Shown here: in pieces, positions 1 to 64,000 of the stretch
Numbering within the stretch: position 1 is the first letter of the stretch
How the letters are laid out: every line of letters begins with the position of its first letter
Program-made: the position numbers and the translations under genes
DNA from: Anaerolineaceae bacterium
GTDB lineage: Bacteria > Chloroflexota > Anaerolineae > Anaerolineales > UBA11657
Assembly (NCBI GenBank): GCA_003569365.1
Contig: BGOS01000016.1
Coordinates: 93,948-157,947, forward strand
Direction: 5' to 3'
Length of the DNA: 64,000 nt
The notes under the pieces: model-generated
Database searches by the model: none
Told to the model about the DNA's origin: nothing
The model's input: the letters and a program-made list of their open reading frames with translations, nothing else

Positions 1-844
1 GGTCCGCAAGGCCCGGATAGTGCACACTATCCACCCCTGTATGGTCGGCTAAAAATTCGGCAATGCGCAGCGCACTCGCCGACTGGGCCTGCACGCGCAA
101 CGGCAGCGTGGCAATTCCGCGCAGCACCAGCCAGCAATCAAAGGGGGCTGGCACCGCACCCGCAATTTCCTGCAGTGCGCGGATGCGCTCGAAGATGCCG
201 TCCGCCGCGCGCGCGACGACTGCACCGCCAAGTACATCACTGTGGCCGCTTAGGTACTTGGTAGTGGAGTGCACCACTAGATCCGCACCGGCCTGCAGCG
301 GATGCTGAAGCGCGGGTGTTGCCCAGGTGCCGTCCACTGCGCACAGCGCGCCGGCTGCGTGCGCAATCTGCGCCACCCGTTCAATGTCAACAATCTTGAG
401 CATCGGATTTGAGGGCGTCTCCAGCCACAGCAAACGCGTGTTCGGGCGCAGTGCGGCTTGTACTTTGGCCGGATCGCCCATGTCCACGCGGTCAACCTGC
501 AGCCCCCACGGCTGCAGCACCTCGCGCAGCAGGCGTGCCACGCCGTGATACAGGTCGTCATGCGCAAGCACGTGGTCGCCGGGGCGCAATGCTTGAAACA
601 CAGCTGCACAGGCCGCACTGCCTGACGCAAACGCAGCCGCGGCTGCACCGCCCTCAAGCGCAGCCAGGCACTCCTCAAGCATTTTGCGGTTGGGGTTGCC
701 ACTGCGGGTGTAAACAAAGCCGCGCGGGTAGCTTGTGTCCGCGTCGCGCTCAAAGGTGGTGGACAGATGCAGCGGCGGTGTGATTGCGCCGGTGGCCGGG
801 TCCACAGTGCGCCCGGCATGCACGGCGATTGTTTCAAGTTTCAT
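1..844 (-). CDS. Cys/Met-metabolism PLP enzyme (cystathionine gamma-synthase/lyase family), C-terminus outside window
   Basis: This reading frame is missing from the ORF track because it runs off the left edge. Translated from ATG at 844 it begins MKLETIAVHAGR and carries family hallmarks: TPPLHLSTTF, the substrate-loop YTRSGNPN, and the PLP-lysine motif HSTTKYLSGHSD. The family catalyses gamma- or beta-elimination/replacement on homoserine esters, cystathionine or methionine; the sequence alone does not say which. An excellent ribosome site (GGAGG) lies inside the end of the upstream metallophosphoesterase gene, 5 bp away, so the two are probably co-transcribed. About 281 residues of an expected 380-400 are visible. 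Confidence 0.88.
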   Translation of the reverse strand, partial: MKLETIAVHAGRTVDPATGAITPPLHLSTTFERDADTSYPRGFVYTRSGNPNRKMLEECLAALEGGAAAAAFASGSAACAAVFQALRPGDHVLAHDDLYHGVARLLREVLQPWGLQVDRVDMGDPAKVQAALRPNTRLLWLETPSNPMLKIVDIERVAQIAHAAGALCAVDGTWATPALQHPLQAGADLVVHSTTKYLSGHSDVLGGAVVARAADGIFERIRALQEIAGAVPAPFDCWLVLRGIATLPLRVQAQSASALRIAEFLADHTGVDSVHYPGLAD

Positions 845-849
845 GCGCG

Positions 850-1716
850 CTATCCTCCGGTGAGTGTGATCACGGTGATCTCAGGCGGACAGTTGCGGCG
901 CAGCGGCAGCATCGCTGCGCCCACGCCGGGGTTTACATACAGCCACATGCCGCCAACCCGGTGCTGGCCGAGCACATACTTGCGGCCCATGCGGGTGTGC
1001 TTTACGGGACCCAATCCGGCAATCCGCAGCTGGCCGCCATGCGAGTGGCCGGAAAGCTGCAGGGCGATGCGCCCGTCTGCCGCAGCTTCATCAGCGTAGT
1101 CCGGCTCATGCGCCAGCAGCACCACCGGCGCATTGGCGGGCGCGGCTGCCAGCGCAGCCTGCAGGTCCGCAAACCCCAGCTGCGCGCAGTCCACGCCGGC
1201 CAGCCACAGCTGCGAGTTGCCAACTTGCAGCGCTGTCCCGCAGTTGCGCAGCAATCGGACACCGCTGCGGGCCAACGCTGCTGTCACGGCATCCGGGCCT
1301 GCGAAATAATCGTGGTTGCCCAGCACGGCGAACACGCCAAGCTTTGCGTGCAGCGGATTGAGTGTGGCGTCTATGTCCGGGCAGGTGCCATTGCGCGGGT
1401 GGCTGGTAAAGTCCACTAAATCCCCTGTGAACACAATCATATCGGCTTGCAGTGCGTTGACCTGCGCAGCCACCTGCGCACCATCCACCCCGCGCACAAA
1501 ACAACCCAGATGCAAATCAGAAAACTGCGCAATGCGCAGGCCGTGCAGCGCGGCGGGCAAGCCGGGCAGCTTGAAGCTCTGGTTGTGCACAACCAGACTG
1601 CCGGGCTGCAGTGTGGCGGCATAGCGCTCGCTGAAGCGGCTGCTTCGGTACCATCGGCCAAGCCGGCGCACAATCGGCCGATAGACGCGCCCCCAAAAAT
1701 GAAGATGTTCAGGCAT
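850..1716 (-). CDS. Calcineurin-like metallophosphoesterase
   Basis: A protein of about 288 residues with the metallophosphoesterase signature in order: FSDLHLG (Asp and His metal ligands), GDLVDF, GNHDYF, and later SGHSHGGQ. It resembles the YaeI-like group, membrane-associated phosphodiesterases acting on lipids or nucleotides; the substrate here is unknown. The N-terminus is basic and aromatic (MPEHLHFWGRVYRPIVRRLGRW), which may sit at the membrane. The ORF track starts at a TTG at 1755; I prefer ATG 1716 because a minus-strand -10-like TATTAT at 1769-1764 would place the mRNA start at about that TTG. It is followed by the PLP enzyme. Confidence 0.85.
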   Translation of the reverse strand: MPEHLHFWGRVYRPIVRRLGRWYRSSRFSERYAATLQPGSLVVHNQSFKLPGLPAALHGLRIAQFSDLHLGCFVRGVDGAQVAAQVNALQADMIVFTGDLVDFTSHPRNGTCPDIDATLNPLHAKLGVFAVLGNHDYFAGPDAVTAALARSGVRLLRNCGTALQVGNSQLWLAGVDCAQLGFADLQAALAAAPANAPVVLLAHEPDYADEAAADGRIALQLSGHSHGGQLRIAGLGPVKHTRMGRKYVLGQHRVGGMWLYVNPGVGAAMLPLRRNCPPEITVITLTGG

Positions 1717-1771
1717 GGTGGTGAAATGCCGGCAGGTAAAATACCGACGCTGCAATCAAAATGATAATATC

Positions 1772-2527
1772 ATGCGCGTGGCTTCATTGTTTGCAAATAA
1801 AACCGGAGCATTGCCGGGCAGCGGGAAGCTTTGGCTGCTTTTGCTGGCAGTGCTGGCCGCTGCAGGTGCAGCCGCATGGTGGTGGTGGCAGCCGCGCGCA
1901 AACCGGCCGGAGACCACGGCGCGTGTGCTCCGGCTGCGTGCGTGGCTTGCGGACCGGGGTGCATACGCCGCGTGGGAGGTGCGCGCGGGCCAGCGCTGCG
2001 CCAACGCGGCGCTGCTAATGCCCACCAATGGCCTGATTGGTTTTGGGTGGGACGATAGTTTTCGGCCTGGCCATCGCCACAGCGGCTTTGACATCTTTAG
2101 CCCGCTGGGCGTTGAAAATATGGAGCCGGTGGTTGCCGCGCATGCCGGCTATCTCACGCGCGAGCGGGACTGGATCAGCACCGTCATCATTCGCCACCCA
2201 AATTTCAGCGGCGTAAATCCGCCGGCGCAAGTGTGGACCTACTACACGCACATGGCTGCCGCAGATGGCATGCAATCTTTTGTGGCTGCGGAATTTCCAC
2301 CGGGAACGCATGAAGTTTTTGTGGAGGCGGGCACGGTGCTTGGAAAACAGGGCACCTGGTCCGGCACCCAGCACATGCCCACCGGATTGCATTTGCATTT
2401 TTCAGTTGTGCGCAGCAAGAGTGATGGTGGCTATGCCAACGAAACGCGCATTGACAACACCTACGACCCCGGGCCGCTGCTGGGCGTGACGGCTGATGCC
2501 AATGGAGTGCTGCGTTGCGCGAATTAG
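1772..2527 (+). CDS. Membrane-anchored M23 (LytM-like) peptidase domain protein
   Basis: About 251 residues. A single hydrophobic segment near residues 16-36 (LWLLLLAVLAAAGAAAWWWW) is a signal anchor, so the bulk lies outside the membrane. The C-terminal half has the M23 zinc signature: RHSGFDIF (first His/Asp ligands) and GLHLHFSV (the HxH pair). M23 enzymes cut peptidoglycan cross-bridges, but many are inactive regulators. ATG 1772 is used rather than the ORF-track 1715 because the extra N-terminus overlaps the divergent gene's promoter area. The gene overlaps the following glycosyltransferase by 13 bp. Confidence 0.8.
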   Translation: MRVASLFANKTGALPGSGKLWLLLLAVLAAAGAAAWWWWQPRANRPETTARVLRLRAWLADRGAYAAWEVRAGQRCANAALLMPTNGLIGFGWDDSFRPGHRHSGFDIFSPLGVENMEPVVAAHAGYLTRERDWISTVIIRHPNFSGVNPPAQVWTYYTHMAAADGMQSFVAAEFPPGTHEVFVEAGTVLGKQGTWSGTQHMPTGLHLHFSVVRSKSDGGYANETRIDNTYDPGPLLGVTADANGVLRCAN

Positions 2528-3669
2528 CGCCGCTGTACTACATAACCAGTGCGGCACTGCCAACGCCCAAGGCGAGCAGCGTGCAGGTGATGCAAATGTG
2601 CGCCGGCCTTGCCACGCAGGCAAAGACAACGCTGGTGCTGCCGCGCGCCGCACAACCGCAGCCGGCAGCCAGCCTGCTGCGCCATTACGATGTGCCCGCC
2701 AGCTTTGCAGTCTTGCGCCTGCCGCGCCGGGCGCATGCACAGCTGTGGCGCCTGCACGCGGTGCGGCAGGTGCACCGGCAGCAGCGCGGCGCTTGGCTGT
2801 GCTACGCGCGCGGCCGTGATGTGCTGGCTGCATGGCTTGCACTGCGGCTGGGTGCGCGCGCAATCTTTGAGGTGCATGGCCGCCCTGTATCGCGGCTGGA
2901 ACTGCACTTGCTGCGCAGCGTGGCCGCTCATGCGCGCGGCCAATTGGTGGCCATCTCTGCCGAGCTGGCAGCAGTTTACGGGCGCGCCTACGGTATTCCC
3001 GCAGAATGTTTTGTCATCGCGGCGGATGCGGTCAGCCTGGCCCGCTTTACGCCACAGCTGCAGCGCGCCGAGGCTTGCAGCGCTTGCGGCCTTGCGCCGG
3101 GCGTGCGTTACGCCGTGTATACTGGCGGCTTGTATCCCGGCCGCGGCCTGGAGGCGCTCTTCGCAGCCATGCGCTCGCAAACTGCGCAGCTGGTAGTGGT
3201 GGGCGGCGGCGCACCTGCAGAGGTGCAGCGGTGGCGCTCAATTGCAATTGCGGCCGGCGTGCCTGATGCTATTTTTACCGGTTACCAATCTCCCGCCCAA
3301 ATTCCAAATTATCTGCAAGCGGCGGATGTGCTGCTGATGCCTTACGGCGCGCGCACCCTGACGCCCAGCGGCGAAAACACCACTGCGTTTATGTCACCCC
3401 TTAAAATGTTTGAGTACATGGCGGCAGCGCGCCCGATTGTGGCGACCGATTTGCCGGCGCTGCGCGGGACATTGCGGCACGAGCACAATGCGCTGCTGGT
3501 TGCACCGGATGAAGTGGCGCCGCTGGCTGCTGCCATCGCGCGGGCACTGGCAGACAGCGGACTGGCGGCGCGCCTCGGCGCAGCTGCGCGGGCTGCGGTT
3601 GAGCCGCTAACGTGGGAAGCGCGTGCCCGTGCGGTGCTCGCCGGAGTTGGGCACGGGGTGCAAAGTTGA
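2515..3669 (+). CDS. Glycosyltransferase family 4-like protein
   Basis: 384 residues from a TTG start inside the end of the peptidase gene. The N-terminus (YYITSAALPTPKASSVQVMQMC) is the acceptor-side GT-B half, and the C-terminal half has YTGGLYPGRGLEALFAAM and the donor-binding stretch FEYMAAARPIVATDLPALR typical of GT4 enzymes. These transfer sugars from nucleotide donors to surface glycans or lipids. With the epimerase and UDP-sugar dehydrogenase downstream it forms a small exopolysaccharide or glycolipid cluster. The start is uncertain; no strong ribosome site is visible and translational coupling is likely. Confidence 0.82.
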   Translation: MRELAPLYYITSAALPTPKASSVQVMQMCAGLATQAKTTLVLPRAAQPQPAASLLRHYDVPASFAVLRLPRRAHAQLWRLHAVRQVHRQQRGAWLCYARGRDVLAAWLALRLGARAIFEVHGRPVSRLELHLLRSVAAHARGQLVAISAELAAVYGRAYGIPAECFVIAADAVSLARFTPQLQRAEACSACGLAPGVRYAVYTGGLYPGRGLEALFAAMRSQTAQLVVVGGGAPAEVQRWRSIAIAAGVPDAIFTGYQSPAQIPNYLQAADVLLMPYGARTLTPSGENTTAFMSPLKMFEYMAAARPIVATDLPALRGTLRHEHNALLVAPDEVAPLAAAIARALADSGLAARLGAAARAAVEPLTWEARARAVLAGVGHGVQS

Positions 3670-3712
3670 ACCCGCCTGTGTTTGCAATTACCGGCATGAA
3701 TAAATTGGTGCA

Positions 3713-4633
3713 ATGAATATTCTGGTGACTGGCGGGCTGGGGACGGTGGGGGCGCCGCTTTGCACGGAGCTGCGCCGGCGCGGCCACAACGTGTGGGTGT
3801 GTGACTTGACGCATGCCCCGGCACCCAATTACATGCGCTGTGATATTGGCGACTCGCGCCAGCTGGCGCGCGTGCTGGATGCGGCGCAGCCTGAACTGGT
3901 GTTTCATCTGGCGGCGGAGTTTGGGCGCTGGAACGGCGAGGACTACTACGAACGCGTGTGGGCCACCAACGCCATTGGCACAAAGCATTTGCTGCGCCAG
4001 CAGGAGGCGCGCCGCTTCCGGCTGGTGTTCACCAGCAGCTCTGAGGTCTATGGTGATTACGAGGGGCTGATGACCGAGGCTGTGCTGGCGCAGCATCCCA
4101 TCCGGCAGTTGAATGACTACGCCATCTCCAAGTGGGTCAACGAGCAGCAAATCATGAATTCTGCCGACCGCCACGCAACAGAGACCGTGCGCGTGCGGCT
4201 CTTCAACACCTACGGCCCGGGCGAGTATTACAACGAGTACCGCAGTGTGGCGTGCCAGTTTATCTACCGTGCGCTGCACGATCTGCCGTACACCGTGTAC
4301 CTCAACCATCACCGCACTTCTTCATACATTGATGACACGGTACGCACGCTCGCAAATCTGGCGGATGCCGGCCGTTTTCTTGCGGGCAATGTTTACAACA
4401 TTGCCGGTGCCGAATACCACGATATCAAGCAGCTGTCGGATCTGGTGCTGCGCCTGACCGGGCGCGACGATAGCCGCGTGCAATATGTGGAGCGCGAGGC
4501 GCACAACACGCTTAACAAGCGCGGCGACCTGACCGATGCCAGCCGTGACCTTGGCCACGTGGCGCGCTTTGATCTGGCTGCGGGTGTGCCGCTCACAATC
4601 GCGTGGCAGCGCAAGGTGTACGGCGTGCAATGA
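3713..4633 (+). CDS. NAD-dependent epimerase/dehydratase (extended SDR)
   Basis: 306 residues. The Rossmann motif GGLGTVG lies at residues 7-13, FHLAAEFG follows, and the active-site pair YAISK gives Tyr and Lys (YxxxK). TSSSEVYG supplies the catalytic Ser region, and FNTYGPGEYYNEYRS is the sugar-binding loop. Members interconvert nucleotide sugars (UDP-galactose, UDP-glucuronate and related). The exact substrate is unknown. The stop codon overlaps the ATG of the next gene (ATGA), so the two are coupled. Confidence 0.87.
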   Translation: MNILVTGGLGTVGAPLCTELRRRGHNVWVCDLTHAPAPNYMRCDIGDSRQLARVLDAAQPELVFHLAAEFGRWNGEDYYERVWATNAIGTKHLLRQQEARRFRLVFTSSSEVYGDYEGLMTEAVLAQHPIRQLNDYAISKWVNEQQIMNSADRHATETVRVRLFNTYGPGEYYNEYRSVACQFIYRALHDLPYTVYLNHHRTSSYIDDTVRTLANLADAGRFLAGNVYNIAGAEYHDIKQLSDLVLRLTGRDDSRVQYVEREAHNTLNKRGDLTDASRDLGHVARFDLAAGVPLTIAWQRKVYGVQ

Positions 4634-5835
4634 TGCAACCGCAAAAGATTGTGGTGATTGGGACCGGCTATGTGGGCCTGCCGGCTGCGCTGCTGCTGGC
4701 GCGCGCCGGCCACTCTGTGGTCGGGGTGGACATCAACGACAACATTGTGCGCGCCATCAATGAGGGCGTGCTGCACATTAATGAAGCAGCGCTGCAAGCC
4801 ATCATGGATGAGCCGGCCGTGCGCGCCAACCTCACGGCACAGGCCACGCCCTGCGCTGCGGATGTGTTCTTCATTGCAGTGCCCAGCCCGCTGGACCAGC
4901 GCAAAAAGGTGGCGGACCTGAGCATGGTTGTGGCAGCGGTGGAAGGCTTGGTGCCTTACTTGCGTGCCGGCAATCTGGTGGTGCTCGAGTCCACTGTGCC
5001 GCCGCTCACCTGCCGCGAGTTGCTCACGCCCATCCTTGAACGCTCCGGCCTGAAGGTTGGCGAGAACCTTTTTCTGGCGCACTGCCCGGAGCGCATTTTG
5101 CCTGGTGATGTGTTTTACGAAATTGTGCACAACGACCGCATCATCGGTGCGCGCGATGCGCATTCCCGCAAGCTGGCGGCTGCGGTATACAGCAGTTTTG
5201 TAAAGGGCGAGCTGCTCGAGACCGATGATGTGACCGCTGAGCTGTGCAAGTTGATGGAGAACACTTATCGCGATGTGAACATTGCGCTTGCCAACGAACT
5301 GGCTGCGGTTGCTGCGACGCTGGGCATTGACGCGCGCGCTGCCATTGCACTTTCCAACCGCCATCCGCGGGTCAACCTGATGGAGCCGGGCATCGGCGTG
5401 GGCGGGCATTGCATTCCCATCGACCCGTGGTTCATCAAGGAAGTTGATCCGGCCAACTCGCGCCTCATCTTTGCGGCGCGCATGGTGAACGATGAGATGC
5501 CGCACCGCGTGGCTGCGCGCGTGCGCCAGTCCGTGCGCGGCGTGCCGGGTCCGCGGATTGTGGCGATTGGGGCTGCCTACAAGCCAAACACCGAGGACAT
5601 GCGCGAGAGCCCGGCCGTGCATGTGGTGGAACTGCTGCGCGCCGATGGCTACGACGTGGCGCACTTTGACCCGCTGGTGAAGGGCATGGCGTATCCGGAT
5701 ACCCTGGCAAAGGCCTGTGCCGGTGCGGATTGCCTTGTAATACTGGTGGAACATGCCGGTGTGATGGCAGAGCTGGATGCCCAGCGCCCGGAAATTGACC
5801 GCAATATGCGCACGGCGCAGGTCTTGCGCTTTTGA
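4630..5835 (+). CDS. Nucleotide-sugar dehydrogenase (UDP-ManNAc/GlcNAc 6-dehydrogenase type)
   Basis: About 401 residues. The N-terminal NAD-binding motif is GTGYVGLPAALLLA. The catalytic Cys region GIGVGGHCIPIDPW is the WecC/WbpA/TuaD-family signature, and the C-terminal KPNTEDMRESP is the conserved end of the UDP-binding domain. Such enzymes oxidise C6 of a UDP-sugar to a uronic acid in two NAD-dependent steps. ATG 4630 overlaps the previous stop and is preferred over the track's 4603. It closes the glycan cluster just upstream of the aromatic leader promoter. Confidence 0.9.
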   Translation: MMQPQKIVVIGTGYVGLPAALLLARAGHSVVGVDINDNIVRAINEGVLHINEAALQAIMDEPAVRANLTAQATPCAADVFFIAVPSPLDQRKKVADLSMVVAAVEGLVPYLRAGNLVVLESTVPPLTCRELLTPILERSGLKVGENLFLAHCPERILPGDVFYEIVHNDRIIGARDAHSRKLAAAVYSSFVKGELLETDDVTAELCKLMENTYRDVNIALANELAAVAATLGIDARAAIALSNRHPRVNLMEPGIGVGGHCIPIDPWFIKEVDPANSRLIFAARMVNDEMPHRVAARVRQSVRGVPGPRIVAIGAAYKPNTEDMRESPAVHVVELLRADGYDVAHFDPLVKGMAYPDTLAKACAGADCLVILVEHAGVMAELDAQRPEIDRNMRTAQVLRF

Positions 5836-5846
5836 TGCGGCTGGGT

Positions 5847-5852
5847 TATTAT
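5847..5852 (+). promoter_or_regulatory. -10 box of the aromatic leader transcript
   Basis: TATTAT lies 8 bases before the leader-peptide ATG at 5861, so transcription probably begins at or next to the A of that ATG and the leader peptide is translated from a leaderless mRNA. No convincing -35 box is visible. The call rests on this spacing and on the same arrangement at recO and the Cys leader in this window. Confidence 0.5.
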
Positions 5853-5860
5853 TTCCGTCG

Positions 5861-5932
5861 ATGAGCGCGAAGTATTTTGGAGGCTATTACTACTTCGGTG
5901 CCGCGCGTGCGGCCACCGTGGCTTCGCCTTAA
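5861..5932 (+). CDS. Tyr/Phe-rich leader peptide of the aromatic operon
   Basis: A 23-residue open frame, too short for the ORF track, containing the run KYFGGYYYFG: four Tyr and two Phe codons within eight residues and no Trp. It stands 30 bp before an intrinsic terminator and 78 bp before aroH, in the operon that makes chorismate, prephenate and tyrosine precursors. This is the classic arrangement of ribosome-mediated attenuation: scarcity of charged tRNA-Tyr or tRNA-Phe stalls the ribosome on these codons and prevents the terminator from forming. Function is inferred from codon content, position and the RNA pairings described under the terminator. Confidence 0.85.
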   Translation: MSAKYFGGYYYFGAARAATVASP

Positions 5933-5990
5933 GTAGACTCGAGCCTTTTCGGATGAGTTCACAAGCGCGGAGCAACCCTCCGCGCTTTTT
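5900..5990 (+). terminator. Attenuator: pause hairpin, antiterminator segment and intrinsic terminator
   Basis: Three competing pairings can be read directly. (1) GCCGC at 5900-5904 pairs with GCGGC at 5909-5913, just after the Tyr/Phe codons. (2) CCGCGC at 5901-5906 is the exact complement of GCGCGG at 5965-5970, a candidate antiterminator. (3) GCGCGGAG at 5965-5972 pairs perfectly with CTCCGCGC at 5978-5985 and is followed by TTTTTGTTTT, an intrinsic terminator. (2) and (3) share the same strand segment and exclude each other, as attenuation requires. No folding energies were computed. Confidence 0.82.
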
Positions 5991-6010
5991 GTTTTACATG
6001 AGGTGGCAAT

Positions 6011-6388
6011 ATGGCAAAGACTTGTCGCGGGGTGCGCGGCGCAATTACAGTGGAGCAAAACGCGCCGGAGGATATTCTCAGCGGCACGCGCGAGCTGCTG
6101 CAGGCACTGATTGCTGCGAATGGAATTGTGGTGGAGGATGTGGCGTCAGTGTTTCTGAGCGCGTCGCCGGATCTCACGGCCGAGTTTCCGGCATTGGCGG
6201 TGCGCGAGCTGGGCTGGCTGGAGACTGCCGTGCTCTGCACGCACGAGATGCAGGTGCCGCACGGCCTTGAGCGCTGTGTGCGCGTATTGCTGCACTGGAA
6301 CACTGAGCGCACGCTGGGCGAGATCGAACATGTCTATCTGAAGGGTGCGGTGAAGCTGCGGCCGGACCGCGCACCAAAAGGCAAGTGA
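6011..6388 (+). CDS. aroH: Chorismate mutase, AroH type
   Basis: 125 residues, the usual size for the trimeric AroH fold of Bacillus. It begins CRGVRGAITVEQNAPEDI, where the conserved Arg near residue 7 binds chorismate. VPHGLERCVRVLLHWNT carries the second conserved Arg, and HVYLKGAVKLRPD is the typical C-terminus. It converts chorismate to prephenate, the branch leading to Phe and Tyr. As first structural gene behind a Tyr/Phe attenuator it fits end-product control of that branch. A GAGGTGG ribosome site precedes ATG 6011. Confidence 0.93.
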   Translation: MAKTCRGVRGAITVEQNAPEDILSGTRELLQALIAANGIVVEDVASVFLSASPDLTAEFPALAVRELGWLETAVLCTHEMQVPHGLERCVRVLLHWNTERTLGEIEHVYLKGAVKLRPDRAPKGK

Positions 6389-6465
6389 GTGTTGCGCAAT
6401 TGGATTGCCGGCGGATCTGCCGGCAGCGGATTATTGATGAGCAATCATCCAAGGAGTGATGTGAA

Positions 6466-7476
6466 ATGGTGATCGTAATGCAGGCGGGTGCCACACCCGC
6501 GCAGATAGCTGCAGTTGTGGCGCGGGTGGAACAGGACGGATTGAAGACGCAAATTGTGCGGGGCACAGAACGCAACATCGTGTGTGCACTGGGCGATGAC
6601 CGCCTAGTGGACAAGCGCGCGTATGCGGTGCTTGAAGGTGTGGAGACGGCGACGCCAATCCTCAAGCCGTTCAAGCTGGCGTCGCGCGAGGCGCAGCCGG
6701 CAGACAGCACCGTGCACCTCAAAACGCTGCGCGTGGGCGGCCCAACGATTGCGATTATTGCCGGCCCATGCTCCGTGGAGAGCCGCCCGCAGATGCTGGA
6801 AATTGCCCACGCTGTGAAAGAGGCCGGCGCGCATGCATTGCGCGGCGGGGCCTTCAAGCCGCGCAGCTCGCCGTACAGCTTTCAAGGCATGGGCGAGGAA
6901 GGCCTGATGATTCTGGCCGAGGCCGGTGCGGCTACCGGCCTGCCAGTAGTGACCGAGGTGATGTCTGCCGAGCAACTGGTGCTTGTGCAAAAGTATGCGG
7001 ATGTGCTGCAGATCGGCGCCCGCAACATGCAGAACTATGAGCTGCTGCGCGCCGTCGGTGCCGCCAAGCTGCCCGTGCTGCTCAAGCGCGGCCTGATGTC
7101 CACAATTGAAGAGCTGCTGATGAGCGCCGAGTACATTCTTTCATCGGGAAATCCACACGTGATCTTGTGCGAGCGGGGCATCCGCACTTTTGAGAAATAC
7201 ACGCGCAACACCACCGACATCAACGCCATCCCGGTGCTGAAACATATGACGCATTTGCCAGTAATGCTCGACCCCAGCCACGGCGTGGGACAGTGGGAGT
7301 ATGTGCCGGCTGTGGCGCGCGCGGCTGTGGCTGCCGGCGCTGATGGCTTGCTGGTAGAAGTGCACAATCATCCGGATCAGGCGCTGTCTGATGGCGCGCA
7401 AAGCTTAAAGCCCGAGGTCTTCGCGGCGCTGGTAAAAGAATGCCGCGCTGTGGCTGGCATTATCGGCCGCAATTAA
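6466..7476 (+). CDS. aroF: DAHP synthase type I-beta with ferredoxin-like domain, copy 1
   Basis: 336 residues catalysing the first shikimate-pathway step (phosphoenolpyruvate + erythrose 4-phosphate to DAHP). Residues 1 to about 70 form the FL (ferredoxin-like) regulatory domain known from Thermotoga, where it binds Tyr/Phe. The barrel has [48 protein letters not shown] and LDPSHGVG, which include the PEP and metal ligands. AAGGAG precedes the ATG. It is one of two tandem paralogues; by eye about 60-65% of residues match copy 2, the barrel better than the FL domain. Confidence 0.93.
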
Positions 7477-7497
7477 CTTGTACAAATTGGAGGCGCA

Positions 7498-8508
7498 ATG
7501 ATCATCGTGATGCGCGCGGGCGCTTCCCGCGAAGAAATTGACAATGTGGTGGCGCGCGTTGCGCGTGATGGCTTCACGGCGCATTTGAGCGCCGGCGCGG
7601 AGCGCACCATCATCGGCCTGATTGGCGATGACCGGCCGCTCGATCGGCAGTTATATGAAGTGCTGCCCGGCGTTGAGAAGGCGATGGCCGTGCTCAAGCC
7701 GTTTAAGCTGGCGTCCCGCGAGTTCTCTGCCGCGGATACTTTGGTGAATATCAAGGGCGTGGTCATTGGCGGCTTGCCGGTGGTGCTGATGGCCGGGCCA
7801 TGCGCGGTGGAAAGCCGCAGCCAGCTGCTTGAGATAGCGCATGCGGTAAAGGCGGGTGGCGCCCAAGTGCTGCGGGGCGGTGCCTTCAAGCCGCGCAGCT
7901 CGCCGTATAGCTTTCAGGGGCTGGGCGAGGAAGCGCTGAAGATACTGGCGGAGGCGCGCGAGCAAACAGGCCTGCCAGTGATCACGGAAATCATGACGCC
8001 TGAGCATCTGCCCATGGTTTGCGACTACGTGGACATGCTGCAAATTGGCGCGCGCAACATGCAAAACTATGAGCTGCTTAAGGGCGTTGGCCGCACCACG
8101 CTGCCGGTGCTGCTGAAGCGCGGGCTGATGGCAACCATGGAGGAACTGCTGATGAGTGCGGAGTACATTCTGGCTGCCGGCAACCGGCAGGTGGTGTTGT
8201 GCGAGCGTGGCATCCGCACTTTTGAAAAATACACACGCAACACAACGGACATCAATGCCATTCCCGTGCTCAAGCACCTGACGCATTTGCCGGTAATGCT
8301 GGACCCCAGCCATGGCACTGGCACTGCGCGGTACGTGCTGCCCGTGGCGCGCGCAGGCATTGCTGCGGGTGCGGACGGGCTGCTGGTGGAGGCGCACTGC
8401 AATCCGGAGGAAGCGCTTTCAGATGGCGGCCAGAGTCTGCGGCCAGAACAATATTCCGAGCTGGTGCGCCAGGTGCGCGTCATTGCGCGCGCTGTCGAGC
8501 GCAGTTAA
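7498..8508 (+). CDS. aroF: DAHP synthase type I-beta with ferredoxin-like domain, copy 2
   Basis: 336 residues, exactly the length of copy 1, beginning 21 bp after it with a GGAGG ribosome site. Catalytic motifs are intact: [56 protein letters not shown]. Differences from copy 1 concentrate in residues 15-95 (the FL effector-binding domain) and at the extreme C-terminus. That suggests two isoenzymes with the same chemistry but different feedback effectors, for example Tyr versus Phe; this is inference. The pair most simply arose by tandem duplication. Confidence 0.92.
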
Positions 8509-8538
8509 TCGCAGCACATTTATTTGCACGGGCTTGCT

Positions 8539-9423
8539 GTGAATTCAACCCTGGCACTGCATAACGCGCGCATCACCATTGCGGGCATGGGCTTGATGGG
8601 CGGATCGCTGGCGCTGGCCCTGCGCGGCAAGTGTGCGCACGTGACGGGTGTGGATGTTGATGGTGAGGTGCGTGGCGCAGCGCTCGCGGGGCAGGTGGTG
8701 CACGCTGTCGAGAGTGAGCTGCATGCTGGCATGGCCGGGGCGCACTTGTTGGTGCTGGCCACGCCGGTGGGTGTGATCCTGCAGCAACTGCAAGAACTCA
8801 AGGCTCGTGCCGCAGCGTCCAGTGCGCCGCTGGTTGTGCTGGATTTGGGCTCCACCAAATCTGAAATTATGGCTGCCATGGAAACACTGCCTGCCGCTTG
8901 CGATCCGGTGGGCGGGCATCCCATGTGCGGCAAAGAAGTGGCTGGCTTGCAGCACGCGGACGCCGCGCTATATCACGGCGCAACCTTTGTGCTGGCGCCG
9001 CTGGCGCGCACCAGCCCGGCTGCGTTGCAGCTGGCGCATGCAGTGGTGGCAGCGGTTGGCGCGCACGCGCTGCTGCTGGATGCTGCGCGGCATGACCGGC
9101 TGGCTGCGGCCACCAGCCACGTGCCGTACCTGGTTGCATGCGCATTGATGTCCGCCGCCAGCGCGGCAGCGGTAGATGATGACGCGCTGTGGCAGCTTGC
9201 CGCCTCCGGCTTCCGCGACACGTCGCGCCTGGCTGCCAGTTCGGTAAACATGATGCTCGACATTCTGCGCACCAACCGCGCGCCTGTTCGGGCGGCGCTG
9301 CTGGCGCAGCGCGATCAGATCGACCGGCTTGCTGGGCTGCTGGAGGGGGATGAGGCTGCACTCGCGCAGTTTCTGCAGAGCATGCGCAGCGAGCGCAGCC
9401 GGCATTTCCCCTCCCCGCGCTGA
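8539..9423 (+). CDS. tyrA: Prephenate dehydrogenase
   Basis: About 294 residues (299 from the alternative TTG at 8524). The N-terminal NAD-binding motif is GMGLMGGSLALAL. The substrate domain has HPMCGKEVAG, the catalytic-His region SHVPYLVA and FRDTSRLAAS, all typical of TyrA. It oxidatively decarboxylates prephenate to 4-hydroxyphenylpyruvate; an arogenate preference cannot be excluded. Neither GTG 8539 nor TTG 8524 has a convincing ribosome site, so the start is uncertain. No ACT domain is present, so feedback probably acts at the DAHP synthases and the attenuator. Confidence 0.9.
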   Translation: MNSTLALHNARITIAGMGLMGGSLALALRGKCAHVTGVDVDGEVRGAALAGQVVHAVESELHAGMAGAHLLVLATPVGVILQQLQELKARAAASSAPLVVLDLGSTKSEIMAAMETLPAACDPVGGHPMCGKEVAGLQHADAALYHGATFVLAPLARTSPAALQLAHAVVAAVGAHALLLDAARHDRLAAATSHVPYLVACALMSAASAAAVDDDALWQLAASGFRDTSRLAASSVNMMLDILRTNRAPVRAALLAQRDQIDRLAGLLEGDEAALAQFLQSMRSERSRHFPSPR

Positions 9424-9467
9424 AATTGGAAGTCATTACCAAAAGATTTGCGCGGCGCAGCGCTTAG

Positions 9468-10751
9468 ATGAAAGTTCACGGACGAGCTGCAAATCTGTGC
9501 GGATCGGTTGCGCTGGCTGGCGACAAGTCCATGTCGCACCGGGCACTGCTGCACGCTGCCCTCAGCCCCGCGCGCAGCACGCTGCGCAATGTCTTGCGCG
9601 CCGGAGTTACCGCGGCGATGATTGGCTGCCTGCAGCGCCTTGGCGTTTCAATTGAGCAAGCGGGCGCCGAACTGCATGTGCAGGGCGGGGCGTGGCAGCC
9701 GGTACCAGACGCGCTGCATTGCGGCAACTCCGGCACAACGCTGCGCTTAATGCTGGGCGCGATTGCCAGCCAGCCGCTGCGCGCCACACTCAGTGGCACG
9801 CCCGGCTTGCAGCGCCGCCCGATGCAGCGCCTCGCCGATCCGCTGCGCCTGATGGGCGCGCAGATCGACAACGACTTTGCGCCGCTCACAGTTAGCGGCG
9901 GTGCGCTGCGCGGCATCGACTACGCCATTCCGGTTGCCTCTGCGCAGGTAAAAGCTGCGCTGCTGCTGGCTGCCTTGCATGCCAGCGGCCCCACCACACT
10001 GCGCGAGCCCGGCCCTTCGCGGGATCACTCTGAGCGCATGCTGCGTGCACTGGGTGTGGATGTGCGCTCGGAGGAAAATGTTGTTACGCTGTACCCGCTG
10101 TCGGCGGCGCTGCCTGCTTCACAAGTCACGCTGCCAGCCGACATGTCGGCAGCTGCCTTCATGCTCGCGGTGGCAGTGCTGGTGCCCGGCTCCAGCATTC
10201 AAATGCAGGGCGTCGGAATCAATCCCACCCGCACCGGCTTCCTTGAAACGCTGCAGGAAATGGGCGCAGACATCCGCATTACAAACCAGCGCGTGGAGGG
10301 TGGTGAGCCGGTGGCGGACTTGGAGGCACACCATAGCGCGCTGCGTGCGGTTGAGATTGGTGGTGTGCGTGTTGTGCGCATGATTGATGAGTTCCCGATT
10401 TTTGCCGTGCTGGCCACGCAGGCAGCCGGGCGCACGGTAGTGCGGGACGCAGCCGAGCTGCGCCTGAAAGAATCAGATCGCATTACAGTGCTGGCGGGTG
10501 AACTGCGCCAGCTGGGTGTAGCGCTGACCGAGCACGCGGACGGGTTTGAGTTGCATGGCCCGCAAGCCATCCAGCCGGCTGCGGTTGCCAGCCATGGGGA
10601 TCACCGGCTTGCAATGTCGCTGGCGATTGCAGGTTTGCTTGCGCCCGGCACAACCACGGTCCACGGCGCGGACGCAGTCGACGAATCGTTCCCCGGTTTT
10701 GGCGCTGTGCTGCAGCAATTGGGCGCGGCAGTTGAAGTTGATCCTGCCTGA
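9468..10751 (+). CDS. aroA: 3-phosphoshikimate 1-carboxyvinyltransferase (EPSP synthase)
   Basis: 427 residues, normal length. Motifs in order: GDKSMSHRALLHAAL (PEP/S3P-binding Lys, Ser, Arg), GNSGTTLRLMLGAI, GTPGLQRRPM, the catalytic-Asp region IDEFPIFAVLATQA, LRLKESDRI and HGDHRLAMSLAIAGL. It condenses shikimate 3-phosphate with PEP, the penultimate step to chorismate. It is the fifth structural gene of the attenuated operon; aroE starts 13 bp after its stop. Confidence 0.94.
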   Translation: MKVHGRAANLCGSVALAGDKSMSHRALLHAALSPARSTLRNVLRAGVTAAMIGCLQRLGVSIEQAGAELHVQGGAWQPVPDALHCGNSGTTLRLMLGAIASQPLRATLSGTPGLQRRPMQRLADPLRLMGAQIDNDFAPLTVSGGALRGIDYAIPVASAQVKAALLLAALHASGPTTLREPGPSRDHSERMLRALGVDVRSEENVVTLYPLSAALPASQVTLPADMSAAAFMLAVAVLVPGSSIQMQGVGINPTRTGFLETLQEMGADIRITNQRVEGGEPVADLEAHHSALRAVEIGGVRVVRMIDEFPIFAVLATQAAGRTVVRDAAELRLKESDRITVLAGELRQLGVALTEHADGFELHGPQAIQPAAVASHGDHRLAMSLAIAGLLAPGTTTVHGADAVDESFPGFGAVLQQLGAAVEVDPA

Positions 10752-10764
10752 TATCTTCCGGGCG

Positions 10765-11640
10765 ATGCCAGCCACTCCGCAAGCGCAAACCGGTTCAGTG
10801 CCAACGATAGTCATCCTTGGGCATCCGGTGCATCACAGCGTTTCGCCCGCAATGCAGGGCGCTGCATTTGCTGCGCTGGGTTTGCCGCACCGGGTGGTGG
10901 CGGTGGATGTGCCACCCGCAGAACTGCCTGCGGCAATTGCGCGCTTTCGCAGCGGCGAGTGGGCGGGCGGCAACGTGACCATTCCGCACAAGCGCGCCGT
11001 GCTGGCGCTGCTCGATGAGGTGACGGACACCGCAGCACTGCTGGGTGCGGCCAACACAATCATCAATCGCGACGGGCGGCTGGTGGGAGACAACACGGAT
11101 GCAGCCGGCTTCAGTGCAGATTTGGACACCCATGCGGTTGATGTGCGGGGCGCGCCCGTGCTTGTGTTTGGCACCGGCGGCTCTGCGCGCGCGGTGGCCT
11201 ATGCTTTGCTGCAGCGCGGGGCGGCCGAGGTGCGTTTGCTGGGCCGCAACATTCCGCAGGGCGCACAGCTTGCGCGCGAACTGCATGCCGTCACCGGCGG
11301 GCGGCTGATAAATTTTGCGTGGACACCAACCGATGTGGGCGATGCATCCCACGGCTGCGTGCTTGTGGTGAACTGCACCCCGCTGGGCATGACTCCGGAC
11401 ATCCACACCACGCCCTGGTTCCAGGTTGTGCCGTTCAACAGCAAGCCCTTCGTTTACGACCTTGTATATAATCCAGCGCAGACGCTCTTGCTGCGGCAGG
11501 CGCTCTCGCACGGCCTGCGCGGTGCCACCGGGTTGGGCATGTTGGTGCAGCAGGGCGCACTTGCGTTCCAGCGCTGGACCGGCCGCGCAGCGCCAGTGAA
11601 CATCATGCGTGCCGCAGCGGAAGCCAAACTTTATGCTTAG
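10765..11640 (+). CDS. aroE: Shikimate dehydrogenase (biosynthetic)
   Basis: About 291 residues from ATG 10765; the ORF-track start at 10546 lies inside aroA and is rejected. HPVHHSVSPAMQGAAF binds shikimate, NVTIPHKRAVL holds the catalytic Lys, GDNTDAAGF the catalytic Asp, and GTGGSARAVAYALL the NADP loop; GMLVQQGALAF closes the fold. It reduces 3-dehydroshikimate to shikimate. Operon position and composition match its neighbours, unlike the second shikimate dehydrogenase at 37758. The end overlaps aroC by 8 bp. Confidence 0.92.
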   Translation: MPATPQAQTGSVPTIVILGHPVHHSVSPAMQGAAFAALGLPHRVVAVDVPPAELPAAIARFRSGEWAGGNVTIPHKRAVLALLDEVTDTAALLGAANTIINRDGRLVGDNTDAAGFSADLDTHAVDVRGAPVLVFGTGGSARAVAYALLQRGAAEVRLLGRNIPQGAQLARELHAVTGGRLINFAWTPTDVGDASHGCVLVVNCTPLGMTPDIHTTPWFQVVPFNSKPFVYDLVYNPAQTLLLRQALSHGLRGATGLGMLVQQGALAFQRWTGRAAPVNIMRAAAEAKLYA

Positions 11641-12805
11641 ATTTATCACCGCCGGAGAATCGCACGGGCCGAGCGTGCAGGTCATCATCGAAGGCCTGCC
11701 CGCGGGCTTGCCGCTCTCGGCTGCAGACATCAACCCGGACCTCGCGCGCCGCCAGTTGGGCTACGGCACTGGTGCGCGCATGAAGATTGAGCACGATGTT
11801 GTGCAAATTCTGGCGGGCGTGATGAACGGCAGCACAACTGGCGCACCGATTGCGCTCACGGTTGAAAATGTGGATCACGCCAAGTGGAAAGGCGTCGCCA
11901 TCCCGGCGTTGACCACGCCGCGCCCCGGCCACGCCGACCTCGCCGCCGCCATCAAGTACGGCTACGACGATATGCGCTACAGCTTGGAGCGTGCCTCGGC
12001 GCGTGAGACAGCAGCGCGCGTGGCAGCCGCTGCTGTCTGCCGCAAATTCTTGCTGCAATTTGGGATTGAGATTGGCAGCTACGTAGTGGAGATTGGTGCG
12101 GTGGCGGCAGCAGTTGCGCACATGCCGGTGGCAGAACGCTGCCGGCTGGCAGAGACCTCCGATGTGCGCTGCCCGGATGCGGCGGCATCCGAGCGAATGC
12201 GTGTGCACATCCGCGAAGTAATGCTGGCCAAGGACACGCTGGGTGGAATCTTTGAAGTGGCGGCCATGGGTGTGCCGCCCGGCCTCGGCTCGCACGTGCA
12301 ATGGGATCGCAAGCTGGATGGCCGGCTGGCGCAAGCCATGCTCAGCATCCATGCCATCAAGGGCGTGGAGGTTGGCCCCGCATTTGAAAACGCGCGCCTG
12401 CCCGGCACGCAGGTGCATGATGAGTTGTTTCGTGATGGCGAGCGCATCGTGCGGCGCACCAACCGCGCGGGTGGCACTGAGGGCGGCATCACCACCGGCG
12501 AGGCCTTGCTGGTGCGCGCTGCTATGAAGCCCATCAGCACTACGCTTAACCCGCTTATGACGGTGGATCTGGCGACGGGCATCAGCGGCCCAACAACGTA
12601 TGAACGCAGTGACTTTTGCGCGGTGCCGCGCGCGGCTGTGATTGGCGAAGCGATGGTGGCGCTGGTGGTGGCCGAAGCGCTGCTGGAAAAGTTGGGCGGC
12701 GACTCGCTGGCAGAAATGCGCCCGCGTTTTGCGGCCCTGCGCGCCGCAGCGCTGCCGGATCTGGCGATGGCAAACTCGCCCATTACCTTCTGGCCGGCTG
12801 ATTGA
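11633..12805 (+). CDS. aroC: Chorismate synthase
   Basis: About 390 residues from ATG 11633, overlapping the aroE stop; the track's 11609 adds eight residues that belong to aroE. Signatures: FITAGESHGPSVQVIIEGLP (FMN/substrate), GYGTGARMKIE, RPGHADLAAAIKYGYDD, the family signature region RASARETAARVA and RTNRAGGTEGGITTGE. It eliminates phosphate from EPSP to give chorismate using reduced FMN. It is the last gene of the operon. aroB, aroD/aroQ and aroK are absent here and must lie elsewhere. Confidence 0.95.
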   Translation: MLRFITAGESHGPSVQVIIEGLPAGLPLSAADINPDLARRQLGYGTGARMKIEHDVVQILAGVMNGSTTGAPIALTVENVDHAKWKGVAIPALTTPRPGHADLAAAIKYGYDDMRYSLERASARETAARVAAAAVCRKFLLQFGIEIGSYVVEIGAVAAAVAHMPVAERCRLAETSDVRCPDAAASERMRVHIREVMLAKDTLGGIFEVAAMGVPPGLGSHVQWDRKLDGRLAQAMLSIHAIKGVEVGPAFENARLPGTQVHDELFRDGERIVRRTNRAGGTEGGITTGEALLVRAAMKPISTTLNPLMTVDLATGISGPTTYERSDFCAVPRAAVIGEAMVALVVAEALLEKLGGDSLAEMRPRFAALRAAALPDLAMANSPITFWPAD

Positions 12806-12811
12806 GGCACA

Positions 12812-12820
12812 TGCTACAAT
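12812..12820 (+). promoter_or_regulatory. Extended -10 promoter of tRNA-Gln
   Basis: TGCTACAAT combines a TGn extension with a good -10 hexamer (TACAAT at 12815-12820), 11 bases before the mature tRNA 5' end. No -35 match is seen at the expected distance. Confidence 0.55.
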
Positions 12821-12831
12821 GCGCAGCACTG

Positions 12832-12903
12832 TGGGCCATGGTGCAATTGGCAGCACAGCGGACTTTGGATCCGTCGATCCTGGTTCGAGTCCAGGTGGCC
12901 CAG
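12832..12903 (+). tRNA. trnQ: tRNA-Gln (anticodon UUG)
   Basis: 72 nt fold into a full cloverleaf by eye. The acceptor TGGGCCA pairs perfectly with TGGCCCA at the 3' end and the discriminator is G. The D-arm is GTGC...GCAC, the anticodon stem GCGGA/TCCGT, the anticodon loop CTTTGGA (TTG at positions 34-36), and the T-arm CTGG-TTCGAGT-CCAG. No 3' CCA is encoded (TAA follows). It decodes CAA (and CAG by wobble). It sits alone between aroC and glmU with its own promoter and terminator. Confidence 0.95.
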
Positions 12904-12915
12904 TAAAGATGATCA

Positions 12916-12960
12916 AGGGCGGAAAGCAGGCGGCAGTTGGCCCATTGCTTCCGCCCTTTT
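12916..12960 (+). terminator. Intrinsic terminator after tRNA-Gln
   Basis: A GGGCGGAAAGCA arm (12918 region) pairs with TGCTTCCGCCC, with one bulge, and is followed by a run of five T. It ends the tRNA transcript and insulates it from glmU. Confidence 0.75.
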
Positions 12961-12974
12961 TCATTAGCCCACTT

Positions 12975-12980
12975 TATAAT
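12975..12980 (+). promoter_or_regulatory. -10 box upstream of glmU
   Basis: A perfect TATAAT ends 14 bases before ATG 12995, giving a predicted 5' UTR of under 10 nt, nearly leaderless. No -35 box is evident. Confidence 0.5.
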
Positions 12981-12994
12981 CCAGCTTGCATAGC

Positions 12995-14368
12995 ATGAAA
13001 ATAGCAGCAGTAATTCTTGCCGCCGGGCAGGGCACGCGCATGAAGTCCGCGTTGCCCAAAGTGCTGCAGCAGCTGGGTGGCCGCCCTCTGGTGCAATACG
13101 CTGCAGAGTTGGCGCAGGCGATTGGCGTGGCTGCGCCCACCTTTGTGGTTGGGCATGGCATGGATGCAGTGCAGGCGGCGGTGGGCAGTGCTGCGCAGTT
13201 TGTGGTGCAAGCCGAGCAGCTGGGCACCGGCCATGCCGCGCTGCAGGCGGCTGCGCTGCTGCGCGCCAGTGCGGAGCTTGTGCTGATCTGGTATGCAGAC
13301 ATGCCGCTGCTGCGCCCGGAGACACTGCACGCAGTGGTGGCAGCGCAGCAAGCCAACCGCGGGCCGCTCACCATTCTCACCGCCACCGCCGATGATGCGC
13401 GCGGCTTTGGCCGCGTACTGCGCGACCCAAAGCGCCGGGTGCGCGCGGTAGTGGAGGAAGCGCACGCAACACGCCGGCAGCTGGCCATGCGCGAGCTGAA
13501 CGCCGGTGTGTATTGCGCCCGCGCGGACTGGTTGTGGAAAGAGCTGGTGCGCCTGCCGGCATCGCCCAAAGGCGAGTACTACCTGACTGACCTTGTGGGT
13601 GTGGCCGTGGCGCAGCGGCGCAATGTGGCAAGTGTGCAGCTAAGTGCAACTGCCGAACTGATTGGCATTAATACCCGTGAGCATCTGGCTGAGGCGGAAA
13701 CTGCGCTGCGCCTGCGCATCAACCAGCACTGGATGGCGGCAGGCGTGCACCTCTTGGATCCGGCCAGCACATACATTGAGCCGGGCGTGCAGCTCGCTCC
13801 GGATTGCGTCATCCTGCCGAATACGCATCTGAGCGGCACAACCAGTGTGGGTGCGCACAGCACCATCGGCCCCAACAGCATTGTGCGTGACAGCGTCGTG
13901 GGTGCCAACTGCCGCATTGAATGCTCTGTGATTGAGTCCGCGGTGGTGGAAGAAGACGTGCGCATCGGGCCTTTTGCGCATCTGCGCCCGGGCGCACATC
14001 TGGCGCGCGGCGTGCACATGGGCAATTTTGGCGAGGTCAAGAACTCCTATCTTGGCCCGGAAGTAAAGATGGGCCACTTCAGCTACATTGGCGATGCGCA
14101 GATTGGTGCGCGCACCAACATTGGCGCCGGCACGATTACATGCAACTTTGGCATGGATCAGAAGAAGCACCGCACGGTGGTGGGTGACGATGCCTACATT
14201 GGCAGTGACACACTGCTCGTGGCGCCGGTAACGATTGGCGAACGCGGGCGCACGGGCGCGGGCTCTGTGGTGACGCACGATGTTCCGGCGGATGCGCTGG
14301 CTGTGGGCGTGCCGGCGCGGGTGATCAAGCGCACGCCGCCAGAAGCAAAGCCGGCGGGAGGCAGTTAA
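12995..14368 (+). CDS. glmU: Bifunctional UDP-GlcNAc pyrophosphorylase / glucosamine-1-phosphate acetyltransferase
   Basis: About 457 residues. The N-terminal uridyltransferase has AAVILAAGQGTRMKSALPKV (UTP-binding Gly-rich loop and Lys). From about residue 255 the left-handed beta-helix acetyltransferase shows hexapeptide repeats (IGPNSIVRDSVVGANCRIE) and the CoA/active-site region GHFSYIGDAQIGARTNIGAGTI. The enzyme makes UDP-GlcNAc for peptidoglycan and surface glycans. ATG 12995 is preferred over TTG 12986 because of the promoter position. GGAGG near the stop probably serves the small ORF that follows. Confidence 0.95.
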   Translation: MKIAAVILAAGQGTRMKSALPKVLQQLGGRPLVQYAAELAQAIGVAAPTFVVGHGMDAVQAAVGSAAQFVVQAEQLGTGHAALQAAALLRASAELVLIWYADMPLLRPETLHAVVAAQQANRGPLTILTATADDARGFGRVLRDPKRRVRAVVEEAHATRRQLAMRELNAGVYCARADWLWKELVRLPASPKGEYYLTDLVGVAVAQRRNVASVQLSATAELIGINTREHLAEAETALRLRINQHWMAAGVHLLDPASTYIEPGVQLAPDCVILPNTHLSGTTSVGAHSTIGPNSIVRDSVVGANCRIECSVIESAVVEEDVRIGPFAHLRPGAHLARGVHMGNFGEVKNSYLGPEVKMGHFSYIGDAQIGARTNIGAGTITCNFGMDQKKHRTVVGDDAYIGSDTLLVAPVTIGERGRTGAGSVVTHDVPADALAVGVPARVIKRTPPEAKPAGGS

Positions 14369-14369
14369 T

Positions 14370-14420
14370 ATGAATGTCATTTTTGACGGTCGGGAACTTG
14401 CTTGCAGGGTGGCCGCATGA
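14370..14420 (+). CDS. Small coupling ORF between glmU and cdd
   Basis: A 16-codon frame (MNVIFDGRELACRVAA) starts 1 bp after the glmU stop, with a strong GGGAGG ribosome site 8 bp before its ATG. Its TGA overlaps the cdd ATG (ATGA). Such an arrangement can deliver ribosomes to a gene lacking its own ribosome site, and cdd indeed has none. There is no protein homology to argue for a functional peptide, and it may be chance. Confidence 0.35.
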   Translation: MNVIFDGRELACRVAA

Positions 14421-14839
14421 CCGCAGTTGCGGCTGCAGTGCCAACCGCCGACCAGCAGGCGGAGCTGGTGCAGCGCGCCGTGGCAGCAATGGACTGGGCG
14501 TATGCGCCGTACTCAAAATTCCCGGTGGGCGCTGCTTTGCTGGCCGCGTCCGGCCGCATCTATGACGGCGTGAATGTTGAGAACGCTGCCTATCCTGCTG
14601 GTGTATGCGCCGAGCGCACCGCGGTCTTCAAAGCTGTGTCGGAAGGCGAGCGTGAGTTTGTGGCCGTTGCCGTGGCTACGCGCGGCGCCGGAGCACCGTG
14701 CGGCGTTTGCCGGCAGGTGCTGGCAGAGTTTGGCTACAACATGGCCGTCATCCTTGCTGATAAGGATGGCAGCGTGCGCCTTGTGACCACGCTGGCAGCA
14801 CTGCTGCCCGAAGCGTTTCTCCCGCAGCATCTGGTCTAG
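14417..14839 (+). CDS. cdd: Cytidine deaminase
   Basis: About 140 residues from ATG 14417; the track's 14402 start is less likely. Zinc and catalytic motifs: VNVENAAYPAGVCAERTA (Cys ligand and proton-shuttling Glu) and PCGVCRQVL (two Cys ligands), the homotetrameric Cdd pattern with three Cys. It deaminates cytidine/deoxycytidine in pyrimidine salvage. The C-terminus LLPEAFLPQHL is typical. Confidence 0.93.
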   Translation: MTAVAAAVPTADQQAELVQRAVAAMDWAYAPYSKFPVGAALLAASGRIYDGVNVENAAYPAGVCAERTAVFKAVSEGEREFVAVAVATRGAGAPCGVCRQVLAEFGYNMAVILADKDGSVRLVTTLAALLPEAFLPQHLV

Positions 14840-14977
14840 CGCAGGTACTGCGCACGCGCCCCGCTAGCTGCCCGGTTGTGTGCGCGGTGCTGGCTTCAAC
14901 GGGCGGGCAGCCTCGGCACAAAAACTGCTGCCGATGCACTTCAGCAGCGCAAGTAATCCCGTTCAAATTGTTCGCGT

Positions 14978-14986
14978 TGGTATAAT
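14978..14986 (+). promoter_or_regulatory. Extended -10 promoter giving a leaderless recO mRNA
   Basis: TGGTATAAT joins a TGn extension to a perfect -10. Only six bases separate the TATAAT (14981-14986) from ATG 14993, so the transcript should begin at the start codon itself. No -35 match is seen, as is common with extended -10 promoters. Confidence 0.65.
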
Positions 14987-14992
14987 CGCTGC

Positions 14993-15760
14993 ATGTTGCG
15001 CGCGCGCACAATTAAGACGGAAGCGATTGTGCTGCGCCAGCAGGAATTTGGCGAGGCAGACCGCCTGCTGACGCTCGTCACGCCCATGCTTGGGAAGCTG
15101 CGTGTGCTTGCCAAGGGCGTGCGCCGTGCCACCAGCCGCAAAGCCGGCCATGTGGAGTTGTTTGTGCGCTCAGAGATGCTGCTGTCCAAGGGGCGCGATA
15201 TGCATCTGGTAACGCAGGCGGACACCATTGCAGCGCATCGCCCGGTGCGCGAGAATTTGGAGCGCAGCAGTTACGCCACCTACTTTGCTGAATTGCTGGA
15301 TCGCTTTACGCCCGAGGAAGAAGCCGGCCCGGCACTGTACCAGTTATTTTCGTCCGCGCTTGGCTGGCTTTCTGAATCGGCGCAGCCCGAGCTCACTGCA
15401 CGCTTTTTTGAGACCCAGCTGCTGGGGCTGGCCGGTTACCAGCCGGAGCTGCGCCGCTGTGTTGTCCGCGGCTGCGCGATCACGGCGCGGGCGCAGTATT
15501 TTGATCCGCTGGCCGGCGGCGTGGCCTGCCCGCCGTGCGGCAGCGGGCGCGCCGGCGCGCTCGCCATAAGCCTTGGCGCACTCAAGGTGCTGCGCCTGAT
15601 GGAAAGTTGCCCGCACTCGCGGCTGATGGAGTTGCGCGTGAGCCCCGGCGTGGCGCGTGAGTTGGAGCTTTTGCTTTTGCGCTACATCACGGTCGCGTTG
15701 GAGCGCAGCTTAAAGTCGGTGGACTTTCTAAACCACGTGCGGCGCACTGCAAGTGCGTAA
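14993..15760 (+). CDS. recO: DNA repair protein RecO
   Basis: 255 residues. The N-terminal OB fold contains [23 protein letters not shown] and [12 protein letters not shown], standard for RecO. A central zinc site (CVVRGC ... CPPCG) and C-terminal helices follow. It anneals strands and loads RecA with RecF/RecR. It heads the group recO-glyQS-dnaG-rpoD and is read from the leaderless promoter just upstream. A GGGCAG-CCGG-CTGCCC hairpin follows its stop. Confidence 0.92.
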
Positions 15761-15846
15761 GCAGCGGGCAGCCGGCTGCCCAGGGGCAGCAGTTTGCAAC
15801 GCGCCCGAACCGTTGCTGTGTGCAACGATTAGTTCCGAGCTTAAAC

Positions 15847-18845
15847 ATGCCGGCTAGCCTGACTTTTCAAGAAGTGGTGATGGCGCTCGACAGCTTCTGG
15901 GCGCAGCACGGCTGCCTCATTTGGCAGCCCTACAACCATCAGGTGGGTGCCGGCACAATGAACCCCGCGACGGCGCTGCGCGTGCTCGGCCCCGAGCCGT
16001 GGAACGTTGCGTATGTGGAGCCGTCCATCCGGCCCGATGACGGGCGCTATGGCGAGAATCCCAACCGCCTGCAGCAGCACTTTCAATATCAAGTGATCCT
16101 CAAGCCGGACCCCGGCAATCCGCAAGAACTGTATTTGGAATCGCTGAAGGCGCTGGGCCTTAATCTGGCCGCGCATGATGTGCGTTTTGTGGAGGACAAC
16201 TGGGAGTCGCCCGCGCTGGGCGCCTGGGGCCTGGGCTGGGAGGTGTGGCTTGACGGGCAGGAGATCACGCAGTTCACATACTTTCAGCAGGCGGGCGGGC
16301 TGGTGCTCGATCCGGTTTCGGTGGAGATCACTTACGGCTTGGAGCGCATTCTGATTGCGCTGCAGCGCGTGCGTGGTTTTCGCGATATTCGCTGGAGTGC
16401 CGCACTCACATACGCGGATGTAAACCTGCAGTCTGAGCAGGAGTACAGCAAGTACTACTTTGAAGTGGCGGATGTTGAACGCTTGCGTACGCAGTTTGAT
16501 TCTTATGAAAGCGAGGCGCGGGCGGTGCTGGCTGCCGGGCTTGTGCTGCCGGCTTATGACAATGTGCTGCGCTGTTCGCATGCGTTCAATGTGCTGGATA
16601 CGCGCGGGGCAGTGGGCGTCACCGAGCGCGCGCAGTTTTTTAAGCGCATGCGCAACCTGACGCGGCAGGTGGCCGAAGCTTGGCGCGCGCAGCGCGCGGA
16701 GCTGGGCCATCCATTGCTGGCGGATGCTGCCGAACCGGCAGCCGGGCCGGCAGTGCAGCTGCCGCTTGCAAAAGCGCCGGCCACCTTTTTGCTTGAGATT
16801 GGCACGGAGGAGTTGCCCGCTGCGGATGTGGACGGCGCCATTGCGCAGCTGCAATTGCTGCTGCCGCAAATGCTGCTGGCTGAACGGCTGGCGCATGGCG
16901 AGATTGTTGTGAATGGCACGCCGCGCCGCTTGGCGGTGAGCATTGCCGGGTTGCCGGCGCTGCAGCCGGATGCGGAGACGGTGGCGCGCGGGCCGGCGGT
17001 GAGCAATGCATTTGATGCTGCGGGGCAGCCCACCAAGGCTGCGCAGGGTTTTGCGCGCGGCAAGGGCGTGGATGTTAGTGCGCTGCAGCGGCGCAGCATG
17101 GACGGCGGCGAATACGTGGTGGCTTTGGTGCGCGCCACTGGGCAGCCGCTGGCCGCGGTGCTGGCGGAACTGGCGCCGCGCATCATTGCAGCGCTTGAAT
17201 TTAAGAAGAGCATGCGCTGGCGGCCGGGCCGCGATGCGCCGGGGTTCTCGCGGCCGGTGCGCTGGATCACGGCGATGATTGATGCGCAGGCGCTGCCCTT
17301 TGCGTGGGGCGGGTTGCAAGCCGGCAGTGCTTCGCGCGCGCTGCGCTCGGATGCGGCGCCGGGCGGTACTGTGATTGAGATTGGCGCGGCCGGTAGTTAC
17401 AGCCAGAGTTTGCTGGCGCACGGAATTGTGCTCGAGCATGAAACGCGCGCCCGCATAATCATGGAGCAGGCGCAGCAGTTGGCGGCGCAGGTGGATGGCA
17501 CGATTGCGGCGGATGCTGCGCTGCTGGCCGAGGTTGCCAATCTGGTGGAGTGCCCAACCGCATTTTTGGGGCGTTTGAAGAAGCGTTTCTGGATCTGCCG
17601 CAAGAGGTGCTGGTGTCGGTGATGAAGCAGCATCAGCGCTACTTTCCCGTTTGGCGGGCAGGCCGGTTGCTGCCGTTTTTTGTGGGCGTGCGCAATGGCG
17701 CTGCTGTAAATCTGGCGCAGGTGGTGGAGGGCAACGAGCATGTCATTCGGGCGCGCTTTGCCGACGCCAGTTATTTTGTTCGCGACGACCTGCGCCATGA
17801 CCTTGCAAGTTTTCGCAGCCGGCTTGCGCGCCTCACGTTTCATGAGCAGCTGGGTTCAATGCTGGACAAGAGCACGCGCGTGGAACAAATTGTTGAGCGC
17901 CTGGCGCCGGCGCTGCAGCTTGCCACTGGCGAGCTGCCGGTTGCAATGCGGGCTGCCCATCTCTGCAAGGCGGACCTGGCCAGCCGCATGGTGGTGGAGA
18001 TGACGGCGCTGCAAGGTGTGATGGGGCGCGAGTATGCCTTGCGTGCGGGCGAGCCGGTTGCGGTGGCGCAAGCGATTGAGCAGCACTACTGGCCGCAAGC
18101 TGCCGGCGACCGGCTGCCCGAATCCGCTGCGGCAGCGGCCGTGGCGCTTGCGGACCGGCTGGATACGCTGTGTGGACTCTTTGCGCTGGGTTTGGTGCCC
18201 ACTGGTTCGGCAGACCCGTTTGGCTTGCGGCGCGCAGCGCTTGGTGTGGTGCAAATTTTGCTGGGGCGTGCGCAGGCGCTGGATCTGCGCAGTGCGCTGG
18301 CAGTTTGTGCCGCGTGCCAGCCGCTGGCTGTGGGCGCTGCAGCGCAACAGGATGCGCTGGCTTTCATTGCCGGCCGGTTGCGCGGTGTGCTGCTGGAAGC
18401 CGGTCACCGGCATGATGTGGTGGAGGCCGTGCTGGCAGCGCAAGGGCATGATCCGCATGCTGCGCAGCAGGCGGCCGGGCAGCTTTCCGCATGGCTGGCG
18501 CGCACGGAGTGGGCAGCGCTGCTGGAAGCGTTTGCGCGATGCGCGCGCATGACGCGAGAACTGGCCGGTACAATGCCAGTACTGCCCGCTGCCCTGCAGC
18601 ATCCAGCCGAGCAGGATTTGTGGCGCGGCTTGCAGGCTGCTGAAGCCGCGTGTGCGCAGCACCGCACGGTGGACGGGCTGCTGCGCGCATTTCAGCCGCT
18701 GGCTCCGTTGGTTGTAAAATTTTTTGAGGATGTGCTTGTGATGGACGAAGACGCGGCGGTGCGCAGCAACCGGCTGGGGATGCTGCAACGGGTGGCAGCA
18801 CTGGGCGCAGGCATTGCAGATCTTTCAAAGCTGGAGGGCTTTTAG
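15847..18845 (+). CDS. glyQS: Glycyl-tRNA synthetase, fused alpha and beta subunits, interrupted by a -1 frame change
   Basis: Residues 1 to about 300 are the alpha (catalytic) subunit: [56 protein letters not shown]. The beta (tRNA-binding) subunit starts near [15 protein letters not shown]. The frame from ATG 15847 ends at 17622, while the rest of the beta subunit ([27 protein letters not shown] onward) is in the -1 frame to 18845. Joining at 17565-17571 restores a continuous protein of about 999 residues, with the conserved [10 protein letters not shown] stretch intact. Causes could be a lost G in the run T5G4 (sequencing error), programmed -1 frameshifting, or a mutation. An essential single-copy gene argues against a dead gene. 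Confidence 0.88.
17565..17571 (+). other. Slippery heptamer T TTG GGG at the glyQS frame change
   Basis: In the zero frame the codons are GCA TTT TTG GGG CGT. The heptamer T-TTG-GGG obeys the X-XXY-YYZ rule for -1 slippage, and a slip there yields exactly the residues expected by homology (AFLGAFEEAF). Without it translation ends 48 bases later. No obvious stimulatory hairpin or Shine-Dalgarno was found around it. Confidence 0.5.
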
Positions 18846-18936
18846 TGGCGGGCAGCGGCACTCCAAGGCTATCTGCAGGATTGGTTGTGCGCATGATTGT
18901 TGAATTCGCGTTCGGCATCAGCGCTGCGCCAAACTA

Positions 18937-20847
18937 ATGTCCAACCTGAACGCCATCCGTGAGCGCATTGATATTGTTGAGCTGATTGGCGAGAGCGTTA
19001 AGCTGCGCCGTTCCGGGCGCGGTTATAGCGGTTTTTGTCCTTTCCACCCCAACGAGAAAACGCCGTCCTTTTATGTGTGGGCGGATACGCAGCGGTGGCG
19101 CTGTTTTGGCGCGTGCAATACCGGCGGGGATGTCTTTGAGTTTGTCACGCGCCGCGAGGGGCTTACTTTTTCCGAGGTGGTGCAGCGGCTGGCCAAGCGT
19201 GCAGGTGTGGAGCTGGCTCCGCCCAACCCGCGCGCTGCGGAACAATCTGCGGTGCAGGATCGGCTGCGCACAGTGCTGGCGGCTGCCGCCAACTATTACC
19301 ACAATGCGCTGCTAAATAGCGCGGCTGCGCGCAGCGTGCGCGAGTATCTGCAAGGCCGCGGCGTAACGCCGGCGATGCAGCAGCGCTTTGTGCTGGGCTA
19401 CGCGCCCGACAGCTGGGATGCCGGCTTGAAGTTTTTTTGCGAGAGCGGCCATGCAATGGCGGATCTGGCAGCGGCAGGCCTGATCAACCAGACTGATGAC
19501 GGCCCGCCGCGCGACCGTTTTCGCAACCGGCTCATGTTTCCCATTCGCGACCGCGACGGGCGCACGGTTGGTTTTGGCGCGCGCGCACTTAACCCCGCGG
19601 ACAACCCCAAGTATCTCAACTCGCCGCAAACGGAGCTATTCACAAAAGGCGCGCTGCTTTACGGGTTGGACTTTGCGCGCAAGGCTGTGCTGGAACAGCG
19701 CGAAGCTGTGCTGGTGGAAGGCTACATGGATGTGATTGGCGCGCACCAGGCCGGGTTTGTGAATGTGGTCTCGCCGATGGGGACAGCGCTCAGCGACCGC
19801 CAGCTGCAGTTGGTGCGCAGCGGCAATCCGCGCATTGTGCTGGCGCTGGACGCGGACGCCGCCGGCGCGCAGGCCGTGATGCGCAGCTTAAATGTTGCAC
19901 GCGAGGATGGCGAGCGCGAGGAGACGCCGGCTTTTGATCCGCGCGGGCTGGTGCGCAATGAAGCGCGTTTGAAGCTGGATATTCGCGTGGCTGCGCTGCC
20001 GGCGGGCATGGACCCGGATGAGTTGATCGCCAAAGATCCGGATGCCTGGCGCGCTGCGGTTGCCAATGCGCAGCCGGTTGTGGATTTTGTAATGAACACG
20101 CTGGCCGCGGGGCGTGACCTGAAAAGTGCCAAAGTGAAAGCGGAGCTGAGCGATATTCTGCTGCCCATCATTCAGGATGTGAGCCACCCGACCGAGCGCG
20201 GCGCGTACATTCAAAAACTGGCGCGCTTGCTGCAAGTGGATGAACGCACGCTGGTGCAGGCTGCAAGCCCGCGCCAGCTGCGCCCGCAGCCTGCAGCAGC
20301 GGCAGCCGCTCCGCCGGCAGCGGTGGAATCGGCCACCACCAACTTGAACGCGCTCGAGACCCATTGCCTGGCGGCGCTGGTGAATGCGCCGGAGCAGCTG
20401 GCGCACATCAACCGGCAGCTGCGCGCGCTGCAGCTGCCAGTGCTGGGCCGCAACGACTTTGCCGAGACGCAATACAGTTTGGTGTTTCAACAGCTCACTG
20501 CGGCGCTGGAGCAAATGGACGCAGAGCCGCTGGATTATCTCAATGCGCACATTGAGCCTGCACTGGCAGACATACTGCAGGCGCTGCTGGAGCTCGGCCG
20601 CAAATCTGCATCGCCCGAAGAGCGCGTGCAGCGGGACTTGGTGGATTCGGCAGTGCGCCTGCGCCAGCGCGCAATTCGGCAGCGCCTAACGGAACTGCAG
20701 TTTATTGCAGAGCAGGATGGGGCAGTGCCGGATGTTGGCGAGCAAAATCCTGAACACAATGCTGGAACACTAACCATCGGGCTGCAGAGCATTCAAAGGT
20801 ATCTGGCGCCGGTCTCGCGCCGCGACAAAATTTCCAGTGGACTGTAA
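18937..20847 (+). CDS. dnaG: DNA primase
   Basis: 636 residues. The zinc-binding domain (CPFHPNEKTPSF ... CFGAC, CHCC type) occupies residues 30-70. The RNA polymerase core with TOPRIM motifs EGYMDVIGAHQAG and ALDADAAGAQA lies near 265-320. A Pro/Ala-rich hinge near 450 (RQLRPQPAAAAAAPPAAVES) precedes the C-terminal helicase-binding domain. It synthesises RNA primers at the fork. Its placement directly before rpoD is the conserved macromolecular-synthesis arrangement. Confidence 0.94.
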   Translation: MSNLNAIRERIDIVELIGESVKLRRSGRGYSGFCPFHPNEKTPSFYVWADTQRWRCFGACNTGGDVFEFVTRREGLTFSEVVQRLAKRAGVELAPPNPRAAEQSAVQDRLRTVLAAAANYYHNALLNSAAARSVREYLQGRGVTPAMQQRFVLGYAPDSWDAGLKFFCESGHAMADLAAAGLINQTDDGPPRDRFRNRLMFPIRDRDGRTVGFGARALNPADNPKYLNSPQTELFTKGALLYGLDFARKAVLEQREAVLVEGYMDVIGAHQAGFVNVVSPMGTALSDRQLQLVRSGNPRIVLALDADAAGAQAVMRSLNVAREDGEREETPAFDPRGLVRNEARLKLDIRVAALPAGMDPDELIAKDPDAWRAAVANAQPVVDFVMNTLAAGRDLKSAKVKAELSDILLPIIQDVSHPTERGAYIQKLARLLQVDERTLVQAASPRQLRPQPAAAAAAPPAAVESATTNLNALETHCLAALVNAPEQLAHINRQLRALQLPVLGRNDFAETQYSLVFQQLTAALEQMDAEPLDYLNAHIEPALADILQALLELGRKSASPEERVQRDLVDSAVRLRQRAIRQRLTELQFIAEQDGAVPDVGEQNPEHNAGTLTIGLQSIQRYLAPVSRRDKISSGL

Positions 20848-20861
20848 ACTTAGCCATTCGC

Positions 20862-22565
20862 ATGCCACCCCGAAAGCCCGCCTCAAAACGCAAGCCGCCG
20901 CACTCGCTGCCCGCAATTAAGAAGGTGCCCGGCCCAGCGGCCGAAAGCAGCACAACCGACCCGGCCGGCGGAGCACATGCGTGGCTGCGCCGCAACACCG
21001 CCGGCCTGCAGGCAGCGGGCAGGCAATTTGCAGCGCATGGCTCTTCAGAAACGGAAGCAAAAAAATCCGAATCCGAATCCGAATCCGAAATTGAATTTGA
21101 AAACGAGGATGAAGATGAGGGTGCGGATTCAGGAAGGGAGGCGGTTGAAGAAGACTCCATCGGCGAAGAGGCTTCCATCGGCGAAGCAGCGCTGGCTGCT
21201 GCCGATGACCCGGTGCGTATGTATCTGCGCGAGATTGGGCGCGGGGACCTGCTGACCGGCGAGCAGGAACTTTGGCTTGCGCTTCAAATTTCGGCTGAAC
21301 ATTGGTTTGTAAAAATCAAGACTGACGGCGTGGATGGCCGGGGACCGGCAACCAGCGACAAGGAACTGCTGCGGCGGCTTTGGGCAGCCATTGGCGTGCA
21401 TTGGAGTCTGCTGGCAAAGGAACGCAAGCGCGCACCGGGGAAGTCGCTGAATTTTTCCAATGTGCTGGCCGAGGCAACCACCCTGCGCATTGGCCCCGGT
21501 TGGCCAGCCCATTCGGTGGTGCGGGGCTGGCTGCATAACGGGCGCTGGGGCACGGACCCCACCTGGAATGTTGTGGCGGAAAGTTTGCTGTATGTTTTGC
21601 GTGGCTTGTATTTGCTGCCGCTGAACATGCAGGTGGAACTTGCGCGCAAGGTCACACGCGCGCGAAGCCTGCCAACCGCTGCAGTGCTGGAGGCGATGCT
21701 GCCAAAGCGCGGCGCAGTGCCGTGGGACATGGCTGAAGTGCATCGCCGCTCCGAACAGGCCATGGAAACATTGGTGCGCAGCAACTTGCGCCTGGTGGTT
21801 AGCGTGGCCAAGCGTTATTTTGCCAGCGGCATGTCGATGCTTGACCTGATTCAAGAGGGCAATATTGGCTTGATGAAAGGCGTGAAGAAATATGATCCGG
21901 CCCGCGGCTACCGGTTGAGTACTTATGCCACGTGGTGGATCCGGCAGTCCATCACGCGCTCTATCGCGGACCAGGCGCGCACCATTCGCATTCCGGTGCA
22001 CATGACGGAGGCTATCAACCGCATCAACCGGGCGCGCCGCCAGTTGACGCAGCAGTTGGGCCGCGAACCGCGCTTGGAAGAGCTGGCACTTGAAGTTGAG
22101 GAGTTTGCGCCGGCTGAGATTGACGCGGTGCGCCTTGCGCTGGCGGGCACGGGAAGCATGGAGCCGGAACTGAAACGCAAGCTGGATCTTGCAACGCGCA
22201 AGATCGTCAAGACCATCCAGCTCACTGAAGAAACAGTGTCTCTGGATGCCCCCATGGGAAGTACCGGGACTGACGGCGATCTCGGTGACATCACCGCCGA
22301 TACTGGCGTGGCTGCGGTCAGCGAGCAGGCATCAAAGAACGCCCTGCGGGATTCCATACGCCAGAAGCTGAGCCTGCTGCTGGAAAATGAGCGCCGCGTA
22401 CTTGACATGCGCTATGGGCTTACAGATGGAAAAATCCGCACGCTTGAGGAAATTGGATCCACGCTCAAACTTACGCGTGAGCGCGTGCGCCAAATTGAAG
22501 CCAAAGCACTGCGAAAGTTGCGCAATACCAGCCGCAACGGAGACCTGCGCGGGCACCTACTGTAG
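20862..22565 (+). CDS. rpoD: Primary RNA polymerase sigma factor (sigma-70)
   Basis: 567 residues. An unstructured N-terminus with a strongly acidic tract (residues about 65-100, SESESESEIEFENEDEDEG) stands where region 1.1 is found. Region 1.2 begins DDPVRMYLREIGRGDLLT, and a non-conserved spacer of about 130 residues follows. Regions 2.1-2.4 have NLRLVVSVAKRY, LDLIQEGNIGLMKGVKKYDP and YATWWIRQSITRSI. Regions 3-4 end LTRERVRQIEAKALRKLRN, binding the -35 element. It directs housekeeping transcription. It starts 14 bp after dnaG. Confidence 0.94.
   Translation: MPPRKPASKRKPPHSLPAIKKVPGPAAESSTTDPAGGAHAWLRRNTAGLQAAGRQFAAHGSSETEAKKSESESESEIEFENEDEDEGADSGREAVEEDSIGEEASIGEAALAAADDPVRMYLREIGRGDLLTGEQELWLALQISAEHWFVKIKTDGVDGRGPATSDKELLRRLWAAIGVHWSLLAKERKRAPGKSLNFSNVLAEATTLRIGPGWPAHSVVRGWLHNGRWGTDPTWNVVAESLLYVLRGLYLLPLNMQVELARKVTRARSLPTAAVLEAMLPKRGAVPWDMAEVHRRSEQAMETLVRSNLRLVVSVAKRYFASGMSMLDLIQEGNIGLMKGVKKYDPARGYRLSTYATWWIRQSITRSIADQARTIRIPVHMTEAINRINRARRQLTQQLGREPRLEELALEVEEFAPAEIDAVRLALAGTGSMEPELKRKLDLATRKIVKTIQLTEETVSLDAPMGSTGTDGDLGDITADTGVAAVSEQASKNALRDSIRQKLSLLLENERRVLDMRYGLTDGKIRTLEEIGSTLKLTRERVRQIEAKALRKLRNTSRNGDLRGHLL
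21066..21092 (+). repeat. TCCGAA hexanucleotide repeat inside rpoD
   Basis: About four tandem copies of TCCGAA encode alternating Ser-Glu in the acidic N-terminus of the sigma factor. The length is a multiple of three, so copy-number change would lengthen or shorten the tract without breaking the frame. Confidence 0.8.
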
Positions 22566-22593
22566 GCCGCCAACCGGGCAACCCGCCTGCAAT

Positions 22594-22624
22594 TTGGCAT
22601 CCATTGCGGGGATTGTGATAAACT
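22594..22624 (+). promoter_or_regulatory. Probable nuo operon promoter
   Basis: TTGGCA at 22594-22599 could be a -35 box and TGATAAACT at 22616-22624 an extended -10; the 19-bp spacer is long. It lies in the only sizeable gap between rpoD and nuoA. Moderate support only. Confidence 0.4.
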
Positions 22625-22677
22625 ACACGCACGTTTGTAAATAAAAGTACAAGCGTTTTTCAACCGGGACTATATCC

Positions 22678-23049
22678 GTGCCAGTACAGCTGCTTATCCA
22701 AGATTACTTGCCGATTGGGGTTTATCTGGCGGTTTCCGTTGGCTTGGCCGGCTTGATCGCATTTTTGGGTCACATGCTTGGCCCGCGCCGCGACACCCCC
22801 GAGAAGCTGATGCCCTACGAGTCCGGCATGACTCCCATTGGCGAGGCAGTGCGCCGCGTGCCGGTGCGCTACTACCTGGTGGCGGTGCTCTTTATTTTGT
22901 TTGATATCGAAGTGGTTTACTTTCTGCCGTGGGCGGTGGTGCTGCGCAAACTTGGCATGTTTGGGCTGCTGGAGATGCTGGTGTTTGTGGCAATTTTGCT
23001 GGTGGGCTATGTGTACGTATGGAAGCGCGGTGCGCTTGAGTGGGAATAG
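22678..23049 (+). CDS. nuoA: NADH-quinone oxidoreductase subunit A
   Basis: 123 residues from a GTG start with three hydrophobic segments (residues 12-32, about 64-84, about 93-113). Family motifs are PYESGMTPIGEAVRRVPVRYYLVAVLFILFDIEVVYFLPWA, including the conserved Glu/Asp of the second helix. It is a membrane subunit at the joint between the peripheral and membrane arms of complex I. First gene of the nuoA-N operon; nuoB begins 31 bp later. Confidence 0.95.
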   Translation: MPVQLLIQDYLPIGVYLAVSVGLAGLIAFLGHMLGPRRDTPEKLMPYESGMTPIGEAVRRVPVRYYLVAVLFILFDIEVVYFLPWAVVLRKLGMFGLLEMLVFVAILLVGYVYVWKRGALEWE

Positions 23050-23080
23050 ATTGACTGCCGGAATTTGGAGCGTGAAATAA

Positions 23081-23563
23081 ATGGGCGCGGAACAAAAGCT
23101 GGGCAACATGGGTGTGGTTACTACTTCGCTGGAGACAGTGGTGAACTGGGGCCGTGCCGGTGCAATCTGGCCGATGCTGTTTGGCTTGGCATGCTGTGCA
23201 ATGGAGATGATTGCGACCCAAGCCGGCACCTACGACGCCTCGCGCTTTGGCATGGAGCTGATGCGCGCCTCGCCGCGCCAGGCGGACCTGATGATTGTGG
23301 CCGGGCGTGTTACGCGCAAGATGGCGCCGGTGCTGCGCCGCCTGTACGACCAGATGCCGGATCCCAAGTGGGTGATCAGCATGGGCGACTGCGCTTCTTG
23401 CAGCGGCGTCTTCAATAACTACGCGCTGGTGCAGGGAGTGGATGAGGTGGTGCCGGTGGATGTTTACATTGCCGGCTGCCCGCCGCGCCCTGAAGCTCTC
23501 ATTGATGGCTTCCTCAAGTTGCACGAGAAAGTGCGCGGCGAAAAGCTTGCGCGCTGGGCATAA
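23081..23563 (+). CDS. nuoB: NADH-quinone oxidoreductase subunit B
   Basis: 160 residues. It carries cluster N2, the last iron-sulfur centre before quinone. The ligands are visible: the tandem Cys in [10 protein letters not shown], the Cys pair region [13 protein letters not shown] and [10 protein letters not shown]. Peripheral Q-module subunit packed against NuoD. The start ATG 23081 sits 31 bp after nuoA. Confidence 0.96.
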
Positions 23564-23578
23564 CATCCGGAGCTGATT

Positions 23579-24100
23579 GTGAGCCATTTAGAGCGGACTA
23601 TTAGCGCGCTGCAACAGCGCTTTCCGCACGGCCTGCTGGGCACGGCGGAGTTTCGCGGGGACATCACGCTGCAGATTGATAGCGCCAGCCTCGTGGCAGT
23701 CTGCCGGTATTTGCGCGACGAGCCCACACTTTGCTACAACGTGCTGGTTGACATTGGCGCAGTGGACTATTCACCACAAGAGCCACGCTTCGCACTTTTC
23801 TACATTGTGTGTGCGCTGGCGCAGAACACGCGCCTGCGCCTGAAAGTATTGTTGCCCGGCACTGAGCCGGTTGCGCCGAGCATTTCCGGCATCTGGCCGT
23901 CCGCAAACTGGCCCGAGCGCGAAGCCTTTGACATGATGGGCATTGGCTTTGAAGGCCACCCGGATCTGCGCCGCATTCTGATGCCGGCAGATTGGGAGGG
24001 GCACCCGCACCGCAAAGACTACCCGCTGGGCTACGAAGAAGTGCAGTTCACATTCAACAAGCGCGAGATTGATGCGCGCAAGAAGTATGCGACCAGCTAG
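23579..24100 (+). CDS. nuoC: NADH-quinone oxidoreductase subunit C
   Basis: 173 residues from GTG 23579. The conserved 30-kDa-subunit region NWPEREAFDMMGIGFEGHPDLRRILMP and HPHRKDYPLGYEE is intact. NuoC is separate from NuoD here, unlike the fused NuoCD of enterobacteria. It is a Q-module structural subunit, 15 bp after nuoB. Confidence 0.95.
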   Translation: MSHLERTISALQQRFPHGLLGTAEFRGDITLQIDSASLVAVCRYLRDEPTLCYNVLVDIGAVDYSPQEPRFALFYIVCALAQNTRLRLKVLLPGTEPVAPSISGIWPSANWPEREAFDMMGIGFEGHPDLRRILMPADWEGHPHRKDYPLGYEEVQFTFNKREIDARKKYATS

Positions 24101-24118
24101 CTGCACGGCAAAAACAAC

Positions 24119-25354
24119 ATGAGCCAGGTTCGCGAACTTGAAACCACGGTGGAGGAGCTGAAGCATCTCTTCAGCCCGCGCGCAGCCACCGGCGAGACCA
24201 TGCTGCTAAACCTTGGGCCGCAGCATCCCAGTACGCATGGCGTGCTGCGCCTGCTGCTGGAGCTGGACGGCGAAGAGGTGGTGTCTTGCATTCCGGATGT
24301 GGGCTTCCTGCACACCGGCATTGAGAAGAACATGGAGGCCAAAACCTTCCTGAAGGCGCTGGTGATGACCGACCGCATGGACTACCTCAACAACATGGGC
24401 AACAACCTGACGTATTGCCTGGCGATTGAGAAGCTGTGCGCGATTGAAGTGCCGGAGCGCGCACAGGTGCTGCGCGTCATTTGCGCGGAACTGCAGCGCA
24501 TTGCCTCGCATCTTGTGTGGCTGGGCACTTCCGCAATTGACCTGAACGCCAGCAGCATCCTCATCTACTGCTTCCGCGACCGTGAGCGCATCATGGACTT
24601 GTTTGAGCTGATTGGCGGACAGCGCATGATGACCTCCTACATTCGCCCGGGCGGCGTGTGGCGCGATGTGCCCGCCGAGTTTCCGGCGGCAGTTGAGTCG
24701 TTTCTGGATTACCTGCCTGCAAAGCTGGATGACTATGAGCGCCTGCTGGACAAAAATCCGATTTATCTGGCGCGCACAATCGACATTGGCATTGTGGATG
24801 GCGATGAAGCGCTGGCGTGGGGCATGACGGGCCCGGCGCTGCGCGGCTCGGGTGTGAACTTTGACGTGCGCCGCGCCATGCCGTATTCCGGCTATGAGAA
24901 CTTTGAGTTTGAGGTGCCATTGGAAACCGGCTGCGATGTATATGCGCGCTACCGCGTGCGCATGCGCGAGTTTCGCGAATCGATCAAGATCATCCGGCAG
25001 GGACTGCGCCTGCTGAAGCCCGGCCCCTTCATAACCTCTGACCGCAAGTTTGCACCGCCGCCACGGGCTGAGCTGGGCCGCAGTATGGAAGCAGTGATCC
25101 ATCACTTCAAGTATTGGACTGATGGCTTTCCGGCGCCGGACGGCGAAGTTTATGTTGCCACCGAGTCGCCGCGCGGCGAGCTGGGCTGCCTGCTGGCGGG
25201 CGATGGCGGGCCAAATCCGCGCCGCGTGCACTTCCGCACGCCGTCGTTCAATACGCTGCAGGTGCTTTCCTGGCTTAGCAAGGGCTATCTGGTTGCAGAC
25301 CTGGTTGCAATCATTGGCTCGATTGATATTGTGCTTGGCGATGTTGACCGCTAG
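24119..25354 (+). CDS. nuoD: NADH-quinone oxidoreductase subunit D
   Basis: 411 residues, the 49-kDa subunit that forms the quinone pocket with NuoB. LGPQHPSTHGVLRL carries the quinone-site His, DRMDYLNNMGNN the quinone-site Tyr, and GIEKNMEAKT matches the family. The C-terminus DLVAIIGSIDIVLGDVDR is the canonical ending. It starts 18 bp after nuoC. Confidence 0.96.
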   Translation: MSQVRELETTVEELKHLFSPRAATGETMLLNLGPQHPSTHGVLRLLLELDGEEVVSCIPDVGFLHTGIEKNMEAKTFLKALVMTDRMDYLNNMGNNLTYCLAIEKLCAIEVPERAQVLRVICAELQRIASHLVWLGTSAIDLNASSILIYCFRDRERIMDLFELIGGQRMMTSYIRPGGVWRDVPAEFPAAVESFLDYLPAKLDDYERLLDKNPIYLARTIDIGIVDGDEALAWGMTGPALRGSGVNFDVRRAMPYSGYENFEFEVPLETGCDVYARYRVRMREFRESIKIIRQGLRLLKPGPFITSDRKFAPPPRAELGRSMEAVIHHFKYWTDGFPAPDGEVYVATESPRGELGCLLAGDGGPNPRRVHFRTPSFNTLQVLSWLSKGYLVADLVAIIGSIDIVLGDVDR

Positions 25355-25390
25355 CAATTTATTTGGATTGATTAGCGCACACCGATTACC

Positions 25391-25882
25391 ATGAGCTTGC
25401 TGCAAAAATACCCCGCTGAGGTCGCCGCCATTCTGGCGCGCTACCCCGCAGACAACAAGCGCTCGGCGGTGATGCCGCTGCTGTACCTGGCGCAGCGCGC
25501 TGAAAATTATGTGCCGGCTGCCGCAATCGATGAAGTGGCGGTGCTGTGCGAGATTGAGCCGACGCAGGTGGCGTCGATAGTGGGCTTTTACACGCTGTAC
25601 TACGACAAGCAGGCCGGCCGGCATCGCATTCAAATTTGCACCGACCTGCCGTGTGCTTTGCGGGGTGCTGACGAATTTGCCGCTGCAGTGTGCGCGCATT
25701 TGGGTGTGGAGATGGGCGGCACTACCGCAGACGGCAAGGTGACGGTGGAAGGCGTGATGTGCCTCGCAGCCTGCGATCGCGCGCCCATGTTTCAGGTTCA
25801 GAATGGTGCCGGGCTTACATTTCATGAAAACCAAACTTTGGATAGCGTAAAGGCCTTGGTGGCCAAGCTTCAAGCGGAATAG
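25391..25882 (+). CDS. nuoE: NADH-quinone oxidoreductase subunit E
   Basis: 163 residues, thioredoxin-like 24-kDa subunit with one [2Fe-2S] cluster (N1a). The four Cys appear as CTDLPC and, about 40 residues on, MCLAAC. The N-terminal helical part (LAQRAENYVPAAAIDEVA) is conserved. It is part of the NADH dehydrogenase module with NuoF and NuoG. Confidence 0.95.
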   Translation: MSLLQKYPAEVAAILARYPADNKRSAVMPLLYLAQRAENYVPAAAIDEVAVLCEIEPTQVASIVGFYTLYYDKQAGRHRIQICTDLPCALRGADEFAAAVCAHLGVEMGGTTADGKVTVEGVMCLAACDRAPMFQVQNGAGLTFHENQTLDSVKALVAKLQAE

Positions 25883-25896
25883 CAGGGAGAATTATC

Positions 25897-27207
25897 TTGA
25901 TAGAACACATAGTCTTGCGCCACCGGTTGCCGGGTTTGGAGAACATCAACCAGTTGGCAGCGTACCAAGCCAGTGGCGGCTTCGATGCGTACCGCACGGT
26001 TGTAACCAGCATGACCCCGCAGGCCGTGATTGACCTGATCAAGGCCAGTGGCTTGCGCGGCCGCGGCGGTGCGGGTTTCCCCACCGGCGTCAAGTGGTCA
26101 TTCCTTAGCAATCGTTTCCCGCGCTATGTGGTGGCCAATTCTGATGAGTCAGAGCCGGGAACATTTAAAGATCGCGAGATTATGGAGCGCAATCCGTTCC
26201 AGTTTCTTGAGGGCTTGATGATCGCTTCTTACGCGGCGCAAGCCAGCACGGCTTACAACTATTTGCGCGGTGAGTTTTGGGAGCTGGCCGCGCGGCTGGA
26301 TGCGCAAATTGCGGAGCTGCATGCTGCGGGCCTGCTCGGCAAAAATGTGCTGGGCACGCAGTATTCATTGGATGTGCACAACCATCTGGGCGCCGGTGCT
26401 TACATTTGCGGTGAAGAGAGCGCGCTGCTCGAATCGATTGAAGGCAAGCTTGGCCAGCCGCGCCTCAAGCCGCCATTTCCCGCTGACCGCGGCTTGTACG
26501 GGCAGCCCACGGTAGTGAACAACACCGAGACACTGGCAAACATTCCGCCAATTGTGGCGCGCGGCGCGGAGTGGTACCGCACGCTGGGCACAGAGAGCAG
26601 CCCCGGCACAAAAGTTATGTGCCTGTCCGGCCATGTTGCCAACGCCGGCAATTATGAAGTGCCGTTTGGCATTACGTTTCGCGATTTGATTTATGGTTTG
26701 GCTGGCGGCATTCGTGGCGGCCGGACGCTCAAGGCCATTTTGCCAAGCGGGGCATCAGCCCCCATTCTGGCAGCCACCGACAAGGTACTGGACACACGCC
26801 TCACTTACGAGGACGTGGCCGCACTGGGTTCGCAGCTGGGTTCTGCGTCCATCATTCTCATGGACGAGACGGTTGATATGAGCTGGGTGGCGATGAAGAC
26901 CACGCATTTCTTCAAGCATGAGTCGTGCGGCAAATGCACGCCGTGCCGCGAAGGCACCTACTGGATGACGCATATTCTGGACCGCGTGCAAGCGGGCGGG
27001 GTGCAGGCGGCGGACCTGGCTTTGCTGAGCGATGTGACGCACCAGATAGGCGGAAAGTGCTTGTGCCCGCTGGGGGATTTTGCGACGAGCGCGGTGGTGT
27101 CAAGCCTCAAATTGTTTCCGGCCGATTACGAGCAGCATCTGGCGGTGGCAGCTGCCGTGCCCGCCAAGCCTGCTGCCCGCGCCAAAGTTGCGCAGCCGGT
27201 AAGCTGA
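25897..27207 (+). CDS. nuoF: NADH-quinone oxidoreductase subunit F
   Basis: 436 residues; binds NADH, FMN and one [4Fe-4S] (N3). GRGGAGFPTGVKW is the FMN/NADH glycine-rich loop, YICGEESALLESIEG the second nucleotide motif, and SCGKCTPCREGT with a later Cys (GGKCLCPLG) ligates the cluster. The start is a TTG at 25897, 14 bp after nuoE. Confidence 0.96.
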   Translation: MIEHIVLRHRLPGLENINQLAAYQASGGFDAYRTVVTSMTPQAVIDLIKASGLRGRGGAGFPTGVKWSFLSNRFPRYVVANSDESEPGTFKDREIMERNPFQFLEGLMIASYAAQASTAYNYLRGEFWELAARLDAQIAELHAAGLLGKNVLGTQYSLDVHNHLGAGAYICGEESALLESIEGKLGQPRLKPPFPADRGLYGQPTVVNNTETLANIPPIVARGAEWYRTLGTESSPGTKVMCLSGHVANAGNYEVPFGITFRDLIYGLAGGIRGGRTLKAILPSGASAPILAATDKVLDTRLTYEDVAALGSQLGSASIILMDETVDMSWVAMKTTHFFKHESCGKCTPCREGTYWMTHILDRVQAGGVQAADLALLSDVTHQIGGKCLCPLGDFATSAVVSSLKLFPADYEQHLAVAAAVPAKPAARAKVAQPVS

Positions 27208-27274
27208 CACACTCTGCGCAAGCAAATTCTGAAAGTAAAATTGTTGACTGTGCCTTTTCTTTTTAACAGCAGCT

Positions 27275-29803
27275 GTGACCATGCCTGAACCTGTTTCCTT
27301 TTTTGTTGATGGCCAGCCGGTGACGGCTGCAGCTGGCACAATTGTGGTGGATGCAGCCAAGACAGTGGGCAACGACATCCCCGTGTTTTGCTATCACCCC
27401 AAGCTGGACCCGGTGGGCATGTGCCGCATGTGTTTGGTGGAGATTGGCATGCCACAGCGCGACCGCGCCACCGGTGCCGCCGTGCTGGATGAAGACGGCC
27501 AGCCCAAAATTGCGTGGCTGCCCAAATTGCAAACCGCCTGCACGACGCCGGTGGCAGCCGGCATGCATGTGCGCACAACTACGGCTGCAGTGGAACGCGC
27601 ACGCAAAGATGTGGTGGAGTTAATTCTCACTTCGCATCCGCTGGACTGCCCGGTATGCGACAAGGGCGGCGAGTGCCCGCTGCAGAACCTGACGATGCGG
27701 CACGGCCCGGGCAGTTCGCGTTTCGTGTTCGACGAGAAGATCAAGCTGGAGAAGCACGTGCCGCTTGGCGACTTGATTTATCTGGATCGCGAGCGCTGCA
27801 TTCAGTGCGCGCGCTGCACGCGCTTTCAGGAGGATATTGCCGGCGATCCGGTGATCGGCTTTGACCAGCGCGGGCGCAGCCTGCAAATTGTGACGCACTC
27901 TGACCCCGGCTTCGATAGCTATTTCTCCGGCAATACCACTGACATCTGCCCGGTGGGTGCACTTACCACCGCCGACTTCCGCTTTGGTGCGCGCCCGTGG
28001 GAGCTCAAGCACTCCGATTCAATTTGCACGCATTGCCCCGTGGGTTGCAACCTGCATTTGAATACGCGCCGCTCGGGAGTGGCTGGTGATTTTGTAATCA
28101 AGCGCGTAATGCCGCGCCAGAACGAGCTGGTCAATGAAACGTGGATCTGTGACAAGGGCCGCTTTGGCCAGCACTTTGCAACCAGCCTTGACCGGCTGAC
28201 TGTGCCGCTGGTGCGGCGGGGCGGGCAGCTGGTGGAAGCCACTTGGGATGAGGCGCTGGCAGTAGTGGCGGCGCGCATGCAAGCTGCGCCGGGTGCGGTG
28301 GCAGCGCTGGCGGGCGAGCGCCTGTCTAATGAAGACTTGTTCGCGCTGCGGCGCCTGATGGAAGGCACGGGCGGGCGCGTGGCACAGTGGCCGGGCGCCA
28401 TGGGTGGCGGCGATGTTGTGCAGCAGGTGGGTGTTGGCATGGGCACTGATATTGCGCGTGCTGGTGGCGACACAGTGATTGTGCTGGTGGCGACTGACCT
28501 TGAAGAAGAAGCGCCGGTGTGGTGGCTGCGCGTGCGCCAGGCTGCCACCAAAGCTGGTGCAACGCTCGATAAAAGCCGCGCGCAGTTAATTGTGCTTAAC
28601 GGGCGCAGCACAACAGCGGATTCATGCGCGACACATGTGGTGCGCTATGTGTACGGCGAAGAAGCGCGCAGTGTGACGGCACTGACGGAACTGGCAGCGC
28701 AAGTGCGGGCAGGCAAAGCGCTGCCCGCGGGCGTGGCTGCTGCAAGCGCAGGCGCTGCGCAGGCACTGGCTGCTGCAAAAAATATTATTGTTTTCTACGG
28801 GCGCGACGGGTTGGGATACGCCGGCTCGGCGGCTGTGGCGCAGGCGTGCGCAAACCTGCTGATTGCAACCGGCAACGGCGGCCGCCATAACAGCGGCCTG
28901 GTGCCGGTTTGGCCGCACAGCAACACGCAGGGTGCGTGGGACATGGGCGTGCGCCCCAGTGGCCTGGGCGCAGCCGAGTTTGCGGCGGATGCTGCAGTGG
29001 TGATTGCAGCCGGTGCCGACCCGTTGGGCGATGGCGAGCAGCTGCCGGGCTCCACGTTTGTAGTGGCGGTGGAGTTGTTTGCCACGCTGACGGCGCAGCG
29101 CGCCGATGTGGTGCTGCCGGCGCGCGCGTTTACCGAACGCGAGGGCACGCTGACCAGTGGCGAGCGCCGGGTGCAGCGTTACTATCCGGCGCTGCCCGTG
29201 CGCGGCCAGGCGCGCGCAGACTGGCAGATCTTTTTTCAAATTGGTGAGGCGCTTGGGCTTGGCAAAAGCCCGGCATCGGCTGCGGCTGTCATGCTGGATA
29301 TTTCCCGCAGCGTTGCGCACTACTCCGCAATCAACTATCAGGCGCTTGCCAAAGTGGAAGCGCAATGGCCGGATGTGGGCGGCAGCGATTTATATTACGG
29401 TGGCACATCGTTCCAAAACAATGGCGGGCTGGGTGCGCAGACGCCGACGCTGATAGAGCGCGGGCAAGCTGTGGCTGCGGTGGCCGTGGCAGATTCTTCC
29501 GCGCCGCAGGGTGAACTGCAGGCCGTGCCGATTGCAGTGCTGTATGACCGCAGCACAACTTTTGGGCGGTCGGCTGTGATGGGGTCGCACATTCCGGCGG
29601 CGTATGTGGAACTAAATGCTGCGGATGCTGCGCGCATGCAGGTGGCCAATGGCGCGCGCGTGCGTGTGCGCGTGCAGGGGCGCGTAGCCGAACTGACGGC
29701 GCGCGTAAACGGGCGCGCACCTTTGGGCGTGGTGCTGGTGCCCCAAAGCCTGGGCGGGCTGGTGCTGCACAGCGCACAGCCGGCAACGGTGGAGCGGGCC
29801 TGA
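27275..29803 (+). CDS. nuoG: NADH-quinone oxidoreductase subunit G
   Basis: 842 residues. The N-terminal [2Fe-2S] domain has CYHPKLDPVGMCRMCLVEIG. The CPVCDKGGECPLQ site, with its upstream His, is N5. CIQCARCTRFQ and CPVGALT supply N4, and a further CTHCPVGC site appears near residue 250, as in NuoG forms that keep cluster N7. The rest is a molybdopterin-oxidoreductase fold without cofactor function. The start is GTG 27275 or ATG 27281. The 67-bp gap after nuoF is the widest in the operon. Confidence 0.95.
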   Translation: MTMPEPVSFFVDGQPVTAAAGTIVVDAAKTVGNDIPVFCYHPKLDPVGMCRMCLVEIGMPQRDRATGAAVLDEDGQPKIAWLPKLQTACTTPVAAGMHVRTTTAAVERARKDVVELILTSHPLDCPVCDKGGECPLQNLTMRHGPGSSRFVFDEKIKLEKHVPLGDLIYLDRERCIQCARCTRFQEDIAGDPVIGFDQRGRSLQIVTHSDPGFDSYFSGNTTDICPVGALTTADFRFGARPWELKHSDSICTHCPVGCNLHLNTRRSGVAGDFVIKRVMPRQNELVNETWICDKGRFGQHFATSLDRLTVPLVRRGGQLVEATWDEALAVVAARMQAAPGAVAALAGERLSNEDLFALRRLMEGTGGRVAQWPGAMGGGDVVQQVGVGMGTDIARAGGDTVIVLVATDLEEEAPVWWLRVRQAATKAGATLDKSRAQLIVLNGRSTTADSCATHVVRYVYGEEARSVTALTELAAQVRAGKALPAGVAAASAGAAQALAAAKNIIVFYGRDGLGYAGSAAVAQACANLLIATGNGGRHNSGLVPVWPHSNTQGAWDMGVRPSGLGAAEFAADAAVVIAAGADPLGDGEQLPGSTFVVAVELFATLTAQRADVVLPARAFTEREGTLTSGERRVQRYYPALPVRGQARADWQIFFQIGEALGLGKSPASAAAVMLDISRSVAHYSAINYQALAKVEAQWPDVGGSDLYYGGTSFQNNGGLGAQTPTLIERGQAVAAVAVADSSAPQGELQAVPIAVLYDRSTTFGRSAVMGSHIPAAYVELNAADAARMQVANGARVRVRVQGRVAELTARVNGRAPLGVVLVPQSLGGLVLHSAQPATVERA

Positions 29804-29820
29804 CGGCCGGAGCAGATTAC

Positions 29821-30837
29821 ATGGCTTGGCAGGAAATTGGTTTCATTGCGCTGGAAGCAGCGATCAAGAGTATTCTGCTGGCGTTTGTGCTGCTAACGGC
29901 TTTTGCTTACATGACTTTTGCCGAGCGCAAAGTTGCCGCGCTGATGCAGGTGCGCAGCGGCCCGAACCGCGTGGGTCCGTGGGGCCTGCTGCAGCCGGCT
30001 GCGGATGGCGTCAAGGCGCTTTTCAAAGAAGAGATTGTGCCCGCGGGAGCCGACCGCTTCTTGTTTATTGCCGCACCGATCCTGGTGGCGGTGCCGGCGC
30101 TGATCATCATGGCGGTGATTCCGCTGGGCCCGGATACGGTGCTGTTTGGCCGCCCCATGCGGCTCGCAATCACAGACATAAATGTTGGCACGCTGTATGT
30201 GCTGTCGGTTGCTTCGGTGGCAGTGTATGGAATTGTGCTGGCCGGCTGGTCATCCGCCAATAAATTTTCGATGATGGGTGGTATTCGGTCCACGGCTCAA
30301 ATGGTGAGTTATGAGCTGGCGCTTGGGTTGTCGTTTGTGGGCCCGATTATGCTGGCGGGCTCGCTGAGCCTGCGCGATATTGTGGTGGCGCAGCAGCAGT
30401 CGATCTGGTATGTGGTGCTGCAGCCGCTGGGTGCCCTGCTGTTCTTTGTGGCGGCGCTGGCCGAAGTCAACCGCGCGCCGTTTGACATGCCGGAGGCGGA
30501 GCAGGAGCTGACAGCTGGTTATTTCACCGAATACTCCGGCATGAAATTCTCGCTGTTCTTCATGGGCGAATACATCAAGATGATTGCCGTCAGCGCGCTG
30601 ACTGCGACGCTGTTTTTTGGCGGTTACCTGGGGCCGATGGTTGAAGAGTATCCGCTGCTGGGAATTGTGTATTTGGGCGGCAAGACGCTCGCGTTCCTGT
30701 TCGTGATGATCTGGATCCGCCTGACGCTGCCGCGCATGCGCTACGACCAGTTGATGGCATTTGGCTGGAAGCGCATGCTGCCACTGGCTCTTGCAAACGT
30801 AGTAATAACCGCGGTCGTGCTGGTGCTGGCGCAATAG
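29821..30837 (+). CDS. nuoH: NADH-quinone oxidoreductase subunit H
   Basis: 338 residues, about eight membrane helices. AERKVAALMQVRSGPNRVGP and ADGVKALFKEE form the quinone-entry and E-channel region, and NRAPFDMPEAEQELTAGY holds the conserved acidic residues linking quinone reduction to proton pumping. It is the membrane-arm anchor for the Q-module, 17 bp after nuoG. Confidence 0.96.
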   Translation: MAWQEIGFIALEAAIKSILLAFVLLTAFAYMTFAERKVAALMQVRSGPNRVGPWGLLQPAADGVKALFKEEIVPAGADRFLFIAAPILVAVPALIIMAVIPLGPDTVLFGRPMRLAITDINVGTLYVLSVASVAVYGIVLAGWSSANKFSMMGGIRSTAQMVSYELALGLSFVGPIMLAGSLSLRDIVVAQQQSIWYVVLQPLGALLFFVAALAEVNRAPFDMPEAEQELTAGYFTEYSGMKFSLFFMGEYIKMIAVSALTATLFFGGYLGPMVEEYPLLGIVYLGGKTLAFLFVMIWIRLTLPRMRYDQLMAFGWKRMLPLALANVVITAVVLVLAQ

Positions 30838-30845
30838 GGGGCTGA

Positions 30846-31343
30846 ATGTTTATTGAGATTCTCAAAGGCCTGGGCACCACGCTCAAGCATTCCTTTCAGC
30901 CGCGCATCACACTGCAATACCCGGAGGAGAAGCGCCCGGTTCGGCCGCGCTTCAAGGGCCGCCACGAGCTGAAGCGCTACGACAACGGACTGGAGAAGTG
31001 CATCGGCTGCTCACTGTGCGCAGCGGCCTGCCCGGCTGACGCAATTTTTGTGGAGGCAGCCGAGAACTCCGACGCAGAGCGCTACTCGCCCGGCGAGCGC
31101 TTTGCGCGTGTGTATGAGATCAACATGCTGCGCTGCATCTTTTGCGGCTTTTGCGAAGACGCCTGCCCCACCGAGGCGATCGTGATGGAGCACGAGTACG
31201 AGCTTTCGTTCTATGACCGGGCGAGCGCCATTTACACCAAGGACATGCTGCTGGTGCCGCCGGCGGGCGCCCCGGACACGCCGCAGCAGGTGGCACCGGG
31301 CAGCTTCAATCGCTCGATCCCGGACATGCAAAACCCGGATTGA
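30846..31343 (+). CDS. nuoI: NADH-quinone oxidoreductase subunit I
   Basis: 165 residues with two [4Fe-4S] ferredoxin motifs, [16 protein letters not shown] and [16 protein letters not shown] (N6a, N6b), which hand electrons toward N2 in NuoB. The amphipathic N-terminal helix follows the family pattern. The C-terminal tail is short and polar. nuoJ begins one base after its stop. Confidence 0.96.
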
Positions 31344-31344
31344 C

Positions 31345-31887
31345 ATGACCGCCGCGCCTTTCATTACCTTTGCAGTTTTGGCGGCGGTGGCAGTGGCTTC
31401 GGGCCTGGCCATGATGCTCAGCCAGAACTCAGTTTACTCAGCGCTGTTCCTGGTGATTAACTTCACCGTGGTGGCGGTGCTGTTTCTTGTGCTCGGCGCG
31501 CCATTCATTGCGATGCTGCAAATTACGGTGTATGCCGGCGCGATTATGGTGCTTTTCATATTTGTGATCATGCTGCTGGGCGGAGAGCGCCTGCCGGCCC
31601 CGCAGCAGCGCTTGCGCTGGCAGCAGTCGCTGGCGGTGGTGCTGGTGCTGGCATTGCTGGCGCTGGCCGGTTATGTGTTTGCCCAGGGGGCTGCGCCAGC
31701 CGCCGTGCTGGCCGACCCGCAACAATATGGCAGCCCGGCTGCGCTGGGCATGCTGCTTTTTACAAAGTACTTGTTTCCGTTTGAATTCACCTCGCTGCTG
31801 CTGCTCGTGGCCATGATTGGTGTGGTGGTGCTGACGGCAGTGGAGGAGCGCCGGCGCCGGTTGCCGCGCGCGTCGCGCCGCACATGA
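31345..31887 (+). CDS. nuoJ: NADH-quinone oxidoreductase subunit J
   Basis: 180 residues from ATG 31345; the track's 31213 start lies within nuoI. Five hydrophobic segments are seen, with the conserved third helix ([22 protein letters not shown]) carrying the pi-bulge Tyr/Gly region. Membrane-arm subunit. It overlaps nuoK by four bases (ATGA). Confidence 0.94.
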
Positions 31888-32186
31888 TTCCGGTTAACTA
31901 TTACCTTGCGCTCTCGGCTGTGCTGTTTTGCATTGGCGCACTGGGCGTGCTGGTGCGCCGCAACGCGCTTGTGATTTTCATGTCGATTGAATTGATGCTC
32001 AATGCGGCCAATGTGGCGTTCGTGGCGTTCTCACGCCAGTTCGGGCACCTCGATGGGCAAATCATGGTGCTGTTTGTGCTTACAGTTGCAGCGGCTGAAG
32101 TTGCCGTGGGGCTGGCCATGATCGTGGCCATCTTCCGTGTGCGGGCGTCCATCAATGTGGACGAGCTCAACCAGCTGCGCGGCTAA
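31884..32186 (+). CDS. nuoK: NADH-quinone oxidoreductase subunit K
   Basis: 100 residues, three helices. [16 protein letters not shown] holds the conserved Glu of helix 2 and [18 protein letters not shown] the second Glu, both essential for proton transfer. Its start overlaps the nuoJ stop. Confidence 0.96.
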
Positions 32187-32194
32187 ACGAAATC

Positions 32195-34270
32195 ATGTTT
32201 GATCTAGCGCCCCTGGTGCTGGCTTTCCCGATAGCCGGTGTGCTGCTCAATCTGCTTTTCGGGCGCTACTTAAATGAGCGCTGGATCAGCATCATCGGCG
32301 TGGCGGCGGTTGCGGGGGCATTTGTTGTGGCCATCTTGCAGGCACTGGCGCTGGCCGCTAGCGGCCAGCATGCGCACCTCGCGCTGCTGGCAAACTGGAT
32401 CGAAGTGGGGCAGCTGCAGGCGCCCTGGCAGTTGCGGATTGACACACTGTCCGTGACGATGATGCTGCTGGTAACCGGCGTCGGCATGCTGATCCACATT
32501 TATGCCAGCGGCTACATGCATGGTGATGCGCGCTTCGCGCGCTTCTTCATCTACCTGAACCTGTTCATCACCGCCATGCTGGTGTTGGTGGGCGGCGACA
32601 ACTACCTGATGCTCTTTGTGGGCTGGGAAGGCGTGGGCCTGTGTTCGTTCCTGTTGATCGGATTTTGGTATGACGCCGGCGAGCCAAGTGCTTCGGCGCG
32701 CGTGGGTGGCGAGCCGCAGGCAGGTGCCGGCAATGCCCGTGCCGGGCGCAAGGCTTTCGTTGTCAATCGCATTGGTGATTTTGGTTTGCTGCTGGCAATA
32801 TTCATTCTCTTTTGGCAGGTGGGCTCGCTGCAGTTTGACGCCGTAGCTGAGTACTTTGCCGCGCAAGGGGCTGCAGTTGGCGGGCTGGCAACCGTGATCA
32901 CGCTGTTGCTGCTGGTTGGGGTGTGCGGCAAGTCGGCGCAGATTCCGCTGTTTATCTGGCTGCCCGACGCCATGGCTGGTCCCACTCCCGTTTCTGCGCT
33001 TATTCATGCCGCCACAATGGTCACTGCGGGCATTTACCTTGTGGCGCGCTCGGCGGTAATGTTTGAGCTGGCGCCTGTGTCGCAGATGGTTGTGGCGCTT
33101 GTGGGTGCGACGACGGCCTTCATGGCGGGTACGATTGCGCTGGCGCAGTATGACATCAAGCGCGTGCTGGCGTATTCCACAATCAGCCAGCTGGGGTTCA
33201 TGGTTGCGGCGGTGGGGCTGGGCGGCTACGTGGCCGGCATGTTTCATTTGCTGACGCACGCGTTCTTCAAGGCGCTGCTGTTTCTTTCGGCGGGGTCAGT
33301 CATTCATGGCGTTGAGCATGGGGCGCACGCCACGCACGCGCATGTGGATGCGCAGGATATGCGCGTGATGGGCGGCTTGCGGAATAAGATGCCCGTGACG
33401 TTTTGGGTTTATCTGATTGGCTCGCTGGCGCTGGCAGGCGTGTTTCCGCTGGCGGGCTTCTGGTCCAAGGATGAGATTCTGGCGGATGCGTGGCATGTGG
33501 GCATGGTGGAGGGGCACTGGCATGGTGTGCTGGTGTATGCGCTGCTGGCTTTGGCAGCGTTTTCCACTGCGCTGTATATGACGCGCCAGATCATTCTGGT
33601 GTTTTTTGGCGCAGCCCGTTCAGAGGCGGCTGCGCATGCGCATGAGAGCCCGCCCTTGATGACGGCACCGCTGGTGATACTGGCGCTGCTGTCTGTGCTT
33701 GGCGGCTTGCTAAACCTGCCGGGTTGGCACGCACTCGGCACGTGGCTGGAGCACACCCACGAATACTTTCACACGGGTGCGTTCAACCCGCTGGTGGCTG
33801 GCATCTCCACGGCGGTGGCGCTGGCCGGCATAGCGCTTGGGTATCGCGTTTATTATTTGGCGCCGCGCACCACGGCGGATGCTGCGGACCAACTGCAGCC
33901 GGCGCTGGGTTCCATGTTTGGCTTTCTGCGCGGCAAGTGGTTTGTGGACGAGCTTTACGACGCCGTGATTGTGCGCCCGTTTGAGCGCGGCGCGCGCAGC
34001 CTGGCTTTCGCGCTGGACTGGGACCTCTGGCACGACGGCTTTCACGACTCAGTGCTGGCTGCGGGCTTCCGCACGCTGGCGGCATTCCTTTCCGGGCCGG
34101 TGGACAAGACTGTGATTGACCGCCTGTTTGACGGGCTGGCGGGTGCAGTGCGGGTATTGGGCAGCCGGAACTTGCAGCGCGTGCAGACTGGTTACGTGCG
34201 CAACTACGCGCTGGGCGTGGTGCTTGGCGTGGTGGCGGTGATGGGTTACTTTGTGAGCCGGAGCGCCTAG
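32195..34270 (+). CDS. nuoL: NADH-quinone oxidoreductase subunit L
   Basis: 691 residues, antiporter-like subunit with an expected sixteen helices and the long lateral amphipathic helix at the C-terminus. GWEGVGLCSFLLIGFWY has the conserved Glu; KSAQIPLFIWLPDAMAGPTPVSALIHAATMV is the Mrp-like core with its Lys; FFKALLFLSAGSVIH follows. Distal proton pump. An insert of about 20 residues rich in Ala/Gly (SASARVGGEPQAGAGNARAG) follows helix 5. Confidence 0.95.
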   Translation: MFDLAPLVLAFPIAGVLLNLLFGRYLNERWISIIGVAAVAGAFVVAILQALALAASGQHAHLALLANWIEVGQLQAPWQLRIDTLSVTMMLLVTGVGMLIHIYASGYMHGDARFARFFIYLNLFITAMLVLVGGDNYLMLFVGWEGVGLCSFLLIGFWYDAGEPSASARVGGEPQAGAGNARAGRKAFVVNRIGDFGLLLAIFILFWQVGSLQFDAVAEYFAAQGAAVGGLATVITLLLLVGVCGKSAQIPLFIWLPDAMAGPTPVSALIHAATMVTAGIYLVARSAVMFELAPVSQMVVALVGATTAFMAGTIALAQYDIKRVLAYSTISQLGFMVAAVGLGGYVAGMFHLLTHAFFKALLFLSAGSVIHGVEHGAHATHAHVDAQDMRVMGGLRNKMPVTFWVYLIGSLALAGVFPLAGFWSKDEILADAWHVGMVEGHWHGVLVYALLALAAFSTALYMTRQIILVFFGAARSEAAAHAHESPPLMTAPLVILALLSVLGGLLNLPGWHALGTWLEHTHEYFHTGAFNPLVAGISTAVALAGIALGYRVYYLAPRTTADAADQLQPALGSMFGFLRGKWFVDELYDAVIVRPFERGARSLAFALDWDLWHDGFHDSVLAAGFRTLAAFLSGPVDKTVIDRLFDGLAGAVRVLGSRNLQRVQTGYVRNYALGVVLGVVAVMGYFVSRSA

Positions 34271-34309
34271 CCGCGCAACGCTGCATAAAAGCATGAGGCA
34301 TTCTTCATA

Positions 34310-35830
34310 ATGGAAATTTTGAACTTTTTATTTTCAACACTAATGCTTGTGGTTTTCTTTCCACTGCTGGGTGCGGTCGTGTTGCTGTTCGTCAACCGCG
34401 AGCAAAAGGATCTCATACGCTGGCTGGCGGTTGTGTTCTCGCTGGCCACCTTTGCGCTCTCGCTGGTGATGCTGGCGCAGTTTGATGCGCGTGTGCCCGG
34501 GGAACAGCTCGCAGTGGTGGTCCCTTGGATTCAAGTGGGCTCCAGCTGGAACATTAATTTTCATCTGGGCGTGGACGGCATGAGCATTCTGCTGGTGCTG
34601 CTCACCACGCTGTTAATGCCGATTGCCATCTTCAGTTCATGGACTGCCATTCAAGAGCGGGTCAAGGAATACATGATCTTCTTCCTCATGCTCGAAACCG
34701 GCATGCTGGGCGTGTTCCTCTCGCTGGATTTGTTTTTGTTTTATATCTTTTGGGAATTCACGCTGGTGCCGATGTATTTTCTGATCGGGATCTGGGGCGG
34801 CTCAAACCGCATATATGCCGCGCTGAAATTCTTTCTCTATACGATGGCTGGATCCATCTTGATGCTGGTTGCCATCTTGTGGCTGGGCATTGCCCAGGGC
34901 AGCTTCTCTGTGCCGGAGCTGGCGGCGCGTGGCGGCATCGATCCCGGCATGCAGCGCTGGCTGTTTCTCGCATTTGCGGCTGCTTTCGCCATCAAGGTGC
35001 CCATGTGGCCGCTGCATTCATGGCTGCCGGATGCGCATGTGGAAGCGCCCACGGCCGGTTCGGTAATTCTGGCAGGTGTACTCCTGAAGCTTGGCACGTA
35101 TGGTTTTCTGCGGTTTAACCTCGCGCTTTTTCCTGACGCAGCGCTTTATTTTGCGCCGCTGATGGCAACCCTGGCCGTGATTGGCATTGTCTACGGGGCG
35201 ATTGTGTCCTACCCGCAGCGCGATGTTAAGAAGCTGGTGGCGTATTCATCCGTCAGTCATCTGGGTTTTGTGATGCTGGGTTTGTTTGCACTTAATACGC
35301 AGGGCATTCAGGGAGCCGTGCTGCAAATGGTGAATCATGGCCTCTCCACCGGGGCGCTGTTTTTGCTTGTGGGCATGATCTACGAGCGCCGGCATACCCG
35401 CGACCTGGGGGAGTTTGGCGGTTTGTGGACGAGCATGCCAGTGTATGGCACGCTGATGCTGATTGTGGTGCTGTCGTCCATGGGCTTGCCGGGCCTGAAC
35501 GGGTTTGTGGGCGAGTTCACAATCTTGCTGGGCGCGTTTGGGTCTGAGGCGCTGGCTTCGCCGGTTTATACAATCGTGGCTGCGCTTGGGGTAATTCTTG
35601 CGGCGATTTATCTGTTGTGGATGTTTCAGAAGATGTTTCTCGGCCAGGTTACTAATCCAAAGAACGAGAATCTGCCTGATCTCAACTGGCGCGAACTTCT
35701 TGTGCTGGCGCCACTGCTGGTGTTGATTTTTTGGATTGGCCTTTACCCGCAGCCATTCTTTAATTTGATGCAGTCTTCCGTCGGGAGCCTGGCAGATGTT
35801 TTTAGCGCGGCCAGCATTGCTGCGCGCTAA
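34310..35830 (+). CDS. nuoM: NADH-quinone oxidoreductase subunit M
   Basis: 506 residues, fourteen helices expected. YIFWEFTLVPMYFLIGIWGG carries the conserved Glu, and KVPMWPLHSWLPDAHVEAPTAGSVILAG the pump-core Lys. Antiporter-like membrane-arm subunit. It begins 39 bp after nuoL. Confidence 0.96.
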   Translation: MEILNFLFSTLMLVVFFPLLGAVVLLFVNREQKDLIRWLAVVFSLATFALSLVMLAQFDARVPGEQLAVVVPWIQVGSSWNINFHLGVDGMSILLVLLTTLLMPIAIFSSWTAIQERVKEYMIFFLMLETGMLGVFLSLDLFLFYIFWEFTLVPMYFLIGIWGGSNRIYAALKFFLYTMAGSILMLVAILWLGIAQGSFSVPELAARGGIDPGMQRWLFLAFAAAFAIKVPMWPLHSWLPDAHVEAPTAGSVILAGVLLKLGTYGFLRFNLALFPDAALYFAPLMATLAVIGIVYGAIVSYPQRDVKKLVAYSSVSHLGFVMLGLFALNTQGIQGAVLQMVNHGLSTGALFLLVGMIYERRHTRDLGEFGGLWTSMPVYGTLMLIVVLSSMGLPGLNGFVGEFTILLGAFGSEALASPVYTIVAALGVILAAIYLLWMFQKMFLGQVTNPKNENLPDLNWRELLVLAPLLVLIFWIGLYPQPFFNLMQSSVGSLADVFSAASIAAR

Positions 35831-35888
35831 AAAGTGCCAAGCGCACCCAGATCGTTAATTGCGCTAGTGCGCCAATTCATTTAGCCAC

Positions 35889-37340
35889 ATGCCTTTTCCC
35901 GATTTGAATTTATTCACAGCAGTGCACCTGCTGTTTCTTTCCGCTTGGGCTTGTGCTCTGCTGCTGGCAGATCTTTGGATTCCTAAAACGCACAAGCCGG
36001 TAACCGGCTGGCTGGCATTTGCCGGCCTCGTAATCACGCTGGGGCTGGTGGTTGCGCAGCTCGGCGCGCGGCAGGCAGCCTTTGGCGGCGCGCTTGCCAC
36101 CGATGGCTTCTCCACCCTCATGAACTTCATTTTTATCGGGGCGGGCATGCTATCTGTGTTGATGGCACTGAACTATCTGCGGCAGCACGATCTAGAGCGT
36201 GGCGAGTTTTATCCGCTGCTGCTGTTTTCGATTGTGGGCATGATGGCCATGGGCATGGCAAAAGATCTGATCGTTGTGTTTCTGGCGTTGGAGCTGCTGT
36301 CCATTCCGTTGTATGTGCTGGCGGGTTTTGGGCGCCCGCGCATTGAGTCGGAGGAAGCCGGCCTCAAGTATTTTCTGCTGGGGGCTTTTTCCTCCGCGTT
36401 TCTGGTGTATGGCATCGCGCTGGTGTATGGTGCCACGCAGGCTACTAGTTTTGCGGGTATCGGGATGGCGCTGGATGCCGGGCAGGCAACCTCGCCGCTG
36501 TTGCTGGCTGGCGTGGGCCTGATCATGGTGGGCATGGGCTTCAAAGTGGCGGCTGTTCCTTTCCATATGTGGACGCCGGACGTGTATGACGGCTCGCCTT
36601 CGGTTGTTACTGCATTCATGTCGGTGGGAGCGAAGGCGGCGGGATTTGCGGCTTTGGTGCGCGTATTGTTTGATGCACTTGCGCCGCTGGCTTCGGAGTG
36701 GGGTGTGGTGGTGGCAACGCTGGCCGCCTTGAGCATGGTGCTTGGCAATGTGGCTGCAATTGCGCAAACTTCCATGAAGCGCATGCTTGCATACTCCTCT
36801 ATTGCGCATGCGGGCTACGTGGCCGTGGCGGCGCTGATTGATGCGCAAGGAGCCCAGTCGAACTTTTCTGCCGGTGCAGCGATTTTTTACTTGGGCGCCT
36901 ACGCGCTCACGAATCTGGGTACGTGGGCGGTTGTGCTGGCAGTTGAAAAACCGGGCCGTATGACCACTGACGTTGCCGATTATGCCGGCCTCGGCCGCAC
37001 CCAACCGGCGCTGGCTGCAGCCATGACACTCTTCATGCTTTCATTGACCGGATTGCCGCCATCAATTGGATTTGTGGCCAAGTTTTATGTTTTCCGGGCT
37101 GCGCTGGAAGCGGGCTATACGTGGCTGGTGCTGCTGGGTGTGGTCACAGTCCTGATCTCTGCCTACTACTACCTGCGCGTGATTGTGGTGATGTGGATGA
37201 AGGAAGGCTTGGGCGAGGCCGTGCTGCCGCGCGCGCTGAACTTCACCATCTGGCTTACCGCTGTCGGAACACTGGTGTTTGGCATTGTACCGGGTCCCTT
37301 AATGAATTTTGTGGAGAGTTCAGTACGCGGAATCTTCTAG
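35889..37340 (+). CDS. nuoN: NADH-quinone oxidoreductase subunit N
   Basis: 483 residues, fourteen helices. LALELLSIPLYVLAGF holds the conserved Glu, and KVAAVPFHMWTPDVYDGSPSVVTAFMSVGAKAAGF the pump-core Lys region. Last gene of the operon; a short hairpin repeat follows its stop and probably ends the transcript. Confidence 0.96.
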   Translation: MPFPDLNLFTAVHLLFLSAWACALLLADLWIPKTHKPVTGWLAFAGLVITLGLVVAQLGARQAAFGGALATDGFSTLMNFIFIGAGMLSVLMALNYLRQHDLERGEFYPLLLFSIVGMMAMGMAKDLIVVFLALELLSIPLYVLAGFGRPRIESEEAGLKYFLLGAFSSAFLVYGIALVYGATQATSFAGIGMALDAGQATSPLLLAGVGLIMVGMGFKVAAVPFHMWTPDVYDGSPSVVTAFMSVGAKAAGFAALVRVLFDALAPLASEWGVVVATLAALSMVLGNVAAIAQTSMKRMLAYSSIAHAGYVAVAALIDAQGAQSNFSAGAAIFYLGAYALTNLGTWAVVLAVEKPGRMTTDVADYAGLGRTQPALAAAMTLFMLSLTGLPPSIGFVAKFYVFRAALEAGYTWLVLLGVVTVLISAYYYLRVIVVMWMKEGLGEAVLPRALNFTIWLTAVGTLVFGIVPGPLMNFVESSVRGIF

Positions 37341-37367
37341 CACTGGTTTCTGGCTGTGAGGGGTGTT

Positions 37368-37393
37368 ATCGCGAGCCTGTCCGAGTGACGGGC
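37368..37393 (+). repeat. 26-bp direct repeat, copy A (hairpin)
   Basis: This 26-base segment recurs at 42860-42885 with one mismatch (GCCTGTC here, GCCCGTC there). Within it GCCTGTC pairs with GACGGGC around a CGAGT loop, and TTTTT occurs a few bases later, so it may terminate nuoA-N. Here the outer stem is lost compared with copy B. Confidence 0.75.
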
Positions 37394-37443
37394 GTGTGGT
37401 TTTTACGGTGTGCGCAAGATGCCTTGTCTGATGACAACGCTTT
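37394..37443. other. Junction between nuo operon and low-GC cassette
   Basis: Short non-coding stretch after repeat A. Base composition drops noticeably from here rightward compared with the nuo genes. No integrase or tRNA fragment is visible. Confidence 0.4.
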
Positions 37444-37791
37444 GTGTCGTGTGGCTGTATTGCCAATCTGGTTCCAAACGTTGGGTTTGGCGGAGAGAGT
37501 GTTCTCCAGTTAGGCGCTGCAAGATTTCCCCAAGTGCGCTGGGGCCCAATTGGTCCGGAAAGCTTCTACTGGAAATGCGGGAGCAAACCCTCAGGTGTCG
37601 TGCGCGAATATAAGGATTTCTGTAAGCGTGAGAGCCCTCGACATTCCGTAGTGGTGGTAACCATAGCGAATGAACCGTTGTATGACTTGGCAGTGTTCAC
37701 AGATAAAGGCTGGGATATTTATTACCGTACATTGCTTAATCAACTTAGGAGTGAAAGATGTCTAGGGATTTTAATTTCAAGCAAGAACTGA
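37444..37791 (+). CDS. Unrecognised ORF, possibly a gene remnant
   Basis: 115 codons without recognisable family. The middle part (EYKDFCKRESPRH, VVVVTIANEPLYDLAVF, DKGWDIYYRTLLNQL) looks like genuine protein rather than random sequence, but the N-terminus is poor and the C-terminus overlaps the well-supported start of the next gene by 34 bases. A truncated gene left at the cassette boundary is one explanation. Confidence 0.3.
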   Translation: MSCGCIANLVPNVGFGGESVLQLGAARFPQVRWGPIGPESFYWKCGSKPSGVVREYKDFCKRESPRHSVVVVTIANEPLYDLAVFTDKGWDIYYRTLLNQLRSERCLGILISSKN

Positions 37792-38615
37792 CCGCATGTT
37801 TTGGGCAACCAGTAAGTGAAAATCCCACACAGGTAATGATTGAAGCGGCTTACAAATACCACCGCCTTGAATGGCGTTACTTGACGATTGAGGTTGCACC
37901 TGATCGCTTGGCTGAGGCTGTGAGTGGAGCCCGCGCTATGGGTTTCGCCGGGTTTAATTGCACTATTCCGCACAAGGTAGCCGTTATTGCACATCTTGAT
38001 GGTTTAGGAGAATCTGCCGCAATTATGGGTGCGGTCAACTGTGTAGTGCGCCGCGGAAATGAACTGATCGGTGAGAATACCGATGGCAAGGGTTTTCTCA
38101 AATCAATCAGGGAGGTAGCGGATCCCATGGGTAAACGCGTTGTTGTTTTTGGAGCGGGTGGTGCTGCGCGCGCTATCACTGTGGAATTGGCTCTTGCTGG
38201 AGCTCAACATTTTGATCTAGTCAATCGTAGTGTTAGCCGAGGCTTGGAACTGGCAGAACTGCTTAAAAGGAAGCTGGGCGTAAGCGTGGAGTTTGCGCCT
38301 TTGACCGGTGGTTATAAGTTGCCTGAGAATTGCGACGTTGTGATTAATGCTACTTCTGTTGGGCTTTACCCTAACGGAGATGCTCGGGTAGGGTTTGACC
38401 ATTCTAGTTTGAGGCCCAGCATGGTGGTGGCTGACGTTATTCCGAATCCTCCTGATACCCAACTTGTGCGGGATGCGCGGAAGATTGGGTGTAGGGTCAT
38501 CGATGGTCTTGGAATGCTTGTAAATCAGGGTGTAATCGGAATTAAGTATTGGACGGGCCTTGATCCGGATTCTGGCGTAATGCGCAGGGCATTAGAGGCT
38601 ATTTTTGCGGAATAA
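37758..38615 (+). CDS. Second shikimate/quinate dehydrogenase family protein
   Basis: 285 residues. NCTIPHKVAVI has the catalytic Lys, GENTDGKGF the catalytic Asp, and GAGGAARAITVELA the nucleotide loop; GLGMLVNQGVIGIKYW closes the domain. AGGAG precedes the ATG. In place of the usual SxS substrate motif near the N-terminus it reads GQPVSENPTQVMIEAAY, differing from the biosynthetic aroE at 10765. Its neighbours are a sugar-type ABC importer, and its codon use is lower in GC. A catabolic or cyclitol-oxidising role is more likely than a second biosynthetic copy, but that is inference. Confidence 0.85.
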   Translation: MSRDFNFKQELTACFGQPVSENPTQVMIEAAYKYHRLEWRYLTIEVAPDRLAEAVSGARAMGFAGFNCTIPHKVAVIAHLDGLGESAAIMGAVNCVVRRGNELIGENTDGKGFLKSIREVADPMGKRVVVFGAGGAARAITVELALAGAQHFDLVNRSVSRGLELAELLKRKLGVSVEFAPLTGGYKLPENCDVVINATSVGLYPNGDARVGFDHSSLRPSMVVADVIPNPPDTQLVRDARKIGCRVIDGLGMLVNQGVIGIKYWTGLDPDSGVMRRALEAIFAE

Positions 38616-38880
38616 TTTGGATCATTGCGTGAATTTGTGAGGGTTCGAGGGAGGCTGAGCATCTTCGATTTTAATCGTGGGAATTCTGGTAATATTTGGT
38701 TGGGAATAAAGTTCAAGTCACGGCAGCATGCGTGACACTGCACCACGGCTCTGGTGAGGGTTGGGGCTCGGGTGCTCTGTGGTAAGCTGCTTTGCCAGCG
38801 GAGGATGCCACTCAATATTATTTAGTTGATTGCTGCGGAAATTTGAGGCGTTGTATTAGTGACTATTGGAGGACTACAAA
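38616..38880. other. Intergenic region before the ABC importer
   Basis: 265 bases with no convincing gene. It ends in a strong GGAGG ribosome site at about 38868-38872 for the binding-protein gene. A promoter may lie here but no clear -10/-35 pair was found. Confidence 0.4.
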
Positions 38881-39789
38881 ATGAAAGTTTCAAGATTGTT
38901 TAATGTATTGATGGTTGCGCTTGTGCTGTTGGTTGCCTGCTCAGCTCCGGCACCAAAAGAGATTGTCATAGGGATGACAGTTCCGGGTCTTCAGTTTCCG
39001 TTCTTTGTGATAATGAAGGATGAAGCAGACGCGGCTGCTGCTAAACTTGGCGTCAAAATAATATTTGTGGATGCCCAGAATGACTCGGCCAAACAGGCCG
39101 CAGCTGTCGAGGGCTTTGTTGCTCAGAAAGTGAGCGCAATACTGATTTCCCCCATGACAGTTGACTCGTTGGTGCCATCCATTGAGGCGGCTGTTGCTGC
39201 GGGTATTCCTGTTGCGACTGTTGACCGCAAGGCAAACACGGATAAGGTACTAATTCATGTGGGCGCGGATAACGTGGAGGGTGGGCGGGCTGCGGCGCGT
39301 TTCATCATTGATAAACTTGGTGGAAAGGGTTCTGTTATTGAGCTTGAGGGTACCCCGGGTGCGTCTCCTGCTATCGATCGCAAGAAGGGCTTTGACGAGG
39401 TAATTGGCGCCTCTAGCGTGAAAATTATCGTGAGCCAGACGGCTGAATTTAACCGAGCCAAGGGCAATAGTGTCATGGAAAACCTGATGCAGGCGTATCC
39501 AGATTTTGACGCTGTATTTGGCGCAAATGATGAGATGATCATCGGTGCAATTGAGGCTATGTCTTCGGCTGGTGTTGATCCTAAAAGCAAGGTGACGGCA
39601 GGTTTCGACGCGACCCCAGACGCCTTTGCTTATATGAAAGATGGTAGGCTCGGTGCCACTATTGATCAGTATCCAGGCCAACAGGCTGGTAAGGCGCTTG
39701 AGGTACTGGTGGATTTCATCAAGAATAAGAAATCACCTCCAGAGTCGGTGGTTTTCATTTCGCCGAAGGCTGTGACAACAGCTCCCTAG
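38881..39789 (+). CDS. Sugar-type ABC importer, substrate-binding lipoprotein (periplasmic-binding family 4-like)
   Basis: 302 residues. A signal peptide ends in the lipobox LLVAC, so the protein is lipid-anchored. The two-lobed fold shows KEIVIGMTVPGLQFPFFVIMKDEA, ISPMTVDSLVPSIEAA, PVATVDRKAN, HVGADNVEGGRAAARF and FGANDEMIIGAIEA, all typical of RbsB/XylF-type proteins that bind sugars or cyclitols. The ligand is unknown; the adjacent shikimate-dehydrogenase-like gene hints at a cyclic polyol or quinate-like compound. ATG 38881 is chosen for its ribosome site. Confidence 0.88.
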   Translation: MKVSRLFNVLMVALVLLVACSAPAPKEIVIGMTVPGLQFPFFVIMKDEADAAAAKLGVKIIFVDAQNDSAKQAAAVEGFVAQKVSAILISPMTVDSLVPSIEAAVAAGIPVATVDRKANTDKVLIHVGADNVEGGRAAARFIIDKLGGKGSVIELEGTPGASPAIDRKKGFDEVIGASSVKIIVSQTAEFNRAKGNSVMENLMQAYPDFDAVFGANDEMIIGAIEAMSSAGVDPKSKVTAGFDATPDAFAYMKDGRLGATIDQYPGQQAGKALEVLVDFIKNKKSPPESVVFISPKAVTTAP

Positions 39790-40294
39790 GTTGGTTCTTC
39801 TGCAGGGAGGTCGTGGGTGTACAAGCCAAGGCCTCCCTCTTGGTTTTCGCTGTTTCGGCACATGTCTTTGAAGTCAGAGACCAGGCACTCGGTCATGTGC
39901 ATCAATAGTGTGTGAGAAGGCCCGGTGCTCGGTCGGGTGAAATCTTTGTTAGTTGTCTGACGGCATCGCGCTGCTACTATTGGATTCATCAGCGCCACAA
40001 TTTATCCTTCTACCAAGCTCAATGTATCAATAAGAATAAGGTCATGGGTGTCCCCACTAAATTTTTGTTGAGTGCTTGCCGTCCACTGTGAGGCACTGAC
40101 CTTTGCTTAGAACCGCCTGCTACTCGGCGGGTGTAATCCGTCCGGTCTGGGCACGCCACAGTTGACTGTGCGGCTCCCCGCAAGTTACCTGTCGGAAGCC
40201 GTGTCCCCTGTCCAATTGGTGACCGATACTCTAGTTTGTTTATTGTGCCTAATGAGTATTCGACCTCTGTGCGCTTACCTGCCCCAAAAGTAAA
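39790..40294. other. Intergenic region within the importer gene group
   Basis: About 500 bases with no supported gene. Near the left end GGGAGG (39806 region) can pair with CCTCCC around 39835, followed by TCTTGGTTTT, a possible terminator or attenuating hairpin after the binding-protein gene. That would keep binding protein more abundant than ATPase and permease. A 231-codon minus-strand frame here is judged a shadow. Confidence 0.4.
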
Positions 40295-41824
40295 ATGAGC
40301 ACACTTATGCGGATGACTGGCATTAGCAAGAGCTTTCCGGGAGTTACTGCACTGAAGCGGGTCGATTTCGAACTCAGTTACGGCGAAGTTCATGCCTTGG
40401 TGGGCGAGAATGGCGCTGGAAAGTCCACTCTTATGAAAATTCTGGCAGGTGTCTATCGTGCCGACGAAGGGGAGATTTGGCTGAAAAACCAAAGGGTTGT
40501 GCCGAAGAGCCCGAAGACGATGATTGACGCGGGAGTAAGTGTCATTTATCAAGAGCTCACGCTCATACCTTATCTGTCGGTCGCTGAAAATATATTTCTC
40601 GGTCGGGAGCCCCTTCGTTCGAATGGACTGATCGATTGGAGCGCGATGTGGCTGGAGGTGGAAAAGCTTCTGGCTCCTTTTAATTTGTTTCTCAATCCCC
40701 GGTCGGTTGTCCACTCAATTGGTCCTGCTTTCCAGCAGGTTGTCGAGATTGCGAAGGCGCTCTCTTTAAAGGCGGATATCATCGTCATGGATGAGCCGAC
40801 TGCGCCGCTCACGGGCAGCGAAGTGGCAAGGCTTTTTGAGATTATCCGGAAATTGAAAGCAGATGGGGTAGCCATCGCGTACATTTCGCATCGTTTGGAG
40901 GAGATTCATGAGGTTGCGGATCGCGTGACGGTTTTGAGGGATGGAGAGCGGATGGTGACGGCCGCACTTTCAGATTTGACCGTGGACGAAATTGTCAGTC
41001 ATATGGTCGGCCGGAAGCTTACTGAGCAATATCCAACAGTCGAGTTCCCGGCTGGGGATGAACTTATCCGAGTGGAGGGCCTGACCAAGAAGGGGACGTG
41101 CAAAGATGTGTCTTTTAGCGTGCGGAGTGGAGAGATTCTTGGATTTGCGGGGTTGGTGGGGGCGGGACGCACAGAGATTATGCAGCTGATCTATGGTTAT
41201 CGTCGCAAAGATGCAGGTCGAATCTTCCTTCGTGGTCGTGAGGTACAGCTCCGAAATACCCGTGATGCAGTGCGGTGTGGTATTGCGCTGATTCCGGAGG
41301 AAAGAAAAAAGCAGGGGCTTGTTCTTGGACTTTCAGTCATTGATAATTCGGCATTATCTATTCTCGATCTCAACACCTCGTTTGGGTTCATTAAATGGCC
41401 GGCCATAGCTCGAATAGTGGGCGAGATGGTGCGCAGTCTCGAAATTCGGACACCCTCACTTTATCAGAAGGTCAAAAATCTTTCCGGTGGCAATCAGCAA
41501 AAAATTGTGCTTTCAAAATGGTTTGCGCGCAATTGTGACGTCTATATCTTTGACGAACCAACGCGCGGCATTGATGTGGGAGCCAAAGCCGAAATTTACA
41601 AACTCCTCTTGTCCCGGGCACGCAATGGCGCTGCGATTATTCTGGTCTCCTCTGACCTTCCAGAGGTCATGAACATGGCCACTAGAATTCTTGTTGTGTT
41701 TGGTGGACAAATTGTCAAGGAGTTTCGCCGAGGGGAGGCTACCGAGGAACAGGTTATTAGTTGTGCACTCGGCCTCGAGCGGCAATCAACGGTAGAAGCC
41801 CTGGCGGCAGGAGCACACAAATGA
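40295..41824 (+). CDS. Sugar-type ABC importer, duplicated ATPase
   Basis: 509 residues, two nucleotide-binding domains as in RbsA/MglA. The first has Walker A GENGAGKST and Walker B IIVMDEPTAPLT, but its signature is degenerate (IGPAFQQVVEIAKAL). The second has a degenerate Walker A (GLVGAGRTEIM), as usual for this family, and a good LSGGNQQK signature with YIFDEPTRGID. Its stop overlaps the permease start (ATGA). It powers uptake with the genes on either side. Confidence 0.92.
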   Translation: MSTLMRMTGISKSFPGVTALKRVDFELSYGEVHALVGENGAGKSTLMKILAGVYRADEGEIWLKNQRVVPKSPKTMIDAGVSVIYQELTLIPYLSVAENIFLGREPLRSNGLIDWSAMWLEVEKLLAPFNLFLNPRSVVHSIGPAFQQVVEIAKALSLKADIIVMDEPTAPLTGSEVARLFEIIRKLKADGVAIAYISHRLEEIHEVADRVTVLRDGERMVTAALSDLTVDEIVSHMVGRKLTEQYPTVEFPAGDELIRVEGLTKKGTCKDVSFSVRSGEILGFAGLVGAGRTEIMQLIYGYRRKDAGRIFLRGREVQLRNTRDAVRCGIALIPEERKKQGLVLGLSVIDNSALSILDLNTSFGFIKWPAIARIVGEMVRSLEIRTPSLYQKVKNLSGGNQQKIVLSKWFARNCDVYIFDEPTRGIDVGAKAEIYKLLLSRARNGAAIILVSSDLPEVMNMATRILVVFGGQIVKEFRRGEATEEQVISCALGLERQSTVEALAAGAHK

Positions 41825-42753
41825 AGCTGAACCTTCAGTCTATTATCCGGTCGTACGGTATCGTGATTGCATTCGTCATGATCTGTGCTGTTATGGCCGT
41901 GCTGTCCCCTGTGTTTTTGACCGTAACAAACGTGCTGAACGTGATCCGCCAGTCGTCGATTTTTGGGATTATGGCTATTGGTATGACTTTTGTAATTCTC
42001 ACCGGAGGGATAGACCTCTCCGTTGGATCCATTCTAGCGGTTGTGGGGGCGGTGTCCGCTGGAATGTTGAAGGGTGGAATGGAACTTCTTCCCGTTGTGA
42101 GCCTGGCGTTAGCGATTGGTGTTTCCTGCGGACTTGCGAATGGAGTGTTGATCACAGTTGGCCGTATCGCTCCGTTTGTTGTAACTCTAGGTATGATGAG
42201 CATCGCGCGGAGCCTTACCCTAATCTACACAACTGGATACCCGATTAGCGGATTTGCCGGCACCTTCCGATTTATCGGAGGCGGGGATATTCTTGGGGTA
42301 CCTTTTCCCATCGTCCTCTTTTTGCTTACCGCGTCCATTGCTTGGGTCATCCTGACTCAGACCCGCATGGGACGGTATACATACGCAATTGGCGGAAACG
42401 AGGAAACTGTAAAGCTCTCCGGAATTAACGCGGACTTCTACAAGACTACCGTATACGTCATTTCAGGAATTACTGCGGCAATTAGCGCCCTTATTCTTAC
42501 TTCGCGCCTAAATTCTGCTGAGCCGATGGCAGGGCAGGGTTACGAGTTGGATGTAATCGCAGCTGTGGTAATCGGAGGGACCAGCTTGAATGGCGGGCGC
42601 GGTAGCGTCTGGGGTACTCTTGTTGGGGCCCTTCTAATTGGTGTCATCAATAATGGCATGAATCTTCTCGGTATCCCTCCATATTTTCAGCTTCTCGTGA
42701 AGGGATTTATTATTATCGGGGCTGTACTACTCGATCGACTGCGTGAGGACTAG
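41821..42753 (+). CDS. Sugar-type ABC importer, permease
   Basis: 310 residues from ATG 41821; the track's 41761 start lies within the ATPase gene. Eight to ten hydrophobic segments and the family signature FVILTGGIDLSVGSILA and GYELDVIAAVVIGGTSLNGGRGS, near the coupling helix, identify an RbsC/XylH-type CUT2 permease. Inner-membrane channel subunit. Last gene of the cassette, 106 bp before repeat B. Confidence 0.93.
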   Translation: MKLNLQSIIRSYGIVIAFVMICAVMAVLSPVFLTVTNVLNVIRQSSIFGIMAIGMTFVILTGGIDLSVGSILAVVGAVSAGMLKGGMELLPVVSLALAIGVSCGLANGVLITVGRIAPFVVTLGMMSIARSLTLIYTTGYPISGFAGTFRFIGGGDILGVPFPIVLFLLTASIAWVILTQTRMGRYTYAIGGNEETVKLSGINADFYKTTVYVISGITAAISALILTSRLNSAEPMAGQGYELDVIAAVVIGGTSLNGGRGSVWGTLVGALLIGVINNGMNLLGIPPYFQLLVKGFIIIGAVLLDRLRED

Positions 42754-43070
42754 GCTACAGCTGACGGATAGTTATCGATACGTCCGCTGGAGTGTGTCTC
42801 GATCATGTGGAGAGTGCCGGACGCGGTATTTTCTAGCATCCGGAGTGTGGTGTGACTGAATCGCGAGCCCGTCCGAGTGACGGGCTCGCATCATTTACAG
42901 GGCTTACAACGGGTATGCTGCAAGTATCAAGCTCTGGCCAGCTTTGTGACTGCTGTTTGCTGCGGGGACTTTCGCAATAATGCGCGTGCTATAGACTTTC
43001 TTCCCAAGGGCACTGCGTAGACCCGGGGTGCGGCGGAGATTCAATTAAATTTCTGTATTGGTCGTTCCAA
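42754..43070. other. Convergent intergenic region containing repeat B
   Basis: 317 bases between the importer permease (plus) and the spermidine-synthase-like gene (minus). It contains the strong hairpin at 42863-42889, which could terminate transcription from the left. No gene is seen. Confidence 0.5.
42860..42889 (+). repeat. 26-bp direct repeat, copy B, with full 11-bp hairpin
   Basis: GCGAGCCCGTC (42863-42873) pairs perfectly with GACGGGCTCGC (42879-42889) around CGAGT. Bases 42860-42885 repeat those at 37368-37393 with one mismatch. No T-run follows, so it is either a factor-dependent or bidirectional terminator, or a REP-like element. Confidence 0.8.
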
Positions 43071-44840
43071 CTAAGGGCGCGATAGTTCGATGTAATTCAA
43101 CATATCATCCATTGCCTGGTTTACCAGCTGGGGTGACTTCTCCACCAGCCGAAATGGGGTCGAAAACTCGAGGCTCGGCTTATCGTCTGTGATGATTGCG
43201 GCAGCTTCGTAATAACCTTTCAGCTCCTCGCCTTCGAACAGCAGCAAATTGAATATTGCTTCAGGAGAATCCAAACCAGTTAATTGCAGATAGCTCCGGT
43301 CCTCAGAGTTCAGGAGTGCGAAACTGGTGCGCAGGGCGGCTAAGCCAAGTGCAATTGGTTTTGCAGATCCGATGATTATTAGCTCGTTGCTATTTTGTTT
43401 TGCAAGATACTGCGAACGAAGGTTATTGGTGCCCTTTATCTCGTAATCAATGTTCTCCCCTTTGCGTAAGTTGACAAACACCATTTGGTGGGGAAAAACG
43501 GAATCGAAGGTTTTGTAAAACCCCTGATATTCCTCCGGCTTTAGATCGTAGAGCGGGAACCATTGAAAATAAAGTCCGTCCGCGCTGAGCCTGCTTTTTG
43601 CAATCTCCAAAAACTCTTTGGTGAATAGCAGAGACGAGAATGATTGGTAGAGCTCCAAGGGGTGATTGGCAATGAAATCGTACTTGTTGTCTGTCCTCAA
43701 TAAGAAATGTCTGGCATCATCATAAACAATTTCGTGGTTGGCATTGAAGACTCCGGCGTTTATCATTTCGAAGAAGCCTGCTGTTTTCAGGACCTTGGGT
43801 TCGATTTCCACGGTGGTTGTCTTGGTGTGCCGGCTCAGAATGCTGGAGGAGGCCCCCGTTCCAAACCCGATGACGAGCGAGGTTTGCGCGCGCGGATTGG
43901 CTAAAACGGGCAGATACCCCAGTAATGTGCTGGTTCTTACATCGCTGAGGCGCAGGCTGCTTGATCCTTGGCCGTTCAGCAACAGCCGCTTAACTGCGCC
44001 AAATTGGCCCTGCCCGATTACAGTCACGTAGCCATAGCTGCCTTCTTCATAAAACAGGAACTTTTGGTCACCCAAGTTATTTGCATTGTAAAAGCCACAG
44101 GCTCCGCCGTTATAAAGGCTGGTGAGGCTGTAGTTACCGCAATAACTCAGACCGACAAATACCGCTAGTAGCGGTGGAGCGAAGAACTTCAGTTTGTCTG
44201 GGTGGCTGTGAAAGAGTGTCAAAACTCCCGCGCCAACATTTAGCAGGGCACCGATTATTATTGTGTATCGGACCCCCAGGTTCGGCAGCAGTATGAAACC
44301 TGCCAGCAGGGAGCCCGCAACTGCGCCTAGATTGTTGGCGGAGTACAGCTCCCCAATGCCTTTCCCGACGCTAGAGCCCACATATGATTTGGCGAGTATT
44401 GGGAAGGTTGTGCCCATGAGGGTGGTCGGTATCAGGAGCAATAACAATATGCAGCTGAATTCGGCAAAGTAATACAGTAATGGTGTTTTGATAGCGGTGA
44501 CTGTCTGCAGGATCGTGGGCAGCGTTGAGAACAGGCTGAGCAGTAACAATGCATAGGCGGCGATGCCAAATTCAACGATTGAATAGAGAAGCAATGGCCG
44601 GCCAACAGCATCGATCCAAAAGCGCATGATGAAGCTGCCAAGCGCCAATCCCAGCATGAATGCGGTCAGAATGAGCGCAACAACATACACCGTGGACTGA
44701 AGAACCGAAGTGATCGGCCTGATCCATGAAACTTGATGTGTTAGTGCAGCCATGCCAGACAGAGAAAGGGCCAGCAGCAAGAACCAGGCGGGGCGCGGCT
44801 GATGTGGCGGAGTTTGGCTAGAGTTTGTGCTGGTTTGCAT
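43071..44840 (-). CDS. Membrane-embedded spermidine-synthase-like protein
   Basis: 589 residues. The first about 220 form six to seven hydrophobic helices with the family pattern LSGMAALTHQVSW and LGLALGSFIMRF. The C-terminal part is a Rossmann methyltransferase/aminopropyltransferase fold: VIGFGTGASSSIL, TVEIEPKVL, YDDARHFL, YDFIANHPLELYQSFSSLLFTKEFL. The usual catalytic acid in Y-D-x-I-x-x-D/E-P is replaced (ANHPLE), so true spermidine synthesis is doubtful. Such membrane proteins are of unknown function. It overlaps the upstream gene by 23 bases. Confidence 0.78.
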   Translation of the reverse strand: MQTSTNSSQTPPHQPRPAWFLLLALSLSGMAALTHQVSWIRPITSVLQSTVYVVALILTAFMLGLALGSFIMRFWIDAVGRPLLLYSIVEFGIAAYALLLLSLFSTLPTILQTVTAIKTPLLYYFAEFSCILLLLLIPTTLMGTTFPILAKSYVGSSVGKGIGELYSANNLGAVAGSLLAGFILLPNLGVRYTIIIGALLNVGAGVLTLFHSHPDKLKFFAPPLLAVFVGLSYCGNYSLTSLYNGGACGFYNANNLGDQKFLFYEEGSYGYVTVIGQGQFGAVKRLLLNGQGSSSLRLSDVRTSTLLGYLPVLANPRAQTSLVIGFGTGASSSILSRHTKTTTVEIEPKVLKTAGFFEMINAGVFNANHEIVYDDARHFLLRTDNKYDFIANHPLELYQSFSSLLFTKEFLEIAKSRLSADGLYFQWFPLYDLKPEEYQGFYKTFDSVFPHQMVFVNLRKGENIDYEIKGTNNLRSQYLAKQNSNELIIIGSAKPIALGLAALRTSFALLNSEDRSYLQLTGLDSPEAIFNLLLFEGEELKGYYEAAAIITDDKPSLEFSTPFRLVEKSPQLVNQAMDDMLNYIELSRP

Positions 44841-45453
44841 CGGTTGGACCGTGTCCGGGCAGCATTGCCAGAATTAGCAGCAGGGTTCCGGCCCCGATGT
44901 TGATCATGCCCGCAATTGTGGAAGTTGTTCTGAAACCAAATACGGGCACTAAAAGGAAGCCGCTTGCAAAAGCTCCAAGCGCGGATCCAAGGGAACTGAC
45001 TGAATAAAGGGCAGCGCTTCTGCTTCCGACCATTCGCGGTTCTCTGATCAGGAGGCTGTTCAAAAATGGCCAAATCGCTCCGAAGAGAATTGTTGGCGGC
45101 AGCAGAACGGTGAAGAAAAGCAGCAGGGTGCTGAATTGGTTGGGTGGGAGGGAAAGGTAGACACTGTTGATGGCGCTAATGAGGGTGGTGATGGATATTC
45201 CGTACAGTCCGATGCAGAACTGTATGAGTGCAAGCTGTACGAGTGGTTTATTTGTGGTGTCTGCTTGGTTGCGCAGTACAAATGCACCGATAGAGAAGCC
45301 CAGCAAAAATGCCGCAAAGATGGTGGATGTGGAGTAAAGGGTAGAGCCGAATATTGTCTGGAGCAATCTCGACCACACAACTTCATAGATCAAAGCGGTG
45401 GCGCCGGATAGTCCAAAGACCAACAAGAGTACACTGCGGTGAAGTTTGGTCAT
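44818..45453 (-). CDS. Six-helix N-terminal half of the membrane spermidine-synthase family
   Basis: 211 residues from ATG 45453; the long track frame to 45981 is spurious upstream of this. SGATALIYEVVWSRLLQTIFGSTLYSTSTIFAAFLLG is the hallmark first helix pair of fused MFS/spermidine-synthase proteins, yet the protein ends after six helices with GPTDANQHKL. The next gene supplies another helical block plus the enzyme-like domain. So what is usually one polypeptide is divided between two translationally coupled genes. Confidence 0.78.
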   Translation of the reverse strand: MTKLHRSVLLLVFGLSGATALIYEVVWSRLLQTIFGSTLYSTSTIFAAFLLGFSIGAFVLRNQADTTNKPLVQLALIQFCIGLYGISITTLISAINSVYLSLPPNQFSTLLLFFTVLLPPTILFGAIWPFLNSLLIREPRMVGSRSAALYSVSSLGSALGAFASGFLLVPVFGFRTTSTIAGMINIGAGTLLLILAMLPGHGPTDANQHKL

Positions 45454-45900
45454 TGAACTGTTTGGGAAAACCAAACTGACTGAGTTTCCTGCGTGGAGTT
45501 TAAGGCTTTTTAATAACTTCGGGATAACTCGTCTGGTGGGCAAGGCAACGGCATGAGTTTTATTCAGGCAGCTTGGTTGTTGGATGATGCGGGGCGCGAG
45601 GTGCGCAAGGCCTGAGATTGCTGTGATTTGCGCGCTTGGGGCACGGCGCTGCGCAGCTGGCGAAAACGCCTTGCGCTCGCACGTGCGCATTTTCTGAGCA
45701 GCACCGATTAGTGCAACGCAAGGCAGCATCCGGAAGCCGCATACTCGCTGGGCGCCTGAATTCCGGCTGCGCAACCTCCCCGGCTGGTGACAGTGGGCAG
45801 CATAGATGACTAGACGCGGTATGGCGTGACGACAGTGCGCATGTATCCGGCGGAGTGCAGTTGGTGTTTGGGGCTGCGGGGCGCCGGTGGAGTAGTGGCG
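45454..45900. other. Non-coding region upstream of the gene remnants
   Basis: About 450 bases holding the presumed minus-strand promoter of the spermidine-synthase-like pair near its left end. I see no intact gene, RNA or repeat in the rest; the ORFs listed there have no coherent protein character. Confidence 0.45.
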
Positions 45901-46178
45901 ATGAACGCGACAACAGGGAGATCGGTGATCGTAGTGGGCGCAGGAATGGCAAGATTGGTGGCCGCTCTGCAAGCCCAACAACTTGGCGGGCAGGTAACAC
46001 TGTTGGAAAAGGGCAACGCGCCCGGTGGTTCGTTGGCGCTATCGGGCGGTACGCTGCGGTGCGCCAGAGCTATGCAGATTTGCGCCGCCTCGTGCCACGT
46101 GGTGATAGATTTGCGCGGGTCGCGGTGTATCAGCGCTGGCAGCCAGAACGGAGTGCGGCGTATCAAGTGGTGCGTTAG
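45901..46178 (+). pseudogene. Remnant of an FAD-dependent oxidoreductase N-terminus
   Basis: From ATG 45901 the frame gives the FAD-binding Rossmann start RSVIVVGAGMARLVAALQA and VTLLEKGNAPGGSLALSGGT, typical of succinate dehydrogenase/3-ketosteroid-dehydrogenase-like flavoproteins. After about residue 50 the homology-like sequence (YADLRRLVPRGD) continues in a different frame and stops at 46178. The frame change and missing body show a decayed fragment. Confidence 0.65.
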
Positions 46179-46203
46179 AATTTGGCATTGCAGCTGGCGC
46201 GGC

Positions 46204-46303
46204 GCGTGGGTGCGCCTGGTCGGCTTCATCACAGAGCCAGCGACGGTGCGACAGATACTGGCGCATGCCGGCGAGCCAACAACTGCATTGGTCCCGCGCA
46301 ACC
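46204..46303 (+). pseudogene. Probable transposase C-terminal remnant
   Basis: The segment WVRLVGFITEPATVRQILAHAGEPTTAL resembles the conserved C-terminal end of a transposase group (IxxIAFITEPxxVxxILxHLGEP), with no upstream catalytic domain. It directly follows the flavoprotein remnant and precedes a kinase remnant, as expected where an insertion sequence mediated rearrangement. A database search was not possible. Confidence 0.4.
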
Positions 46304-46483
46304 GAGCGACTCTGGTGTCGCGCCCAAGGGCCGGGCAGCGGCCTGGGGCTGTCGATTTTGCAGGCCATCTGCGAGCGCTATGGTGCAGTGTTGAAACTTC
46401 AGCGCTGGACCATCGGCGGACTGATGGTTTGCCTAGCACTAGCGCTGGCGCCTACGTCAAACATTCACCAACTGTCCATATAG
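46304..46483 (+). pseudogene. Remnant of a sensor histidine kinase C-terminus
   Basis: In this frame ERLWCRAQGPGSGLGLSIL, followed by QAICERYGAVLKLQRW and GGLMVCLALAL, matches the G-box region of histidine-kinase ATPase domains (GxGLGLxIV). Nothing of the dimerisation domain, the phosphorylatable His or the N-box is present. It is a truncated end. Confidence 0.6.
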
Positions 46484-46520
46484 TTTATCCGTCAGATCCG
46501 CATTCAAGCAGGGACAACAG

Positions 46521-46895
46521 ATGCCAAAACTAACGCAGATGCGCAGCGTGCTTGCTGTCAATGACCTCCAGGCCTCGGTCGCCTTCTACTGCGACCGTAT
46601 GGGCTTCGAGATTGATCTCGAAACCGAGGGCTGGTGTTTTGTCTCACGCGACAACTTCATTCTGATGCTGGGTCACTGCCCCGACGAAGTGCCCGCCAGC
46701 CAGATCAACGATCACTCCTACTTCGCCTACATCGAGGTCGACGACATCGATGCATTGCATCAGGATTTCTTGGCGCGGGGATTGTCGGCCCTCCCCGGCC
46801 CACAAAGTCAGCCCTGGGGCATGCGTGAGTTTCTAGTCAAAACGCCCGATGGCCACCGCATCATGTTTGGTCAAGCCGTGCAAAAAGTGGGCTAA
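46521..46895 (+). CDS. VOC (glyoxalase/bleomycin-resistance) family protein
   Basis: 124 residues with two beta-alpha-beta-beta-beta halves: VNDLQASVAFYCDRMGFEIDLE and, later, YIEVDDIDALHQDFLARG, then WGMREFLVKTPDGHRIMFGQ. Metal ligands are plausible, but substrate cannot be told; family members include dioxygenases, epimerases and drug-binding proteins. Codon use (GAC, CTC-rich) differs from the resident style, and with the next gene it may be a recent arrival. Confidence 0.8.
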   Translation: MPKLTQMRSVLAVNDLQASVAFYCDRMGFEIDLETEGWCFVSRDNFILMLGHCPDEVPASQINDHSYFAYIEVDDIDALHQDFLARGLSALPGPQSQPWGMREFLVKTPDGHRIMFGQAVQKVG

Positions 46896-46938
46896 GCCCC
46901 TGGCTAAATCATTTCTGGCGCTGCGTTAGACTGAGCGC

Positions 46939-47727
46939 ATGCCCGAGGGCCACACCATTCATCGGCTGGCTCGACTGCTTAACGGTTCACTTGCTGGCAA
47001 ACCTGTTCGGGCATCCTCGCCACAAGGGCGTTTTGCAGACGGTGCCGAGAGACTTGACGGTCTTACACTGCTCGGTGCTGACGCTTGGGGCAAGTACCTC
47101 TTCTGTAATTTTGACTCGGGAGAGGTACTGCACGTTCATCTTGGTCTGATCGGCAAGTTCCGCGCCCGGAAAGCGCCAATCCCCGACCCTGTTGGAGCTG
47201 TGCGCCTGCGCCTACAGAACGGAGCCATCGCTTGGGATCTGTCTGGGCCCACTCGTTGCGAGATTATCAGCCCGATCGAGCAAGAGCAAATTTGGTCCCG
47301 GCTCGGCGCCGACCCGCTGCGTTCCGATGCCGATGTAGCAGCTGCCCGAGACAAGTTCACTCATTCAAAGCGCGCTGTGGGGGCTTTAGTTCTTGATCAA
47401 TCGGTGGTGGCCGGAATAGGCAACGTCTATCGGGCGGAACTGCTATTTTTGTGTGGCATTCACCCAGCCCGCCCTGCAAACAGTCTCACTGAGGAAGAGT
47501 TTGCTCAGCTCTGGAGTGAAACGGTGCGCCTGCTTCGCCTCGGCGAGCGCATGGGTCGCATTGTCACCACTGACCCGGCCGAGATCGGCGCTACCCGCTC
47601 GCGGATGAAGGCCGAGGAGCGCTTGTACGCCTATCACCGTCAGATTTGTAAGCGCTGTGGGTCGGGTATCGAGGTGCTCAAAATTGGCGGACGTCCGATC
47701 TGGTACTGCCCAAGCTGCCAGCCTTAA
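46939..47727 (+). CDS. DNA glycosylase/AP lyase, Nei (endonuclease VIII) type
   Basis: 262 residues starting MPEGHT, where Pro1 after Met removal and Glu are the catalytic residues; PEGHT rather than PELPE marks the Nei group. GNVYRAELLFLCGIHP gives the helix-two-turn-helix Asn, and the C-terminal zinc finger is CKRCG ... YCPSCQ. It removes oxidised bases and cleaves the strand. The form resembles actinobacterial Nei2, and its codon use differs from the neighbours, so transfer is plausible. Confidence 0.88.
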   Translation: MPEGHTIHRLARLLNGSLAGKPVRASSPQGRFADGAERLDGLTLLGADAWGKYLFCNFDSGEVLHVHLGLIGKFRARKAPIPDPVGAVRLRLQNGAIAWDLSGPTRCEIISPIEQEQIWSRLGADPLRSDADVAAARDKFTHSKRAVGALVLDQSVVAGIGNVYRAELLFLCGIHPARPANSLTEEEFAQLWSETVRLLRLGERMGRIVTTDPAEIGATRSRMKAEERLYAYHRQICKRCGSGIEVLKIGGRPIWYCPSCQP

Positions 47728-47901
47728 TCGGTTGGCTCTGTGGCGTGTTTCTCAGCCGTTGCCAGGTTGAAATTTACGCAAAGTAACGCAGCAAGCCCGC
47801 GGACGTGGGTTGTTCGATAGATGACTGCGGCTTGTATTTTCCATCCTTTACCAAAGTAATCTGGATTGGCAGCCCCAATTTGGTCGAGGTGTTTCGAAAT
47901 T

Positions 47902-47940
47902 GAAAAAGAAAAACCGGGCAGGTAAAATTACCTGCCCGGT
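47902..47940 (-). terminator. Strong intrinsic terminator of the FAS1 gene
   Basis: On the minus strand ACCGGGCAGGTAA pairs over about 13 bp with TTACCTGCCCGGT, followed by TTTTTCTTTTTC. It lies 36 bp after the fasciclin stop. Confidence 0.9.
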
Positions 47941-47976
47941 CTCTTTCAAACCACATTCTGGCGGAGAAGTGATTGT

Positions 47977-49218
47977 TTACTTGGGCAGTAGTACTGCATC
48001 GATCACGTGGATCACGCCATTGGAGGCCGCGATGTCTGTGATAACTACCTGAACCGTTCCGTTCAAGTAAACATTGCCGTAGTTCTCGGAGATCTTCAAA
48101 TTCTGGCCCAACACTGTCGGGGCGCTGGAGAGACCAACCACATCGGCCGCCATCACCTTGCCGGAAACCACGTGGTACAACAAGATGTCCTTCAGCTGCT
48201 TGATGTTGGCAGGCTTGAGCAAATTCTCGACGGTGCCAGCGGGCAACTTTGCGAAAGCATCGTCAGTTGGCGCGAAGACCGTGAAAGGACCGGCTCCGCT
48301 CAGTGTTTCCACCAACTCAGCGGCTTGTAGAGCGGCTACGAGGGTGGTGAAGCGACCGTCCGCAACCGCGGTATCGACAATCGTGCCGACCTGCGCTGGA
48401 GGCACAATAACGGTGTCGATTACGTGGATAACACCATTGGATGTTACGATGTCGGTAATGATCACCTGAGCATCATTGATGTAGACGTTGCCCATGTCTA
48501 CTTTGATGGCAACATCCTTGCCGAGCACTGTGGATGCGCTGGTAAGGCCGGTTACATCCGCGGCCATGACCTTGCCGGAAACCACATGGTAAAGCAGCGT
48601 GTCAATCAGAGCTTGTTTGTTCTCGGCTTTGAGCAGGCCTTCAACTGTGCCCGCGGGCAATTTGGCAAAGGCATCATTAGTCGGGGCGAAGACCGTGAAA
48701 GGACCCGCTCCGCTCAATGTTTCAACCAAATCAGCGGCAGTAAGGGCAGCCACGAGCGTCGTGAAGCGGCCGTCAGCTACAGCAGTGTCGACAATCGTGC
48801 CGACTTCCGCAGGCGGCAAAATAACACTATCGACGACGTGAATAACACCATTTGATGTTTCGATGTCGGTGATGATCACCTGGGCATCATTGATGTAGAC
48901 CTTGCCCATGTCAACTTTGATGGCAACATCCTTGCCGAGCACCGTGGACGCGCTGGTGAGGCTAGTTACGTCCGCAGCCATGACCTTGCCGGAAACCACG
49001 TGGTAAAGCAGCGTATCAATCAGGGCTTGTTTGTTCTCCGGCTTGAGAAGACCTTCAACAGTGCCAGCGGGCAACTTGGCAAAGGCATCATCCGTCGGGG
49101 CGAAGACCGTGAAAGGACCCGCTCCGCTCAATGTCTCAACCAAATCGGCAGCGGTAAGGGCGGCCACGAGCGTCGTGAAGCGCCCGTCCGCTACAGCGGT
49201 GTCAACGATGGTCCCAAG
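47977..49218 (-). repeat. Three 414-bp tandem units encoding FAS1 domains
   Basis: Units at 48805-49218, 48391-48804 and 47977-48390 each encode a 138-residue period. The first two are almost identical over most of their length at both DNA and protein level; the third shares only its first half closely. Confidence 0.85.
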
Positions 49219-49362
49219 CTTCGCCTCAGGTGCAGCTGTCGGTTCCGGTGCGGCTGTTGGTTGCGGCACCGCGGTCGGGGCGGGTGTCGGTGCAGGCGCA
49301 CACGCGGCAACTACAAAGGTTAGAACCAGTAAACTGGATACAACAATACTCGAACTTTTCAT
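47977..49362 (-). CDS. Lipoprotein with three tandem fasciclin (FAS1) domains
   Basis: 461 residues. A signal peptide ends in the lipobox VVAAC (Cys21); a Pro/Thr/Ala-rich linker ([18 protein letters not shown]) leads to three FAS1 domains at about 49-186, 187-324 and 325-461. Each has the H1 ([30 protein letters not shown]) and H2 ([12 protein letters not shown]) motifs and the central YHV. FAS1 domains mediate surface adhesion or binding. Domains 1 and 2 are nearly identical, domain 3 diverges in its second half, so a recent internal duplication is likely. GAGGAAG lies before the ATG; a strong terminator follows. Confidence 0.93.
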
Positions 49363-49744
49363 TTTCTAATCTTCCTCTAAATCTAGTGTCTGTCTGATTA
49401 GCTATGTGCACATAACTTCTTACACAGCCTGAGGAGTGTATGTCTTTTGAGTAGCACGCCCACAACCTTATACGCTCTCTAAACAGTCTTATGTTTTTGC
49501 AAAATATTTTAAATTGCACGGCATTGCCGCCTCTGGCACAAATTGAAACTCTTCTGCTTCACCAGCTGCCACCCTTGGGGAACGCACACATGCATTTGCA
49601 TCTGTGCATGCGGGACGGGGTGGTGGCGCAGGGGCGTTAGGGGCTGGTGTTTCGCGCGGCGCGGGTGGAGAAGCTTGTGTGCAGCGCGCCACGGTGTATC
49701 AACGCCGGCAGCTTAATTTGACCGCGGCTGGTGCGTAATAATTT
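49363..49744. other. AT-richer intergenic region
   Basis: 382 bases between two minus-strand genes. The right-hand half of the FAS1 promoter region must be here (GAGGAAG ribosome site at about 49371-49377 on the minus strand). No gene is supported; the listed small frames lack protein character. Confidence 0.45.
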
Positions 49745-50152
49745 TCAGAGAGGGGCCAGCGGTAGCACCGCGTCCACCTCAATTTCCAGCAAGCACTCCG
49801 GCGCGGCGAGCGCTGCCACTGCCAAAGTGGTGTTGACCGGCCGCACATCGGCAAAGAATTCATGGTGCACCTGCCCCACAGCCTCGATGTCCGCAATGTT
49901 TGTCAGGTAAACGCGTACGCGCACTACATCGCGCAGGCTCGCTCCGGCCTGCTCCAGCGCGCGCCCGATCTTTTCGTAGATGTAGCGCGCCTGTGCAGCT
50001 GCATTACCGGGCGCGTGAATGCGGCCGGTGTGATCTGCGGCCACCGTCCCGGCGACAAACACCATGCCGCCAGCCACCACCACGCGGCTGTAGCCGAAGC
50101 GGGTTTCCCAAGGTGTGTTGGTGGAGATGTTGCGGCGTGGCTGTGAATTCAT
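49745..50152 (-). CDS. RidA family protein (enamine/imine deaminase-like)
   Basis: 135 residues. GGMVFVAGTVAADHTG, ARYIYEKIGRALEQAGASLRDVVRVRVYLT and the C-terminal substrate region ECLLEIEVDAVLPL match the YjgF/YER057c/UK114 fold. Archetypal RidA hydrolyses reactive enamines; the key Arg equivalent (usually VxRxCxxV/AxLP) is not evident (PECLLEIEVDA instead), so it may belong to an Rid subfamily with another activity. It has its own promoter upstream. Confidence 0.87.
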   Translation of the reverse strand: MNSQPRRNISTNTPWETRFGYSRVVVAGGMVFVAGTVAADHTGRIHAPGNAAAQARYIYEKIGRALEQAGASLRDVVRVRVYLTNIADIEAVGQVHHEFFADVRPVNTTLAVAALAAPECLLEIEVDAVLPLAPL

Positions 50153-50198
50153 AATGAGCGCGCTGGTTGTTTTACTTCAATATCGGGGTGCAAGTGAA

Positions 50199-50207
50199 AG
50201 TGTAGCA
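50199..50207 (-). promoter_or_regulatory. Extended -10 promoter of the RidA gene
   Basis: On the minus strand TGCTACACT combines TGn with TACACT, about 47 bases before the RidA ATG. It is the same pattern as the tRNA-Gln promoter. Confidence 0.45.
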
Positions 50208-50216
50208 GGCTGAACA

Positions 50217-50969
50217 CTAGCGGCTTTGCCAGAGGAGCAGTCCCGCTGCGGACAGCAGCATGGCCATCACTACACGCTCGAACCAAAGCTGGTTGAGGCG
50301 CACCACTAGGAAGCGCGCAGCCATTATCCCCAACGGTATGAACGGAAACACCCACCACAACGAAAGCAGGCGCGGCACATCTAATATTCCGGTATACAGA
50401 AAGCCCGGCACTTTGATTATGTTTATCAGGGTGAAGAAAAGCGTGGCGGTTGCAATGAATGTCCGCGGGGGCAGCTGCAATAACAGCATGTAAGCGTTGA
50501 AGGGCGGTCCCCCATTGTTAAATAAGCCCGAAGCCAGGCCCGCCAGGGCACCAGCTGCCGGCGCGTGCCAGCGGCTGGCGGTGTAGCGCCACTGCTGCAG
50601 CCGGTCGCTTAGCAGCTTGTAGCCTATCAGTAGCAGTACAAAAATTGCCAGCACCAGGCGCAACGCGGTGGGCGCCAGCAGCGTCAGTAGTGCGGTGCCG
50701 GCCAGCGCCCCCAGCGCACCGGGCAGCAACATGCGCCGCAAGAGCTGCAAGTCCCATTCCTGCCAGTAGGTATAAACCGCAAATGCATCGCCGGCCATCA
50801 ACATGGGCAGCAGCACGCCCACTGCCGTGGCGACTGGCAGCACCAGGCTGAGCAGCGGCACCAGCAGCGCTCCCAATCCGCTGAAACCGCCTTTGGCTGC
50901 GCCCACCAAAAAGCCGAGCAGTGCAATGAGCAGCACAACTTGCAGCGGGTCCTGGATCAGCACTGGCAT
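50217..50969 (-). CDS. TauE/SafE (DUF81) family membrane transporter
   Basis: 250 residues from ATG 50969; the longer track start reads through unrelated sequence. About eight hydrophobic helices with the family pattern VGAAKGGFSGLGALLVPLLSLVLP, GDAFAVYTYW and LASGLFNNGGPPFNAYML. Relatives export sulfite, sulfoacetate or related anions. The substrate is not evident; RidA follows after the stop in the same direction. Confidence 0.87.
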   Translation of the reverse strand: MPVLIQDPLQVVLLIALLGFLVGAAKGGFSGLGALLVPLLSLVLPVATAVGVLLPMLMAGDAFAVYTYWQEWDLQLLRRMLLPGALGALAGTALLTLLAPTALRLVLAIFVLLLIGYKLLSDRLQQWRYTASRWHAPAAGALAGLASGLFNNGGPPFNAYMLLLQLPPRTFIATATLFFTLINIIKVPGFLYTGILDVPRLLSLWWVFPFIPLGIMAARFLVVRLNQLWFERVVMAMLLSAAGLLLWQSR

Positions 50970-51177
50970 GAAAAAGGGGTGGGCTGGCGGTTGTGGATGC
51001 TTGCGCCCGGTAGGTTTGCGCGGCCTTGCGCAAGCTATTGCGGGCGGGCCGGCTACCGCGTATGCGCAGCAGTTGCTGGCGCCGCCCCATTGTAATGGAT
51101 GCGCGGTTTGGCGGCGGCGCGGGTGCGGTAACATCATGGTTCAGGTGCCGCCGCGGGTGGCGCAGGAGGAATCGTCC

Positions 51178-52110
51178 ATGCCAATTATGCGCAGCGTTCT
51201 GCTCGCAATTTCTGAAAATCGCTGGATGCGCGCACACGGGCAGCGCCTGTGGTTTGTGCGCCGCGCGGTAAGTGCCTTCATGCCGGGCGAGGAGCTGGAA
51301 GACATGTTGCGCGCAGCCGCAACGCAGGCGCCGCACAACATCGGCACAGTGTTCACGCGCCTGGGCGAGAGTGTTACGGAGTGGAGCGAGGCGGATTTTG
51401 TAATGCGCCACTATTTGGATGCGATGGAGCGCTGCCGCAGCGCCGGGGTGGGCAGCGAGCCTTCGGTGAAGCCCACACAGCTGGGGTTGGATATGGATGC
51501 CGGGCGCTGCCACCAGAACTTGCGGGCGCTGGCCGAACGCGCGCGCCAGCTTAATTCCTATTTATGGATAGACATGGAACAGACGGCGTATGTGGATGCG
51601 ACGCTTGAAATTGTGCGCCGGCTGCAGGCGGAGTTTGGCAATGTGGGCGTTTGCCTGCAGGCGTACTTGCACCGCACGATGGATGACCTGGCCGCACTGC
51701 GGCTGCTGGGTGTGGGCGTGCGGCTGGTAAAAGGCGCGTACAGTGAGCCGCCGGCGCTGGCGTTTCCGCGCAAGGCGGATGTGGACGAAAACTTTTTTCG
51801 GATTGCGGTGGCAATGCTGGCGCCGCTGGGGCGGCCGGCTGCATTCCGCGCGGTGTTTGGCACGCATGATGCCGTGCTGATTGCGCGCATCCGGGCGCAC
51901 TGCAAAGCCATCGGCGTGGCGGACAGCGCGCTGGAGGTGCACATGCTGTACGGCATTCAGCGCGCGGAGCAGCTGCGTCTGGTGCAGGCCGGCGTGCGTG
52001 TGTGTGTGCTGATTGCCTACGGCGCATTTTGGTTTCCGTGGTACATGCGCCGCCTCGCAGAGCGGCCCGCGAACGTGGGCTTTGTTATTCGCAGCATGTT
52101 TGCGCGTTAG
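51178..52110 (+). CDS. Proline dehydrogenase (monofunctional PRODH)
   Basis: 310 residues. ATG 51178 is selected for the perfect AGGAGG site 8 bases upstream. FAD-barrel motifs: KPTQLGLDM, LWIDMEQTAYVDATLEI, VCLQAYLHRT, RLVKGAYSEPP, VFGTHD, and VCVLIAYGAFWFPWYMRRLAERPANV, which holds the substrate Arg pair. It oxidises proline to pyrroline-5-carboxylate, feeding electrons to quinone. No P5C dehydrogenase is adjacent. Confidence 0.93.
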   Translation: MPIMRSVLLAISENRWMRAHGQRLWFVRRAVSAFMPGEELEDMLRAAATQAPHNIGTVFTRLGESVTEWSEADFVMRHYLDAMERCRSAGVGSEPSVKPTQLGLDMDAGRCHQNLRALAERARQLNSYLWIDMEQTAYVDATLEIVRRLQAEFGNVGVCLQAYLHRTMDDLAALRLLGVGVRLVKGAYSEPPALAFPRKADVDENFFRIAVAMLAPLGRPAAFRAVFGTHDAVLIARIRAHCKAIGVADSALEVHMLYGIQRAEQLRLVQAGVRVCVLIAYGAFWFPWYMRRLAERPANVGFVIRSMFAR

Positions 52111-52220
52111 CAGCCAGCCGGGCGCAGCGGCGGCCACATGGCTGCGCAACACTTGTTCCACCGCAATCTTATGTGCGCTGCGCCAAACCGTTTGCAACCC
52201 GTCGCCGTCGCAAGGCGGCG

Positions 52221-54227
52221 CTAAATAACATCACGCTCCAGGTTCAGCCACGCCAGCTCGCGCGCGGACAACTGCACGCCCACGCATTCCAGTGAGCTCA
52301 CGGTCTCGCTTATCAGCCGCGGCCCGATCAGCGCAAACGTGGGGAAGGGCTGCGCAAGCACGTAAGCGGCCGCGATTGCGATGGGCGCAACCTGTTTTGT
52401 TTGTGCCAGCTGCAGCGCGCGCTCGCGGCGCGTAAAGTTGTCATCCGCGTACCAGCAGCGCACCAGCTCCGCATCGCCTAGCTTGTCGGCGCCGGCGCGC
52501 TCCGTGAAGAAGCCGCGCGCCTGGCTTGACCACGCCAGCAGCGGCAGCTGCTGCTTGGCCAGCCAGCGGCGCGAGGCCGGGTCGGCAGCCGAGATGCTGC
52601 CAGCCCACACCGGCTCCACCATGCGCGCCAGGCTGAAGTTGTTGCTCATCACGCTAAAGCCCTGCAGGCCTTTGCGCTTGGCGTAGCGGTTGGCGGCGCT
52701 GATGCGCTCGATGGACCAGTTGGAGCCGCCAAATAAATGCATGCGGCCCGCGCGCGCGTGCATGTTGAGCACATCCACAAATTCACCCACCGGCACAGCC
52801 AGGTTGTCGCGGTGCAGCAGGTAGATGTCGGCGTAGCTGGTTTGCAGCCGGTCAAGCGATTCCTCCAGCTGGCGTGAAGCCCACTCTGGCGTGCAAAGCG
52901 GCGTGTGCGCGCCTTTCGCAATCACCGTTGTTGTTTCGCGCACGCCGCGGCTGCGCAGCCATTGGCCCAGCAGGCGCTCTTGCAGCCCGCCTGCATAAAT
53001 ATTGGCGGTGTCAAAAGCATTGCCGCCGCGCTCGTAGTAGTCATCCCAGATTGCTGCAGCATGCGGCATGCTGGCCTGGTTGTCGCAGCCCATTACCAGC
53101 CGCGCCACCGGCTTTGCCAAGCCGGCAATGGTGCCGTGCGGAATGACCGCATGCGGCTGGCGGCGCAGCGGCCGGCGCGCGTGCGTGTGGGTGAACTGCT
53201 CTGGTGTTTCCTGCGCATACACAAGGCCGGCAGCGTTGCGCCAGGCGTCAAGCGCGGCCATATTGCCGAGCGTGTCTGCAACCGTCACCGCTGCAACTTC
53301 GCGCTGGCCCGCAGCCAGTGCCAGTGCCACCGCATCCGCTTCGAGGCCGTAAAGGTTGCCGGGCGTGGTGCACACAATCTCCTGCGCGCTGCCAGCGGCG
53401 TGCAGAAACATGGTGCTGGCCGCACCTTCAGCCGGCGGCACCCATGGCTGCGGAATGTGCAGCATGGCTTTGGTGCCGTAGATGCGTGCGGAGTTGTCCT
53501 GGTCGAGGCCGACACTGCAGGAAACCTGGGCGATCATGCCGTTGGCAAATTGCAGCGTGGCCGCTGCGGTGTCGTCAACGCCAGTGGCCGGGTGCAGGCG
53601 CGCACTGCCGCTGACGCTTTCCGGATTTAAAAAGGGCAGTGCGCTGCTGGCGCCTGCAATCAGGCGCGCGAAAGAAACCGGGTAGCAGCCCACATCCAGG
53701 ATGCCGCCGCCGGCCCCGGCGTTGTTCCATAACCGGCCGCCGGCTGCCGGGTCTGTGTAAAAACCGAACGCTGCCTGTACCAGCTTGACGGTGCCGAGCG
53801 CCCCGCTGCGCACCAGCTCCACAATCTTTTCTGTTTGCGGGTGGCAGCGGTACATAAATGCTTCCATCAGCAATACGCCGTTTGCGCGCGCGGCTTCGGC
53901 CATCACCATGGCTTCGGCATGGTTCAGGCCCAGCGGTTTCTCGCACAGGATGTGCTTGCCCGCCTGCGCTGCGCGGATTGCCCACTCACAGTGCTGCGGG
54001 TGCGGCGTGGCAATGTAGACCGCCTGCACTGCCGGGTCTGCCAGCAGAGCGGCGTAGCTGGCATGGGCCACAGGCACCCCAAACTCGGCCGCGAAGCGCG
54101 CGGCGCTTGCCTGCGAGCGGCTGCCAACGGCAGCAAGCCGGCCGTGCTGAGATTTGGCAACACCTTTTGCAAAAGTGCCGGCAATGCTGCCGGTTGCCAA
54201 AATTCCCCACGCGAGGCGGTTACTCAT
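52221..54227 (-). CDS. Fusion of Gfo/Idh/MocA oxidoreductase and aldo/keto reductase
   Basis: 668 residues in one uninterrupted frame. Residues 1 to about 330 are a Gfo/Idh/MocA enzyme: Rossmann GILATGSIAGTFAKG, CEKPLGLN with the catalytic Lys, and GGGILDVGCYPVSFARL. Residues about 350-668 are an aldo/keto reductase: FDTANIYAGG (Asp, Tyr), a Lys in VIAKGAH, LLHRDN (His) and FGGSNWSIERI. Both halves use NAD(P)(H) and act on sugars or polyols, so the fusion may carry out coupled redox on one carbohydrate, for example an epimerisation through a keto sugar. That role is inference; both active sites look intact. Confidence 0.88.
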   Translation of the reverse strand: MSNRLAWGILATGSIAGTFAKGVAKSQHGRLAAVGSRSQASAARFAAEFGVPVAHASYAALLADPAVQAVYIATPHPQHCEWAIRAAQAGKHILCEKPLGLNHAEAMVMAEAARANGVLLMEAFMYRCHPQTEKIVELVRSGALGTVKLVQAAFGFYTDPAAGGRLWNNAGAGGGILDVGCYPVSFARLIAGASSALPFLNPESVSGSARLHPATGVDDTAAATLQFANGMIAQVSCSVGLDQDNSARIYGTKAMLHIPQPWVPPAEGAASTMFLHAAGSAQEIVCTTPGNLYGLEADAVALALAAGQREVAAVTVADTLGNMAALDAWRNAAGLVYAQETPEQFTHTHARRPLRRQPHAVIPHGTIAGLAKPVARLVMGCDNQASMPHAAAIWDDYYERGGNAFDTANIYAGGLQERLLGQWLRSRGVRETTTVIAKGAHTPLCTPEWASRQLEESLDRLQTSYADIYLLHRDNLAVPVGEFVDVLNMHARAGRMHLFGGSNWSIERISAANRYAKRKGLQGFSVMSNNFSLARMVEPVWAGSISAADPASRRWLAKQQLPLLAWSSQARGFFTERAGADKLGDAELVRCWYADDNFTRRERALQLAQTKQVAPIAIAAAYVLAQPFPTFALIGPRLISETVSSLECVGVQLSARELAWLNLERDVI

Positions 54228-54574
54228 GTTGAACTCCCCTGCTTGTATTGGCTGCGGATTTATCAGCGCAATGCGATCGAAACACGCGCTTGCATGCGAG
54301 TGGATTATATATTCAAGCGGGGGCCGACTGCAGTCATGACAATGTGGTCTGTCACACGACCGATTGGCTTTGGTGAGCGGTGGGTGTCGTGCCGGATGGT
54401 GCCGGCCAACTGCTTTGCGGCTGGCAAGTGCCTGTCAGGTGGTTTAGTTCGGCAATATGCAAGGCGACGCGCGCTGGGAGTGCGGGCTTATGAAACTCAG
54501 CTAACAGCGGGCAGCAGTTGCTGCGGTTCGAATGGTGTGCGTCGCAGTGTTTAATTTTTGGTAAATGTATCTTT
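54228..54574. other. Intergenic region with promoter for the oxidoreductase fusion
   Basis: 347 bases between two minus-strand genes. A perfect minus-strand TATAAT lies at 54309-54304, about 77 bases before the ATG at 54227, with no good -35. Nothing else was recognised. Confidence 0.5.
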
Positions 54575-56995
54575 TCAGCCGCCCGCCAGTGCTTGGGAGT
54601 AAAACCGCAGGTAGTCCGGCACATGCTGCACCCAGTACACCGGCCCATGAAAGCCCGGATAGAGATGCCATTCGTGCGGAATTTTGCGGTCAGTGAGCGA
54701 ATTGTGGATCGCGGTCAATGTGCCCACCCACGGATCTTGTTCGCCAATGTCCAGCCAAATCTTCAGGGAGGCTGCACCTGGCGCTGTTTGGGCAAGCACC
54801 ACCGGATCTTTACTGGTGAACTCGGCGCCGGTCCCCAGGAAGTTCAGTTCTTCTGTGCCTTCATACAAGCTGGGGCTGCTGCTAGCAACCACGCCAAACA
54901 CATTGGGGTATGTGAAGCCCTGGTGCAGGGCACCCCAGCCGCCGATTGAAAGTCCGCCGACCGCACGCGCGGCCGGGGAACGCACGGTGCCAAAGTTCTG
55001 GTCAACTTCCCCCACTATTTCGTATGCGAGGTATTCACCCCAAGCCGGGTCATTGGCGGCCCAGTTGGTGAAGTAGCTGCGCTCGCCATGCGGCAGTACG
55101 ATGATGAACGGCATTAAGGCGCCGGCGGCCATGCCCCGGTCTGCCATGTCAAATAGACCATACGCAGCCCACTCGTCCTGCAGCCCGCCGCCACCATGCA
55201 GTGCATAGACCACGGGATAACGCCGGTCAGTATCCCCGTACCCGGGCGGCAGGTAGATCCAGTAGATCATGTCACGGTAAAGGAGCGGGCTGTACATGCT
55301 GCGGGCATAGGCGCGCCCCTTTAGGTTGCCTACATACTCGCTTACCAAGGTCTGGTCATCCGGCGGCAGCGGCGGAAATTCCAGCGGCGTCTGGGCTGTG
55401 GCAGGTGCAGCAGTAAGTTCTGGCTCAACTACAAGCGTCGGTTGCGCATCTGTTTGCGCGGCAGGTTTGGGGATTGGCGGAATTAGAGTGGCAGGCGGCG
55501 CTTGAGTTGCCACAATGGCGATTGAGATATCACTGCTGGCGGGGGTGGCCTGCGCCATCGCTGTGCCAGTTGCCGGCACAGCGATGGCGGCAATCACGGT
55601 GCCATAAGCTTTTGCCCGCGCAATAACTTTCGGATCAAGCTCCAAGGGCTGCGCAAGCACCGGTTGCACCCGCAGCAGTGGCAGAAATACAAGTGAGGCG
55701 AGCACCATCATGACCGGACTGGCGTACCAGAATGGGAGCGTTCTGTGTGTGGGCATTAGAAACCGGCTGCGCGCCAGCACCCAGATCAGCGCCACGGCAG
55801 CAATCTGGAAAGCAGCGTTGATGGCGGGCGGGCTAACATAGTCCACCCCTAGTGGCGTAAGCAGCAGCTGTGCGCCCACTGCCACTGCTGCGTGCAATGC
55901 AAAGGCGTACAGTGCATTCTGCCCGAGCGGCGCCAGCAAGCCGCGGGCGTGGCGCAGGTACTTCCACCAGCGGGTGAGGCATAGGAACATGAAAGTAAAG
56001 ACCACTGCCGAAGCAAGCAGGCGCCCCACTTGCAAGTCTGATTTCCCGAATACATTTATTTGCAGCCAGAACTCAGCTTCACTGATTGTGCCACTTAGGT
56101 CCCGGATCGGGGCGGGCAACCTGCTTGGCGGCAGGTACATTGCGGCGCACAACAGAAGCAGCGCCAGCGTACCCGCTCCGGTTATCCAATGCAGGCGCCG
56201 GGCACCACGGGTTGTTGGCGCTCCCATGCTGTTGCGCTTGTAGCCGAGTGCCAGCCCGCCAAAAAACAAAAGTTGCCAGGCGGAAAACTCAAACAGGTAG
56301 TTGCCGGCGATGGGCCACATGACCGTTACCGCATCCGGCACAATCTGGTGCAGCGCCCAGATTGCCACAGACACACCGAGCAGCCATGCGGTCCAGCCTC
56401 GTTCCAGCATAAACAGCGCAACCGGCGTAATCATGAAGAACACTGTGTAAAGCAGCATTACATCGGCCAGGTAGTAAGTGCGATGCAAGGTCAGCACGTT
56501 CAACAAGTAAGTTACCGGGTCTGAAAGGTCCAGCCCTTGCGCCCAGCGCAGCCCGAAGACTTCAGACACCGGTACTATCAGCAGGGTCATGGCCACAGTG
56601 AGCAGGTACAGCGCAATCATGCGCAGCATGATTTTTTGAACGGCTGCAACCAAGCCGGCTTGCTGTACCACCCGGTGATAAACCAGGCCGGCCATCAGGC
56701 CGGAGGTGAGAATAAAGCCTTCCGCTGCGGAGGTAAAAAACCGGTTGCCACCGGTGATCAGCCACAGCGGTGAGACACCGAGCACATGGTCGATGATCAT
56801 CGCCAGCGCAAAATACCCGCGCAAAAGGTCGATGCGCAGGTCGCGGCCGGCAGCTGTGATGTATGGCGGCAGAACTACTGCGGGTTTTGCATCAGTGCCA
56901 GCCGGCAGCGGTGATGGCACGCTCCCGATCCACGGCAGCAGAAATTTATCTGGCGTGTCGGCAGATTGGAGCGTTGGCAGTGTGGCTGCTGGCAT
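54575..56995 (-). CDS. OpgC-like membrane acyltransferase fused to a C-terminal esterase
   Basis: 806 residues. Residues about 45-440 are a polytopic OpgC/acyltransferase-3-like domain with roughly ten helices; it opens RDLRIDLLRGYFALAMIIDHV, whose His is the likely catalytic base. An Ala/Pro/Thr-rich linker (about 470-550) leads to an esterase-D/mycolyltransferase-like alpha/beta hydrolase at about 560-800. That domain has VVYALHGGGG, the nucleophile elbow GLSIGGWGAL, an acid in DIGEQDPW and the His in GFHGPVYW. Both activities on one chain suggest acyl transfer to, and removal from, an external glycan. This is inference from domain content. Confidence 0.82.
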   Translation of the reverse strand: MPAATLPTLQSADTPDKFLLPWIGSVPSPLPAGTDAKPAVVLPPYITAAGRDLRIDLLRGYFALAMIIDHVLGVSPLWLITGGNRFFTSAAEGFILTSGLMAGLVYHRVVQQAGLVAAVQKIMLRMIALYLLTVAMTLLIVPVSEVFGLRWAQGLDLSDPVTYLLNVLTLHRTYYLADVMLLYTVFFMITPVALFMLERGWTAWLLGVSVAIWALHQIVPDAVTVMWPIAGNYLFEFSAWQLLFFGGLALGYKRNSMGAPTTRGARRLHWITGAGTLALLLLCAAMYLPPSRLPAPIRDLSGTISEAEFWLQINVFGKSDLQVGRLLASAVVFTFMFLCLTRWWKYLRHARGLLAPLGQNALYAFALHAAVAVGAQLLLTPLGVDYVSPPAINAAFQIAAVALIWVLARSRFLMPTHRTLPFWYASPVMMVLASLVFLPLLRVQPVLAQPLELDPKVIARAKAYGTVIAAIAVPATGTAMAQATPASSDISIAIVATQAPPATLIPPIPKPAAQTDAQPTLVVEPELTAAPATAQTPLEFPPLPPDDQTLVSEYVGNLKGRAYARSMYSPLLYRDMIYWIYLPPGYGDTDRRYPVVYALHGGGGLQDEWAAYGLFDMADRGMAAGALMPFIIVLPHGERSYFTNWAANDPAWGEYLAYEIVGEVDQNFGTVRSPAARAVGGLSIGGWGALHQGFTYPNVFGVVASSSPSLYEGTEELNFLGTGAEFTSKDPVVLAQTAPGAASLKIWLDIGEQDPWVGTLTAIHNSLTDRKIPHEWHLYPGFHGPVYWVQHVPDYLRFYSQALAGG

Positions 56996-57146
56996 GCCGG
57001 GGCTTGCTTGCTTGTAATGAAGGTATGGACTTGCGGAAGGCGGGTATGCGAAGGTGCAACTTTCCCAAGCAAGTATATCTTGGCGGCAGATGGAAACTTC
57101 AACGGCGCGGATTGTGCTGGACAGCCGAAGATCCCTAGTTTGGGTT

Positions 57147-58631
57147 CTAATTTAGGGAGTTGTAAAACTCCAGAATTGCTTTGGTTGTCCGGTCGCCTGC
57201 ACTGCCCAGCAGATCGGAAAGTGTGGAGTGGGTGCGGTCTGGAATGTCGAGCAGGTCTGCGTGGACGCCGGCTGACTTCAAACTGCTGGCGAGGCTTACT
57301 GCTTGCTGTTTGCGGAACGCATTCAGGTGCGCATGCACAAGCAGGAAGGGCGCAATGTTTTTGGCGGGTGCCACATGATTTACCGCGGATGCATCGTCCC
57401 AAACCGGAGAATATTTGGGGCCAAATGCCAGTGCGTAGACATTATTGCGGTCGGTGTAGTGCCGCATGATCAGGGGGATGTCGTAGGCACCGCCATCCAG
57501 CGCCACAACGCCTTTGATGATCGAAAGGGGCTGAGATTCGGCAGCCAGATAGCGTTCATCTGTTGCAACAAGCGCCGCCAATTGGGCACCAGCCGAATGG
57601 CCCAGCAGGAACAAGCGCTTTGAATTACCGCCATAGCGCTCAATATGCTTTTGGATCCAACTGATGGCTTTTGCCAAATCCTTAACATTGTTTGGGTGTG
57701 CCCCCGCGGGCAGCAGCTGATAGTTGACACTTGCAAACACATAGCCGGCGGCCGTAAAAGCCTGGCCTTTTAGGCCCACCTCTGACTTGTCACCACCAGA
57801 CCAGCCGCCCCCATGTACATAAATGATCACCCCATGTTTCTGAGAGCTTGCTGGCACGTAGAGGTCAAGGCTTTGCCGCGGGTTGGCGGCTGCCACTTGA
57901 TCGTACGGCAGGTTGGGATAGATGCGCATGCCGCCGGTCGCGACGCTTGGCGCCTGTGCCAGTGCGCTTGGCACAGAAGCAGCTGCCGCTGCTGGCGCGG
58001 CTGCAGCACTGCCTATCCGCGGAACTTTTGCAAGATCGCCGGTTACCGTACCCACGCTTGTGGCGATCCATGTAGTGGTGCCAAATTTGGGAACATCCAC
58101 GCGCAGCCAGAAGCCGTCGTTGGTGACCCCGAGCACGGTTAATTTGTCACCCCTGAAAACTGCGCCCAGTACTGTGCCATAGGTGGCTGGTTTAGCGCGC
58201 ACATAGGCACTTGCTGCCGTCACAGACACCACCACCGGGGCGCTGGCGGCATGGCGGGCGGCAGGCTGCTGGCTTGAGTTTTCCACTCGACTGGTAGCGC
58301 GCATAAAAGTTGGGAGCACGCCAGAACCGGCTGCCGGTGCCAAGCGGGCAGCAATGGTGCGCATGGCTGACGGCGGGCTTGCCAAGCCAGCTATCCGGGC
58401 GAAAGATCTGCTGCCGGAGTTCAAGCCTGCCATCGGCAAGGCTGGAGCTGGTTTATGTGCCGAGCCTGTGGAATGTGAAGGACGGGTAGTTGCCGCAGTG
58501 CTTAAGCGCTGCGCATCCGGCATGCACATGCCCGCACACAAGAGAATACAACCAGGCAAAAGAATCTTGTTGAGCCCGATAAATCGGAACTTGCCCAGAG
58601 CTGGGGCTGATTTTCTAGCAATAATTTCCAT
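57147..58631 (-). CDS. Secreted SH3-domain carboxylesterase (BD-FAE/alpha-beta hydrolase)
   Basis: 494 residues. The hydrophobic N-terminus (ILLPGCILLCAGMC) is a signal or lipoprotein-like segment. A low-complexity stretch follows, then a bacterial SH3 domain at about 135-200 (SAYVRAKPATYGTVLGAVFRGDKL). From about 245 comes a hydrolase with the oxyanion motif YVHGGGWSGGD, the nucleophile GHSAGAQLAAL and the C-terminal His in DRTHSTL. Bacterial SH3 domains bind cell-wall peptides, so the enzyme probably acts at the cell surface. It lies next to another surface esterase. Confidence 0.87.
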   Translation of the reverse strand: MEIIARKSAPALGKFRFIGLNKILLPGCILLCAGMCMPDAQRLSTAATTRPSHSTGSAHKPAPALPMAGLNSGSRSFARIAGLASPPSAMRTIAARLAPAAGSGVLPTFMRATSRVENSSQQPAARHAASAPVVVSVTAASAYVRAKPATYGTVLGAVFRGDKLTVLGVTNDGFWLRVDVPKFGTTTWIATSVGTVTGDLAKVPRIGSAAAAPAAAAASVPSALAQAPSVATGGMRIYPNLPYDQVAAANPRQSLDLYVPASSQKHGVIIYVHGGGWSGGDKSEVGLKGQAFTAAGYVFASVNYQLLPAGAHPNNVKDLAKAISWIQKHIERYGGNSKRLFLLGHSAGAQLAALVATDERYLAAESQPLSIIKGVVALDGGAYDIPLIMRHYTDRNNVYALAFGPKYSPVWDDASAVNHVAPAKNIAPFLLVHAHLNAFRKQQAVSLASSLKSAGVHADLLDIPDRTHSTLSDLLGSAGDRTTKAILEFYNSLN

Positions 58632-58663
58632 GCTGGGTCCTAAATTTTGGCCGGAAGATTACC

Positions 58664-58672
58664 GTTATATCA
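58664..58672 (-). promoter_or_regulatory. Extended -10 promoter of the SH3-esterase gene
   Basis: On the minus strand TGATATAAC (TGn plus TATAAC) stands about 33 bases before ATG 58631, with no obvious -35. Confidence 0.5.
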
Positions 58673-58861
58673 TTTATTTTGGAGATAGTCAGACTGCTTA
58701 AACTACCTGCAAGTGCCTGCTGCTTGCGCGTTTCATTCCTAAGTGGGGAACTGCGGGGCTCGGCCACGAAAAATCTGCGTGTTGCATCGGCGCCACTGTT
58801 GGTTTGCCCGCCAACTGTGCGCCGGAAGCACGCCGCCCGCCCCGCAGATCCCAGATTTGTA

Positions 58862-58870
58862 TGGTACTAT
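58862..58870 (+). promoter_or_regulatory. Extended -10 promoter of the Cys leader transcript
   Basis: TGGTACTAT carries TGn followed by TACTAT. Seven bases separate it from ATG 58878, predicting a transcript that starts at the leader-peptide ATG. It is nearly the same sequence as the recO promoter (TGGTATAAT). Confidence 0.6.
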
Positions 58871-58877
58871 CCTGCCT

Positions 58878-58943
58878 ATGTTCGGGAAGAATAGATTGGC
58901 GCTTGAGGCTTGCTTCTGTAGCACCTGCATTGGGGCGCCATAG
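58878..58943 (+). CDS. Cys-rich leader peptide upstream of the DUF4395 gene
   Basis: A 21-residue frame ending EACFCSTCIGAP, with three Cys codons among six residues. The ORF track absorbs it into a 66-codon frame from 58743, but the promoter places the real start at ATG 58878. It is followed after 36 bases by an intrinsic terminator and then a DUF4395 gene. Poly-Cys leader peptides that govern sulfur-related genes, DUF4395 among them, are known from mycobacteria. By analogy this senses charged tRNA-Cys. Function is inferred. Confidence 0.75.
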   Translation: MFGKNRLALEACFCSTCIGAP

Positions 58944-59013
58944 TCTTTCGCTGTTTGTTTCGCGACGCGCTATGTAACACCCCCATGGAAACCAACCATG
59001 GGGGTTTTTTATT
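58897..59013 (+). terminator. Cys attenuator: leader hairpin, antiterminator segment and intrinsic terminator
   Basis: CCCCCATGG (58980-58988) pairs perfectly with CCATGGGGG (58996-59004), followed by TTTTTTATTT, a strong terminator. Upstream, TGGCGC (58897-58902) is complementary to GCGCCA (58935-58940), a hairpin enclosing all three Cys codons. TGGGG (58931-58935) can pair with CCCCA (58981-58985) inside the terminator arm, a short candidate antiterminator. The terminator is certain; the switching scheme is inference. Confidence 0.7.
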
Positions 59014-59033
59014 TCTGGAAGGAGCTTATTGCA

Positions 59034-59546
59034 ATGACCGTTCAACAACCATCCTGGACCGCAAAGGTCTTTAGTTTTCCCAACCCCGTGAATGATTACG
59101 CAGCGCGGCTGGTAGCCGGCATGGTGGTTTTGATGGGGCTGTGGGTATTGGTTGACGATGCGGCGTGGCTGCTGCCGTTGCTGGCGGCTGGTTTTCTGGC
59201 GCGGGTGCTGGCCGGCCCGCGGCTGAGTGCTGCCGGCTGGCTGGCTACCCGCGTCCTAATTCCGGCGCTGGGCAATCCCTTTCGGCCGGTGGCGGGGCCG
59301 CCCAAGCGCTTTGCGCAATTTGTTGGTTTGTTGTTTTCCGGTGGCGCGCTGTGGCTGCACTGGGGCTTGCAGCTGGCCGGCGCTGCCAAGATCTTGATTG
59401 CAGTGCTGGTGCTGTTTGCCAGCTTGGAGACGGCATTGGGCTTCTGTGCCGGCTGCTTTGTGTTTGGCTTCTTCATTCGTTGGGGGCTGGTGCCGGCCGC
59501 CGTATGCGCGGAGTGTGAAAACTTTTCCAGCCGCGCACTGACATAA
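59034..59546 (+). CDS. DUF4395 family membrane protein
   Basis: 170 residues from ATG 59034, with AAGGAG upstream; the track start 58998 lies in the terminator. Four or so hydrophobic segments, the conserved opening FPNPVNDYAARLVAG, a GPPKRFAQ loop, and two Cys pairs near the C-terminus (FCAGC and VCAEC). Family function is unproven; DUF4395 genes are often found with thiosulfate/sulfur-transfer genes. The Cys leader in front supports a sulfur-linked role here. It is alone behind the attenuator. Confidence 0.88.
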   Translation: MTVQQPSWTAKVFSFPNPVNDYAARLVAGMVVLMGLWVLVDDAAWLLPLLAAGFLARVLAGPRLSAAGWLATRVLIPALGNPFRPVAGPPKRFAQFVGLLFSGGALWLHWGLQLAGAAKILIAVLVLFASLETALGFCAGCFVFGFFIRWGLVPAAVCAECENFSSRALT

Positions 59547-59651
59547 CGCGGTGCCGGAAGTGCGGCGCTGCAGCACCCCGGCTGGTGCGCAAACCGCAAC
59601 CGGGCGCGTGGGCAGCTTGCCGGCAGCTGGAGTGTAGAGTAAGGTTGGCAG

Positions 59652-60212
59652 GTGTTAGACCGGCAACTGTTCACAATGTTGTTCCAGCTTGCAACTACAA
59701 ACAGCTGGACCCAACAGTTCACGGTTTTTTTGGGCGTGCAGCTGCCGTATGTGGTCTGTGCAGTCGCTGCGCTATACGAATGGTTCGTGCGCGCGCACCA
59801 CGAAATGCCGCGCTCGCTGGTGCGCATTTTCCTGCCAGGGATTGTGGTGTGGCGGTTCGCATGGGTCTTGAAGGCATGGTTGTTCGTGGCACGCCCGATC
59901 CTTGTGCTCGGCATTGTGCCAATCATTGCCGTGTCTGATCAAAATGGCGCATTCCCTTCAGCGCACAGCACTTTTTTCTCTGCGATGGCCGTCAGTATTT
60001 TCTTTCGCAACCGGCGCGCGGGTGGACTGTTTTTTTGTGCAGCCCTGGTGGTGGCGTTTGCGCGCGTGGCCGGTGGCGTGCACTGGCCCTCAGATGCAGT
60101 TGGCGGCTTGGTGCTGGGAGCCGCGGGCGCTGTGCTTGGCCAGCTAGGGTTCAGGTGGTACGACTCGCTGGCACCGGCATCTGCTTTACCCCACAACAAA
60201 ACTGCGGGTTAG
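59652..60212 (+). CDS. PAP2-family phosphatase (undecaprenyl-diphosphatase-like)
   Basis: 186 residues from GTG 59652, five to six helices. The three PAP2 phosphatase motifs are present: KAWLFVARP, PSAHS and RVAGGVHWPSD (catalytic His). Small bacterial members of this size (BcrC-like) recycle undecaprenyl pyrophosphate for cell-wall synthesis, but other lipid phosphates are possible. It stands alone, convergent with the DUF1003 gene. Confidence 0.87.
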   Translation: MLDRQLFTMLFQLATTNSWTQQFTVFLGVQLPYVVCAVAALYEWFVRAHHEMPRSLVRIFLPGIVVWRFAWVLKAWLFVARPILVLGIVPIIAVSDQNGAFPSAHSTFFSAMAVSIFFRNRRAGGLFFCAALVVAFARVAGGVHWPSDAVGGLVLGAAGAVLGQLGFRWYDSLAPASALPHNKTAG

Positions 60213-60317
60213 TGCAGCATTGTTGTCGAAGTAATGTATGGTGCGCCGCAAGCGCCACAGTGACTTGAGCAGCGGGCGCGCGTGCAGCGCAGTGGCCAGC
60301 TTGCAGCGCAGCAGCAG

Positions 60318-60875
60318 CTAGCTTTCCGGCAGCTTGTGGGCGGCGCGCTGTTGCAGGCGCTCCAGCTCGGCCAGCACATCCTCCGGCAGGGTCTCCTGTT
60401 CCAGTTCGGCCAACTCCGCATCCGCATCGTTCGCAATTCCCAGCTTGTCTTGAATGGCATCCAGCATGCGCAGGCTGCGCGTGAGTTCGTGCTCGGTGAG
60501 CAGGCCGATGTGCAGGTCAAGGTCGGCGCGGAAATCCGCCTCGCGGCTGAGGCGGTTTTGGCTGACGAGCACAAAGGTGGCCAGGAAGATGGCTTCAAGC
60601 GACACAATCATTGTGAGCAGGCCGTAGGGAAAGGGATCGAAGGGCGCGATGCCCAGGCGCCCGGTGTTGAGCGTGACCCACGCTGCAAACCAGAGCACAT
60701 GCAGCCACAGGAAGCGCATGCTGCCGGAGAAGGCCGTAATGAAGTCTGCGATGCGGTCTTGGATGCCACGCTGGCGCGCTGCTTTTTTGCGCAGTCGCAA
60801 AATGGTGCGCATGTTGCGCTCCAGTATCCGGCTGAGGTGCGGTTGCGGTGGCGGGCTGCCCGCAGTGGGTGGCAT
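60318..60875 (-). CDS. DUF1003 domain membrane protein
   Basis: 185 residues. Two membrane helices separated by a short loop (FLWLHVLWFAAWVTLN, FDPFPYGLLTMIVSLEAIFLATFVLVSQNR) followed by a conserved polar tail (DFRADLDLHIGLLTEHELTRSLRMLDAI) match DUF1003. Function unknown. A Met at MRTILRLRKKAARQRG may be the true start. Last gene of the minus-strand group with def. Confidence 0.87.
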   Translation of the reverse strand: MPPTAGSPPPQPHLSRILERNMRTILRLRKKAARQRGIQDRIADFITAFSGSMRFLWLHVLWFAAWVTLNTGRLGIAPFDPFPYGLLTMIVSLEAIFLATFVLVSQNRLSREADFRADLDLHIGLLTEHELTRSLRMLDAIQDKLGIANDADAELAELEQETLPEDVLAELERLQQRAAHKLPES

Positions 60876-60896
60876 TGCTAATTTTGGCGGCGGGTT

Positions 60897-61469
60897 TCAG
60901 GCTGCGTCCGGATCCTTGGTGTTGATGCGCCAAACATCCAGAGCCCGGTCGATAAAGAGCACGCCTTCCAAATGATCGTATTCGTGCTGCAGCACGCGCG
61001 CCATCCAACCGTGGGTGTGCAGCTTGTGCGGCTGGTTGTGGCGGTCGCGGTACTTGATTGTGATGGTGCGCGGGCGCTCCACATCGCCGGCAAAACCGGG
61101 CAGCGAAAGGCAGCCTTCGGTGCCCACTTCAAGCTCTTCAGAAAAACGGGTAATCTCCGGGTTCACCATTACCAGCACGCGCCCCACGCCGGGTGGGGCG
61201 GGTTCGGCAGGCACTGGGCCGGGTGCCGTGGCCGCTGCGGTGGCAGTGTCATCGTCATCAGCTGCGGCGGGTTCACGTTCCAAGTGCGCCACAAACAGGC
61301 GCAGGCTCTCGCCCACTTGCGGCGCCGCGAGGCCCACACCGGGCGCAGCGTGCATCGTCAGCAGCAGGTCATCCACCAGCTGCTGGAATGTTTTGTCGAA
61401 GGAGGTCACCTTGAGCGCGGCGCGGCGCAGCCGGTCATCGGCCGGGGTGATGATATTGCGCAGTGCCAT
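60897..61469 (-). CDS. def: Peptide deformylase with acidic/Ala-Pro insertion
   Basis: 190 residues. All three motifs are intact: GVGLAAPQVG, EGCLSLPG (Cys metal ligand) and QHEYDHLEG (two His and the catalytic Glu). It removes the formyl group from nascent proteins. Between motif 1 and motif 2 lies an extra segment of about 30 residues (AAADDDDTATAAATAPGPVP), probably a disordered surface loop. It begins 4 bp after the cNMP/PH gene. Confidence 0.94.
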   Translation of the reverse strand: MALRNIITPADDRLRRAALKVTSFDKTFQQLVDDLLLTMHAAPGVGLAAPQVGESLRLFVAHLEREPAAADDDDTATAAATAPGPVPAEPAPPGVGRVLVMVNPEITRFSEELEVGTEGCLSLPGFAGDVERPRTITIKYRDRHNQPHKLHTHGWMARVLQHEYDHLEGVLFIDRALDVWRINTKDPDAA

Positions 61470-61473
61470 GGCT

Positions 61474-63123
61474 TCAATTGGCGGGTGCGCCGGGCTGCGC
61501 CGGCGGCGGGGCGGGCTGTGTCACCTGTGCGTACGCTTTCAGCCAGTCCACCATCTCCGCGCGCCGGCGTTCGCGCTCGGCGGTCTGCTGCTGCTCCTGG
61601 CGCAGCTCCATGCGGTTCAAAATTGTCTGCTGCACAAGCAGCGGATCCATCACCATCTTAAAATCCAAGTCGCCGGTTTCGCCGCCGGTCTCAATTGTTA
61701 CGGTGCCAAAATTAAAAATACTGGCCCATAAGCCGGGGCGCGAGTACTGCACATTCACCAGATTGTCCAGCGGTGCGCTGCGCTGGATCAGGCTGCCCAG
61801 CAGCGGTTTTTTTTCCATGTCAATCAGGCGGTCGGGCGTGAGCGTGTAGGTGTCGTTGTGCCAGTCTGCATAGTAATACCAGGCCAGGCAAAATGCTGCC
61901 AGCGCCAAAAGCAGCAGGCTGCCGTTGACGAATGCGCCGGCGGGCATGCCCGCCTGGCTGAACAACAGCGCCAGCAGTGCGCACAGCAGCATGCCCAGCA
62001 GGCCCGGCGCCGTGCGCGAGAGCAGCACCAGCGGATGCTTGCGCCAGATGATGGTGTTGCCGGAGTACTCGGTAAAGGCCGGCAGCAAGCTGATCAAGAA
62101 TGCACCCACGCTGCGCAGCAGGGAGGTTTGCGGTTTTGGCAGCGCGGCTGGTTTTTCTGCTGCCGGCTCTGTTTGCCAGCCGATGCCCACGCGCACGGAC
62201 TGCACCAGGGATTGCTCATGCGCTTTGCGCTGCGCACTTTGCGCCCGCTGCACCAGCTCATTAATGATCTCGCGCACGGCCTGCGGCGCCTGAATGTTCG
62301 GGAAGTGCACGATGCCAGCCAGTGTGCGCGCACTGACGTCGCCCACGTTCAGCAGCTGCTCAATGAAGCCCTGCTCCAGATCCACCGAGCGCACGCGCTG
62401 CAGCGGCACCTCTGTGCGCGTGCGGTACAGCAGCAGCAGGCGCTGGTCGCTGATGATGCGCTTGTCGGTTATCACATAGGTGTCGTCCAGCCAGTCCACG
62501 TACAGCAGCAGCAGCCACAAAAGTGCGAGCGCGCTGCCCAGCAGCAGCGCAGGCCAGCCATCTATGGCCAGCCGCCGCAGCAGCCAAGCGGCACCCAGCG
62601 CTGCCACCAGCAGCAATCCGGGCTGCCAGATGCGCGCTGCCAGCCAAGCCCAGTGTGTGCGGCAGACTAGCTGCACATTCTCGTTGTCGCGCAGCCACGC
62701 GGCGTAGCGCCGGCGGCGCAGCAAGGCTGCGCTAGCGCGCTTTACCAACAAGGCGTCTTTTACGGAAGGGTGCGCGCGCTGCAGTTTTTGCAGCGCAGGC
62801 GCCGGCAGCGCCAGCAGTACTGTTGGCTCCAACGGTGTGGCTGCGGCCGGATGGCGGCCGTTGGGGCGCGCAGCCTCTGCGCCAAAATAATCGTTTTCGG
62901 CAAGCACTTGCGCAGCGGGTTTGCCGGTGCCCACGGCCACGCGCCCGGAAGCCACAATGAATAAAAAGTTGGCTGCAGCGCCGGCGGTAACCACCACCTC
63001 GCCGGCGGCAAATTCATGCACCTCGCACAGCGCGGCCAGCGCTTGCAGCGCCGGCGGTTTGAGCAGCCGGAAGACGTGCACCGGCTGCAGCACTGCCATC
63101 ATCTCTGTGGTGCTGATGCTCAT
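61474..63123 (-). CDS. Cyclic-nucleotide-binding domain fused to two membrane/bacterial-PH modules
   Basis: 549 residues. Residues about 15-115 form a cNMP-binding-like domain (LKPPALQALAALCEVHEFAAGEVVV, DYFGAEAARP). Two repeats follow, each a hydrophobic helix pair plus a YdbS-like bacterial PH domain: DDTYVITDKRIISDQR with VPLQRVRSVDLEQG, then NDTYTLTPDRLIDMEKKP with APLDNLVNVQYSRPG. PH domains of this type sit on the cytosolic membrane face. Ligand and role are unknown. It is tightly linked to kynU upstream and def downstream. Confidence 0.82.
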   Translation of the reverse strand: MSISTTEMMAVLQPVHVFRLLKPPALQALAALCEVHEFAAGEVVVTAGAAANFLFIVASGRVAVGTGKPAAQVLAENDYFGAEAARPNGRHPAAATPLEPTVLLALPAPALQKLQRAHPSVKDALLVKRASAALLRRRRYAAWLRDNENVQLVCRTHWAWLAARIWQPGLLLVAALGAAWLLRRLAIDGWPALLLGSALALLWLLLLYVDWLDDTYVITDKRIISDQRLLLLYRTRTEVPLQRVRSVDLEQGFIEQLLNVGDVSARTLAGIVHFPNIQAPQAVREIINELVQRAQSAQRKAHEQSLVQSVRVGIGWQTEPAAEKPAALPKPQTSLLRSVGAFLISLLPAFTEYSGNTIIWRKHPLVLLSRTAPGLLGMLLCALLALLFSQAGMPAGAFVNGSLLLLALAAFCLAWYYYADWHNDTYTLTPDRLIDMEKKPLLGSLIQRSAPLDNLVNVQYSRPGLWASIFNFGTVTIETGGETGDLDFKMVMDPLLVQQTILNRMELRQEQQQTAERERRRAEMVDWLKAYAQVTQPAPPPAQPGAPAN

Positions 63124-63150
63124 GCGGGTGGCTGGGCTGGCGCCGGCTCC

Positions 63151-64000
63151 TTAGGTGACCAGCGGGCGCTGCTGCTGGTATTTGAGGTAGCGTTGCTCCA
63201 GCACCACAGTGCGCATGTGCTGCACGGCAGCATGCAGCTCGCTGAATGTGTTGTAGAGCGGTGCAATGCCAAGGCGCAGGTTGTCCGGCGCGCGGAAATC
63301 CGGCAGCACGTTCAGCTCTTCAATCAGCGCGCGGTCAATGCCCAGCGCGTGCTCATGGCCAAGCGAGATGTGCGAGCCGCGCTGCTGCGGATTGCGCGGT
63401 GATTGCAGCCGGTAGCCCAGCGGCTGCAGCTGCTGCTCCCACAATGCCACCAGGTACTCGGTTTGGCGCATGGATTTCGCGCGCACGCGCGCCAAGCCGG
63501 CTTCCAGCAGCAAGTCCAGGGCGGGCTCAATCGCCATCAAGGAAAGCACGGGCGGCGTGCCGGTTAGGAATTTGCGCAGATCTGTCTGTGGCACATAATC
63601 CGGCTCAAACGCAAACGGGTCAAGCTGCCCGATCCAGCCCTGAATGGGGTTTTGCAGGCGCGCTTGCAAATCTTCATGCACATACAGGAAAGCCGGTGCT
63701 CCCGGGCCGCCATTGAGGTACTTGTAACTGCAGCCCACTGCCAGGTCTGCATGCGCTGCATGCAGCTCCACCGGCACTGCGCCCACTGTGTGGCTCAGGT
63801 CCCACAGCGTCAGCGCACCGCGCGCGTGTGCCAGCGCGGTTATTTCTGCCAGCGGATGCACGAAGCCGCTCTTGAATGCAGTATGCGAGAGCATCACCAG
63901 CGCGGTGTGCTCATCAATGGCAGCGGCCAGGGCAGCGGGTGCCACGCTGAGGCCATCTGCTGCCGGCACAATGCGCAATGCCTCCGGCGGGTGGCCCAGC
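63151..64000 (-). CDS. kynU: Kynureninase, N-terminus outside window
   Basis: About 280 C-terminal residues are visible; the frame stays open to the window edge, and the track start at 63978 is internal. WDLSHTVGAVPVEL holds the PLP-contacting Asp, and GCSYKYLNGGPGAPAFLYV the PLP-lysine. GWIGQLDPFAFEPDY and FLTGTPPVLSLMAIEPAL are characteristic of kynureninase. It splits kynurenine to anthranilate and alanine in oxygen-dependent Trp breakdown. First visible gene of the minus-strand group. Confidence 0.92.
   Translation of the reverse strand, partial: LGHPPEALRIVPAADGLSVAPAALAAAIDEHTALVMLSHTAFKSGFVHPLAEITALAHARGALTLWDLSHTVGAVPVELHAAHADLAVGCSYKYLNGGPGAPAFLYVHEDLQARLQNPIQGWIGQLDPFAFEPDYVPQTDLRKFLTGTPPVLSLMAIEPALDLLLEAGLARVRAKSMRQTEYLVALWEQQLQPLGYRLQSPRNPQQRGSHISLGHEHALGIDRALIEELNVLPDFRAPDNLRLGIAPLYNTFSELHAAVQHMRTVVLEQRYLKYQQQRPLVT

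Follow-up and report, generated by a model that had tools for sequence, protein, structure and literature searches.

What controls the gene for a DUF4395 membrane protein in a freshwater member of the Anaerolineales, and does a short, cysteine-rich reading frame in front of it act as a sensor? The question is raised by a locus at 58862-59033 of the window, by which we mean the whole 64,000-nt stretch of DNA that was analysed: positions 93,948-157,947 of contig BGOS01000016.1 from an Anaerolineaceae bacterium (GCA_003569365.1). An earlier note had described there an extended -10 element seven nucleotides before the ATG of a 21-codon frame with Cys-x-Cys-x-x-Cys, in a host that did not look actinobacterial; promoter and frame are read directly in the sequence, and the lineage is indeed Chloroflexota. 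We suggest, at a probability of about 0.83, that the DUF4395 leader is a cysteine-responsive, ribosome-mediated transcription attenuator that senses charged tRNA-Cys.

Table 1. Parts of the leader locus and the gene behind it (positions in the window).
Feature	Position	Strand	Remarks
Extended -10 promoter element, TG-G-TACTAT	58862-58870	+	TG 58862-58863, TACTAT 58865-58870; from sequence
Leader-peptide ORF, predicted leaderless, MFGKNRLALEACFCSTCIGAP then stop	58878-58943	+	21 sense codons and TAG; ATG 7 nt past the -10; from sequence
Putative control codons TGC-TTC-TGT (Cys12, Phe13, Cys14)	58911-58919	+	C-x-C whose second Cys is encoded by UGU; a stall here would expose the antiterminator (fold prediction)
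Third Cys codon, TGC (Cys17)	58926-58928	+	Within the antiterminator arm
Region 1, protector arm pairing with region 2 when the leader carries no ribosome	58896-58910	+	Predicted duplex, -17.6 kcal/mol
Region 2, antiterminator 5' arm, GCATTGGGGCGCCATAGTC	58927-58945	+	Codons 17-21 and stop; pairs with region 3
Region 3, antiterminator 3' arm, GCTATGTAACACCCCCATGG	58969-58988	+	Overlaps the terminator 5' arm; excludes the terminator
Intrinsic terminator, 7-nt loop, U tract	58979-59010	+	10-bp stem, 58979-58988 / 58996-59005
Shine-Dalgarno of DUF4395, AAGGAG	59019-59024	+	From sequence
DUF4395 membrane protein gene, putative regulated gene	59034-59546	+	PF14340, E 1.9e-29

Transcription is predicted to start at the A of the leader ATG (58878). 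The cysteines of the leader are codons 12, 14 and 17, the last of them five codons 5' of the stop. The terminator hairpin, ACCCCCATGG-AAACCAA-CCATGGGGGT with TTTTTTATTT (58979-59014), stands before the DUF4395 ribosome site as the earlier note had it, although the stem that it gave as a perfect 9 bp is in fact 10 bp long, with an outer A-U pair added to the nine. Because the adjacent upstream gene (57147-58631) lies on the opposite strand, a plus-strand terminator at this place can end the leader transcript only, and not that of an upstream gene. Elsewhere in the window, the minus strand encodes an OpgC-type acyltransferase domain fused to a putative esterase domain (54575-56995), and positions 1-835 (also minus) overlap a gene for a Cys/Met-metabolism PLP enzyme (PF01053; G000:C16:93679-94782, G000 being the source draft genome). 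Of 2000 dinucleotide-shuffled versions of the region, 14% had a small ORF with C-x-C and at least three Cys, 1.7% such an ORF plus a -10, and 0.35% a perfect 9-bp terminator; none of the 2000 had ORF, -10 and terminator together and in order. Two further species of the genus, G001 and G002 (records CANNEJ010000073 and QWRL01000121; freshwater Chloroflexota/Anaerolineales), both keep leader and terminator.

A part absent from the earlier note is the antiterminator, a predicted duplex of regions 2 and 3 with -16.5 kcal/mol. Against shuffles this pairing is modest in the window (p 0.024-0.029), with p 0.011 in G001 and 0.005 in G002. The hairpin enclosing the Cys codons, which had been noticed before, is also predicted; it is the protector formed by region 1 (codons 7-11) with region 2, with p 0.004 in the window and 0.003 in G001, and it is absent in G002. 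In folding predictions in which the footprint and timing of the ribosome are assumptions, a ribosome at codon 12 or 14 leads to the antiterminator in RNA cut before the terminator 3' arm, and a ribosome at codon 17 or at the stop leaves the antiterminator unformed, in all three genus members. Since a stall at Cys17 would thus block the antiterminator, this third cysteine is probably not a control codon. In predictions for the full-length window RNA the terminator prevails even with a stalled ribosome, and a switch of this kind must therefore act during transcription. Over 21 loci the antiterminator pairing was stronger than in shuffles, with a mean z of -3.0 and a Stouffer z of -13.7, for loci which are not all independent and whose arms were chosen by hand, a source of bias. 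An arm-swap test had a mixed outcome, and base-pair covariation in a MAFFT alignment of cysM-type RNAs was not significant.

The locus thus combines an ORF with clustered codons, an intrinsic terminator and, by computation, a mutually exclusive antiterminator. From these parts, their conservation and their pairing potential, which are given by the sequence, we infer a start site, stalling, a cysteine signal and a direction of response as follows. Transcription would begin at the leader ATG, with a ribosome trailing the RNA polymerase. A shortage of charged tRNA-Cys would make the ribosome pause at Cys12/Cys14 and break the region 1:2 hairpin; region 2, thus freed, could pair with region 3, the 5' arm of the terminator, and the polymerase would read through into DUF4395. 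When Cys-tRNA is ample, the ribosome would either mask region 2 from the stop codon or depart and let the region 1:2 hairpin re-form; with region 2 unavailable the terminator would fold, and transcription would stop at ~59010.

Between the window and G001, its nearest genus mate, identity is 34% upstream and 90% in the DUF4395 coding sequence, and reaches 100% both over codons 8-21 with the stop and over the terminator; for G002 the latter two values are 84% and 94%. The G001 leader, MYGNHIMALEACFCSTCIGAP before its stop, follows TG-G-TATTAT plus 7 nt, the same promoter-to-ATG geometry as in the window. In the G002 leader, MYGNGIGGAEACLFRTCIGAP before its stop, Cys14 is replaced by Phe (a TTT codon) and the -10 is degenerate; this species retains Cys12, the downstream half of the leader, the antiterminator and the terminator, and has lost the region 1:2 pairing. 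One could instead think of translational attenuation, in which translation of the leader gates the DUF4395 ribosome site and the hairpin does not function in termination; Canestrari 2020 (doi 10.1111/mmi.14498), as cited in PMC13236596, has the leaderless Cys leaders of mycobacteria acting on translation. We consider this unlikely at the present locus, as the 10-bp stem and six U residues are conserved base for base in G001, the antiterminator overlaps the 5' arm of the terminator and not the Shine-Dalgarno, and terminators recur at the cysM-type and SAR202-type leaders described below.

A further Cys leader of the source genome, also predicted to be leaderless, is MSRGTGACTCIGAGRLSTLR with its stop, at L240:1248-1310 (G000:C6), ending in ..GACTCIGAGRLSTLR / ..ACTCIGAGRLSTLR before the stop. 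Its promoter consists of a -35 TTGACA and a -10 TACAAT, with 7 nt to the ATG, and a long terminator, AAAGAGTGG...CCACTCTTTTTTT, follows 5' of a gene for a PALP-family cysteine synthase (PF00291), itself followed by JAB (PF14464) and ThiS (PF02597) genes, a set which we take to be of the cysM-mec-cysO type. G001 and G002 have the equivalent cysM leader as MNTATGACTCIGAGRLSTLR plus stop, so that it is kept in three species. Here the antiterminator, at -31 to -32 kcal/mol, is predicted to form in the stalled state, and the terminator with a ribosome at the leader stop. This leader of like design in the same genome connects the design with cysteine synthesis by a route that does not involve DUF4395, and a gene that makes or uses cysteine, as expected for the target of such a sensor, lies downstream of it and of its relatives. 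The earlier idea of a cysteine-sensing attenuator is supported, at the level of an inferred cysteine response, while the mycobacteria-like logic proposed for it fits less well than transcription termination and antitermination.

Similar C-x-C leaders occur across the class in front of cysM/cysK, DUF4395, trans-sulfuration and rhodanese-SufE genes, examples being NYCLCLSRGS, MLTCLCLRRGS, MEFCLMCTCMCLRRGL, MKHTIMLVCMCMERGR, MMTYATLLSCFTCSCMVRA and MNNMVLEPVFCMCFCLIGAPPSG, each directly before a stop. In the 450 nt upstream of the gene, a C-x-C small ORF is present for 13/15 CysK/M genes vs 93/505 other genes (Fisher p 4e-8); for DUF4395 the count is 14/46 (p 0.04), many of these genes being within operons or without a leader. 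In other families of the class DUF4395 is often found inside a cysM-JAMM-ThiS operon, with the leader ahead of the first gene. Since an apparent Shine-Dalgarno is seen at many cysM-type leaders, a leaderless start is not general. A search upstream of DUF4395 genes across the phylum, as the earlier note had proposed, yields Cys leaders with terminators in the genus, in other families of the class and in some SAR202-type loci, while many DUF4395 genes of other Chloroflexota classes have no leader. The SAR202-type leaders, with a -10 and a terminator, precede DUF4395 at L146, L165, L168 and L193 and surfaced only among named close DUF4395 relatives; a strict scan of 5-kb loci from other classes gave no clear leader. 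In Actinomycetota, possible Cys leaders (MAVACTCCSHSARRTVRRTV.. and MACTCACHSARGTVSRTV..) are seen upstream of DUF4395 at L169 and L181. At L057:53-230, on the strand opposite a Cys leader (-), there are two tandem c-di-GMP-I riboswitches.

A covariance model built from ten cysM-type leaders and searched on 298 genomes of the class gave 24 matches in 22 of them, three being training loci and 21 lying outside the training set. All 24 are directly upstream of sulfur genes, some of which were assigned by sequence motif only: cysM/cysK (some with cysE), DUF4395 (two), Cys/Met-metabolism PLP enzymes (two) and rhodanese-SufE (two). The model was built without regard to the downstream gene but included the Cys codons, and C-x-C in the matches is therefore not independent. 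The window's own leader was not matched by this cysM-type model, and Rfam 15 has no family at gathering score for the leader RNAs, the best sub-threshold matches having E 0.13 and 0.34. A side observation is that the leader type at L232 and L233 precedes a rhodanese-SufE pair, which suggests a wider sulfur-transfer regulon.

The choice of Cys codons is biased. In 43/43 leaders scored (26 from distinct genomes), including 58917-58919 of the window, UGU encodes the second Cys of C-x-C, and the first is UGC in 38/43, while the middle codon is free, with 15 different codons across the 43. In local genes UGU makes up 23-33% of Cys codons and TGC is preferred; under this usage 26/26 UGU has a probability of ~4e-13, a figure that ignores shared ancestry and includes cysM-type matches partly conditioned by the covariance model. 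A single tRNA-Cys with anticodon GCA would read UGU by wobble, and UGU would then be the slower, more charging-sensitive codon, a possible reason for its constancy. No tRNA-Cys was among the 30 tRNA loci scanned in the draft genome, the other 10 matches, of long-arm tRNA length, lying outside that scan; as tRNA-Phe and tRNA-Ile are also missing from these 30, an assembly gap in the draft is likely.

These codons also bear on two further explanations. The nascent peptide might itself be a metal or redox sensor, its Cys cluster (CFCSTC) binding copper or another metal, or becoming oxidised, and so setting ribosome arrest in the manner of CruR (PMC9426467). Such a cluster close to the C-terminus, containing both C-x-C and C-x-x-C and accompanied by IGAP in the window and IGAPP at L050, which are faintly like an arrest motif, does recall that precedent. 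A synonymous bias towards UGU, however, acts on decoding or on the RNA and not on the peptide; most leaders have C-x-C only and no C-x-x-C, the genes downstream are cysteine and sulfur genes rather than metal genes, and the locus carries a terminator of the intrinsic type plus a predicted antiterminator in place of Rho dependence, with a leader of 21 residues and no DUF2946 protein. We therefore regard a peptide sensor as quite improbable. Even less credible to us is an RNA-only riboswitch or a plain constitutive terminator, with an incidental Cys frame: while the RNA arms are strongly conserved at the nucleotide level, and RNA pairing accounts for the RG codons of cysM-type leaders, C-x-C with its free middle codon persists across 43 leaders whose RNA sequences differ widely, the frame and a stop close by are maintained, and there is no Rfam match. 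Ribosome-mediated attenuation by charged tRNA-Cys is thus the reading that we prefer.

How does such an attenuator compare with known systems? In the classical trp, his and leu attenuators, a 1:2 protector, a 2:3 antiterminator and a 3:4 terminator are combined with two control codons. The window leader shares this logic and the two control codons, with cysteine as the putative signal, and differs from these attenuators in having no Shine-Dalgarno of its own, because of its predicted leaderless start. The uORFC-8-2 motif of Rhodobacterales cysS is a short ORF with tandem Cys codons and a terminator, for which Cys-tRNA attenuation was proposed (PMC8632094); it resembles the present leaders in its two-Cys-codon short ORF, the hairpin containing the Cys codons, the intrinsic terminator and the ribosome-mediated attenuation proposed. 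Its Cys codons are adjacent (positions 14-15), however, and it always precedes cysS, in alphaproteobacteria, whereas the Chloroflexota leaders have C-x-C, DUF4395 and cysteine-biosynthesis targets, and a predicted leaderless start in the source genus. Mycobacteria have leaderless polycysteine short uORFs before sulfur genes (PMC4633059), and the window leader resembles them in its short Cys-codon ORF, with a promoter geometry that would fit a leaderless transcript. Their Cys run is near the stop and, as described in PMC13236596, control is translational, whereas the window leader has spaced Cys codons and a terminator with a predicted antiterminator. Cys leader peptides were also predicted in Actinobacteria before cys or cbs genes, without terminators (PMC1262725); the window leader is like these in being a predicted Cys leader and differs by its terminator. 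CruR, a Rho-dependent copper uORF of copper operons, encodes a DUF2946 protein with CXXC and a C-terminal RAPP arrest motif; the likeness lies in a Cys motif in a regulatory upstream ORF, and the window leader has no RAPP and an intrinsic terminator. As an aside, the 'metL' leader before metNIQ of Streptomyces lividans, ..GARCMCRRMCAF plus stop, is more like a Cys leader (CMC..C) than like a Met leader (PMC8079986, Table 4).

Attenuation by Cys codons is thus already known or predicted elsewhere, and our literature search found no paper linking Chloroflexi with a cysteine attenuator and leader peptide; what is new to Rfam and to the literature searched is the phylum, the targets and the anatomy, that is, the C-x-C/UGU pattern and a predicted leaderless start joined to an intrinsic terminator. 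The earlier note had counted DUF4395 among the sulfur genes behind such leaders in mycobacteria; no paper joining DUF4395 with cysteine was found in our search, and the link is suggested here by neighbour genes and by the leader itself. A structure model of the protein has four long helices (mean pLDDT 78), and a fold search with it against the PDB gave nothing at E <= 0.001.

We speculate, at somewhat less than even odds, that cysteine attenuators govern a whole sulfur regulon at the level of the phylum Chloroflexota (cysM-JAMM-ThiS, cysK-cysE, trans-sulfuration, rhodanese-SufE and DUF4395) through a fixed UGY-N3-UGU pair, whose second codon, UGU, would be the slowest, wobble-read gauge of charged tRNA-Cys, and that DUF4395 is a membrane protein of cysteine or sulfur supply. 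The invariant UGU offers a sharp test of whether attenuators pick the most charging-sensitive codon when one tRNA reads both, and the leader, together with the covariance model, is a handle for finding more sulfur genes without an assigned function. If the proposed attenuation is true, an abundant and barely cultured phylum would regulate its cysteine synthesis through attenuation, and the uncharacterised DUF4395 family would find its place in a cysteine regulon.
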